A DNA stretch of 40,745 bases, taken from Granulicella sp. Lineage in GTDB: Bacteria > Acidobacteriota > Terriglobia > Terriglobales > Acidobacteriaceae. Within the stretch, counting starts at the first letter, position 1. Every line of letters starts with the position of its first letter. The translations under genes were made by a program, and so were the position numbers. Location: positions 1-40,745 of the forward strand of contig PKWU01000079.1 in the NCBI GenBank assembly GCA_003132145.1. The letters are read 5' to 3'. The notes below the pieces were generated by a model. The model had not been told where the DNA came from. It saw only the letters and a list, made by a program, of their open reading frames with translations, and did no database searches. Shown here one piece after another: positions 1-40,745 of this stretch.

Positions 1-1979
1 CCCTCCCCGGCCTCGATCTCTCCTCCATGGACCGCACCGCCGACCCATGTACCGACATGTACAAGTTCGCCTGCGGAAACTTCAACGCCAACCACCCCAT
101 CCCCGCCGACCAGCCCGACGTCGATCCCTTCTACGTCCTCTACAACGTCAACTCGCAGGAACTCAACGCCATCCTCATCAAGGCCGCCGTCCCCAGCCCC
201 GCCCGCACCCCCGACGAGCAGAAGATCGGCGACTACTTCAGCGCATGCAGCGACACCACAGCCATCGACGCCGCCGGCCTCGCCCCCATCCAGCCGCTGC
301 TCGACGAGATCGCCGCCCTCAACCCCTCCGACCCCGCGCAGCTCGCCGCTCTCATCGGCAAACTACAGCGCATCGGCGTCGACGCCTTCTTCGGATACGG
401 CGAGCAGCAGGACTTCAAGGACGCATCCAAGCAGATCGCATTCATCCAGCAGGGCGGCCTCGGAATGCCGGAAAAAGACTACTACCTCCGCACCGGCGAC
501 AAGGACGTAAAGCTCCGCGCCGACTACGTCGCCCACGTCGCCAAGATGCTCACCCTCGCCGGCAGCTCGCCCGCCCAAGCCGACAAAGACGCGCATAACA
601 TCATGACCCTGGAGACCGCCCTCGCCAAAGCCTCCCTCGGCGTCGTCGATATGCGCGAACCGGAGAAGACATATCACCTCCAGTCCATCGAAACCTTCAT
701 GGCGCTCACCGGCCCTACCTTCACCGACTTTGAAGACGCCATCCACTCCCCGCGCGTCACCGAGATCAACAACGCCACCCCCGACTTCTGGCCTGCTCTG
801 ACGAACCAGCTCAACACCATCGACACCGCCACCCTCCAGGCCTATCTCCGCTACCACCTCCTCACCACCGTCGCGCGCAACCTTCCCAAGCAGTTTGACG
901 ACGAGAACTTCCACTTCTATGGCACCATACTGCGCGGCCAGCCGCAGCAGCAGCCCCGCTGGAAGCGCTGCTCCAACTACGTCAACTCCGCCATCGGCGA
1001 GGCGCTCGGAAAGGTCTACGTCGATCAATACTTCGCCGGAGACAGCAAGGCCAAGATGGTCGAGATGGTCCGCGACATCGAGTCCGCCATGGGCCGCGAC
1101 ATCGACCAGATCGACTGGATGTCGCCCGCCACCAAGGCACGCGCCCACGAAAAGCTCGCCGCCGTCGCCAACAAGATCGGCTACCCGGACAAGTGGCGCG
1201 ACTACTCCACCCTCACCATCGCCCCCTCCGACGCCGCCGGAAACCAGTTGCGCGCCGAGGCCTTCGAGAACGACCGCCAGCTCCACAAGATCGGCAAGCC
1301 CGTAGACCACGCCGAGTGGGACATGACCCCGCCCACCGTCAACGCCTACTACGACCCCAGCATGAACGACATCAACTTCCCCGCCGGAATCCTGCAAACT
1401 CCCTTCTACGACCGCACCCAGGATGATGCCGTCAACTACGGCCACATCGGCGCCGTCATCGGCCACGAACTCACCCACGGCTTCGACGACGAGGGCCGCA
1501 AGTTCGACGCCAAAGGCAACCTCGACGACTGGTGGACCCCCGCGGACCTCAAGAACTTCACCACCCGAACCGACTGCCTGGCCGACGAGTACAGCTCCTT
1601 TACCGCCGTCGAGGAGAAGAACCCCGCCGACAACGTCCATGTCAACGGCCATCTCACCCTCGGCGAGAACACCGCCGACAACGGTGGCCTCCTGCTCGCC
1701 TTCATGGCCTACATGCAGCGCGCCAAGGACGACCACATCGACCTCGCCGCCAAACGCGACGGATTCACCGCCGCGCAGCGCTTCTACATCGCCTTCAGCC
1801 AGAACTGGTGCCAGAACGCCCGCCCCGAGTCCGTCCGCGCGCAGGCCCTCCAGGACCCCCACTCCCCAGACCGCTTCCGCGTCAACGGCGTCATCGTAAA
1901 CCAGCCCGGCTTCGCCCCCGCCTTCGGATGCAAACCAAACGCCCCCATGGTCCCAGCCAAATCCTGCCGCATCTGGTAG
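1..1979 (+). CDS. M13 family zinc metallopeptidase (neprilysin/PepO-like), 5' end outside window
   Basis: Zinc endopeptidase of the M13 (neprilysin/endothelin-converting enzyme) family, which is normally exported and cleaves peptides. The frame is open back to the left edge of the window. The residues before the ATG at 27 (LPGLDLSS) continue the family's usual start just ahead of the DPCTDMYKFACG block, so the true start and signal peptide lie upstream. Counting from the ATG at 27, the zinc site HELTH is residues 480-484 (H480, H484, catalytic E481). The third ligand motif ENTAD is 547-551 (E547, D551), and the substrate-binding NAYYDP block lies shortly before the zinc site. The protein ends in a CRIW tail, as M13 enzymes usually do. 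All active-site residues are present, so it should be functional. Its exact substrate cannot be read from the sequence. Confidence 0.95.
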   Translation, partial: LPGLDLSSMDRTADPCTDMYKFACGNFNANHPIPADQPDVDPFYVLYNVNSQELNAILIKAAVPSPARTPDEQKIGDYFSACSDTTAIDAAGLAPIQPLLDEIAALNPSDPAQLAALIGKLQRIGVDAFFGYGEQQDFKDASKQIAFIQQGGLGMPEKDYYLRTGDKDVKLRADYVAHVAKMLTLAGSSPAQADKDAHNIMTLETALAKASLGVVDMREPEKTYHLQSIETFMALTGPTFTDFEDAIHSPRVTEINNATPDFWPALTNQLNTIDTATLQAYLRYHLLTTVARNLPKQFDDENFHFYGTILRGQPQQQPRWKRCSNYVNSAIGEALGKVYVDQYFAGDSKAKMVEMVRDIESAMGRDIDQIDWMSPATKARAHEKLAAVANKIGYPDKWRDYSTLTIAPSDAAGNQLRAEAFENDRQLHKIGKPVDHAEWDMTPPTVNAYYDPSMNDINFPAGILQTPFYDRTQDDAVNYGHIGAVIGHELTHGFDDEGRKFDAKGNLDDWWTPADLKNFTTRTDCLADEYSSFTAVEEKNPADNVHVNGHLTLGENTADNGGLLLAFMAYMQRAKDDHIDLAAKRDGFTAAQRFYIAFSQNWCQNARPESVRAQALQDPHSPDRFRVNGVIVNQPGFAPAFGCKPNAPMVPAKSCRIW

Positions 1980-2032
1980 CCCACCAAAACCGACCGCAGA
2001 TAAACGAGGATTAAAAACAGAAGGATGGCTCT

Positions 2033-2212
2033 ATGCCGGATGATCCAAACAATCCCAACGCCTGGTGGGCCGTAAAAATTCCCGCGAGAGAGATGCATCC
2101 GGTGCGATGGAGCCAGATAAACAAGAAGCATCTGATCTGGGTCATCCCTCTCAGTCTCCTCATTGCCACTATTGAGATTTATTACTGTCTTAAGCTTATG
2201 AAAATGCGATAG
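2033..2212 (+). CDS. Small single-helix membrane protein, unknown function
   Basis: A 59-residue open frame beginning MPDDPNNPNAWW and ending LKLMKMR. An AGAAGGA Shine-Dalgarno sequence sits about 8 bases before the ATG, better than expected by chance. The N-terminal half is polar with several basic residues (KKH just before the helix). Residues about 35-55 form one hydrophobic segment rich in Ile and Leu, consistent with a single membrane helix with the short tail on the other side. It sits alone between the M13 peptidase and the EamA transporter, on the same strand as both. I do not recognise the family. The ribosome site and the helix favour a real gene, but its short length leaves doubt. 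Confidence 0.5.
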   Translation: MPDDPNNPNAWWAVKIPAREMHPVRWSQINKKHLIWVIPLSLLIATIEIYYCLKLMKMR

Positions 2213-2258
2213 ATGCTTTCAGAAAGCGGAGTAGTTGCATTTCATCGTTCCTGTCTTT

Positions 2259-2285
2259 ATCCGCGTTCATCCGCGTAAATCCGCG
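2259..2285 (+). repeat. Three copies of ATCCGCG at 10-bp spacing
   Basis: ATCCGCG begins at 2259, 2269 and 2279, separated by TTC and TAA, so the unit repeats exactly once per helical turn. It lies 18 bp upstream of the EamA start codon. It could be a small dispersed intergenic repeat or a protein-binding site; nothing further can be said. Confidence 0.6.
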
Positions 2286-2302
2286 GTCGTCTCTTCTCTT
2301 TG

Positions 2303-3235
2303 ATGCCCAATCCAAAAAAATCCCGCGCTCTCGGCTTCGCGTCCTGCGCCCTCGCCAGCTCGCTCTGGGGCTGCGGCTTCTTCTTCGGCAAATTCGCCCT
2401 GGCCGAGATGAACGTCGGCGCAATGGTCCTCTACCGCTTCCTCTTCGCCACCCTCGCCCTCGCGCCCCTGCTCCTGACCCACCGGCCCCGCTTCACCCGC
2501 GCCGACTGGGGCCTCCTCCTGCTCGCCTCCTTCCTCGGAATCCCGCTCCAGTTCCTCATTCAGTTCTCCGGCCTCGCCCTCACCACCGTCTCCCACGCCT
2601 CGCTGATGGTGGGCGTGCTGCCTGTCCTGCTCGCCGTCGCTGCAACCCTCTTCGCCCACGAGCGCATGGACACGACCGGCTGGTTCGCCCTCGCCGCCTC
2701 CACCCTCGGCGCCACGCTCATCGCACTCGGCGCGCGTCACGCCACGGGAGCAAATCGCCCCACCCTCGCCGGCGATCTGCTCGTCGTCCTCTCGCTGGTC
2801 ATCGCCCTCGCCTGGATTCTCATCAACAAGCGCCTGATGCAGCGCCACAGCCCGGTCACCGTCACTGCCTACGGAGTCGCCGCCGGCACGGCGATGCTCC
2901 TGCTCGTTGTCCCCATCCTCTATCGCCAGCCCTTCGGCCCAACGCCCATCGCATCCATCTCGCTCAAGGCCTGGCTCGCGCTTGCCGCCAGCGGACTCCT
3001 CTGCACCGCCTCCACCACCCTGCTCTGGAACTGGGGACTCACCCAGGTTCCCGCCTCCCAGGCCGGCGTCCTGCTCAACATGGAGCCCCTCATCGGCTCC
3101 CTGCTCGGCGTCTTCCTGCTGCACGAGAGTCTCGGCCCCAGCGCTCGCACCGGAGGCGCCCTCATCCTCGCCGCCGCCCTCATCATCACCACCGGCTCGC
3201 GCACCCGCCAACGCGAACAGCTCCCCCTTACATGA
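2303..3235 (+). CDS. EamA/DMT-family transporter
   Basis: A 310-residue inner-membrane protein of the drug/metabolite transporter superfamily, whose members export amino acids, metabolites or drugs. The sequence alternates about ten hydrophobic segments in two homologous halves. The first half opens with the family's typical LASSLWGCGFFFGK, and the second ends with the conserved MEPLIGSLLGVFLLHE block before the last helices. The length is normal for a two-EamA-domain protein. The ATG at 2303 is preferred over the in-frame TTG one codon earlier. The gene stands alone; its 3' end faces a minus-strand glycosyltransferase 54 bp away. The substrate cannot be predicted. Confidence 0.93.
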   Translation: MPNPKKSRALGFASCALASSLWGCGFFFGKFALAEMNVGAMVLYRFLFATLALAPLLLTHRPRFTRADWGLLLLASFLGIPLQFLIQFSGLALTTVSHASLMVGVLPVLLAVAATLFAHERMDTTGWFALAASTLGATLIALGARHATGANRPTLAGDLLVVLSLVIALAWILINKRLMQRHSPVTVTAYGVAAGTAMLLLVVPILYRQPFGPTPIASISLKAWLALAASGLLCTASTTLLWNWGLTQVPASQAGVLLNMEPLIGSLLGVFLLHESLGPSARTGGALILAAALIITTGSRTRQREQLPLT

Positions 3236-3256
3236 CCAGCACAAGGTTCATGGTCC

Positions 3257-3277
3257 GAGGTTCGAGGTTCAAGGTTC
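3257..3277 (+). repeat. 7-bp tandem repeat (GAGGTTC x3)
   Basis: GAGGTTC, GAGGTTC and AAGGTTC follow each other without gaps, and a further AAGGTTC lies 8 bp upstream at 3243. The array fills the 54-bp gap between two converging genes. No terminator-like hairpin with a T-run was seen here. Confidence 0.6.
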
Positions 3278-3289
3278 GAGAAAGGAGAG

Positions 3290-4222
3290 TCAACAGAACA
3301 GATTCGAAACTCCATAGAAGTGACGACCGTAGAGCGTTGCGAAACAGTCGAGGACAGAAAGTTGGGCCGTAAAGCGTTCTCTCTGCGACTTCGCGGTCAG
3401 CATTGGCCAAAGCGCACGGAAGCACGCGCCGAACTGATACCTCGGGATTCCCAGCAGTCCAGGCTCTTTGAATCCTCTTTCGCGGAGCTGCCAGCCGACC
3501 GAGATTCCTCGCCCGACGATCCATCTTCGGAAGTAGCTCTTGGTCATGCGTTCAGCCGGTATCCAGTGGTAAACGATCAGGTCCGGCACTACAATTCCCC
3601 GTGCGCCAATACCAAGGAGACGATGGTAGATGACCTCATCCTCACCGCTTCGGATCTTGTTGCCAATCTTCCCAAGTCGTTCGGGATACGGCAGCACTCT
3701 CTCCAAAGTTGCCCTGCGAATGACGGCGTTGCCGCCCATCAACATTCCTCCAAACTCATGCGAGAACATTGTGCGCGCAGGCCGGAGAACAATCCCGATC
3801 GCCCCGGGATAGGCAACCGGAAGCCAATCCGGCGCCGCATGTTCCCAGTTGGGATGGCAGGGACCGCCGATGTAGTCAACCGGCGCAGCAGCGGAGAGTT
3901 CACGATAGGCAACTTCGAACCATGCAGGATCAAGCTGCTCATCATCGTCGATAAGGCCAACAAATTCGCCCTCTGTTTGTGCAAGCGCCTCATTGAGCGC
4001 CGCCGACTTCCCCGGACGCCCAACAAAGATGTATCTGACGGGAAGGTCGCGCAGTTCTAGGAACGACTGCACAACCTCTCTTGTGTTATCTCCCGAATTG
4101 TTGTCGACTGCGACTACGGTAATATTCAGGCCTTTCGGGCGAGCCGCAACGAAGACGCTTCTCAGGCAGTCCTTGAGCAAATGTTCCCGGTTGTAAGTCG
4201 GAATAATGATGTCAAGGTCCAT
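3290..4222 (-). CDS. Glycosyltransferase family 2
   Basis: A 310-residue cytoplasmic GT-A fold sugar transferase for surface polysaccharide assembly. It begins MDLDIIIPTYNRE, the classical GT2 opening. An AVDNNSGDNT nucleotide-sugar binding block follows at about residues 44-53, the metal-binding DDDE near residue 95, and a GEDEVIYHRL acceptor/catalytic block near residue 200. The ATG at 4222 is chosen because the conserved domain starts at once and it lies one base after the stop codon of the upstream flippase gene. That spacing points to translational coupling and one transcript. An in-frame start 24 bp earlier would add a short unrelated tail. The sugar donor and acceptor are unknown. Confidence 0.93.
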   Translation of the reverse strand: MDLDIIIPTYNREHLLKDCLRSVFVAARPKGLNITVVAVDNNSGDNTREVVQSFLELRDLPVRYIFVGRPGKSAALNEALAQTEGEFVGLIDDDEQLDPAWFEVAYRELSAAAPVDYIGGPCHPNWEHAAPDWLPVAYPGAIGIVLRPARTMFSHEFGGMLMGGNAVIRRATLERVLPYPERLGKIGNKIRSGEDEVIYHRLLGIGARGIVVPDLIVYHWIPAERMTKSYFRRWIVGRGISVGWQLRERGFKEPGLLGIPRYQFGACFRALWPMLTAKSQRERFTAQLSVLDCFATLYGRHFYGVSNLFC

Positions 4223-4223
4223 G

Positions 4224-5882
4224 TTATTTCCTGTCCAGCATCGCATATTTCAACTTAGGCAATAACTCGCTGCGGACATAACTGTGAAATACCAGTCCAA
4301 TCGTAATAAAGAAAATCGGCAGGGCAGCTATTATCTGAAGGAAAAAGACCATGAGATTGTGCGCAGGAAAGCGGACATTCACTATATATGTGGCAATGGC
4401 AAAAGGAATCGAGGACAAGTAAACCGGCGCCCACACCTTCCACACTACTTCTGAGTAACTCAGTCCCACCAGCTTGGAGATATAGCCCGGCCACAGTATA
4501 AGATTCACAAATAAGCTGGGAACCATGGTTCCGATGGCTACTCCATACATTCCATACCGGCGGCCCAGAATAATACTCAGTGTTAGATTCACAACACCTT
4601 CCCCAATCGCCCATATCGCGCCCATCTTGTGCTTCTCGACCCCAAAGGCGATCGCTTGAGCAGTTCGGTTGGCGAACACAAACAGAAATGCCGAACAGAG
4701 AATAATGAGGACGGTTCCTGAGCTCTGTGAGTACTGCGGCCCCATCCAAAGGCCGATAAAATTGCGGCCGCGGACCATCAGAGTAATCAGGATTGGCAAC
4801 GAGACCGCGAGCGTGGCGCGAGTCCCGTTCTTGTAGAGCATCAACAGGCTATTAGTATCGCCGGCGGCCTCGTAGGTGCTCGCAGCCGGAACGAACGTGG
4901 CGCCCATTGAATTAATTGCCTGGCTTGTGTAGGCACAGAGAGAATAGGCAATCGCGTAGTAAGTCACAGCCGCAACTGAAACAAATTTGCCAACTACAAT
5001 AGTATCGGTCTGGTAGATCAACTGAACTGCGACCGTCGTCAGAAAGGCATAGGAACTATATGTCCATATCCGCTTCAGCGTCTCTCTCTTCGGCTTGTTC
5101 AGCAGAATTTGCAGTTGAGGGTAAAGCCTGTGCGCAACCCACACCAGAAGGGCGTTATAAATCAATACCGCAATCAGCTCGCATACGGCAATCGCGACGA
5201 TTCCGTGGCCCGTGCGCAACACCGCTACGACTCCGATCACGCGCACCGCTGTTTGCACCATACTCAGGTAATTTTGCAGGTCGTATCGGTTGAGTGCTGA
5301 AATCACACCCGCAACGACTCCAATCGACATCGTAATCGCCATCTTTATGCCGATCAGCAAAATGGCTTTTCTGGCATCGCTCGCGAGTTCGACCGGGACC
5401 TTGAATATAAGCGGAAATACCGCAGCGAGTCCGGCGCTGAGCACAAGGATGAGCGCGCTGATCTGTAACCGAACCCAAAGGGCAGCAGAGATTGCCTCCG
5501 ACGCCCCCTGATGATCGTTCTGCGTGTGCCCCTTGGAGACAAACCTCAGGACCGCACTTTGCATCCCAAGGTCCAGAAGGCCAAGGTAGGCCACGACTCC
5601 TATTGCCAGCACCCAGACGCCATAGGCAACATTTCCCAGTCGATGGATGATAAATGGCGACAGAAAGAAGCCGACTGCCAAATTGGCAATCGTTCCAAAC
5701 CAGTTGAACAGCACATTCCGCGCGATATGTCGTACACGCAGTTCCAAGCCGGAACTCCTTCTTGCCAACATCAAACCGTGGCGGAACATCTCGACTTTAC
5801 TGGCTTTCAAAGGCTCAGGCAATCCCTTGAGCACATAAGCGATGGTAGCAGCGTCCTGCTTCAATTCTGAAATTAATGGCAT
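4224..5882 (-). CDS. Wzx-type polysaccharide flippase (MOP superfamily)
   Basis: A 552-residue polytopic membrane protein of the polysaccharide transporter branch of the MOP superfamily. Such proteins flip undecaprenyl-linked oligosaccharide repeat units across the inner membrane. From about residue 55 the sequence is typical, with NVLFNWFGTIANLAVGFFLSP followed by about a dozen to fourteen hydrophobic helices and a polar C-terminus. The first 50 residues are an unusual hydrophilic extension. No good ribosome site precedes the ATG at 5882, so a later start (5789 or 5771) is possible. The gene leads a two-gene minus-strand unit with the GT2 1 base downstream. It is divergent from the membrane GT2 at 6173, with 290 bp between. 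Confidence 0.9.
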   Translation of the reverse strand: MPLISELKQDAATIAYVLKGLPEPLKASKVEMFRHGLMLARRSSGLELRVRHIARNVLFNWFGTIANLAVGFFLSPFIIHRLGNVAYGVWVLAIGVVAYLGLLDLGMQSAVLRFVSKGHTQNDHQGASEAISAALWVRLQISALILVLSAGLAAVFPLIFKVPVELASDARKAILLIGIKMAITMSIGVVAGVISALNRYDLQNYLSMVQTAVRVIGVVAVLRTGHGIVAIAVCELIAVLIYNALLVWVAHRLYPQLQILLNKPKRETLKRIWTYSSYAFLTTVAVQLIYQTDTIVVGKFVSVAAVTYYAIAYSLCAYTSQAINSMGATFVPAASTYEAAGDTNSLLMLYKNGTRATLAVSLPILITLMVRGRNFIGLWMGPQYSQSSGTVLIILCSAFLFVFANRTAQAIAFGVEKHKMGAIWAIGEGVVNLTLSIILGRRYGMYGVAIGTMVPSLFVNLILWPGYISKLVGLSYSEVVWKVWAPVYLSSIPFAIATYIVNVRFPAHNLMVFFLQIIAALPIFFITIGLVFHSYVRSELLPKLKYAMLDRK

Positions 5883-6172
5883 TCGATATCGGTATTGCGG
5901 GCTGCATCCATAGCAGCACTTCCGCTAAACTTTTGGACTTGAGCGCCTCCTGCTCATGAGGCCGGATGACGTATCATCAGGGAAAGCAGTGCTCGGCTAA
6001 ACCCTGGCCTGCTGCAAGCCTGCATGAGGAGCTTGTGCCCCCTGAGAATGATCGCTCACAGCACGGCGTTGCACAGCCTCCACGGAGCTATCGCCCGGCA
6101 GGTCGCCCACTGCCCTGCGACTGACGCGATCCTGCCACCCGCCAATGCGTTACCGCTTTTCCGGAGCGCCCC
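5883..6172. other. Divergent intergenic region between two polysaccharide transcription units
   Basis: These 290 bp separate the minus-strand flippase from the plus-strand membrane GT2, so they should carry promoters for both directions. I see no convincing -35/-10 pair, operator or long palindrome. The only clear signal is a CGGAG ribosome site about 6 bases before the ATG at 6173. Confidence 0.5.
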
Positions 6173-7282
6173 ATGAAGCCGCTCTTCTGGCTCTGCCTCG
6201 CACTAGTGGCCTACGCATATTTCGGCTATGCGATTTGGCTGTGGCTTCAGGTCAGGCTGCACAAACGCCCCATACTCCAGAGGCCGATCCTGCCCGACGT
6301 TTCTATTATCATCGCGGCCCGCAATGAAGAAGCGAACCTGCCTGCCAAACTGGAGAACCTTCGCCTTCTGGATTACCCGAAGGACCGGCTTCAGGTTGTC
6401 ATCGCCTCGGATGGATCGACAGATCGGACTGCCAGCATTCTGCAGATGCAGGGTTCTTCAATCTCCCCCGTCATCCTCGACCAGTCGAATGGAAAAGCCT
6501 GCGCCTTGAACGAGGCTGTTAAGCACGCCACCGGCGAGATCCTGGTCTTTCAGGATGCACGGCAGTTGGTCGATCCGGACGCTATCTCCGAACTCGTCTC
6601 CTGCTTCGCCGATTCAAACGTGGGTGCTGTAAGCGGAGAGTTGCTGCTCGAAACCAGCGCCAACGCACCCGTCTCCGATGCTCTCGGCATCTACTGGAAG
6701 ATCGAAAAAGTTGTGCGTAAGCTGGAATCTGAGTCAGGATCTGTCGTCGGAGTAACTGGGGCCATCTACGCAATCCGTCGTGGACTCTATACAGAGATGC
6801 CATCAGGGACTATTCTCGACGACGTGTTTGTGCCCATGCATGTGGCGCGCGCAGGAAAGCGCGTCGTATTTCAGCCCTCAGCAATAGCGCGCGACCAGCT
6901 ATTCAGCGAAAAAGGCAAGGAGTTCTCGCGCAAGGTCCGCACTCTAACAGGAAACTACCAATTGCTGCAGTTAGCGCCATGGCTGCTTTCGCCGGCGAAC
7001 CCTCTGCTCTTCCGTCTCATCAGCCATAAGCTCCTGCGACTCCTGGTTCCATTGCTGTTGATCCTGATGCTGATGGCCTCCGCACTATCCACTGGGCCAT
7101 TCTACCGATCCGTTTTCTGGCTCCAGATACTCTTCTATGCTCTGGCCGCCATTGGGGTGGTGAGCCCAACATTCAGAAAATTCAAGCCAGTCGCTATCGC
7201 CAACACATTTGTCATGCTTAACGCTGCGGCAACACTTGCGTTTTACAATTTCATCGCAGGAAGAAATAGGGTTTGGATCTAG
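6173..7282 (+). CDS. Membrane-anchored glycosyltransferase family 2
   Basis: A 369-residue processive-type GT2 with one N-terminal transmembrane helix (about residues 4-25), a cytoplasmic GT-A domain and two to three C-terminal helices (about 285-350). This is the architecture of PgaC/IcaA-like polysaccharide synthases. Visible motifs are SIIIAARNEE, ASDGSTDRT, GKACALNEA and a FQDARQ block where many relatives have a DAD. GVTGAIYAIRR and the catalytic LDDVFVP follow. A CGGAG ribosome site supports the start. It is the first of three plus-strand polysaccharide genes, with the ligase 60 bp downstream. Whether it polymerises a chain or adds a single sugar is not decidable here. Confidence 0.9.
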   Translation: MKPLFWLCLALVAYAYFGYAIWLWLQVRLHKRPILQRPILPDVSIIIAARNEEANLPAKLENLRLLDYPKDRLQVVIASDGSTDRTASILQMQGSSISPVILDQSNGKACALNEAVKHATGEILVFQDARQLVDPDAISELVSCFADSNVGAVSGELLLETSANAPVSDALGIYWKIEKVVRKLESESGSVVGVTGAIYAIRRGLYTEMPSGTILDDVFVPMHVARAGKRVVFQPSAIARDQLFSEKGKEFSRKVRTLTGNYQLLQLAPWLLSPANPLLFRLISHKLLRLLVPLLLILMLMASALSTGPFYRSVFWLQILFYALAAIGVVSPTFRKFKPVAIANTFVMLNAAATLAFYNFIAGRNRVWI

Positions 7283-7342
7283 TAAACTAAGTCAGTCTGC
7301 GGCGAGTCCGTTTGCATTCGCTCGCAGACTTACGGGGATCGC

Positions 7343-8680
7343 ATGTTTGGAACAGGCATTGGACACTTCATCCCGCTGGCCGCCTACTTGGGGTTCTGGA
7401 TCATGTGCCTCGTCTCGTTAGGCGGAAGGCCTCTTCTTGGCCTCTACTATATGCTCCCTTTCCTCCCGTACCGCCTGCTGCGGGACCACTTTATCGACTA
7501 TCCGCTGGGCGCCAACATGATGACGATCCTTGTCCTGGCAGTCATCGTCGGAGCTCTCATCCACGGGAAGCACCTGCCTAAATCGAAGCTCTATCTGATC
7601 TGGCTCGTCTTTGCGGTCTATCTCTATCTTTCGATGTGGATCGGCGTGGCGCTTTCAAATGCCCCTGCACCACTTTGGCTCTCTGACATTAACTTCGTCA
7701 CATGGAAAGACTACATGGTTATTCCACTGGTCTTTGTAGCGGCAGGCTTAGTTATCGAAGACCGAAAAGCTATTAGAAACGTCGTCCTCATTACCGCCAT
7801 CTCCCTTTTGTTCATCGATAGAAGTTGCATTCTGGAGAGCATGACGAGAACCTGGACGACTTTCGACGAGGACAAACGCGGAGGCGGTCCACTCGCCTAC
7901 GGCTCAAACCAGACGGCGGCATTTCTGGCCCAGTTTGCAATGTTTTTTTGGGGATTTACGCAATTCGTTAAGAAAATAAAAATCAAAATATTATGCTACG
8001 GATTAGTTGCGGTCACACTGCTTGCAACCATGTACACGTTCTCACGCGGGGGGTATCTCGCAGTGCTTCTCAGCGTCCTTGTTCTGGGCCTATTGAAAGA
8101 TCGAAAACTGCTTCTGGTCCTTGGAATCTTCCTGCTGACTTGGCAGACGGTCGTGCCTGCCCCCGTCCGCGAGCGGATCACCATGACCAAAAACTCCAAC
8201 GGACAACTCGAGGCCTCAGCCCAGGAGCGGGTCGACCTTTGGCAGAATGCGGAAAAGTCGATCCTCCACAGTCCAATTGTCGGAACCGGCTACGCAACTT
8301 TTCAGTTGGGAGAGCACGTCGACAACTTGAAAGACACTCATAACTGGTATGTCAAGGTGATGGTGGAAACCGGAATCATAGGCCTTACCATCGCTTTTAT
8401 TCTGCTTCAACAATTGCTCGCAATGTCTTACCGACTCTTTAAGCGCGCAACCGACCCGCTCTATCAAGGTCTGGGCCTGGGCCTTCTTCTGGCAACCTGC
8501 TCCTGCATCGTTGCAAACTTTTTTGGCGACCGTTGGACCTACCTTGAAATCACCGGGCTTCTTTGGGTGCTCGTTGGAGCAGCGATTCGCGCAACCCATC
8601 TCATCGAATCGGAATCAATCGCACCACAAGGCGAGGTTGATTCCGCCAGCATGATCAACCCATACATGGCATACCGTTAA
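7343..8680 (+). CDS. O-antigen ligase/polymerase (Wzy-WaaL superfamily)
   Basis: A 445-residue inner-membrane protein with about ten to twelve hydrophobic segments and a large periplasmic loop in the second half. That loop has the Wzy_C-type signatures: FSRGGYLA in the helix before it, then SAQERVDLWQ, HSPIVGTGYATF and the DTHNWYVK histidine motif before the last helices. Members polymerise or ligate polysaccharide repeat units from lipid carriers on the periplasmic side. A GGGG ribosome site precedes the ATG. The stretch around 7930-8000 (KKIKIKI) is locally AT-rich compared with its neighbours. The gene lies between a membrane GT2 and a GT4, in line with one surface-polysaccharide transcript. 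Confidence 0.88.
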   Translation: MFGTGIGHFIPLAAYLGFWIMCLVSLGGRPLLGLYYMLPFLPYRLLRDHFIDYPLGANMMTILVLAVIVGALIHGKHLPKSKLYLIWLVFAVYLYLSMWIGVALSNAPAPLWLSDINFVTWKDYMVIPLVFVAAGLVIEDRKAIRNVVLITAISLLFIDRSCILESMTRTWTTFDEDKRGGGPLAYGSNQTAAFLAQFAMFFWGFTQFVKKIKIKILCYGLVAVTLLATMYTFSRGGYLAVLLSVLVLGLLKDRKLLLVLGIFLLTWQTVVPAPVRERITMTKNSNGQLEASAQERVDLWQNAEKSILHSPIVGTGYATFQLGEHVDNLKDTHNWYVKVMVETGIIGLTIAFILLQQLLAMSYRLFKRATDPLYQGLGLGLLLATCSCIVANFFGDRWTYLEITGLLWVLVGAAIRATHLIESESIAPQGEVDSASMINPYMAYR

Positions 8681-8744
8681 CTATCTTCCCCCATTCTTTC
8701 TTACTTTTATCTGCGTCCACACTTTTTTCGCTGGAAAGTTCACG

Positions 8745-9923
8745 ATGAGCGGGATCACCGCATTGCTACCGGGAGTGTTGAATCACAAGCAAGCGGAGAA
8801 CTCCGCACTGCCTCACGTCCTGCTTGTGCTCGATCAGTTTCCCAAGACCCTCGGCGGCGGAGAACGGATCGTCCTCAAGCTCGCGGCCCTTCTGCCTCAG
8901 TATGGATACCGCGCATCCATTCTGACTTTTTCAGTCCACCCTGAAAGCGCCGTACTCGCCCTCATGTCGCCCCCTTGTCCCATCTACCTGCTTCCCTTGC
9001 AGCGCACCTACGACCTCACGGCCCTTCGATCTGCTCTCGATCTCAGAACATTTATTCGTCAACAACAGATCCAAATCGTCCAGACTTATTTCGAGAGCTC
9101 CGATCTCTGGGCTGGATTTGTAACGAAAACCATGTCAAACGCAAAGCTGATCTGGAGCCGCAGAGACATGGGAATACTGCGCGCCCGCAAGCACCGCCTC
9201 GCCTATCGCCTCATGGCCGGCGTTCCCGATGCAGTCTTCGCCGTCTCGGAGCAAGTCCGCCGGCATTCGATCGAGGTGGATCGAATCGATCCCGCTCGCG
9301 TCCAGACCATCTACAACGGTCTCGATCTCCGCGATTGGGATACCGCATCCAGGCCCGCGACTCCTTCAGACGAACTTCTCGTCACAACAGTGGGCAATAT
9401 CCGCCGAGTAAAAGGCCACGACGTTTTTATCAAGGCGGCCGCGTCCATCGTGCCGCACTTCCCCAACGTCTCGTTCAGTATCGCCGGCGATGTATTAGAG
9501 CCCGACTACTTCGCGGAACTGCAAGCTCTGGTCCGCGATCTCAACCTCTCCGATCGCTTTCATTTTGCCGGTGGCGTTACAGACATGCGCCAACATCTCT
9601 CAGCGGCGGACATCTTTGTCCTTCCCTCGCGCAGCGAGGGCTTCTCCAATGCAATCATCGAAGCCATGGCTGCCTCTCTTCCCGTCGTTGCCACCAACGT
9701 CGGGGGAAATTCAGAGGCGGTGAAAGATGGATTCACTGGCTTCCTCGTTCCCCCGGACGATCCTGCGGCGCTCGCGGCAGCCATCTCCCGGCTGCTTTCC
9801 GATCAGTCTCAGGCAAAGGCAATGGGCGCAGCTGGAAAAGCCATTGTTGCAGAGAACTTCACCACCGAAGTCATGATGACTCGCATCGCGAGTGCCTACG
9901 AGAAACTGCTCTCCAAGGGATGA
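8745..9923 (+). CDS. Glycosyltransferase family 4
   Basis: A 392-residue GT-B fold retaining glycosyltransferase. The N-terminal acceptor domain carries the GGGERIVLKLA loop near residue 40. The C-terminal nucleotide-sugar domain starts near residue 215 (VGNIRRVKGHD). It includes the family's E-x7-E motif in PSRSEGFSNAIIEAMA and then VVATNVGGNSEAV. A GGAAAG ribosome site lies 7 bases before the ATG. It is the last plus-strand gene of this sub-cluster. The next two genes run the opposite way, with their 3' ends facing it across 61 bp that show no obvious terminator. The donor sugar is unknown. Confidence 0.93.
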   Translation: MSGITALLPGVLNHKQAENSALPHVLLVLDQFPKTLGGGERIVLKLAALLPQYGYRASILTFSVHPESAVLALMSPPCPIYLLPLQRTYDLTALRSALDLRTFIRQQQIQIVQTYFESSDLWAGFVTKTMSNAKLIWSRRDMGILRARKHRLAYRLMAGVPDAVFAVSEQVRRHSIEVDRIDPARVQTIYNGLDLRDWDTASRPATPSDELLVTTVGNIRRVKGHDVFIKAAASIVPHFPNVSFSIAGDVLEPDYFAELQALVRDLNLSDRFHFAGGVTDMRQHLSAADIFVLPSRSEGFSNAIIEAMAASLPVVATNVGGNSEAVKDGFTGFLVPPDDPAALAAAISRLLSDQSQAKAMGAAGKAIVAENFTTEVMMTRIASAYEKLLSKG

Positions 9924-9984
9924 CACGCCCAATCGCCGTAGACTGCGCAAGATTCAGACTGTGCAAGGTGACGGCGGATGTGCC

Positions 9985-10911
9985 CTATGCCTTCAACCCT
10001 GAAGCATCTGTCAGAGCCGCAATGATCTTCCCGGCGCTCTTGACATAAAACCCGTTTGAAAAGCGATGAGGCCCGATGAAGTGGATAAACGATGCATCGT
10101 CATAGGGAACATCGGCGTGCGCCCAGTAGGAAAGGTACTTGGGAAACTCCAGCACATGCGCATTCCCAGAGTTTGCAATCAAAAGATTCGATGTAACCTG
10201 TTCGCTCCCCCACTCATCCCACTTTTCATTCGCAATGCACCGCATCAGGTCGGAAAACCATACAATCTTCTCCCGATCGATGGCCCCCTTCGCAAATCCG
10301 GTGAACCCGGCATTGCCACGGACATACTTCAGCGATGCGCTCTCCGGCAGTAGATCGAAGGACCGCTCACAGACTGCCTGCACCATCGGACTCAGGTTCG
10401 TCTTCGACCGCGCGCACGCGCTCACCATCGGCTCGATCTCTGGATGCGAACCATCGCCCAAAAGGGTAAAGCATCGATTCGCATCAATGCACTGCGCAAC
10501 CTCAGCAATCGAGTTCGCAGTGAGTGTGTCGGAATCGAGTTGCACAACGTAGGAGTCCTTCACCAGATCGCTGATAAGGAGTAGCCTCTCCCAGCAACTC
10601 CCCTTCGGGCAACGGTCCGGAGAAACTTCAGAGATATGAACAACCCGCGCTTCCGGAATGTGTGCTTGCAGAGTGGCATTATCCGATTTCGTCAGTGTTC
10701 CATCGTCAAGAATCACGACCTTCGGGTTGCGTCCAAGCTGCCCGCAGAAGGACTTCGCCGCCAACAGATACATCACCACTTCGCCATGGCAAAGCATCGA
10801 GACAAGCGCGAGCTGGTCGTCGTTCGAATGAATCGGCGGCGTATGCAACAGAGCGCGACAGTTGAAGTTGAACCAGGCCCGTCCCGTGGCCCGCCTAGCG
10901 CGAAAGAACAT
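9985..10911 (-). CDS. Probable glycosyltransferase (GT-A-like), family not recognised
   Basis: A 308-residue soluble protein. Its layout suggests a GT-A transferase: KVVILDDGTLT near residue 75, a run ending VVQLDSDT that resembles the metal-binding DxD site, and a later GGN-like KYVRGNAGFTGF block. The DSDT motif and the surrounding polysaccharide genes support a sugar transferase, but I cannot name the family. The start is set at the ATG at 10911, which has a strong GGGGAG ribosome site 8 bases upstream. A longer frame back to a TTG at 11064 would add 51 residues but has no ribosome site. It follows the GT2 at 11069 on the same strand. Confidence 0.75.
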   Translation of the reverse strand: MFFRARRATGRAWFNFNCRALLHTPPIHSNDDQLALVSMLCHGEVVMYLLAAKSFCGQLGRNPKVVILDDGTLTKSDNATLQAHIPEARVVHISEVSPDRCPKGSCWERLLLISDLVKDSYVVQLDSDTLTANSIAEVAQCIDANRCFTLLGDGSHPEIEPMVSACARSKTNLSPMVQAVCERSFDLLPESASLKYVRGNAGFTGFAKGAIDREKIVWFSDLMRCIANEKWDEWGSEQVTSNLLIANSGNAHVLEFPKYLSYWAHADVPYDDASFIHFIGPHRFSNGFYVKSAGKIIAALTDASGLKA

Positions 10912-11068
10912 TAAGAAACTCTCCCCATTTTGCCGCTTGTACTTATTTAAATCACTGCCACACCCTGTACAAGCGCCATCGGCAGTCCACAACCCTGGTT
11001 CTCGATGGGTTGTGTTACGAGACCTAAATAACCAGGCAAACTCAAATCGTAGTGAATCGAGCAAGGCG

Positions 11069-12052
11069 TCAGGCTATCAGGTCCTTGATCATACTCTTCC
11101 AGCCATTGAAGTAGTGGCAATAATTACTCATCTTGGGAATTACCTTGATCGCCCGCAAAATAGGATTCGATGGAAGATCGGCACGGAAGCGTAGCAGGTC
11201 CATTCGGCCGCTAATATATTCCAGATAGGGTTTCATTCCGGAATTATTCTCAGACGCCAGCCTCGAGTAAAGATCTGCAAGTTGCGGTTCAGAATCTCTC
11301 CAGTAGTCCTTTGCGGAGTGCTTCCATTGCTTCACTCTTTCAGGCACGGTGGGCAAAGAAGCACCAACACCGCTTTGAGTCGCATGGATTCTGTAATAGA
11401 AAAGCGGCTCGGGAATAAACGCGAGTTCGGAGTGAACAGCCACCATGCAAGGGACCCACGCATCGAACCACCAGTTAGGCGGACCGGGCAGGACTTCCAT
11501 GAGGAGTCTGGCATCGACCATCAGTGTGCATCCATACACTTTTGTCATGGAAAGAAGTACGGGAAGAACCTCTCCACGCATCAGTCTCTCGTGCTCGCTA
11601 TGAGTCATCCCAGTCGTCTCGGAAAGCAGGATTCCCTTCGGAACTCCTTGGTCATTAATTAGCTGCGCATCCACAAAGACCCCTCCCAGTTGTGGCTGCT
11701 CCTCCATGGTCTGGGCCATGCGGGCGAGCTTCTGCGGCAGCCACACGTCATCCTGATCGCAGAAGGCAATGAGGTCTCCTGTACAAAGCCTGCTCGCCTG
11801 CTCAAAGTTCTTCGTAATTCCTTTTGCCGCTCCACCAAGATTCACTGGATTGAGGTTAAACCTCACAGGGAACGGCGCCGAGTCTGCAAAATCCCGGATA
11901 ATCTCCGCTGTCGAATCCGTGGACCGGTCGTCACAGATCACAAGCTCGTCGGGAAGCCGCGTCTGCAATGCAATGCTCTCCAACTGTTCCCGCAAATATC
12001 TCTCGCCGTTATACGTACACATGGCAACGGAGATTGTTTTACTTTGGGTCAT
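11069..12052 (-). CDS. Glycosyltransferase family 2
   Basis: A 327-residue GT2 resembling rhamnosyltransferase-type enzymes of O-antigen and capsule loci. It opens with ISVAMCTYNGERYLREQLES, then VICDDRSTDSTAEII, the FCDQDDVW metal-binding motif near residue 95, and a WWFDAW block with RIHATQSG near residue 230. The CDQDDVW variant is common in enzymes that transfer rhamnose or similar deoxysugars, but this is only a hint. The ATG at 12052 is chosen because the domain starts at once there. A longer frame to 12136 would overlap the lipoprotein gene and add an atypical basic leader. It is probably cotranscribed with the 9985-10911 gene. Confidence 0.9.
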   Translation of the reverse strand: MTQSKTISVAMCTYNGERYLREQLESIALQTRLPDELVICDDRSTDSTAEIIRDFADSAPFPVRFNLNPVNLGGAAKGITKNFEQASRLCTGDLIAFCDQDDVWLPQKLARMAQTMEEQPQLGGVFVDAQLINDQGVPKGILLSETTGMTHSEHERLMRGEVLPVLLSMTKVYGCTLMVDARLLMEVLPGPPNWWFDAWVPCMVAVHSELAFIPEPLFYYRIHATQSGVGASLPTVPERVKQWKHSAKDYWRDSEPQLADLYSRLASENNSGMKPYLEYISGRMDLLRFRADLPSNPILRAIKVIPKMSNYCHYFNGWKSMIKDLIA

Positions 12053-12113
12053 GGATTTCTCAGACGCATTTCCTTTCCCTGGTTTGCTTCGAGTTACGCG
12101 TTGACGGCTGAAT

Positions 12114-12863
12114 CTAGTTTGCGGCGGCGTAATCATCGGCGGTGATGACCTGCAGGCCGGATGGGGTGGCTGGCTGCTGGTCGATGAGGAGGATAGTGCG
12201 GGCAGAGCCGGATGGGTAGCTCATCCGGCTGCCGGTGTAGAGCGGCGAGGCGGCGCTGGAGGGAGCGGCGCCGGCGGGAAGGACGACGATGGAGTAGGTT
12301 CCGCTGGGAATGTTGATGTATCCCGTGTTGCTGCTATAACTCAGGCCAGTATCGATGGGCGCGACCCTGGCGGCCGCGGAGCCTGGCGGCACAAGGTAGA
12401 TGTCGACTGCGCCCGCGCGCGTGGCCTGGTCGAGGAAGCGCAGCGCCACCTGGCCGGTTGGCGCGGGGTAGGACTGATCCTTGAGCACCGTCATCTGCAG
12501 GCTTGCACTGATGTTGCCGGCAAGCACAGTGTATCGGCTGCCCGTCAAAAAATTGCCGCGGACCGTGGCGAGTTGCTGCTGCGTTCCGGCGATGGTGGCC
12601 GCCTGAGTGCTCGCTCCGGCGGCGACGGAGATGTAAGAGCTGACCGTGCCGAAGCCGACGTTATAGAGGGCGGCCGGCGTGCTCTGGGGCGGACCGGGAT
12701 AGATGTCCAGCGCGGGCGCGTCGGGCGATACGTCGATGACGCGAACCTGCGACACGGGCTGGATTCCGGCGATGCCCTGGCAACCGGCGAGGGCGGCGGC
12801 GAGGAGCGCGAGGGCAATGACGCGGCCGGTCCGTTCGACGAGTTGGGGCTTGGCGAGTCGCAT
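12114..12863 (-). CDS. DUF4397-domain lipoprotein
   Basis: A 249-residue secreted lipoprotein. Residues 1-28 form a lipoprotein signal with a basic n-region, the hydrophobic stretch VIALALLAAALAGC and lipobox LAGC (C28 as the acylated cysteine). The rest is two similar beta-rich halves, each with a xVDIYxxPP-like motif (ALDIYPGPP near residue 52, AVDIYLVPP near residue 155) and a later TYSIVV-type strand. That is the DUF4397 repeat pattern. The function of the family is unknown; members are secreted or surface-attached. It sits 61 bp upstream of the GT2 gene on the same strand. A perfect G/C palindrome lies about 97 bp upstream of its start codon. Confidence 0.88.
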   Translation of the reverse strand: MRLAKPQLVERTGRVIALALLAAALAGCQGIAGIQPVSQVRVIDVSPDAPALDIYPGPPQSTPAALYNVGFGTVSSYISVAAGASTQAATIAGTQQQLATVRGNFLTGSRYTVLAGNISASLQMTVLKDQSYPAPTGQVALRFLDQATRAGAVDIYLVPPGSAAARVAPIDTGLSYSSNTGYINIPSGTYSIVVLPAGAAPSSAASPLYTGSRMSYPSGSARTILLIDQQPATPSGLQVITADDYAAAN

Positions 12864-12959
12864 GGCTGCGCGTCGATCATCCTTCCAGATGATTGTAAAC
12901 GCAGGCAGGCTTGGCGGCTGCGGGTTATGCGCTTGCCGGGCCGGTGCCGATCTTCAGAC

Positions 12960-12975
12960 GGGGGGTATACCCCCC
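12960..12975. promoter_or_regulatory. Perfect 16-bp palindrome, possible operator
   Basis: Six G, TATA, six C: GGGGGGTATACCCCCC, fully self-complementary. It lies about 97 bp upstream of the DUF4397 lipoprotein start. G-tract/C-tract sites around a TATA core resemble operators of the CsoR/RcnR/FrmR repressor family. No such regulator is encoded in the window, so the role is a guess. Confidence 0.35.
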
Positions 12976-13010
12976 CTAAATGACCTAAAATCCTCCATCT
13001 AAATATGTTA

Positions 13011-13042
13011 GATCTAGACCTGATCTGGATCAGGTCTGGATC
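13011..13042. repeat. 32-bp near-perfect palindrome containing four GATC sites
   Basis: Arms 13011-13025 and 13028-13042 are complementary at 14 of 15 positions around a 2-bp centre. GATC occurs at 13011, 13022, 13028 and 13039. One of these is a full AGATCT (13010-13015) and one a GGATCT (13038-13043), which fit the RGATCY specificity of the BglII/BstYI group encoded nearby. It is not followed by a T-run, so it is unlikely to be an intrinsic terminator. It could be a binding site or a recombination end. Confidence 0.7.
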
Positions 13043-13289
13043 TTGCCTGTAAAATCTTGATTTCAGGCTACTTATTTTGTAAAATCTTCATAATAATACA
13101 CTTACGTTGAATGGCGATGTTGCGCTCCGCCGACAGAACATAGAACATATAGACAGAAGCCCCCTATTTAATTGTAGCAGGTTGGGGGGACGAGTTTGTC
13201 AGTTTATCTCGTTTGGATGGAGTGAGTTGTACGATTTTTCTTGACAGGGTTATTGGGGGCGGGGTCCGCGCAAGGAATGGGGTACCCGT
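13043..13289. other. AT-rich non-coding stretch downstream of the restriction-modification genes
   Basis: No convincing gene is present. TGTAAAATCTT occurs twice (about 13049 and 13079). An isolated TTGACA at about 13239 lacks a matching -10 element. Base composition is clearly lower in GC than the polysaccharide genes, in line with the adjoining island being acquired DNA. Confidence 0.45.
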
Positions 13290-14249
13290 CTACTGGTCTG
13301 CATCCGGGAAGAGATTTTTTTGGACACCTGTCGATCTCTCTATCCTGTGAACCTTGGTTACGGTTCGTGTTATTTGCAGTCGACCATTGGACTCGCGTTC
13401 TGCTTCTGTGTGGAGCGTTACATGGAGCTTATCTCCGTAGCCGAATCGGTCGCCTAGTTCGACATGTCGCCAGAGCACTGGGTCTTCGATTTTCGCATCG
13501 AAAGGCTTCCCATGATCTGACAAATGCCAGGCGAGGTGGGGTACGAATGAAGCTTTTTCTACATCCAGAACCTTTTCTTCGTCGCTTACTATTGCCTCCA
13601 TTTCAGCGGCATCCGCGGCCTCTACGTCGGCCTTGGCGACTGACTCGACTGGTTTTCGGTTGACACGTGTTTCGAAACTCTCGATTCCCTTTTGTCGCAC
13701 AGGTCGTAACGCTGCTCGGAGCGCAGTTTGCACCTCGGGATCGTTATAGATTTTTACGAATTCCGCAGGATCCATTGGGAAATCAGACGGGAAAAGACCC
13801 TTCAGGTCTGTCTCGTTTGTAATCGCACGTCCGCGGAGCTTCTTATAGAAAGCTATCAGGGTCTTCCCGGCGTCCTTGAGAGTGAACCCCGAGATCGACA
13901 AGATCAGGCCGATACCGACGAGTAGTTCGGATTTACCTAACTGTCTGAGATTCTCGGCCAGGGGGTTGAGGAAGCGGAGCACCAACTCCAACGAACCCGC
14001 TTGCGGTTCTCCTTCCACTTCTACACGGAATTCGCTTTGAGAGCCGAGGCGCATTTCGGCCACTCTGTTTAGGCATCTTGCGAATCCCTTTAGCCCATCC
14101 GATAGCAGTATCGCGTCCATACTGCCCTGATCTAGGGCGGAGCCTCTATATGCAATCGACAATCTGTCTGCGTTGGTGCCGCTGAGTCGACGCCTGACTT
14201 TCTCTTGCGGATTCTCCGTGTCGAACAACGACTCGTTCTGATCTGGCAT
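13290..14249 (-). CDS. Unknown third gene of the restriction-modification module
   Basis: A 319-residue protein of unrecognised family. The N-terminal half (about residues 25-145) has the pattern of beta strands, an amphipathic helix (MDAILLSDGLKGFARCLNRV) and an EPQAGSLELVL strand, then one hydrophobic segment (ELLVGIGLILSISGF) and a basic tail. The middle is helical and charged. The C-terminal 70 residues look beta-rich, with a GYGDKLHVTLHTE motif and a closing TRTVTKVHRIER strand. The start lies 8 bp after the stop of the restriction endonuclease gene, so it is almost certainly cotranscribed with it. The layout resembles hypothetical proteins I associate with mobile elements, but I cannot confirm this. 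A regulatory or accessory defence role would be inference from position only. Confidence 0.8.
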   Translation of the reverse strand: MPDQNESLFDTENPQEKVRRRLSGTNADRLSIAYRGSALDQGSMDAILLSDGLKGFARCLNRVAEMRLGSQSEFRVEVEGEPQAGSLELVLRFLNPLAENLRQLGKSELLVGIGLILSISGFTLKDAGKTLIAFYKKLRGRAITNETDLKGLFPSDFPMDPAEFVKIYNDPEVQTALRAALRPVRQKGIESFETRVNRKPVESVAKADVEAADAAEMEAIVSDEEKVLDVEKASFVPHLAWHLSDHGKPFDAKIEDPVLWRHVELGDRFGYGDKLHVTLHTEAERESNGRLQITRTVTKVHRIERSTGVQKNLFPDADQ

Positions 14250-14257
14250 GGGTGGTC

Positions 14258-14848
14258 CTATGCGTCGGCGTCATACGCGGTCTTCTTGATGCCGAATGCG
14301 AGGACTGGACAGCCCCCTGAGGCGCGATTGTTTAGTTTGGGAATTAGCTTGCCCATATGTGTCGTCGAGTTGCCGAACGAACGTCCTTTGCCCAACTCGT
14401 CGAAGATATCCTGAAGTTCACTTGCCCTCGTGATGATCGCCCCGACGCTCAAGACGTTCAATTCGAAGAGCAAGCGGAAAGTCGTGAGGTCTCTGTCGAA
14501 GAACGGATCCTTATTGTTCCATTCCGTTTCAATTGCTACCCGATTCCGAAAGTAATCGACGTGGTGGGTTGGAGCGAGGGTGACTGCATCGTCCACCTTG
14601 ACCTGGATTTTAAAGTCGTGTTCCTTCCACTGTCGGTTGTAGAAGAAGCCGTTTATTCCACGGGAAATTGGCGATTTGCCGCCTCCCGGCGTTAGGATGT
14701 CTGAGCGCCGCAACGTGAACTGCGTGAGCATTTCAATGAGGTCGTCCCACTCTGAACGCAAGTCTGTGTGCAGAATAGACGCTGCATGGTGGTTCTCTAC
14801 TATCTCAAACTTTCTGCACACCGCTTCTGGGAAGAGATCCAAACTCAT
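14258..14848 (-). CDS. BglII/BstYI-family type II restriction endonuclease
   Basis: A 196-residue protein whose central segment matches the catalytic layout of BglII and BstYI. D98 lies in HVDYF, and E107 and E109 lie in RVAIETEW. That gives the same spacing (D, +9, +11) as the D119-E128-Q130 triad of BstYI, with the last position Glu instead of Gln. The downstream run of acidic and aromatic residues (DPFFDRDLTTFRLLF), the SVGAIIT strand and the C-terminal GCPVLAFGI strand also match the family. Members cut at AGATCT or RGATCY; the actual specificity here is unproven. It is flanked by the MT-A70 methyltransferase (3-bp gap) and the unknown gene (8-bp gap) in one minus-strand operon. Confidence 0.85.
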   Translation of the reverse strand: MSLDLFPEAVCRKFEIVENHHAASILHTDLRSEWDDLIEMLTQFTLRRSDILTPGGGKSPISRGINGFFYNRQWKEHDFKIQVKVDDAVTLAPTHHVDYFRNRVAIETEWNNKDPFFDRDLTTFRLLFELNVLSVGAIITRASELQDIFDELGKGRSFGNSTTHMGKLIPKLNNRASGGCPVLAFGIKKTAYDADA

Positions 14849-14851
14849 TGG

Positions 14852-15565
14852 CTAAAGCTCCGGAAACAATGCTTGTTCGCTCTGTGAGTGGTTTGAATAG
14901 GTGTTCCACGTTGGCGTATACGACTCATTGGCTTGGTTGCCCCAAGTTGTCCATCCGGGTCTCTGTCCTCGGGCGAATAGCTCCATGAAGGGGCCGGGGC
15001 TACAGCTCTCGATGAGCTGGTATTGCTCGTCAGGCTTGCGAGAATGTTCGCGCTTGCGGGTAGCAAGGAAATTTACCTGTCTTCGACCTGGTGCTAGGGT
15101 TCGGGCATTCTGCCCGCGGACGCCAAAGAGGATTAGCTCTGTCACGTTTCTGAAGTAAAAACCGACTCCCCTACCGTCTGGACCACCGTCTTTTCTAATC
15201 TTGTGCCAGACGAGATTGCTCTTGTACTCAAATCCCCATGACTTCATTACTGCAATTCCATCGGGCAACAATGCGTTCGGAACCCAAAGGTAGAGATGTG
15301 CAGTCTCTGAGGCGCATGCCGATACAGGCAAAGCTTTAATGTCCTCAAGTGAAAGGGTTGCATATCTAGCAAGCCGCTTATGTTCTGGCGCAATTTTCCC
15401 TGTTCGGTTCTTGAATTGCCATGGTGGGTCTGCCAAGATCGTTCGAAACTTGATCTCTCCCGCAGTTGCTAGCAAATCTGCGGCTGCCTTTGCCCCATGC
15501 GGCGTTCCAATGCAATTTGTTTTGTTCACCCTCACATCATGCTGGCAAACAAATAGCGAAGTCAA
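14852..15565 (-). CDS. MT-A70 family DNA adenine methyltransferase
   Basis: A SAM-dependent N6-adenine methyltransferase, up to 237 residues. The catalytic motif DPPW is at residues 46-49 of the longest frame, preceded by FRTILA. The LYLWVPNALLPDGI, KSNLVWHKIRKDGG and FRNVTELILFGVRG blocks follow in the MT-A70 order, and the C-terminal AcceptoR region includes PGWTTWGNQ. Beside a BglII-like nuclease it is most likely the protecting methylase of a type II system acting on GATC-centred sites. The start is uncertain: the frame opens with TTG at 15565, but GTG codons at 15535 and 15529 are also possible and none has a clear ribosome site. Codon choice is less GC-rich than in the flanking genes. 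Confidence 0.88.
   Translation of the reverse strand: MTSLFVCQHDVRVNKTNCIGTPHGAKAAADLLATAGEIKFRTILADPPWQFKNRTGKIAPEHKRLARYATLSLEDIKALPVSACASETAHLYLWVPNALLPDGIAVMKSWGFEYKSNLVWHKIRKDGGPDGRGVGFYFRNVTELILFGVRGQNARTLAPGRRQVNFLATRKREHSRKPDEQYQLIESCSPGPFMELFARGQRPGWTTWGNQANESYTPTWNTYSNHSQSEQALFPEL
15536..15565 (-). promoter_or_regulatory. Possible sigma-70 promoter for the restriction-modification operon
   Basis: On the minus strand TTGACT (15565-15560) is followed after 18 bp by CATGAT (15541-15536), a reasonable -35/-10 pair in an AT-rich stretch. If used, transcription would start near the GTG codons at 15535/15529, favouring a short-leader or leaderless methyltransferase start. Confidence 0.25.
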
Positions 15566-15598
15566 TACGTTGGGCTAAATATATGTGGATAGCTTGGT

Positions 15599-16015
15599 TC
15601 AAATCGGAATTACCGGGTCGCAGCGGAGGTAGATGGAGCCTGACTCCTTGAGGACGCGGCGGAGTTCGACGAGGCGCGGGGCCATCATGGCGAGGTAGGC
15701 GAGCATGTCCGTGCCGCCGAGGAGTGTGCGGAAGGCGCGCATGACTTCGGCGACGCGGCCACCCTGTTCGACGACCTGCTCGTAGGCGAGCGAGGACTCC
15801 TCGTTCCACTCCCATGTGTCCTTGAAGGCGGTGATCTGGGAGGCGGAGCGCGCGCCGTCCTTCTCCGCGAAGAGAACGTTGTAATCCTGCCGGGAGTTGA
15901 AGGGCGGGTCGAGGTAGATGAGATCGACCGACTGGTCTGCGATGTGGTCGCGGAGGACGGCGAGGTTGTCGCCGTAGAAGAGCTGGTTGAGGATGGGATT
16001 CTGCTGCGGAGCCAT
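15599..16015 (-). pseudogene. Truncated site-specific DNA methyltransferase (N-terminal part only)
   Basis: The 138 residues match the N-terminus of beta-class (type III-like) DNA methyltransferases. FYGDNLAVL is followed by LIYLDPPFNS, with catalytic DPPF at residues 36-39, the FAEKDGARSAS and FKDTWEWNEES blocks, and ESGSIYLRCDP at the end. In complete relatives that last motif runs into several hundred more residues. Here it breaks off immediately after CDP into VIPI and a stop. The missing C-terminal part is not present elsewhere in the window. The break, at about 15610-15615, lies within 50 bp of the MT-A70/BglII module, so the gene was probably cut by arrival of that module. It is most likely inactive. 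Confidence 0.85.
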
Positions 16016-16043
16016 TGGGGATCATGTTAGCAGCACTTCGTGG

Positions 16044-16158
16044 CACTTCGTGCGGTTCTCGACGCTTCGCGTGAAGGCAAAGACGATCAAGGGTGATATG
16101 GGCGGACACTTCGTGCGGTTCTCAACACTTCGCGTAACAGCAAAGACAATCAAGGGCG
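16044..16158. repeat. 52-bp direct repeat, two copies
   Basis: Copies at 16044-16095 and 16107-16158 both start CACTTCGTGCGGTTCTC and end with GATCAAGGG or AATCAAGGG. They differ at about seven positions and lie 63 bp apart start to start. The repeats are non-coding and sit just upstream (plus strand) of the polysaccharide acylation operon. Confidence 0.8.
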
Positions 16159-16196
16159 GCGAAGGGGAGTGGCGGGCAAAGTACAAATGCGGGGGT

Positions 16197-16283
16197 CCCT
16201 CCACTGCGCTGCGCTCCGGTCGGGATGACGGAGGGTTGTGGTTGGGTGCAAAAGCAGATTCCTCCACTTCGCTGCGGAATGAC
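16197..16283 (+). repeat. Two members of a dispersed CTTCGCTGCG...AATGAC repeat
   Basis: 16197-16231 and 16257-16283 share the pattern CC(A)CTxCGCTGCG followed by GGGATGAC or GGAATGAC. A third relative lies at 23055-23081. Such motifs are common intergenic repeats in acidobacterial genomes, to my knowledge. Their role is unknown. Confidence 0.5.
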
Positions 16284-16339
16284 AAACAAGGGGGCTGCGG
16301 AATGACAAACAAGGGGGCTGCGGAATGACAAGCATAAGA
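16271..16339 (+). repeat. 23-bp tandem repeat, about three copies
   Basis: GCTGCGGAATGACAAACAAG-type units begin at 16271, 16294 and 16317, giving a 23-bp period. The first two are nearly identical and the third diverges after AATGACAAG. The unit contains the end of the dispersed AATGAC repeat, so the array probably arose by slippage within it. Confidence 0.8.
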
Positions 16340-16351
16340 GCAAATACGGAG

Positions 16352-16370
16352 ATTCTGGCTGCGCCAGAAT
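16352..16370. repeat. Perfect hairpin ATTCTGGC-TGC-GCCAGAAT
   Basis: Eight-base complementary arms (16352-16359, 16363-16370) around a 3-base loop. No T-run follows on either strand, so it is not a typical intrinsic terminator. It lies between the two tandem arrays. Confidence 0.6.
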
Positions 16371-16450
16371 GACGACTCGTGGGGGGAATGAAGACGCATG
16401 GGGGAATGACGACGCATGGGGAAATGACGACTCATGGGAGGAATGACAAA
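16367..16450 (+). repeat. 18-19-bp degenerate tandem repeat, four to five copies
   Basis: GAATGACGACTCGTGGGG-like units begin at about 16367, 16386, 16404, 16422 and 16441. The array keeps an open frame that could add repeats (MTTHG) to the front of the acyltransferase, but those residues are unlike the family, so I treat the array as non-coding. Confidence 0.7.
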
Positions 16451-16549
16451 CAAAGGTGGCATGTCAAACAAAACGCGATTGCCGTTATAGTCGTAGCAGA
16501 GATGGGGCGAGGGGTTAGGCTGGAGATTAAGCTGAACAAGGGACGGGAC

Positions 16550-17110
16550 ATGGGTGCGTTTGGCGAGGACATTGCGCGATACCGGGCCAAGGGATACCAC
16601 GGGCGGGAGCTGTGGATGGAGCCGGCGTTGTGGGCGATTGCCTGCTACCGGCTGGGGAACTGGCTGGAGGTGGCGAGGCCGACGGCGCTGGTGCGCTGGC
16701 CGCTGAAGGCGGTGAGCTATGCGGCGAACAAATGGTGCGAGGTGGTGATGGAGATGTGCATCGACGCGCAGGCCACGATTGGGGGGGGACTTTATATTGG
16801 ACACATTGGCGGAGTCCACATCAATCCCGAGGCGGTGCTGGGGCGGAGATGCGACCTGGCGCACCGGGTGACGATCGGCGCGTCGGGGATGGGACGCGAG
16901 GGCTCGCCGGTGCTGGGCGACGACGTGTATGTGGGCACGGGCGCGACGCTGGCGGGGAAGATCAAGGTGGGCGATGGGGCGAAGATTGCCGCCAATACGC
17001 TGGTGATCGGCAATGTTCCGGCGGGGGCGACGGTGATGGGCGTTCCGGGACGGATTGTGATGCGAGCGCCGGAGTCGGCGGCGGCTTCGGAGATGCGCGA
17101 TGCAGAGTGA
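16550..17110 (+). CDS. Serine acetyltransferase-like hexapeptide O-acyltransferase
   Basis: A 186-residue left-handed beta-helix acyltransferase related to CysE. A short helical N-terminal part (EDIARYR, then WAIACYRLGNWL) precedes hexapeptide repeats from about residue 75: IGGGLYIGHIGGVHINPEA, LAHRVTIGASGMG, VGTGATLAGKIKVGDGAKIAAN. The closing VPAGATVMGVPGRIV is typical of the family. Catalytic-type histidines in GHIGGVHI and AHRV are present. Start choice: ATG at 16550 after a GGGACGGG tract, or ATG at 16502. Earlier ATGs fall in the tandem repeat. It leads a plus-strand operon; the next ATG lies inside its last codons. In a polysaccharide context it probably O-acetylates a sugar rather than making cysteine precursor, but this is inference. 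Confidence 0.85.
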   Translation: MGAFGEDIARYRAKGYHGRELWMEPALWAIACYRLGNWLEVARPTALVRWPLKAVSYAANKWCEVVMEMCIDAQATIGGGLYIGHIGGVHINPEAVLGRRCDLAHRVTIGASGMGREGSPVLGDDVYVGTGATLAGKIKVGDGAKIAANTLVIGNVPAGATVMGVPGRIVMRAPESAAASEMRDAE

Positions 17111-19025
17111 CGCGGAGCGGCGGGAGCGGCGGCGCGAGATAAAGGACGCCGCGGCGAGGCAGGACGCCGCGGGGGCGGTGGCGGGAGCGCGGCGGCTGCT
17201 GGCGGAATCCGGCAAGCCGGCGGATGTACAGTTCTGCGCTACGGCGCTGGCGGGCATTGGCGACGCGCTAAGGGAGCAACTGGGGGCGCGACGGCTGAAG
17301 ACGTATGTGGTGCGGTCGGTGACGGTGGAGCCGATGCTGGCGTCGCTGGCGGTGGAGGCCGTGCTGGCGAATTTCGTGCTCGACATCGAAGTGGGTGGGT
17401 ATGGGTCGTATGCGGATGAGTTACTTAATGCGGATAGCTCGCTGGCGAAGTTCAAGCCGGAGCTGGTGCTGATACTTCTGGATATGGAGGAGATTGCTGG
17501 GCGGTTGCCGGAGTTGTGCGCGGACGGGACCGGCGCGGAGGTTGAGCGGGAGATAGAGGAGTGCGTGGGGCGTATGGCGCAACTGCTGAGGAGCTATCGC
17601 GCGGGAAGCACGGCGCGGATATTGCTTCAGGGACTTGTGGTTCCGGATTGCACCTCGCTGGGCGACGTGGGAGAGGCGAACCTGCCGCATAGCCTGACGA
17701 ATGCCGTGCAAGGGTTGAACCTGGGGTTGGCTGCTCTGTGCGGGTCGATTGCAGACTGCGTGTTCTTCGATGTGGACCGGCTTGCGGCTCGCCACGGACG
17801 GGCGCGATGGCGCGATGCGCGGATGTTTCTTGCTTCGCGGCTGGCTGTGGCGGCGGAGTGGTTCGGGGCTTTCGCGCGCGGGCTGGTGCGCTCGTTTTCG
17901 ACGATGCTCCGCGCGCCGCGCAAGGTGCTTTGCACGGACCTGGACGAGACGCTGTGGGGCGGAGTGCTGGGAGAAGACGGGCCGGAGGGGATTGCCACGG
18001 GGAGTGCGTTTCCGGGGAATTGCTACCTTGAGTATCAAAAATATTTGAAGCAATTATCCAGCCGGGGGATTCTGCTGGCGATCGTCTCCAAGAACAATGA
18101 GGCCGACGTTCGCGAGGCCTTCAAGGTGCGCGCGGCCGACCTGGCGCTGGGCCTGGATAGCTTTGTTGCGCTGAAGATTAATTGGAACGAGAAGGCGGAG
18201 TCGATCCGCGAGCTTGCAAGGGAACTGTCCCTTGGGTTGGATTCGTTTGTGTTCGTCGATGACAACGCGGTGGAGTGCGAGGCGGTGCGGCGGCAGTTGC
18301 CGGAGGTGGCTGTGGTCGAAGCGCCTGCACGGGAGCCGTGGAGGCTGGTTGAGGTTTTGTCGGGGCAGCCGTTTTTCGATGCGGCCATGGTGACCGGCGA
18401 CGATCTGCATCGCGTGGATGAGTACAGGGCGCAGGCGCAACGGGCCGAGCTGGCCAGCCGCGTGGGCAGTCGCGATGAGTTTCTGGCTTCGTTGGGAATT
18501 GTTTGCACGTTTCAGAGTGCGCTGCTTGCACCTCTTTCGCGGGCGGTGCAGTTGCTGGCGAAGACGAACCAGTTCAATTTGACGACGCGGCGCCGCTCTG
18601 CTGCCGATGTTGAAAAGTATGCCGCGACGGAGGGCGGGCAGGCTGTTGTGGTGCGCGTGCGCGACCGGTTCGGCGACGCAGGAGTGGTGGCGCTGGCGCT
18701 GGCGCGGAGGCAAGGGGACGACTGCGTCATCGACTCGCTGCTGTTATCGTGCCGCGTGATCGGTCGCGGGATCGAGAGCGCGCTATTGGCTTATGTTGGC
18801 GAAGAGGCGGCGCGAACGGGCGCGAAGCGGCTGGTGGGTGAGTTTATTGCGACGAAGAAGAATGCTCCGTGCGCGGAGTTTTATTCGGACCACGGATTTA
18901 GCCGGTTTGTTCCGCCGGGAGAAGGTTCCTCCGACTCGGTATTCTATGAACTCGATCTGACATCATCGGCTATAACTAGTCCTAAGTGGATTCGCGTGGA
19001 AGGAAATGAATCGAATGAGCGTTGA
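17100..19025 (+). CDS. FkbH-like HAD-IIIC family protein
   Basis: A 641-residue protein of the FkbH family. Characterised FkbH proteins take 1,3-bisphosphoglycerate, remove the phosphate and load the glyceryl group onto an acyl carrier protein. An N-terminal domain of about 270 residues precedes the HAD catalytic core. The core starts at D280 (TDLDETLWGGVLGEDG, nucleophile D280 and D282), with LAIVSKNNEADV and the VFVDDNAVEC acidic motif following. A C-terminal GNAT-like segment includes LLLSCRVIGRGIE and a final FYSDHGF. Length and domain order are normal. The start overlaps the hexapeptide acyltransferase stop by 11 bp, and the next gene (ACP) starts inside its 3' end. The acyl carrier protein next door is its likely partner. 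Confidence 0.92.
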   Translation: MQSDAERRERRREIKDAAARQDAAGAVAGARRLLAESGKPADVQFCATALAGIGDALREQLGARRLKTYVVRSVTVEPMLASLAVEAVLANFVLDIEVGGYGSYADELLNADSSLAKFKPELVLILLDMEEIAGRLPELCADGTGAEVEREIEECVGRMAQLLRSYRAGSTARILLQGLVVPDCTSLGDVGEANLPHSLTNAVQGLNLGLAALCGSIADCVFFDVDRLAARHGRARWRDARMFLASRLAVAAEWFGAFARGLVRSFSTMLRAPRKVLCTDLDETLWGGVLGEDGPEGIATGSAFPGNCYLEYQKYLKQLSSRGILLAIVSKNNEADVREAFKVRAADLALGLDSFVALKINWNEKAESIRELARELSLGLDSFVFVDDNAVECEAVRRQLPEVAVVEAPAREPWRLVEVLSGQPFFDAAMVTGDDLHRVDEYRAQAQRAELASRVGSRDEFLASLGIVCTFQSALLAPLSRAVQLLAKTNQFNLTTRRRSAADVEKYAATEGGQAVVVRVRDRFGDAGVVALALARRQGDDCVIDSLLLSCRVIGRGIESALLAYVGEEAARTGAKRLVGEFIATKKNAPCAEFYSDHGFSRFVPPGEGSSDSVFYELDLTSSAITSPKWIRVEGNESNER

Positions 19026-19263
19026 GCAAGTGCCGACTTCTTTGCGGGAGCTTCTCGCCGATATTTTTGAGATCTCCGCGGAGCGAGTCACTCCGGAACT
19101 GAGCATGGGAACGCTGGATAGCTGGGACTCGTTCCGGCACCTGCAGGCGATCCTGGCCATTGAAGGGGAGTATGGAGTGCAGTTCGATCCGCAGCGGATT
19201 CCCGAGTTGACCAGCGTGGCGCTGTTGCAGGCGGAGTTGGTGAAGATGGGGGCTGTGCTTTGA
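19015..19263 (+). CDS. Acyl carrier protein
   Basis: An 82-residue four-helix carrier protein. The phosphopantetheine attachment serine is S39 in LDSWDSFRHL, the DSW(D)S form typical of stand-alone ACPs in secondary and polysaccharide loci rather than the DSL of fatty-acid ACPs. The ATG at 19015 is chosen because an AAGGA ribosome site lies 9 bases upstream. An ATG at 19006 has the same site almost touching it. The gene overlaps the end of the fkbH-like gene by 11 bp, which points to translational coupling and fixed stoichiometry. It probably carries a glyceryl or related C3 acyl group made by that protein. Confidence 0.92.
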   Translation: MSVEQVPTSLRELLADIFEISAERVTPELSMGTLDSWDSFRHLQAILAIEGEYGVQFDPQRIPELTSVALLQAELVKMGAVL

Positions 19264-19703
19264 CGTCAGAGGTGCCTGCCGGGCTGGACTTCAAGCTGTT
19301 GCATGTGGGCGTGGCTGTGCCTGCGCTGGGGCCGGCGGCTGAGGCGCTGACGGATTTATTTGGGTACAAAGTTGTGTCCGGGCCATTCGACGATCCCATT
19401 CAGAGGGTGACGGTGCTGTTTCTTGCCAAGACGGACGGGGATGTGGCGGAGATTGAACTGATCGCGCCGCTGGGCGAGGACTCGCCCATCCAATCCATGC
19501 TGGCGAAGAGCGGCGGTGGAGCTTATCATCTGTGTTTCGAGACGAGTGGACTTGAGGGCGCGCTGGAGCACGCCAGGAAGAACGGATGTATTGTGGTTGC
19601 CGCTCCCGCACCTGCCGTGGCCTTCCAGGGACGCAGGATTGCATGGATCTATTCCCGTTCGCGGCAGTTGTTCGAGCTGGTAGAGGCCAGGGCCGCGAAA
19701 TGA
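19260..19703 (+). CDS. VOC (glyoxalase-fold) family protein, methylmalonyl-CoA epimerase-like
   Basis: A 147-residue vicinal-oxygen-chelate protein with two beta-alpha-beta-beta-beta modules. The first starts LLHVGVAVPAL (metal-ligand histidine) and ends EIELIAPLGE. The second starts GGGAYHLCFE (second histidine) and ends LFELVE (glutamate). This histidine/glutamate pattern resembles methylmalonyl-CoA epimerases and related enzymes acting on acyl thioesters. The start is TTG at 19260, sharing bases with the ACP stop (TTGA), with a GGGGG tract about 8 bases upstream; a GTG at 19272 is an alternative. Next to FkbH and ACP it is a candidate for modifying the acyl-ACP, for example by epimerisation. 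That role is inferred from position. Confidence 0.82.
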   Translation: MTSEVPAGLDFKLLHVGVAVPALGPAAEALTDLFGYKVVSGPFDDPIQRVTVLFLAKTDGDVAEIELIAPLGEDSPIQSMLAKSGGGAYHLCFETSGLEGALEHARKNGCIVVAAPAPAVAFQGRRIAWIYSRSRQLFELVEARAAK

Positions 19704-19726
19704 GTTGGGCTACAGGAGTGGGGCGA

Positions 19727-19764
19727 GTGAGCGGGGCTGTGTGAGCGGGGCTGTGTGAGCGGGG
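19727..19764 (+). repeat. 14-bp tandem repeat (GTGAGCGGGGCTGT) running into a start codon
   Basis: Two full copies (19727-19740, 19741-19754) and a third partial copy (19755-19764). Each copy carries a G-rich tract and a GTG. The third GTG is the probable start of the deacetylase gene. A change of copy number would move the ribosome-site/GTG spacing and could tune translation. Confidence 0.85.
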
Positions 19765-20573
19765 AGATGCCTTTGCGCGTTGAATCCATCCCGGAGGAGA
19801 AGACGCGGCGGCCATTGCGGAGGCTATTTCTTCTCTACCATGAGATCCGGCCGAGCGAGAGCCGGTACTCCTATGCGATCGAGAGTGGAATGTTCGAGCG
19901 GCATCTGGACCTTTTTGTGCGACTGCGTGAGGCGCAGAACTACGACATATGGCCTGAGCTGACCTTCGACGATGGACACCGTTCCGACGTTGAGATTGCC
20001 GTGCCACTGTTGCAGTCGCGCGGGTTGACGGCGCGGTTTTTCATTACCGCGGGCTGGACGGGAACGAAGACGGGCTACATGGGCTGGGCGGAGTTGCGGT
20101 CGCTGCATGAGGCGGGGTTCTCGATTGGCGCGCATGGCTGGTCGCACAAGCTGCTGACGCACTGCAGCGACGGCGAGTTGCAGACTGAGCTGAGCAGGTC
20201 GCGGCTTACTTTGGAGGAGAAGCTGGGGACCCCGGTACCTACGATGTCCCTGCCCGGCGGACGCTGCAATCGCCGCGTGCTGGCTGCGTGCGCGGCGGCA
20301 GGTTACACGCAGGTTTATACCTCGGTCCCACGAGCTGAGTTGCTGCCTTTGGGAGCCATGGTTGGCCGGCTGAATATTCCAGGAGACATGCAGCCGGAGT
20401 GGGTTGCAAAATTATTTGATCCGGAGAGCCGCGCCTTGTCCAAGCTGGAACGCAATTACCGGATGAAGGAGGCTGCGAAGAGGCTGCTGGGAGACCGGCT
20501 GTACGCGAGGATTTGGGCGCTAGTAAATCGCAGGGAGCCGGGGAGCGATGACGGCGGGGAAGGCGCGGAATGA
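19755..20573 (+). CDS. NodB-type polysaccharide deacetylase
   Basis: A 272-residue carbohydrate esterase family 4 protein that removes N- or O-acetyl groups from sugars. Motif 1 is TFDDGH (D72 as catalytic base, D73 as metal ligand). Motif 2 is HGWSH (H127 and H131 as metal ligands), and LPGGRCNRR matches motif 3. No signal peptide is visible, so it probably acts in the cytoplasm on lipid-linked or nucleotide-linked sugar, or is exported atypically. The start is GTG at 19755 inside a 14-bp tandem repeat, with an ATG at 19767 as the alternative. Its stop overlaps the next gene by 4 bp (ATGA). Confidence 0.88.
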   Translation: MSGEMPLRVESIPEEKTRRPLRRLFLLYHEIRPSESRYSYAIESGMFERHLDLFVRLREAQNYDIWPELTFDDGHRSDVEIAVPLLQSRGLTARFFITAGWTGTKTGYMGWAELRSLHEAGFSIGAHGWSHKLLTHCSDGELQTELSRSRLTLEEKLGTPVPTMSLPGGRCNRRVLAACAAAGYTQVYTSVPRAELLPLGAMVGRLNIPGDMQPEWVAKLFDPESRALSKLERNYRMKEAAKRLLGDRLYARIWALVNRREPGSDDGGEGAE

Positions 20574-21736
20574 AGATACTGCATGTGATCAGCAGCGGCG
20601 GGATGTACGGCGCGGAGGCCGTGATCCTGAACCTGGCGCGCACGCTGCGGGACGGGCCGCATGAGTGCGTGCTGGGAGTCTTCTCGAACTCCGCAAATCC
20701 GAAGCATCAGCTCCATGAACTTGCCTTGAAGGAAGGCTTTGAGTCGCACCTGATCCCATGCAGGGGACAGGTGGACTTGGGGGCGATTGCGAAGGTGCGG
20801 GAGCTGGCAACTCACGTGAGCGCGGATGTGGTCCACACTCATGGGTACAAGGCGGACGTCTATGTCTACCTTGCGCTGCGCGGGCTGGGCGTGCCGTTGG
20901 TGTCGACCTGCCACACTTGGTATGACACAGATTTATTCTTATCGATTTATGGGATTGCGGACCGCTTTGTTCTGCGGAAGTATACGCGGGTTGTAGCGGT
21001 CTCGGATGAGGTGAAGCAGAGGCTGCTGAAGGCGGGAGTGCGCGAAGAGAAGATCCGCATGGTGCGCAATGGTATCGACCTGCGGCGGTTCGACGGGGCG
21101 CTTCCCTGGCTTCGCAAGGAGGCCCATCCGGAGCGCGCACTGGTTGTCGGTCTGGTTGGGCGGCTGGCGTGGGAGAAGGGAGTCGATGTATTTCTGAGGG
21201 CAGCGGCGGAGGTCCTGGTTGAGTTTCCCGAGACGCGGTTCGTGGTGGTTGGCGAAGGGCCGGACCAGGAGAAGCTGGAGCGGTTGATCGATGCGTCGTT
21301 GATCCGCGAGAGCGTGGAGATGCTGGGGCGGCGGGAGGAGATGGCATCGGTGTACGCGTCGCTCGACGTGATGGTGTCGTCGTCGCGCCAGGAGGGGCTG
21401 CCAATGGCGGTTCTGGAGGGGATGGCGAGCGGGATGGCGTTGGTGGCGACGGCGGTGGGCGCGGTGCCGACGGTGGTGGAGGATGGACGCACCGGGGTGC
21501 TGGTTCCCGCGGATGACGCGGGGTTGCTGGCGGCGGGGATTGCGGAGCTGTTGCGCGATCCCGCGAAACGGAGGCGGCTGGGAGATGCGGCGCGGCGACG
21601 GATCGAAGAGGAGTACTCCGCGGCGCGGATGACGCGGGATTATCTGCGCGTGTATGAAGAGGCGATTGCAGAGGGGAAGCGGGACAGAGAAAGCCGGGCA
21701 AAATTATCCGCGGCTTCGCAAGGAGGCGCGAAGTGA
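20570..21736 (+). CDS. Glycosyltransferase family 4
   Basis: A 388-residue GT-B retaining glycosyltransferase. It opens MKILHVISSGGMYGAEAV, the typical acceptor-domain start, with HTHGYKADVY near residue 87. The donor-binding half carries VGRLAWEKGVD, the E-x7-E segment SSSRQEGLPMAVLEGMAS and VATAVGAVP. The ATG overlaps the deacetylase stop (ATGA), and its own stop overlaps the next GT4 start (GTGA), so three genes are translationally coupled. Donor and acceptor are unknown. In this operon it should extend the glycan that receives the acyl or deacetyl modification. Confidence 0.93.
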   Translation: MKILHVISSGGMYGAEAVILNLARTLRDGPHECVLGVFSNSANPKHQLHELALKEGFESHLIPCRGQVDLGAIAKVRELATHVSADVVHTHGYKADVYVYLALRGLGVPLVSTCHTWYDTDLFLSIYGIADRFVLRKYTRVVAVSDEVKQRLLKAGVREEKIRMVRNGIDLRRFDGALPWLRKEAHPERALVVGLVGRLAWEKGVDVFLRAAAEVLVEFPETRFVVVGEGPDQEKLERLIDASLIRESVEMLGRREEMASVYASLDVMVSSSRQEGLPMAVLEGMASGMALVATAVGAVPTVVEDGRTGVLVPADDAGLLAAGIAELLRDPAKRRRLGDAARRRIEEEYSAARMTRDYLRVYEEAIAEGKRDRESRAKLSAASQGGAK

Positions 21737-22926
21737 GCGCGGACAGGCGGCCCAGTGTTTTTATGATGGACCTGCTGGCGACGGTGCCGTACTACACGGC
21801 TTACCTGTCGAAGGCGCTGCTGCGGGAGCCGGTGGATTTGACGGTGGGGTCTATCACTTACTATCTCGATCCAGATTGTTACTCAAGCCGCGGGATCAAG
21901 GTCGAGCCGGGGCTGCTGGATTTGGTGGGGAGGTTCCGGCTGCCACGGCTGGCGCGCAGGATCCTGAAGCTGATGGAGGGAATGGTGAACCTCTGCGCGC
22001 TGACGGTGAGGTTTTCCGCTTCGCCGCCGGATGTGATTCATGTGCAGTTCCTGCCGATGCTGAGGACGCCGGTACCGATGGACCTGTGGTTTGTGGAGTA
22101 CTGCCGCAGGCGCGGCTCGAAGATTGTGCTGACGGTCCACGACCTGCTTCCACACGATACGGGCGAGAAGTATAAGGCGACGTTCGACAGGCTGTACGGG
22201 AGGGTGGGCGCGATCATCTGCCACGCGGGCTCCGTGCGGACGAGGCTGGCGACGGAGTTCGGAGTCCCCGAGAAAAAAATATCGGTGATTCCGCATGGGC
22301 CTTTCTTTTACGACCTTCCGGCGACGGACAGCGAAGAGACGCTGCGCAGCTTTGCGCTGGAGACGGGCAAGGTGCTGGTGCTGTGGCAGGGGATCATCTT
22401 TCCGTACAAGGGGATCGATCTGTTGCTGCGCGCGTGGCAGCAGGTGGAGGCAAAGTGCGGCGACGCCTGCCTGGTGGTTGCGGGAACAGGCGCGCCGGAG
22501 CTGTTGCAGGAGATCCGCGCGCAGGTGGAGGGGCTGGATTTGCTGCGGGTGAAGCTGCACTTCCGCTTTGTGACCAGCGAAGAGCTGGTGGCGCTGTATC
22601 GCGCGGCGGACGTGGTGGTGTATCCCTATCGCGCGATTACAACCAGCGGCGCGCTGGCGACCGGACTGGCGATGGGAAAGGCAATCGTGGCCAGCGATCT
22701 GCCGGTCTTTGGCGAGCTGCTGACGGACCGGGAGAACGCGCTGCTGGTTGATCCGCAGGACTGCGATACGCTGGCCGGCGCGCTGATCGAGCTGGTGCGG
22801 GATCGAGCGCTGCGCGAGCGGCTGGCCGTGAAGGTGCAGGCGATGAACTTCGGCGATGAGTCGTGGCACGCGATTGCGAAGCAGACGATGGAAACGTATG
22901 AGCGCGTGCTGACTCTCGCCAGTTGA
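21733..22926 (+). CDS. Glycosyltransferase family 4
   Basis: A 397-residue GT4 with a GTG start that shares four bases with the previous stop. The N-terminus (MMDLLATVPYYTAYLSKAL) has the acceptor-domain pattern. The C-terminal half has LWQGIIFPYKGID, VVAGTGAPE and a VVYPYRAITTSGALATGLAMG stretch. In this last stretch the usual E-x7-E glutamates are replaced by a TTSGAL variant, as in some amylovoran- or exopolysaccharide-type enzymes. It is the last gene of the seven-gene operon, and no terminator with a T-run was found after it. Specificity is unknown. Confidence 0.9.
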   Translation: MSADRRPSVFMMDLLATVPYYTAYLSKALLREPVDLTVGSITYYLDPDCYSSRGIKVEPGLLDLVGRFRLPRLARRILKLMEGMVNLCALTVRFSASPPDVIHVQFLPMLRTPVPMDLWFVEYCRRRGSKIVLTVHDLLPHDTGEKYKATFDRLYGRVGAIICHAGSVRTRLATEFGVPEKKISVIPHGPFFYDLPATDSEETLRSFALETGKVLVLWQGIIFPYKGIDLLLRAWQQVEAKCGDACLVVAGTGAPELLQEIRAQVEGLDLLRVKLHFRFVTSEELVALYRAADVVVYPYRAITTSGALATGLAMGKAIVASDLPVFGELLTDRENALLVDPQDCDTLAGALIELVRDRALRERLAVKVQAMNFGDESWHAIAKQTMETYERVLTLAS

Positions 22927-23054
22927 TCGCGGTTGGAGTCGAGCGTGCAGAGGCCGCGCAGGACGACTTGCTATAGTTATTACCGAAATCCTTTCGTCAT
23001 TTTCAGGGATGTTTCTCGAATTGTGCAGAGTATCGCGCTATGAACATAATGCGG

Positions 23055-23081
23055 GGATTCTTCGCTGCGCTCAGAATGACA
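23055..23081 (+). repeat. Dispersed TTCGCTGCGCTCAGAATGAC repeat
   Basis: GGATTC followed by TTCGCTGCGCTCAGAATGAC, related to the copies near 16197 and 16257. It sits in the spacer before the GH3 gene and keeps an open frame there, but it is unlikely to be translated. The longer spacer (22927-23131) holds nothing else I can recognise. Confidence 0.5.
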
Positions 23082-23131
23082 GATTTTTTTACGGTGACTC
23101 TGGTGGTTTTATGAGGGAAGGAACGACGTTC

Positions 23132-25408
23132 ATGAGTAACTCCTGGTTGGTTCGGTTTTTTGCGGTGGGGATGGTATGCCTCTCGCTCGGCCTTTGTGGG
23201 ACGAATGTTGCCAACGCGCAGGGAGCCAGGCCTGCAGTCGCGCAGGCCACGCCGTTGCAGCCGTGGATGGATGCGACGCTCGATGCGGACGCGCGCGCCG
23301 ACCGGATGATTCACGAGATGACGCTGGACGAGAAGATCCAGTTGGTGCATGGCGCGGGGTGGGGAGTGCTGCGCGCGGGCACGCCGGTTGCGGCGGGACA
23401 CAATGGCGGGGCGGGATTTGTTGCGGGCATTGCACGGCTGCATCTTCCGGACCTCAACCTGGCCGACTCGGCGGTGGGCGTGCGCATGGCCGCGCCGGAG
23501 AGCCGCTACGCAACGCTGCTGCCGTCGGTAATCGGGATGGCCGCGAGCTGGGACCCGGAGGCGGCGTTTCTCTACGGTTCGGTGATTGGGCGCGAGCTGC
23601 GCGCCCAGGGGTACAACATGTCGATCGGCGGCGGGGTCGATCTGATCCGCGAGCCGCGCAATGGACGCAACTTCGAGTACGCAAGCGAAGACCCGATCCT
23701 GGCCGGCGTGATGGTCGGGCAGATCGCGCGCGGCGTGCAATCGAACCACGTGATGGGAGACATCAAGCACTACGCGGTCAACGACCAGGAGACCGGGCGC
23801 AACATCCTGAACGCCGTGCTGGACCAGCGCTCGCTGCGTGAGACCGATCTGCTGGCCTTCCAGATCGCTATCACGATGGCGCATCCGGCGGGCGTGATGT
23901 GCGCGTACAACCACATCAACGGCGACTACGCATGCGAGAACGACTTCACACTGAACCAGGTGTTGAAGCGCGATTGGGGATTCAAGGGCTTTGTGCTCTC
24001 GGACTGGGGCGGGACGCACAGCACGGTGAAGGCCGCGCTGGCAGGGCTCGACATGGACCAGCCGGGCGACGACAACTTCTTCAGCGATCCGCTGAAGCAG
24101 GCGGTCGTCGACGGAAAGGTACCGCAGGCGCGGCTGGACGATATGGTGCACCGCATTGTGCGCAGCATGTTCGCGAACGGAGTGATCGACCAGCCGCCGA
24201 TGCCGCGCAGCGTGGTCGATCCGTTCCGCGGACGCGACGACGCGCAGAAGATCGAGGAGGAGAGCATTGTGCTGCTGCAGAATACGGGCGGCATTCTTCC
24301 AATTGCTGCGGCGAAGACGAAGAGCATTGCGATCATCGGCGGCCACGCCGATGTGGGCGTTCTCTCCGGCGGCGGATCGGCGCAGGTGGACGCGCCGGGC
24401 GGCAACGCGATCGACCCCGGGCCGGGCAGCTCGCCCTGGGGAAAGGCCATCTACTTCCCTTCCTCGCCGATGCGTTTCATCCGCGAGCAGGCCGCGGCGG
24501 GCACGAAGATTACATATGACGCAGGCAGCGATCCGGCGCAGGCGGCGAAGGCCGCGGCATCGGCGCAGGTGGCGATTGTTTTCGTTACTCAGTGGATGAC
24601 GGAGGGCCAGGACTCCGCAACGCTTAGCCTGCCCGACAAGCAGGACGATCTGGTTGGGGCGGTTGCGGCGGCCAATTCCAACACCATCGTTGTGCTGGAG
24701 ACGGGCGGCCCGGTGAGCATGCCGTGGGCGGGGCGCGTCAAAGGAATCGTCGAGAGCTGGTATCCGGGGATCGGCGGAGGCGAGGCGATCGCCAATATTC
24801 TGTTTGGCCGCGTGAATCCTTCGGGCAAGCTGCCGGTGACCTTCGCCGCAACGGAGAACGACCTGCCACACCCGCACGTTACTGGCTTGACCGAGCGCAC
24901 CGGCAACAACGGCGCGGACGCAGGCGGAGGGCGCGAGCGGGTGCGCACCCGGCCCGTGGAGTTTCCTGTGGACTACAACGTGGAGGGCATGGCGGTGGGC
25001 TATCGCTGGTTCCAGGAGAAGAACCTGAAGCCGCTCTTCCCGTTTGGATTTGGGCTCTCGTACACGCACTTCGCGTATTCAAACCTGAAGGTTGACGCGG
25101 ACGCGAAGAGAGTGAGCTTCGAGTTGCGCAACACGGGCGCGCAGGCGGGCGATGAGATCGCGGAGGTATACGTCATGCTGCCCACGTCGGTGGGCGAACC
25201 GTTCCGCAAACTGGCGGGATGGAAGCGCGTCTCGCTGGCGGCGGGCGCGAGCCAGACGGTGGAGGTTGCGATTGACCCGCTCTATCTGTCGATCTACTCG
25301 ACGGAGAAGAACGCATGGGTCCGTCCGTCGGGCGAGTTCCTGATCGAGGTTGGGGGATCGTCGGCGGAGCTTCCACTGCGCCAGTCTGTGCGTCTGGCCA
25401 CACGTTAG
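23132..25408 (+). CDS. Secreted glycoside hydrolase family 3 (beta-glucosidase-like)
   Basis: A 758-residue exported GH3 enzyme that removes terminal beta-linked sugars from oligosaccharides. The signal peptide is residues 1 to about 31 (WLVRFFAVGMVCLSLGL, cut after ANAQ). The TIM-barrel domain follows, with the nucleophile D291 in VLSDWGGTHS, HYAVNDQETGR upstream and GLDMDQPG after it. Next come the alpha/beta sandwich domain and a C-terminal fibronectin-III-like domain beginning near FPFGFGLSYTHF. The ATG at 23132 is chosen for its AAGGA site and the clean signal peptide; the frame is open further upstream through a repeat. It may trim the polysaccharide made next door or digest plant or fungal glycans; the substrate is not readable. 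Confidence 0.93.
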   Translation: MSNSWLVRFFAVGMVCLSLGLCGTNVANAQGARPAVAQATPLQPWMDATLDADARADRMIHEMTLDEKIQLVHGAGWGVLRAGTPVAAGHNGGAGFVAGIARLHLPDLNLADSAVGVRMAAPESRYATLLPSVIGMAASWDPEAAFLYGSVIGRELRAQGYNMSIGGGVDLIREPRNGRNFEYASEDPILAGVMVGQIARGVQSNHVMGDIKHYAVNDQETGRNILNAVLDQRSLRETDLLAFQIAITMAHPAGVMCAYNHINGDYACENDFTLNQVLKRDWGFKGFVLSDWGGTHSTVKAALAGLDMDQPGDDNFFSDPLKQAVVDGKVPQARLDDMVHRIVRSMFANGVIDQPPMPRSVVDPFRGRDDAQKIEEESIVLLQNTGGILPIAAAKTKSIAIIGGHADVGVLSGGGSAQVDAPGGNAIDPGPGSSPWGKAIYFPSSPMRFIREQAAAGTKITYDAGSDPAQAAKAAASAQVAIVFVTQWMTEGQDSATLSLPDKQDDLVGAVAAANSNTIVVLETGGPVSMPWAGRVKGIVESWYPGIGGGEAIANILFGRVNPSGKLPVTFAATENDLPHPHVTGLTERTGNNGADAGGGRERVRTRPVEFPVDYNVEGMAVGYRWFQEKNLKPLFPFGFGLSYTHFAYSNLKVDADAKRVSFELRNTGAQAGDEIAEVYVMLPTSVGEPFRKLAGWKRVSLAAGASQTVEVAIDPLYLSIYSTEKNAWVRPSGEFLIEVGGSSAELPLRQSVRLATR

Positions 25409-25439
25409 CTGGGTGTGTAACTATAGCCTTGTTCAGCAC

Positions 25440-25456
25440 TCGTGCCTTTCGCACGA
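25440..25456 (+). terminator. Possible terminator hairpin after the GH3 gene
   Basis: TCGTGC-CTTTC-GCACGA forms a 6-bp stem 31 bp after the GH3 stop codon. There is no T-run after it, so it would be a weak or factor-assisted terminator at best. Confidence 0.25.
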
Positions 25457-25666
25457 AGGATTCGGGTTTCGTGGGCGCGACGAACTCGACCGCTGCACCA
25501 TGAAGCTGGGTGCTTTTATTCTCAGAGCGGACGGATGACCTGGACGGCAAGTCGGTCTCACTTCGACGGTGGGAGCATTGCGTGCCACACGGAGATGGAG
25601 CAACCGGCTGCGGCGAAGTTGCAGGAAGATGAAGTCACGCGCAAGAGATTGCCGGAAAGACAGGCC

Positions 25667-26722
25667 ATGCCAACCAGATTTTCGAGTTTATTCAACGATG
25701 CGGCGAATGGCGTCCGCGGCAAGGTGATCGGGATCTACGGAATCCTGCTGGCGTTCAATGCGGGTGCGTGGGTGTGGGCGATTCTTGCCTCGCGGCACTA
25801 TCCGCTACTGCTGGGGACGGCGCTGCTGGCATACAGCTTTGGGTTGCGGCACGCGGTGGATGCCGACCACATTGCGGCGATCGACAACGTGACCCGCAAG
25901 CTGATGCAGGAGGGCAAGCGGCCGGTGGCGGTGGGGTTCATGTTCTCGCTGGGCCACTCGACAGTGGTGGTGCTGGGATCGGCGGCGATTGCAGCGGCGG
26001 CGCTGGCGCTGCAACACCGCATGGACGGGGTGCGGGAGATCGGGGGCGTGGTGGGCACGCTGGTGTCGGCGGTCTTTCTGCTGGGCATCGCATTTGTGAA
26101 CCTGATCGTTCTGCGGTCGATCTATCGCGCGTTTGTTCGGGTGAGGGGCGGAGCGCCGTATGTCGAGGAGGACTTCGACATGCTGTTGGCCGACCGCGGC
26201 TTTCTGTCGCGGCTGTTCCGGCCCATGTTCCGGATCATCACGCGAAGCTGGCACATGTATCCGCTGGGCGTGCTGTTTGGGCTGGGCTTCGATACGGCCA
26301 CCGAGATTGGGTTGCTGGGGATTGCGGCGGCGGAGGCATCGAAGGGGCTGTCGCTGGTCTCGATCCTGGTGTTCCCGGTGCTGTTCGCCGCGGGAATGTC
26401 GCTGATCGACACGACGGACAACATCCTGATGCTGGGGGCGTATGGATGGGCGTTCATCAAGCCGGTGCGCAAGCTGTACTACAACATGACGATCACGTCT
26501 GTGTCTGTGGTGGTGGCGCTGGTGGTGGGAGGGGTCGAGGCGCTGGGACTGCTGGCCGGGCACTTCCACACGGGCGGGATCTTCTGGAACGCGGTGCGGC
26601 GGCTGAACAACAACTTCAGCGCGCTGGGCTACCTCATCATCGCGATCTTCGCGCTGAGCTGGATCGTTTCGATCGCCATCTACAAGTGGCGGCGGCTGGA
26701 CGATCTGGAACTGGGCGCGTGA
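25667..26722 (+). CDS. NiCoT-family nickel/cobalt transporter (HoxN/NixA type)
   Basis: A 351-residue inner-membrane permease for high-affinity Ni2+ or Co2+ uptake, with about eight hydrophobic segments. The family signature HAVDADH (H-x4-DH) is at residues 62-68 in the second helix. It is followed by FSLGHSTVV and by GLGFDTATEIGLL and the SLIDTTDNILM block. The ATG at 25667 is preferred because the family starts with an SLFNDA-type leader there and a GGAAAG site lies 8 bases upstream. The frame is open to earlier ATGs at 25595 and 25535. No nickel or B12 riboswitch or NikR-like site could be identified upstream, and no nickel enzyme gene is nearby. Metal choice is undecided. Confidence 0.92.
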   Translation: MPTRFSSLFNDAANGVRGKVIGIYGILLAFNAGAWVWAILASRHYPLLLGTALLAYSFGLRHAVDADHIAAIDNVTRKLMQEGKRPVAVGFMFSLGHSTVVVLGSAAIAAAALALQHRMDGVREIGGVVGTLVSAVFLLGIAFVNLIVLRSIYRAFVRVRGGAPYVEEDFDMLLADRGFLSRLFRPMFRIITRSWHMYPLGVLFGLGFDTATEIGLLGIAAAEASKGLSLVSILVFPVLFAAGMSLIDTTDNILMLGAYGWAFIKPVRKLYYNMTITSVSVVVALVVGGVEALGLLAGHFHTGGIFWNAVRRLNNNFSALGYLIIAIFALSWIVSIAIYKWRRLDDLELGA

Positions 26723-26925
26723 GAGGGCGGTGGCGATGAACGTTCTGACGCACCGTCGCAAACAAGGATTGGCTTGCGCGCTTCGTCGCCACAGAGTCAC
26801 CGAAAAAGTGCTACGGACAGGGTGCGCCATAGGTGTGAGACGCGACTGCGCTTGAGAGACATTTGCATATAGGAAGTGGCGATGCTGCGAATTGCACCGA
26901 TGGACAATGATGGAAGCTCGGAACG

Positions 26926-27105
26926 TTAGTTTGACTTTGCCATTTCGACAAGTGCTTTTGCTGCGATGTCCGTTCCTATATTCTGTGCTAGCTCCAAGGC
27001 TTTCTTCCCAACCTTGGAAAGGACTGCCGCAACATCATGACCATTACCCCTTTCTGCTTCATCGGCTGCATCCGCTACGCCCGCCAACCTAATGGCGACT
27101 GGCGG
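26926..27105 (-). pseudogene. C-terminal remnant of an unknown protein
   Basis: A 59-residue open stretch on the minus strand with no start codon of its own, ending ALVEMAKSN before a TAA. It reads like a genuine protein tail: an acidic linker (ADAADEAERG), then an amphipathic helix (AAVLSKVGKKALELAQNIG) and a second helix. It is closed upstream by a TAG at 27106-27108, about 115 bp from the left 94-bp inverted repeat. The parent gene was probably cut when the adjoining segment arrived. I do not recognise the family. The rest of 26723-26925 shows no gene. Confidence 0.45.
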
Positions 27106-27220
27106 CTAGTTGCCGGTTTCGGGCCGGACGACGAATGAAATCTGAAAACTCCGCAGACTCATCGTTGGCTGGCAGCGGGGATGCTACCCACGTCCTACTG
27201 AAGAGGGCAGCCCTGGTCCG

Positions 27221-27314
27221 CAACCTGTAGGTTTTTGACCACCAGGCAACGTTTGAGAGGGGCATTGAAAACAAGCGCTTTACTGTTGCGAAAAGAACTG
27301 GCCTTTCGGGCCAG
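27221..27314. repeat. Left copy of a 94-bp inverted repeat bounding the macroglobulin/PBP locus
   Basis: 27235-27314 is identical, in reverse complement, to 36544-36623 over all 80 bp. Extending outward to 27221 gives 94 bp with two mismatches. One end is a hairpin CTGGCC-TTTCG-GGCCAG (27298-27314). The copy lies 171 bp before the first gene of the enclosed locus. Short open frames cross it but none looks real. Confidence 0.9.
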
Positions 27315-27485
27315 TAACCAGCACCCTTCGACCTCGCTTCCTGATTGCCGATTGTCCTTCGGATTGTCCGTCTCTCGATCACTATCAATATCTTCGTCTT
27401 GTCTTTCGTGGCAAGGCGACCTGTATGACACTATTGACGTGTGAGAATTGCAAGGTGAGCCCTGGGGAGAGACACTCTATCTTTC

Positions 27486-28517
27486 ATGACACGTTTGCGT
27501 GATTTGCGTTCAGGTTATTTCGTGGCAGCAGCTATCGCACTCCTCGTCATGACGACACTCCTGGGATGGCGATTTGTTGCGTATTCAGGAGTATTGGCCG
27601 AACCCTCGCGCGACCCGCTTCCTGCGGATGGGCGGGAGCATCTGGCAGCCAAATTTAAAGCTCGCCATCATCTGTCACTCATGGCAGCTCAACTCCATCT
27701 CAGCGGGGCTCAATCTGCAAGCCTGCGTCTTGAAGATCTGCCGAATGGTTATGTCGCTCTCTATCTACGAGCATCTGTAAATCCTGGTCGTCTTCGCCTT
27801 GGGGTGGTGGGACGAGGTAGCGATCTTTCTATTCCGATTACGCTTGCGCCGGATAGTCAGGACAGCTTTGGCGATGGCACACCCGACTGGATGCGTCTGC
27901 ACAGTGCCAGCGACCGCCAGGCCTTTCGGCTCTGGTTCACTGCACTCGCAGATCGGGCCGCCGATGCCGAACCCGGCCAGCTTCCGCCGGAGATCACCGA
28001 CTGCGCTTCGTTGCTTCGCTACGCCTATCGCGAGTCGCTGCGACTGCACGACGATCGTTGGTACGCGCAGTACTCCGCCGAGCAGATGCCAACGCTGACA
28101 TCTGTCCAACAGTGGAGCTATCCCAATACGCCACTCGGGGCGGGTCTATTTCGCACTCATTCCGGTCCGTTTGTTGCGAGCGATGTTACGGACGGAACTT
28201 TCGCCCAGTTTGCCGATGCGAAGACGCTCATCGAAGCGAATACATTCTTTGTCAGCCGTGACCTCCGCGCCGCCCGTCCCGGTGACTTAATTTTTTTCCG
28301 CCTGCTTGAAACCGATTCGCAGTATCATTCGATGGTTGTCACAACACAGGGCAAATGGGTCGTCTATCACACCGGACCAATCGACAAACATCCTGGCGAG
28401 ATGCGCCGCGTGTTGCTTGCGGATCTGATGCAGCATCCCGATCCGCGCTGGCGACCGACACCCTCCAATCCAAACTTCCTCGGGGTCTATCGTTGGAATA
28501 TTCTGCGCGAAGATTAG
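27486..28517 (+). CDS. DUF1175 family protein (YfaT-like), probable periplasmic NlpC/P60-like hydrolase
   Basis: A 343-residue protein with one N-terminal membrane anchor (about residues 12-30) and a periplasmic body. The body ends in a DUF1175-like domain: C173 in ITDCASLLRYAYRE, then ARPGDLIFFR and H281 in QYHSMVV with H295 in VYHTG. This Cys-His arrangement is that of NlpC/P60-type cell-wall peptidases, so the protein may act on peptidoglycan. In Escherichia coli the DUF1175 gene yfaT neighbours the alpha-macroglobulin gene yfaS, and the same pairing occurs here. The macroglobulin frame overlaps its 3' end. The ATG has only a distant GGGGAG tract upstream, so the start is moderately certain. 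Confidence 0.85.
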   Translation: MTRLRDLRSGYFVAAAIALLVMTTLLGWRFVAYSGVLAEPSRDPLPADGREHLAAKFKARHHLSLMAAQLHLSGAQSASLRLEDLPNGYVALYLRASVNPGRLRLGVVGRGSDLSIPITLAPDSQDSFGDGTPDWMRLHSASDRQAFRLWFTALADRAADAEPGQLPPEITDCASLLRYAYRESLRLHDDRWYAQYSAEQMPTLTSVQQWSYPNTPLGAGLFRTHSGPFVASDVTDGTFAQFADAKTLIEANTFFVSRDLRAARPGDLIFFRLLETDSQYHSMVVTTQGKWVVYHTGPIDKHPGEMRRVLLADLMQHPDPRWRPTPSNPNFLGVYRWNILRED

Positions 28518-31500
28518 CTGTGCTGGTCGCTCTCCTTCTGCTCTGTGCTCCATGCGCCTTCGCAGCGGAGCCGTACTTTATCCTGAGCACCTATAAGGCC
28601 TTCGCCCTCGGCGAGAAGCCGAAGCTCCATCTTTACGCCCGTAACGAGTCGGAGCTGGAGTTTCGCATCTATCACGTCAACGATCCTGAGAAGTTTATCG
28701 GCGGCCTCTCCGAGATGCATAGCTTCGGCGAAACCATGAACAGTCCTGTCGAGCAGATCGACGAAAAGACCTGGCTCGAACGCTTTCACGACTGGAAGCA
28801 CGACCGATGGATCGCTCTCAAAGACTTCTTTCGCACTCAGCTCTCCGAAACAACGCGCAATGCACTGAAGGAGAAGCAATCTGCTGTGGCAAAGCGCAGC
28901 CGGATCGTCGGCGTCGCCCAGTTCGCGCAGGTTCCGCTGCTGAACGACAAGCAACTGGTCGCACGCTGGCGTCAGGAGGTACCGCCAACCTACGTCTCGG
29001 ACAATCAGGTTCTTCCTATCGATCCACTTCCGTCTGGCATGTATCTGGTAGAGGCTACGGACGGCCACCTGAAGGCCTATACGCTGCTGATGGTCAGCGA
29101 GACAGCGCTGGTGACGCGTACAGTTGCTGGCGAACTAGTCGCCTTTGTCGTCGACCGCAAAACCGGCACGCCCGTAAACGGAGCCAAGGTCGTGCTCGCA
29201 CTGGGCAAGCAGTCTCCGCAGCGTCTCACCACCAAGGAAGACGGCATCGCCTCCTTCGATGCGCCGTCTTCGGCGAAAAAAGATACGGCTTCTACCGACG
29301 GAGAAGACGGGGAAGGCGGAGTCGAGACCGACACCGCTGACAGCAAGCTATGGGTCATGGCGCGTTCCGGCGACGATATCGCTCTGGTCGCTCCGTGGTA
29401 CTCCTCGTTTACGCGATCGCAAGACACACTCTACTCTGCGTTTGGCTATACGGATCGGCCTGTCTATCGCCCCGGCCACACGGTTCACTTCAAGGTAATT
29501 ATTCGCCAGCACGCAGGCGATGCTCTTACTCTTCCCAAACTTTCGCAGATTCACATCACGGTCAACGACGACCAGCAGAAGGCTGTCTATGACAAGAAAC
29601 TGCCTGTCTCCGCAATGGGTACGGTCGCAGGCGAACTCGAACTGCCGCTCACGGCTTCGCTCGGCTACTATCGCATCACGAGCGACACCCATGCCGACCT
29701 CTCGGGACTAGCGAGCTTTCAAGTCGAAGACTATCGCAAGCCGGAGTATCAGGTTCACGTCACCGCTGCCAGACAGCGCGTGATGCAAGGTGAGAGCGAC
29801 GCCGTTACCATCGACGCACGCTACTTCTTCGGCGAGCCGGTCCCGAACGCCAAGGTCAAATACACCGTCAGCGAGAGCCAGCACTACTGGTGGAACGACG
29901 AAGACAGCGATAACAATTCTGCCGGAGAGAATCCTGACGGTTCGCAGAGCGGCGACTCGCAAGAGGCGATCGGTTACGGAGCGAATGAACAGATCAAAGG
30001 CGAGGGCCGTCTGGATGCCAACGGTAAGCTGACCGTCTCCATTCCAACAACCTTCGATCCGGATCGCCACTTCGACAAGGACTACATCGTCGAAGCAGGC
30101 GTAACCGACGAAGCGGGCCGCGAGATCAGCGGACGCTATCGCATCCTCGCCACCTACGGCAGCTTTCGCTTGCAGGTCGAGCCGCTCAGTTACTCTGTGC
30201 AGCAGGGGCAAAACGCCAGCTTTCAAGTCACCGCACACGACTACGATGGCAAGCCCGTGCGGACTCCTGTGCATCTGCATCTCTACCATCGCAGTTACTC
30301 GGCATACACATCGGACTGGCACCGCACCGAGACGGACTCACCCGCTGGCGACGCCGATGCAACTACCGGCGCTGACGGCACCGTCGTAGTGCAGATGCCC
30401 GTCAACATGGCGGGCTCCCTCAATGTTGACGCGACAGCCGTCACTCCAGAGAAGCGCACGGTAAAAGACATAGGCTGGCTCTGGGTCAACGGCACGCAGG
30501 CGGAGGACTTCGGAGATGACTCCAATCAGCAGATTCGTTTCATCACGGACAAGAAGAGCTACGCTCCCGGCGATACTGCGCATCTCTCGGTTATCACTCA
30601 GGTCGATGGCTTTCATGCGCTCATCACCGCCAGCGGATATACCGTCGAGTTTCGCAAGGTTCTGAACAGCTCCGGCAAGGTATTGAACTTCGACCTTCCC
30701 ATCACTAAGGACTCTCAACCCAATTTGACGGTTGACGTCGTCTTCCTCAACGACGAAAAAATCTATCAAGGCCAGCGCAATATCTCCGTTCCGACGACTC
30801 AACAGAAGCTGCAACTGACGATCACACCCGCGTCGGAGACATTCCAGCCGCAGCAGAGCGCTGCCTACGACGTAACTGCGCACGACGCCACAGGCGCGCC
30901 TGTCTCGGCGGATCTCAGCTTCGGCGTCGTCGACGAGGCGGTCTACTCGGTCGAACCGGATTCGAGCGGCAATATTCTCAATGCATTTTATCCGCAGCGC
31001 GAGACCAACCCTAACATAGAAAATTCGCTCAACTATTACTTCACCGGCGAGGCGGGCAAGCGGACGATGCTGCTTGCCCAACGTCGCTTCCACCCGCAAC
31101 TGGCGCAGGTAAAACCAAGCATCGATAGCGCACCGCGCATCCGCAAGGACTTTCCCGATACCGCCTTCTGGCAGCCCGACGTACACACCGACGCCACCGG
31201 CCATGCGCGCGTCACCCTGACCTTCCCAGACTCGCTCACCACCTGGCGTGCCACTGTTCGCGCCATCACGGCGGATTCCAAAGCGGGTGCTACACTCAAC
31301 CGAGTCATCGTGCGCAAGAACATCATCGTGCGCATGGGCCAGCCACGCTTCCTGCGCAAGGGCGACATCGTCACCGTCCCCGTCATCGTGCATAACTATC
31401 TACAGCAGACCAAACAGATTCAGCTCTCGCTCGATACTGCCGGTCTGGAGATCGTCAGCGGTTCGCCGCAGCAGGTCAGCGTCGCACCACGCGCCGATGC

Positions 31501-33256
31501 GACGATTCTCTATCGACTGCACGCCACCTCCGTTGGCACGGCCACGCTCACGGCAAAGGCCATCTCCTCGCCCGAGAGCGACGCGATGCAGATCACGCTT
31601 CCCGTGCATCCTGCGGGCGTCGCCGAAAGCATCGCCGCCTCCGGCGTTATCGCCAACAGCGGCGATCGCACCAGTCAGCTTGTATTCCCCGCAGGCACCG
31701 ATCCCGCCGCTCACTCGCTCAGCATTCAGGTCAGCCCCACCATCGCCGGTTCGCTCTTCTCCGCGCTCGACTACCTCACCACATTCCCCTATGGCTGCAC
31801 CGAGCAGACCATGTCCAGCTTCCTGCCTAACATCATCGTGGCCCAGGCGATGCAGAAGCTGAATCTCTCCTCCAAGATCGATCAAGCCACTCTCAGCGCC
31901 AAGATTCAGGCCGGTCTGGATCGTCTCAAGGAGTATCAGCACGAAGACGGCGGCTGGGGCTGGTGGAAGGAGGATCAGAGTCAGGTCTTCATGACTGCTT
32001 ACGTCGTCAGCGGTCTCGCGCAGGCACGGAAGGCGGGCTATCCAAAGGCACAGGATTTCCGTTCCACGAATGGAAAGCCCGCAAGTATCACTTTTCTGCA
32101 AAACGCTCTACAACAACATCCACACATGCTCCCCGAACTGCGTGCCTATGTTGTCTATGCCCTTGTGGAGTCGGGTTACAGCGATCATGATCAACTCGAC
32201 ACCCTCTACTCCCGCCGCGACGATCTCAGCCCGCAGGCACTCGCCTACACCGGCCTCTCCATGCTCGACGCCAACGACTCTCGCGCCTCGGCCATCGCGC
32301 AGTTGCTCGAAAAGAAGGCACGCATCGAGGGAGATCTTGCCAGTTGGCCGGAGAGCCGCAACAACCTCCTCGATATCGACTACGACGGCAGCGCCGAATC
32401 GACAGCCTTTGCGCTCAAGTTTTTAGCGCACGCCGATCCGCAGAGTCCGCTGTTGACGAAGGCCGCGCAGTGGCTGGTAGCCAATCGCTCCGAGGGCTAC
32501 TGGTGGGGAAGCACGCAGCAGACGGCGTTCGTCCTTTATGGGCTCACGGACTATCTGCTCGTCTCGCACGAACTGGCTGGTGACACCGACGTTGAAGTCT
32601 TCGTCAACGGAGCCTCGGTCGGCAAGCGTCACTTCTCTACGGAGGATGCCGTGAAGGACGCGTCCCTTTCCATCTCTCTCAGCGCGCTACAGCTACAGCA
32701 GCAGGACAGCATTCGCATCGTCTCCACCGGCAGTGGCCGCGCCTATTGGACCACGCAGGCGATGTACTACTCGACCTCGCCGCACAGCTATCAACAAGGC
32801 TCGTTGAACCTGAGCATCGCGCGCGACTACTCCATCCTTGTTCCTACAACGAAGGATGGCCACATCGTCTACACGCTCAAACCACTCAGCGGCCCGGTAG
32901 AGCAGGGCGATGTTCTCGCCGTACATCTCGGTGTTGGCGGCTCGCCGCAGAAGTATCTGCTGATCGAAGACCCCATCCCCGCTGGCGTTGAGTTCCTCCA
33001 GAACAGCGACAGTTACAACATCGTCAACCGGCCCAGCAATTGGGACTGGTGGTATACCCGTCAGGAGTTTCACGACGATCGCGCCGCGATCTTTGCTGGT
33101 ACATTCGACGGACGGCACGACTCGTTCTATCTGCTCAAGGTGGTAAACCCGGGCAGCTTTGCCATCAGTCCTGCCAGCGTCTCTCCCATGTATCAGCCGG
33201 GCGTACAAGCTACTACGGATGAACTTCATCTCGACGTGAAAGAGGTCTCCAAGTGA
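28493..33256 (+). CDS. Bacterial alpha-2-macroglobulin with thioester (YfaS-like)
   Basis: A very large (1587-residue) periplasmic protease-trapping protein. A signal peptide (ARRLAVLVALLLLCAPCAFA) is followed by macroglobulin domains. These include TVAGELVAFVVDRKTG, the YTDRPVYRPGHTVHF domain, and the FPDTAFWQPDVHTDATGHARVTL-type A2M core. The thioester domain has the reactive CTEQ motif (C1102 in PYGCTEQ), with DGGWGWW and WGSTQQTAFVLYGL helices after it. A receptor-binding-like end (FYLLKVVNPG) closes the protein. The intact CTEQ implies covalent capture of attacking proteases, unlike thioester-lacking homologues. The start is uncertain: TTG at 28493 keeps the positively charged signal n-region, while GTG at 28520 lies 2 bases after the upstream stop but lacks it. 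The next gene overlaps its stop. Confidence 0.92.
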   Translation: MEYSARRLAVLVALLLLCAPCAFAAEPYFILSTYKAFALGEKPKLHLYARNESELEFRIYHVNDPEKFIGGLSEMHSFGETMNSPVEQIDEKTWLERFHDWKHDRWIALKDFFRTQLSETTRNALKEKQSAVAKRSRIVGVAQFAQVPLLNDKQLVARWRQEVPPTYVSDNQVLPIDPLPSGMYLVEATDGHLKAYTLLMVSETALVTRTVAGELVAFVVDRKTGTPVNGAKVVLALGKQSPQRLTTKEDGIASFDAPSSAKKDTASTDGEDGEGGVETDTADSKLWVMARSGDDIALVAPWYSSFTRSQDTLYSAFGYTDRPVYRPGHTVHFKVIIRQHAGDALTLPKLSQIHITVNDDQQKAVYDKKLPVSAMGTVAGELELPLTASLGYYRITSDTHADLSGLASFQVEDYRKPEYQVHVTAARQRVMQGESDAVTIDARYFFGEPVPNAKVKYTVSESQHYWWNDEDSDNNSAGENPDGSQSGDSQEAIGYGANEQIKGEGRLDANGKLTVSIPTTFDPDRHFDKDYIVEAGVTDEAGREISGRYRILATYGSFRLQVEPLSYSVQQGQNASFQVTAHDYDGKPVRTPVHLHLYHRSYSAYTSDWHRTETDSPAGDADATTGADGTVVVQMPVNMAGSLNVDATAVTPEKRTVKDIGWLWVNGTQAEDFGDDSNQQIRFITDKKSYAPGDTAHLSVITQVDGFHALITASGYTVEFRKVLNSSGKVLNFDLPITKDSQPNLTVDVVFLNDEKIYQGQRNISVPTTQQKLQLTITPASETFQPQQSAAYDVTAHDATGAPVSADLSFGVVDEAVYSVEPDSSGNILNAFYPQRETNPNIENSLNYYFTGEAGKRTMLLAQRRFHPQLAQVKPSIDSAPRIRKDFPDTAFWQPDVHTDATGHARVTLTFPDSLTTWRATVRAITADSKAGATLNRVIVRKNIIVRMGQPRFLRKGDIVTVPVIVHNYLQQTKQIQLSLDTAGLEIVSGSPQQVSVAPRADATILYRLHATSVGTATLTAKAISSPESDAMQITLPVHPAGVAESIAASGVIANSGDRTSQLVFPAGTDPAAHSLSIQVSPTIAGSLFSALDYLTTFPYGCTEQTMSSFLPNIIVAQAMQKLNLSSKIDQATLSAKIQAGLDRLKEYQHEDGGWGWWKEDQSQVFMTAYVVSGLAQARKAGYPKAQDFRSTNGKPASITFLQNALQQHPHMLPELRAYVVYALVESGYSDHDQLDTLYSRRDDLSPQALAYTGLSMLDANDSRASAIAQLLEKKARIEGDLASWPESRNNLLDIDYDGSAESTAFALKFLAHADPQSPLLTKAAQWLVANRSEGYWWGSTQQTAFVLYGLTDYLLVSHELAGDTDVEVFVNGASVGKRHFSTEDAVKDASLSISLSALQLQQQDSIRIVSTGSGRAYWTTQAMYYSTSPHSYQQGSLNLSIARDYSILVPTTKDGHIVYTLKPLSGPVEQGDVLAVHLGVGGSPQKYLLIEDPIPAGVEFLQNSDSYNIVNRPSNWDWWYTRQEFHDDRAAIFAGTFDGRHDSFYLLKVVNPGSFAISPASVSPMYQPGVQATTDELHLDVKEVSK

Positions 33257-33999
33257 ACAATCTCTTCCTCGCAGCACGCCATCGCATTACCACTCGCGTC
33301 ATGCTGTGGCAGATCTTCGGCAATCTTGGGCTGATGGGCATCGCAGCCGCCACAACGGCCATGCCCGACTCGCATATCTGGGAGCTTTTGATCACACTTC
33401 TTCTCCTCTGTGCGTTCTTTACTGGCGCGGTGGCGCTTCACACCTTCATTGTGCGTCGGCTCCGTCAGCCCGACGAGGGCAAGCCGATCTGGTTCGGCGG
33501 TCTTCTGCTGGCGCTCTGGATTGCGATCTACTCGCTCGCAAGCTACCTCCTCGCCCCACTCAATGACCGCGCATCGCAACGCGCATCCTACTGGAATGCC
33601 ATGCTCGGTTCACACCTGCGAACCATCTTCACCGAGGCGCGCCTGCTCAATTGGCAACAGAATGCCTTTGAATATCTGATGTGGATCGTATTGCCTGCGC
33701 TCTTTATCCCGGTAGCAATCGAGACCGTCACGCGTGGCTGGTCGGCACACCGCAATACCTCGCGCATTTTGCTCCGATGGCAATATTGGCTTACCGCGAT
33801 TCTGGCTTATTGCGTCGCCCAGGGCCTTGGATCGCTGATCGACTGGCATCGCCCCAGCAACCCTGCCGCAGAGATCGTCAGCGTTGTACTGCGTCTCGTC
33901 GTGGCCTACGTCGCCTGCGCTTTCCTGCTCACCTACGTCGTGGCGCTCACCGCCGAGCTACTTGCCCGCAATCAGGCTCTGCGGGACTCCGCTGCGTAG
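33253..33999 (+). CDS. Multi-pass membrane protein of the macroglobulin operon, unknown function
   Basis: A 248-residue protein with about six hydrophobic segments (near residues 18-38, 45-65, 80-100, 135-155, 175-195 and 218-238) separated by basic loops such as RRLRQPDEGKP. The GTG start shares four bases with the macroglobulin stop (GTGA), so it is translationally coupled. I do not recognise the family, and no catalytic motif is visible. Its 3' end overlaps the 3' end of the opposing SpoIID-like gene by 42 bp. From position it may anchor or organise the macroglobulin complex in the inner membrane, but this is inference. Confidence 0.8.
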   Translation: MNNLFLAARHRITTRVMLWQIFGNLGLMGIAAATTAMPDSHIWELLITLLLLCAFFTGAVALHTFIVRRLRQPDEGKPIWFGGLLLALWIAIYSLASYLLAPLNDRASQRASYWNAMLGSHLRTIFTEARLLNWQQNAFEYLMWIVLPALFIPVAIETVTRGWSAHRNTSRILLRWQYWLTAILAYCVAQGLGSLIDWHRPSNPAAEIVSVVLRLVVAYVACAFLLTYVVALTAELLARNQALRDSAA

Positions 34000-35643
34000 C
34001 CAGCCTCGTACCGTTGGCAACCCATCTTTGGCAAGCAGACGGCGCACCAGCTCACACGCTGCACGATGCGCCTCTTCTGCCTCCTGTTGATTCCCCGCTC
34101 TCCGCAGTGCTGCATCGATCTGCGCTGTCGTCATACCTTTCGTATCTCCATGCTCACCTGCCAGAGCCTCCACCAATCCCTCGCGCAGCCACAACGGCGC
34201 GGCATCTGTGGCCTCGTTCTCCACCATGCTGTGCAGAAACTCATGGAGCAGCAGTGCTTCCGCACCGCCCTGCCTGTTCACTACACTCATAGGCTGCAAG
34301 GCAATCGTGTCGCCGCGAGCGGTTCCCAGCATCCACCCTGGCTCGTTGGTGGCCTGCCGAAAGAGTTCCGTCGTAGGGTACACGGTCACCACTGGATGCA
34401 CATTGCCTGAAAACAGTGCATGCGCCCGCAGCAGCGCCTGATTCCCCTGCGCCATCAAACTCGCCGCAGCTCCCGTAGTTCGCAGTGTCCATCCGTTCCC
34501 GTCGTGCTGCATCCATCCCGTATCACCGGCCTCCACCTGCAGGCTCGTGGAGGGAAAGTAGAACGCCAGAATCTCTCGATAGCCTTTGCCTTCCTTCGCC
34601 ATCTCAGCCGCGCCTGCCTGGCACAGCCCAACGCCATGTCCATATCCCTTCCCATCGAACACCACACGGTTACCACCCAAGCTGACTTCGTACCAATCAC
34701 TGCGCAGACGGTTCCAGCCCAGCGATCGGTTCAGCGCGAATCGCAGGCTTGCTGCCGGAATTGTCACTCGTTCAGCTCCTGCCGAAACCAGCAGCTTTCG
34801 CGCGCGACCGCTTCCGTCCTGCTGCACAACGCGTACGCCATCGATCGCACCACCCAGCTTCCAGCCCTCCGCATACAGAGCCTCACGCAACTCTGTAACG
34901 CTCATCTCTGCGTGCCATTGGGAGGGGAGTCTTACGCAGTAGCGATCTGCATGGGATGTCAGCCATGGCTTCGGCGCACCGCCCCACATCGCCGCCGCAT
35001 CTTCCGTCATTCCAGCGCAGCTCTGTGTGAAATATCCGGGCACGCGTGTCCCATGCCACCAAAGCGTCTCGCCTGCGGTTGCATGGACTGCGCTCTCAAT
35101 TTCAGCCGGAACATCACCCATGCGCAAGGCCTGGCAGTGAGTGCTGTCGCATAGTCCCTCTGCCCCGTGCCGATGCGGATTCGTCAGCGCAAAGCTGCGT
35201 GCCGTCACGGCCAGCGCCTTGAGCGACTCGGCAGGCTCCTTCGCTCCCGCCTCACTAGCGAGCACTGCCATCACATACCGCTCACTGGGAATCGTCAGCA
35301 ACACATGCAGCCCATCGTGTGCCGCTCGAATCTTCCACTGCCCTGCGCCCGACTCGACCAGCCCGTCCTCCGTCGCCGCACGAATCTGCCCACTCAAATC
35401 CAACTCGCGTGCAGTCTTTCCTCCAATCATTAACAGCGTCTGACTTGCACTGACCCGCAACTGCGCAGGGATCAGGCTCGCAGAGCATCCCTTGCACAAT
35501 CGCATTACCGCATCTACCGGCGTAATCGTGACAGCATTTACGATGCGGTTGGAAAACAGCCGTACCGTGACGTCGGTTGCCGACTGCGCCATCGCAGTTG
35601 AAGCCGCTAACAGACTTAGCAGAATTCCGCGAGCGAGCTTCAT
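33958..35643 (-). CDS. SpoIID/LytB-domain protein fused to a peptidase-MA-like metalloprotease domain
   Basis: A 561-residue exported protein. The signal peptide is residues 1-20 (ILLSLLAASTAMA). The SpoIID domain (about 90-370) shows PSERYVMAVLASEAGA, ALAVTARSFAL, TAGETLWW and GYGHGVGLCQAGAAEMA. SpoIID proteins are lytic transglycosylases or amidase enhancers acting on peptidoglycan. The C-terminal part (about 410-561) carries a gluzincin site: HEFLH at 467-471 and WLREG with E488, 17 residues on, as in peptidase-MA-like domains. Its ATG overlaps the stop of the upstream transpeptidase gene (4 bp), so the two are coupled. The fusion suggests cell-wall cutting and proteolysis in one molecule. 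I know of no characterised member. Confidence 0.88.
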   Translation of the reverse strand: MKLARGILLSLLAASTAMAQSATDVTVRLFSNRIVNAVTITPVDAVMRLCKGCSASLIPAQLRVSASQTLLMIGGKTARELDLSGQIRAATEDGLVESGAGQWKIRAAHDGLHVLLTIPSERYVMAVLASEAGAKEPAESLKALAVTARSFALTNPHRHGAEGLCDSTHCQALRMGDVPAEIESAVHATAGETLWWHGTRVPGYFTQSCAGMTEDAAAMWGGAPKPWLTSHADRYCVRLPSQWHAEMSVTELREALYAEGWKLGGAIDGVRVVQQDGSGRARKLLVSAGAERVTIPAASLRFALNRSLGWNRLRSDWYEVSLGGNRVVFDGKGYGHGVGLCQAGAAEMAKEGKGYREILAFYFPSTSLQVEAGDTGWMQHDGNGWTLRTTGAAASLMAQGNQALLRAHALFSGNVHPVVTVYPTTELFRQATNEPGWMLGTARGDTIALQPMSVVNRQGGAEALLLHEFLHSMVENEATDAAPLWLREGLVEALAGEHGDTKGMTTAQIDAALRRAGNQQEAEEAHRAACELVRRLLAKDGLPTVRGWLRSGVPQSLIAGK

Positions 35644-36473
35644 TGCACGGCCTTATGCTGCAAGACTCTCTTCGCCAGCAACGCCGCGTCGTTGCCATTA
35701 CCGTTGGGCACAAAGATCACGATAACGCGCTGTGCCTGCATCTGTCCGTCAAAAATAATTCCCGCAAACCACCCATGACTCCACGGTGCGGGCGCATCCT
35801 GTGCTGTACCGGTCTTGCCGCCAATCGTCACACCGTCGATCTGCGCTCCGCGTGCCATGCCAGTCTCTATGGACTGTAGCATTCCATCGCGAACGATACC
35901 CACCGCATGTCCCGTTGCCCCATTCATCTGCTGCGCCAATCTGCGATAAGCCATGGCCAGCTCGCGCGGCGACGTCTTGATCCCCACTATTCCCACCGCA
36001 AGGAGCGCACGATCGTCGGGCACTGCGGCGGTTCCTGCCGGATGCATACCATACGCTTGCAATCCGTTCAGCAGTACCTGCGAAGTCATTCGCCGCGCCA
36101 GGGTAACGAAGTAGGCATTACAGGATTCGGCCAACGCCTGCCTCGCGTCCAGAACAGTCATGTCGCGAGGATGTCCGCACGCCAGATTATGCCCCTTCAC
36201 CATCAGCGTGCCGGGGCAATGGATCGTCTCCTGCGCGGAAATCACATCAGCATCCAGTGCCGCCTTCAGCACAAAGGGTTTCAGGGAGGAACCCGGAGCC
36301 GCCTGCACATCCAAAGCGCCGTAGCTGGCTACGATGCTTCCAGACGGCACATCAACGACAATAGCGGTGGCATGTGTCCCGTGGAGTGTATTTATCAGGG
36401 GAGAGACAGGCCTGACCTGGGCTTGGCTCAGTAGCCCTCCCAGACACAGCATGCATGTAAGTGTCCGCCTCAC
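35640..36473 (-). CDS. Minimal penicillin-binding transpeptidase
   Basis: A 277-residue exported D,D-transpeptidase that cross-links peptidoglycan. All three catalytic motifs are present: SSLK (S62, K65), SCN (117-119) and KTG (220-222). There is no transglycosylase domain, no PASTA or dimerisation domain and no membrane anchor beyond a short signal peptide (LTCMLCLGGLLSQAQ). At 277 residues it is little more than a bare catalytic domain, far shorter than usual class A or B PBPs. It leads the minus-strand pair and overlaps the SpoIID-like start. Pairing of bacterial macroglobulins with a PBP (PBP1C) is known elsewhere, so this may be a reduced analogue. The start codon lies 70 bp inside the right inverted repeat. 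Confidence 0.9.
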   Translation of the reverse strand: MRRTLTCMLCLGGLLSQAQVRPVSPLINTLHGTHATAIVVDVPSGSIVASYGALDVQAAPGSSLKPFVLKAALDADVISAQETIHCPGTLMVKGHNLACGHPRDMTVLDARQALAESCNAYFVTLARRMTSQVLLNGLQAYGMHPAGTAAVPDDRALLAVGIVGIKTSPRELAMAYRRLAQQMNGATGHAVGIVRDGMLQSIETGMARGAQIDGVTIGGKTGTAQDAPAPWSHGWFAGIIFDGQMQAQRVIVIFVPNGNGNDAALLAKRVLQHKAVQ

Positions 36474-36543
36474 TGTGCTTCCATCCTAGCCTGAGTCCGG
36501 CTCAACCTGTCAGCAATCCTCGCAGAGTTGGCGACTTGGATCG

Positions 36544-36637
36544 CTGGCCCGAAAGGCCAGTTCTTTTCGCAACAGTAAAGCGCTTGTTTTCAATGCCCCT
36601 CTCAAACGTTGCCTGGTGGTCAACAACCTACACGTTG
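36544..36637. repeat. Right copy of the 94-bp inverted repeat
   Basis: 36544-36623 is the exact reverse complement of 27235-27314 (80 of 80), extending to 36637 with two mismatches. The hairpin CTGGCC-CGAAA-GGCCAG faces inward towards the transpeptidase gene, just as in the left copy it faces the DUF1175 gene. Beyond 36638 the flanks of the two copies differ. Confidence 0.9.
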
Positions 36638-36808
36638 TGGACCACCTGTCTTGGCAGAACTGAACAGACTTGTCCGCTTTGGACAAAGAAGCCAGAGCCT
36701 GGAACCGGCGAGTCAATGCAGCCGTATAAAAATCAACTGGCAATTCCACCGGCGAAAGGCACGCAAGAAGTTTGCCTACAGACGCCCCTATTCTAGGCGG
36801 TCAGAGAC

Positions 36809-37165
36809 CTAGTGAATCGTGAGCGTCGTCTTCAGCGGCGTGTTTGCCGATGAGTCTCCGACCATGATCTGAAAGGTTCCTGTAGCGATTTGCCAGGCGT
36901 GCGTCTTTTCCGACCAGTCGGAGAACGAGCGCGCATCAAGCTTTAGTTCAACCGGCTTTGACTCGCCGGGATTCAGCATGATCTTGCGAAAACCTTTGAG
37001 CTGGAGCGGCGGCTCATTGCCCTCGGCGATGGGCGGAAAGCCGAGGTACAACTGCGCTACCTCGGCTCCGCAGTGTTTTCCGGTGTTGGTTACGCGGAAG
37101 CTTACGATGGTGTTGGCGGTGCCCGGTTGCTGGCTGACCTTGAGGCCGTCGAAACCGATTTGCAT
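36809..37165 (-). pseudogene. C-terminal remnant of a GH3 glycoside hydrolase
   Basis: About 118 residues match the fibronectin-III-like end of GH3 beta-glucosidases. FDGLKVSQQ, VSFRVTNTGK, EVAQLYLGFPP, QLKGFRKIMLNPGES and a final FQIMVGDSS follow the same order as the C-terminus of the intact GH3 at 23132-25408, but the two are clearly diverged. The catalytic domains are missing: upstream of about 37165 the open frame continues with unrelated residues into the 3' end of the ABC permease gene. It lies 172 bp outside the right inverted repeat. It is a decayed or truncated gene and unlikely to be active. Confidence 0.8.
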
Positions 37166-37331
37166 CTCGGCTACGGACCAATATGCACACAGTTGCCCCG
37201 GCCGGGTTCGTTTATTGCAACCGTTTCCGTCCCAAAGACCAAGGTGTGCCCGGCAGGCCTTCAGGCGCATCTCCGCAACCGCCGCCATGTCCCATAACAC
37301 CATTCTGTGGAGCGGAGAGCCACCGCAGGCT

Positions 37332-38126
37332 TTACACTCCCAGTTGGGGATACAAGCGAGCGCCAATGAAGACCAGGACGATCGTGGTCAACAGGATGAC
37401 TGCATAGTCCAGCCCCATGCCGAAGCTGCTCGCACTGCCGGTGAGCATCGAAGTGCGCAGGGCATCGACGACGTAGGTCAACGGATTCAGATGAGAAATG
37501 ACTTTGAGCCACCCAGGCATGATGGTGGTGGGATATATTGCGTTGCTGGCAAAGAACAGCGGCATGGTCAGCACTTGACCGACGCCCATGAAGCGTTCGC
37601 GCGTTTTTACAATGCACGCGATGACCAGCGAAAACGTCGAGAACAGTGTTGCGGCAAGCACCACGACAACAAATACATTGAGCAGTGCAAGCGGGCTCCA
37701 ATTCAGCTTGACCCCGAGCAGCAGCGAGAGACCGTAAACGACGATGGCTTGCGAAAGAGTTCGGATGCCGGCCGAAAAGCCTTTGCCGAGCACCAGCGCG
37801 GCGCGTGGAGTCGGACTGACCAGGAACTTCTGCACGATGCCGAGGTCGCGCTCCCATATGACGTTGATACCGTAAAAGATGGCCACGAAGAGAACGCTTT
37901 GTGCAAGGATGCCGGGAGCAATGAAGTCCAGATAGGGAATGTTGCCCGTATGCATCATGCCGCTGCGCGCGAACACCTGCCCAAAGATGAGCAGCCAGAG
38001 CGCGGGCTGGAGGGCGCGGGTGACGAGTTCCGTAAAATCGTGGCGCAGTTTGCGCAACTCGAATTCGGTGATGACGAAGGTCTTGCCGACGAAGCCGGTC
38101 AATGGATGGAGGAAGGGGATCGTCAT
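37332..38126 (-). CDS. ABC-2 type transporter permease (DrrB-like)
   Basis: A 264-residue inner-membrane permease with six hydrophobic segments. The central part shows the ABC-2 signature: ERDLGIVQKFLVSPTPRAALVLGKG, then FSLVIACIVKTRERFMGVGQ and PLFFASNAIYP followed by NPLTYVVDALR. It pairs with the ATPase 9 bp upstream to form a DrrAB-type exporter, known from antibiotic or lipid export. The start lies just after the ATPase stop. Downstream, its end overlaps the frame of the GH3 remnant. The substrate cannot be told. Confidence 0.93.
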   Translation of the reverse strand: MTIPFLHPLTGFVGKTFVITEFELRKLRHDFTELVTRALQPALWLLIFGQVFARSGMMHTGNIPYLDFIAPGILAQSVLFVAIFYGINVIWERDLGIVQKFLVSPTPRAALVLGKGFSAGIRTLSQAIVVYGLSLLLGVKLNWSPLALLNVFVVVVLAATLFSTFSLVIACIVKTRERFMGVGQVLTMPLFFASNAIYPTTIMPGWLKVISHLNPLTYVVDALRTSMLTGSASSFGMGLDYAVILLTTIVLVFIGARLYPQLGV

Positions 38127-38135
38127 AGTGTGGGG

Positions 38136-38936
38136 CTAACCAAGCCGCTGTTCCGTGGTCCGTTCGGCAGATACGTCGCGGATGCTGCCGCCAGAATCGA
38201 GGGTGGTTCCGGCATAGTGTACAAAGACCTCATCCAGGGTATGGCTGCCGCCGCCAAGTGAGGCCTCAAGTTCTTTCAAGCTGCCCAGCGCAGCCAGCTT
38301 GCCCATGTGCATGATCGCAATGCGATCGCAATGACTCTCCGCATCCTCCAGGTAATGGGTGGTTAAAAACAGGGTGGTGCCGTAGTTGGTCCGCAGATCG
38401 ATGAGATGTTTCCAGACAGCGTCGCGCGCAATCGGATCCAGCCCGACAGTCGGCTCATCGAGAAAAAGCACGCGTGGCCGATGCAACGTGGCCTGGGCAA
38501 TCTCCAGGCGGCGGACCATGCCGCCGGAGTATTGGCCCACCATCCGGCCGGCGTCGGCGGTCAAGTCAACAAACTTCAGTTGTTCGCGGATGCGCGTCTC
38601 CTGCTCGCCGTGCGGAATGTCATAGAGCTTGGCGAAGATGAGCAGGTTCTCGTAGCCGGTCAGCGACCCATCCACCGAGACCGCCTGCGGCACATAGCCG
38701 ATGGCGCGGCGAACGTCGACTGGCTGCCTGGTGATGGAGAAGCCGCCCACTCGCGCATCGCCTGAGGATGGCGGTAAGAGCGTGGTGAGCATCTTGATCG
38801 TGGTGGTCTTGCCAGCTCCGTTGGAGCCAAGCAAGCCGAAGACCTCGCCAGCATTGGCCGCAAGAGTTATTGAATCGACCGCTGTGAACGTACCGAAGCG
38901 GCGGGTCAGAGTTTCGATCTCCACATCCGGGCTCAT
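38136..38936 (-). CDS. ABC transporter ATP-binding protein (DrrA-like)
   Basis: A 266-residue ATPase with Walker A GSNGAGKT (37-44), signature YSGGMVRRLEIAQ, Walker B VLFLDEPTVGLD and the switch histidine in TTHYLEDAE. The C-terminal tail, with a GGGSHTLDEVFVHYAG block, is the daunorubicin-resistance (DrrA) type. It leads the two-gene minus-strand unit with the permease. No substrate-binding protein is present, which suggests export. The 301 bp between this gene and the plus-strand ferredoxin fusion should hold divergent promoters. Confidence 0.95.
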   Translation of the reverse strand: MSPDVEIETLTRRFGTFTAVDSITLAANAGEVFGLLGSNGAGKTTTIKMLTTLLPPSSGDARVGGFSITRQPVDVRRAIGYVPQAVSVDGSLTGYENLLIFAKLYDIPHGEQETRIREQLKFVDLTADAGRMVGQYSGGMVRRLEIAQATLHRPRVLFLDEPTVGLDPIARDAVWKHLIDLRTNYGTTLFLTTHYLEDAESHCDRIAIMHMGKLAALGSLKELEASLGGGSHTLDEVFVHYAGTTLDSGGSIRDVSAERTTEQRLG

Positions 38937-39237
38937 ATCCTCTCAATCCTAGACAACCGAGTGGTGTGCGTACTGTCCACAATGACTCACATCGCTTGTC
39001 CTCTGGTGTTGAGCAGGGATGGCCCTTCCACGTCGACCGCGTCAATGGTGGTATACCGCCTAAGCATCCACTGCTTGAAATGTTGGCTTTTCGGAAAGTT
39101 CAGGCGTTTGCCCGCGCACCGAATAATGTCAGCCTCAATGGGTGCCTCATGGTCTCGAAGTGGCTTGCGTCGCACGGGGCAGCAGCCTAGGCTTGAACGG
39201 TGGTCCCGCTTCCTGACCGGGCCACAGGAGAGTGTGC
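38937..39237. other. Divergent intergenic region, no clear gene
   Basis: Between the ABC ATPase (minus) and the ferredoxin-methyltransferase fusion (plus). Open frames of 74-95 codons exist on both strands, but none has a ribosome site or a recognisable family. The one clear signal is AGGAG (39226-39230), 7 bases before the ATG at 39238. Confidence 0.5.
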
Positions 39238-40590
39238 ATGGAGCCGTTTCATCAGCACATATTTGTCTGCACACACGAAAAGACGGAAGGAGTTGCGTCG
39301 TGCCCCAATCGTGGCTCTCTGCAGGTTTTGCAGGCTCTGCAGCGAGAACTTGATGCCCAGGGGTTGGACCACCAGGTTCAGGTGACTGCCTGCGGTTGCC
39401 TCGGCCTGTGCGAGAACGGGCCGGTGATGATCACCTATCCCGAAGGGATCTGGTATCGGGGAGTCAAAGAAGAGGATGTTCCGGAGATCGTTGACTCCCA
39501 TTTACGGTCCGGCAAGGTCGTATCGCGCCTCGTATGGAACGATGGTCCGGCCATGAAGGCGGAAATCTCAGAGAGCCGCAATCACGATCGGGCCGTGGTT
39601 CAGACCAAAGAGGAAGCCGGAACCCTTCCGGACAGTCTCAACGAGACGATCCGCTCGTTCATGCCGAGCAGGGCGGTGCTCACGGCGCTTGAGCTGGACG
39701 TATTCACAGCTGTGGCGAGCGGCGCTTCTGCGGAGCAGGTGGCCGAGAGAATCCAGGCCGATCCCCGGGCCACCGAGATGCTGCTGAATGTGCTGGTCAG
39801 CCTGAAGCTGCTCGACAAGAAGGAGGGAAAGTTCTTCAACACGGTTGCGGCGGCTCGCTTCTTATGCGAGGGTTCGCGCGACAATGCCCGTGGTGGCCTG
39901 ATGCACACAGCTCAATTGTGGCACCGGTGGAGTTCGCTGACGGACTGCGTGCGGGCCGGGACATCGGTCGAGACCGGCAGTCGCGAAGATAGCTCGGTAA
40001 GCGATTTCATCGCAGCGATGGATCGCAATGCTCGGGAGCGGGCCGACGCCGTAGTCAAGGCGACCGGAGTCAATGGCATCAAGCGCATGCTGGACCTGGG
40101 TGGAGGATCGGGAGCCTATTCCATTGCGTTTGCGCGCGCTCTGCCTGGGTTGAGATCAGAGATTCTGGACAGGAGCGATGTTCTTCCTCTCACACAGGGA
40201 TACATTCGGGAGGCCGGGTTGGCTGACCGTATTACCACGCGGGCAGGCGATATGCTGTGCGATCCGCTGGGTGAGAACTACGACCTCATCCTGGCCTCCG
40301 CGATCTGTCATATGTTCTCTCCAGAAGAAAACCGTAGCTTGTTCCGCCGAGTCCGCCAGGCACTTGGCCCGAAGGGGAAGCTCGTCGTGCAGGACTTTAT
40401 CCTGGAGCCGGATAAAACCGCTCCCCAGTTCGCCGCGCTGTTCTCACTGAATATGCTGGTAGGAACGCGAGCTGGTAGCAGCTACAGTGAACCGGAGTAT
40501 GCGAGTTGGCTGCGCGACGCTGGCTTCTCGGATGTGCGGCGGGTGCGCCTGCCTGGGCCTGTCGGGATGATGATTGCCGCTGGTGCCTAG
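39238..40590 (+). CDS. Thioredoxin-like [2Fe-2S] ferredoxin fused to an O-methyltransferase-like domain
   Basis: A 450-residue two-domain protein. Residues 5-100 form a thioredoxin-like [2Fe-2S] ferredoxin with cluster cysteines C11, C22, C54 and C58 (C-x10-C-x31-C-x3-C), a GCLGLCENGP loop and a GIWYRGV strand. After a linker of about 30 residues comes a class I methyltransferase of the dimerising O-methyltransferase type. A winged-helix-like dimerisation part (RAVLTALELDVF, then LVSLKLLDK) is followed by the SAM loop LGGGSG (287-292). The IICHMF-type AICHMFS and KLVVQDFIL blocks follow. An AGGAG site 7 bases upstream supports the ATG. The ferredoxin may feed electrons to, or sense redox state for, a methylation or radical reaction. 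No substrate can be named. Confidence 0.9.
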   Translation: MEPFHQHIFVCTHEKTEGVASCPNRGSLQVLQALQRELDAQGLDHQVQVTACGCLGLCENGPVMITYPEGIWYRGVKEEDVPEIVDSHLRSGKVVSRLVWNDGPAMKAEISESRNHDRAVVQTKEEAGTLPDSLNETIRSFMPSRAVLTALELDVFTAVASGASAEQVAERIQADPRATEMLLNVLVSLKLLDKKEGKFFNTVAAARFLCEGSRDNARGGLMHTAQLWHRWSSLTDCVRAGTSVETGSREDSSVSDFIAAMDRNARERADAVVKATGVNGIKRMLDLGGGSGAYSIAFARALPGLRSEILDRSDVLPLTQGYIREAGLADRITTRAGDMLCDPLGENYDLILASAICHMFSPEENRSLFRRVRQALGPKGKLVVQDFILEPDKTAPQFAALFSLNMLVGTRAGSSYSEPEYASWLRDAGFSDVRRVRLPGPVGMMIAAGA

Positions 40591-40745
40591 TGGGTTCCCA
40601 ACTGAAGGAGACGGCCCTGGTCCACCATACCCGGAAGCCACGTCCTTCTCGGCGACCACTACCTCGCCTTCGCATGGCTCATGCTCGCCAACCTATTCAA
40701 ATTACTCAGCCCAAGTTCATAACAGGCTCTAGGAACTTGTTGAAA

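Follow-up and report, generated by a model that had tools for sequence, protein, structure and literature searches.

A Mag-like macroglobulin locus in a Granulicella genome lies between two inverted copies of a short structured repeat

Gene content of the locus

The window, by which we mean the whole stretch of 40,745 nucleotides analysed from a Granulicella draft genome, contains two convergent operons whose features are listed in Table 1. The rightward operon comprises the genes of a DUF1175 protein, an alpha-2-macroglobulin and a 248-aa protein, and the leftward operon those of a transpeptidase and a SpoIID protein; these five genes are referred to as the block. The macroglobulin ORF encodes 1633 aa with MG, bait and TED domains and carries the CTEQ motif at residue 1148, and given its overlap with the DUF1175 ORF, the true start is perhaps located downstream of 28355. 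An ORF similar to the 248-aa ORF occurs at the equivalent place in many, not all, relatives. The original prediction had described a five-gene locus that included a membrane protein and a SpoIID-peptidase fusion. The DUF1175 gene, the thioester (CTEQ) macroglobulin gene and the convergent transpeptidase and SpoIID genes were found as described, the membrane ORF is membrane-like by eye, and the fusion was not upheld, since SpoIID/LytB is the only domain recognised in that protein. As had been predicted for transposases, neither a transposase nor a recombinase domain was detected by Pfam in the 35 window ORFs scanned, out of 116 ORFs of at least 100 aa. No PADLOC model matched the five genes at E up to 0.01.

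According to the available part of PMC5764988, MagD of Pseudomonas aeruginosa traps protease and forms complexes with MagA, MagB and MagF. In the accessible part of PMC12663445, magD protects against some peptidoglycan-targeting type VI effectors, not against all attackers tried, and an excerpt of PMC10318531 describes DUF1175 as an inactive, peptidoglycan-binding papain-like family. Judged by its protein families, the block may have a periplasmic protective role, and the predicted role in wall repair would likewise be drawn from the families.

Table 1. Positions of the block genes, the two framing elements and the adjoining flank features in the window
Feature	Position	Strand	Basis
Open tail of about 50 codons left of winL	26930..27090	-	82% DNA match in G009, outside the long ORF there
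winL, 101-nt structured element	27214..27314	+	Repeat finder, genome search, folding, model match
Outer 28-nt palindrome of winL	27214..27241	+	Folding, palindrome pattern search
DUF1175 / MagC-like protein, 343 aa	27486..28517	+	Pfam PF06672; PDB 7bk8 MagC E 2.3e-23
Alpha-2-macroglobulin with CTEQ motif	28355..33256	+	Pfam, ORF list
248-aa ORF, no Pfam match, membrane-like by eye	33253..33999	+	Pfam scan, relatives
SpoIID/LytB domain protein, 561 aa	33958..35643	-	Pfam
Transpeptidase-domain (penicillin-binding type) protein, 277 aa	35640..36473	-	Pfam
winR, 101-nt structured element	36544..36644	-	Repeat finder, genome search, folding, model match
Outer 28-nt palindrome of winR	36617..36644	-	Folding; similar palindrome (25/28) and same flank in G074
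3' fragment of GH3 glycoside hydrolase gene	36812..37180	-	Pfam, G075 match; outer flank common to G074

The inverted pair in the window

The block is framed by two inverted 101-nt arms, winL and winR, which are identical at 98 positions (97%; self-match E 2e-42, blastn), and the repeat finder lists no other inverted repeat of at least 25 nt in the 40.7-kb window. The 80-bp identity in opposite orientation that had been predicted was borne out by the inner 80 nt (27235-27314 and 36544-36623), which are identical, and the repeat proved to be slightly longer than first described. All three differences are located within the outer 21 nt; winL and winR agree at 73/73 positions outside the palindrome and at 25/28 inside it. 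When we searched the genome of the window (3,165,847 bases, 89 contigs, 96% complete), these two full copies and no others were recovered with an E-value limit of 0.001. One more match in the same genome (contig C59, 16 bits), weak and partial, was kept apart from the full copies.

Read toward the block, the element runs from the 28-nt palindrome through a folded middle to a GGCC hairpin. This hairpin lies at the inner end of both arms, in agreement with the prediction that each repeat ends in the same hairpin. The palindrome at the outer end of each arm is a second one, absent from that prediction. The ORF coordinates also confirm the predicted spacing: winL lies 171 bp upstream of the DUF1175 ORF (27486) and winR 70 bp upstream of the transpeptidase ORF (36473), each on the same strand as its operon.

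Fold of the element

When the sense strands were folded as RNA, 1/200 shuffles folded as well as winR and 16/200 as well as winL, and when the arms were folded as DNA, their folds were matched by 0/200 and 13/200 shuffles, respectively. The opposite strands were less remarkable, with 14/200 and 40/200 shuffles as good. No Rfam family matched the window at the gathering score, and one chance-level match around winL does not lie over the element.

The structure was examined in six aligned copies over 101 columns with 500 shuffles, using 22 pairs in a structure that we had defined ourselves. Because this structure was partly derived from the same sequences and two of the six rows are near-duplicates, the shuffle controls are tilted in its favour. 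Standard pairs occupied 77.3% of cells compared with 70.4% in the shuffles (0/500 as high), changes on both sides were seen in 9/22 pairs (2/500 as high), and 0/500 shuffles attained the covariation score. The number of pair types was less convincing (36/500 as high), and pairing fell to 29-49% when shifted by 1-3 columns. RNAalifold alone recovered the same palindrome and last hairpin. Because it agrees on the palindrome and picks a different middle with an unfavourable covariation term, the palindrome is the best-supported part of the predicted structure, and the middle part is uncertain. The outer palindrome has decayed in some copies, and 76% of its cells pair.

The repeat family in relatives

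The palindrome, with up to two mismatches to the pattern, was found in 3/62 genus genomes, namely the window genome and its sisters G074 and G075; it varies with compensatory changes among the copies and is perfect in G075. One G075 copy (C149), situated between a DUF1186/SEC-C gene and a SNF2-type helicase gene, is homologous over the whole element, with a score of 84 against a shuffle maximum of 32, and without the palindrome it still scores 46 against shuffle maxima of 26-30. A covariance model (R1) was built from winL, winR and this copy. Beyond its sources, it matched G034:C373, G075:C157, G075:C226 and G074:C240 with E-values, which are rough for such models, of 9.6e-9, 7.3e-7, 7.8e-6 and 9.4e-6, respectively. 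At E up to 1 it matched 6/62 genus genomes, two of them at chance level, and copies at E under 1e-4 are present in 4/62, including the window genome. Weaker matches in G034:C83 (21 bits), G067, G072 and the window genome itself (G000:C59) were excluded from the family count.

Six copies align over the 101 columns with no gap, and gaps appear when the G074 and G034:C83 copies are added. The family features are common ends, the 28-nt palindrome at one end and a conserved middle stretch, and identity outside the palindrome is 34-62% for all copy pairs except winL/winR. The ends show a short imperfect match (TGGTCC... / ...GGACCA), except in the G074 copy, where truncation has removed it. ORFs of unrelated kinds border the copies, one of which overlaps an ORF call at a contig end, and two of the three G075 copies are close to contig ends (67 bp and 882 bp). 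In the stretches examined around them, none of the other copies formed a framing pair. A consistent target-site duplication was absent from 6/6 copies, around which 2-5-nt matches are scattered at inconsistent offsets. In the 5/5 independent cases that could be judged (GH3, G034 and G075 C149, C157 and C226, with winL omitted as uncertain), the coding sequence next to the palindrome, be it a gene or a gene tail, is by eye directed toward the element. The C226 case is an ORF without Pfam match and the G034 gene is 670 bp away, and the tally is too small to lean on.

When a second model (R2) was searched in 399 genomes drawn from the class, two genomes passed an E-value limit of 0.01. One was the window genome, and the other was G432, with a palindrome-dominated match (E 0.004); as only 10 candidates were scored per genome and G034, G074 and G075 were presumably not in the draw, this result says little on rarity. 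The exact 28-base core gave no match in genome_contigs, and neither the exact 22-base core nor a looser pattern gave one in viral_contigs, where a 17-base core present in six contigs reached only chance-level model scores. By blastn, the element had no match among plasmids and just two 20-base matches among phages (E 0.9). A limited search of open papers on Acidobacteria returned no description of such an element. According to the original prediction, a common repeat dispersed over many unrelated places would refute a cassette; this applies in part, as the repeat is dispersed beside unrelated genes in three other genomes, but its copies are few. Judged by these alignments, the repeat is a small, clade-restricted, dispersed family of non-coding structured elements of about 101 nt, with few copies per genome. 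With copies that are old, diverged and few in each genome, active movement of the element would be conjectural.

The block in relatives

The block was found in 7/62 genus genomes, 6/37 in the DUF1175 search (own genome included) and 1/25 others in the macroglobulin search; the latter is G070, and G069, with partial matches of 26-29%, was not counted. It was not found in the sisters G074 and G075, each about 83% complete. A wider scan provided 67 loci with a DUF1175 gene, mostly from Acidobacteriota, and gene order and orientation are kept in 43/43 loci in which four genes can be recognised with an E-value limit of 1e-6, and in 41/41 at 1e-20. The block is a recurrent acidobacterial envelope-type locus.

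Both flanks, meaning at least 400 bp and 250 bp past the two ends, are shown in 41 of the 43 loci, and self-comparison detected a framing inverted repeat (at least 35 nt, at least 80%) in 0/41. The sole pair in the 67 loci (38 nt, 87%, in L176) frames the DUF1175 gene of that locus, not the block, and the G070 block has no framing repeats. In the set of seven relatives' loci, pairs of 27-34 nt with 71-82% identity occur in 3/7, none of them framing the block; the two sets overlap, and six of the 67 loci and five of the seven are contigs common to both. In the 67 loci, many of which are short, the element model had no match even with an E-value limit of 1. The original prediction had looked to relatives for the locus with and without flanking copies; the block does recur, but flanking copies occur in 0/41 loci.

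We also built a macroglobulin tree of 57 rows from ORFs over 1300 aa by a quick method. The window groups with L120, a contig of a Verrucomicrobiota-labelled MAG (64% identity), and with G070, inside the Acidobacteriaceae group and apart from the Granulicella aggregans and bog_445 rows. This placement fits either horizontal movement of the block or mis-binning of the L120 contig. A CxEQ string beyond residue 600 is present in 57/57 rows, including the window.

Flanks and junctions

A broken gene had been predicted just outside each repeat. On the right this is correct, as the GH3 fragment matches an ORF of the GH3 family in G075 at 88% over the last 123 of its 729 residues, but on the left there is only an open tail of about 50 codons. 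The right flank, comprising the GH3 end, the spacer and the palindrome (36613-37158), matches G074:C240:5770-6316 at 93.8%, and this match breaks again at about 37158. In G075, the right-flank match ends about 23 bp past the GH3 stop codon. The G074 copy agrees with the window at 25/28 positions in the palindrome and at 28/73 in the rest, and in columns 29-80 it agrees with the C157 copy at 38/52 positions and with the window at only 25/52. At about column 73 a dispersed sequence of about 181 bp interrupts it, and the genes that follow in G074, which by eye resemble type III PKS genes, are found elsewhere in the window genome (C57, 93%). The left-flank nickel-transporter gene is followed by different DNA in G074 and G008. 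In G074 this gene belongs to a 54-kb contig that does not carry the right flank, which is on a second contig, so the two flanks are not neighbours as far as its contigs show. No empty site joining both flanks was found in G074, and G075 is too fragmented to tell.

These comparisons indicate that a rearrangement brought the block to its present site, because the flanking genes of the window do not stand beside the block in the compared relatives, where L039 and L041 show only weak ABC-ATPase matches. The breakpoints appear to lie within the element, close to where the palindrome gives way to the body, since G074 matches the window only as far as the palindrome and the window arms differ only within it.

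Origin of the framed arrangement

We hold, at about even confidence, that the block was framed through rearrangement between dispersed copies of a short structured repeat. The two arms would be copies of one member of the family of about 101 nt, MITE- or ERIC-like in size and habit, and recombination or gene conversion among dispersed copies would have placed the Mag-like block between two inverted copies. The junctions would lie at that boundary within the element, leaving the inner parts of both copies identical, and the bracket would be a scar on which homologous recombination might act, rather than a dedicated invertible cassette. This explanation is based on the observed copies, their family, the covariation of the palindrome, the repeat-free block in relatives and the break of the flank at the element. 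As for the route, we infer recombination, conversion or co-transposition, together with any mobility of the element. The finding is probably genome plasticity of a known kind. Against this view, two full copies that exactly frame one block are a striking coincidence for passive debris. In addition, the G074 copy is truncated and offers a poor comparison, and a palindrome of this length is not enough to establish orthology.

A rival still in play, although we regard it as rather unlikely, is that the element is a structured 5' leader RNA or an operator, duplicated upstream of both operons for their co-regulation. Both window copies are upstream of, and co-oriented with, the two operons at 171 and 70 bp, and the sense strands of winR and winL fold better than 199/200 and 184/200 shuffles, respectively; moreover, the G034 copy lies 38 bp upstream of the longest start of a same-strand sensor-kinase ORF, and about 410 bp separate the truncated G074 copy from a co-oriented ORF downstream of it. 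However, G075:C149, the best preserved of the copies outside the window, is directed into the 3' end of a gene that runs the other way, the block elsewhere occurs without a match to the element model in the 67 loci, many of them short, and Rfam provides no match at the gathering score. When the upstream regions of the two operons were compared in seven relatives, with approximate starts, no mutual match exceeded the shuffle maxima; two of the seven (L034 and L037) were above the 95% shuffle level and below the maximum.

The original prediction of a cassette or invertible segment keeps part of its ground. A true mobile or invertible cassette, with 80-nt terminal inverted repeats or a 28-nt palindromic recombination core and an enzyme acting in trans, appears improbable to us. 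It would account for two inverted full copies, the only ones found in the genome, which frame the block and differ only in their palindromes, for the block not being found in G074 and G075, and for the position of the window macroglobulin with the Verrucomicrobiota-labelled contig and G070, apart from Granulicella aggregans and bog_445. Yet the six copies show no target duplication, the 35 window ORFs scanned contain no recombinase, no empty site was found, the block occurs elsewhere without such ends, and in the stretches examined the other copies did not form framing pairs.

We give little credence to the idea that the element is a new kind of structured recombination site, in which a 28-nt palindromic core and a 73-nt folded body would be used by a trans or host enzyme to exchange modules framed by inverted pairs. 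It is just as questionable whether, at such a site, the outer flank and core would stay while body and cargo are swapped, as between the window genome and G074. Should the element prove to be either a recombination site or a leader, it would bear on the movement or co-regulation of accessory envelope systems in Acidobacteriaceae.

Finally, a draft assembly of 89 contigs that joined unrelated contigs at the repeat or duplicated an arm is very improbable: despite the patchwork surroundings, the second break of the right flank at about 37158 and the two of three G075 copies near contig ends, three differences distinguish the arms, both of which are far from the ends of a 45.7-kb contig, the right outer flank and palindrome are matched in the independent genome G074, and a 101-nt repeat is shorter than usual read lengths. 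The comparison tells a real, rare arrangement apart from over-reading, in that the block and the repeats are separate things.

Comparison with known systems

The small mobile repeats ERIC, Correia/NEMIS and RU-1 to RU-3 are non-coding, intergenic, structured and dispersed sequences of about 100-170 bp. The element resembles them in all these respects, but differs in its very few copies per genome and in the lack of target duplication, and the likeness is one of size and habit. In common with MITEs it has short, non-coding, dispersed copies (4/62 genomes), and a target-site duplication is missing from 6/6 copies. A classical insertion with target duplication was rejected, as none was found in the six copies and the 35 scanned window ORFs include neither a transposase nor a recombinase domain. 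As in invertible segments, inverted repeats flank the segment.

Gene modules can also be framed by short XerC/D recombination sites, as in the pdif modules of Acinetobacter plasmids, and the palindrome described here is likewise 28 nt long. A Xer/dif core was nevertheless rejected, with only 6-11/28 matches to the dif consensus in seven copies on both strands and no plasmid match. Integron attC sites, which carry RYYYAAC and GTTRRRY boxes and act as a folded single strand, are similar to the element in length range and in folding; the two boxes are absent from 7/7 copies on both strands, and attC was rejected. A known RNA family was rejected as well, with 0 Rfam matches at the gathering threshold in the window.

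With regard to the block itself, DUF1175/MagC adjoins the macroglobulin gene as in the mag operon (MagA-F) of P. aeruginosa and in yfaS/yfaT/yfaA of E. coli. MagD is described, in the available part of PMC5764988, as being without CxEQ, whereas the window macroglobulin has CTEQ; the locus shows the MagC-macroglobulin adjacency of a Mag-type locus and departs from its type II macroglobulin without thioester. By family, the partners in the window are a transpeptidase and a SpoIID protein encoded in a convergent operon, a set that would differ from MagA/B/E/F of the mag operon.

Make-up of the acidobacterial MagC-type loci

The acidobacterial MagC-type loci considered here are the block at 27486-36473 of the window and the 67 loci carrying a DUF1175 gene (L120-L186). 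A CxEQ macroglobulin was paired with DUF1175 in all 57 rows of the macroglobulin tree, and the convergent transpeptidase-SpoIID operon is a further partner of these two genes. In one of the loci (L176), the DUF1175 gene is framed by a 38-nt inverted repeat (87%) at 123-160 and 997-1034.

In the window, the last 160 bp or so of the DUF1175 ORF are shared with the start of the macroglobulin ORF (28355-28517), and the alignment with several relatives runs across this overlap. The overlap probably arises because the macroglobulin ORF call is over-long. The window macroglobulin has its nearest neighbour in the tree (64% identity) on contig CAJCIP010000060.1 (L120), which is labelled Verrucomicrobia; this placement would fit either horizontal transfer or mis-binning.

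Surroundings of the element copies and other window features

In the sister genome G075, a copy of the structured repeat element is adjoined by a stretch of about 94 bp (L077 3155-3248) that looks like a gene's 3' end, ilvD-like as judged by eye, and a pair of similar gene tails lies close together on contig C16 (L100 and L101). The copy in the other sister, G074, is truncated by a dispersed stretch some 181 bp long (L066 5549-5729, contig C240), which shows 93% identity in G067 and also matches other genomes of the genus. In the window itself, the endonuclease/methyltransferase pair is surrounded by polysaccharide and glycosyltransferase genes, and the direct repeats fall inside ORF calls without a Pfam match.

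Other features of the window
Feature	Position	Description
Restriction endonuclease and methyltransferase genes	14258-15565	BglII-type endonuclease adjoining MT-A70 methyltransferase
Direct repeats	16044-16156	2 x 50 nt, 88% identical, start-to-start 63 bp

Comparison with a known system

While MagD of P. aeruginosa has been described as thioester-less, the acidobacterial MagC-type macroglobulins bear CxEQ in every row of the tree.
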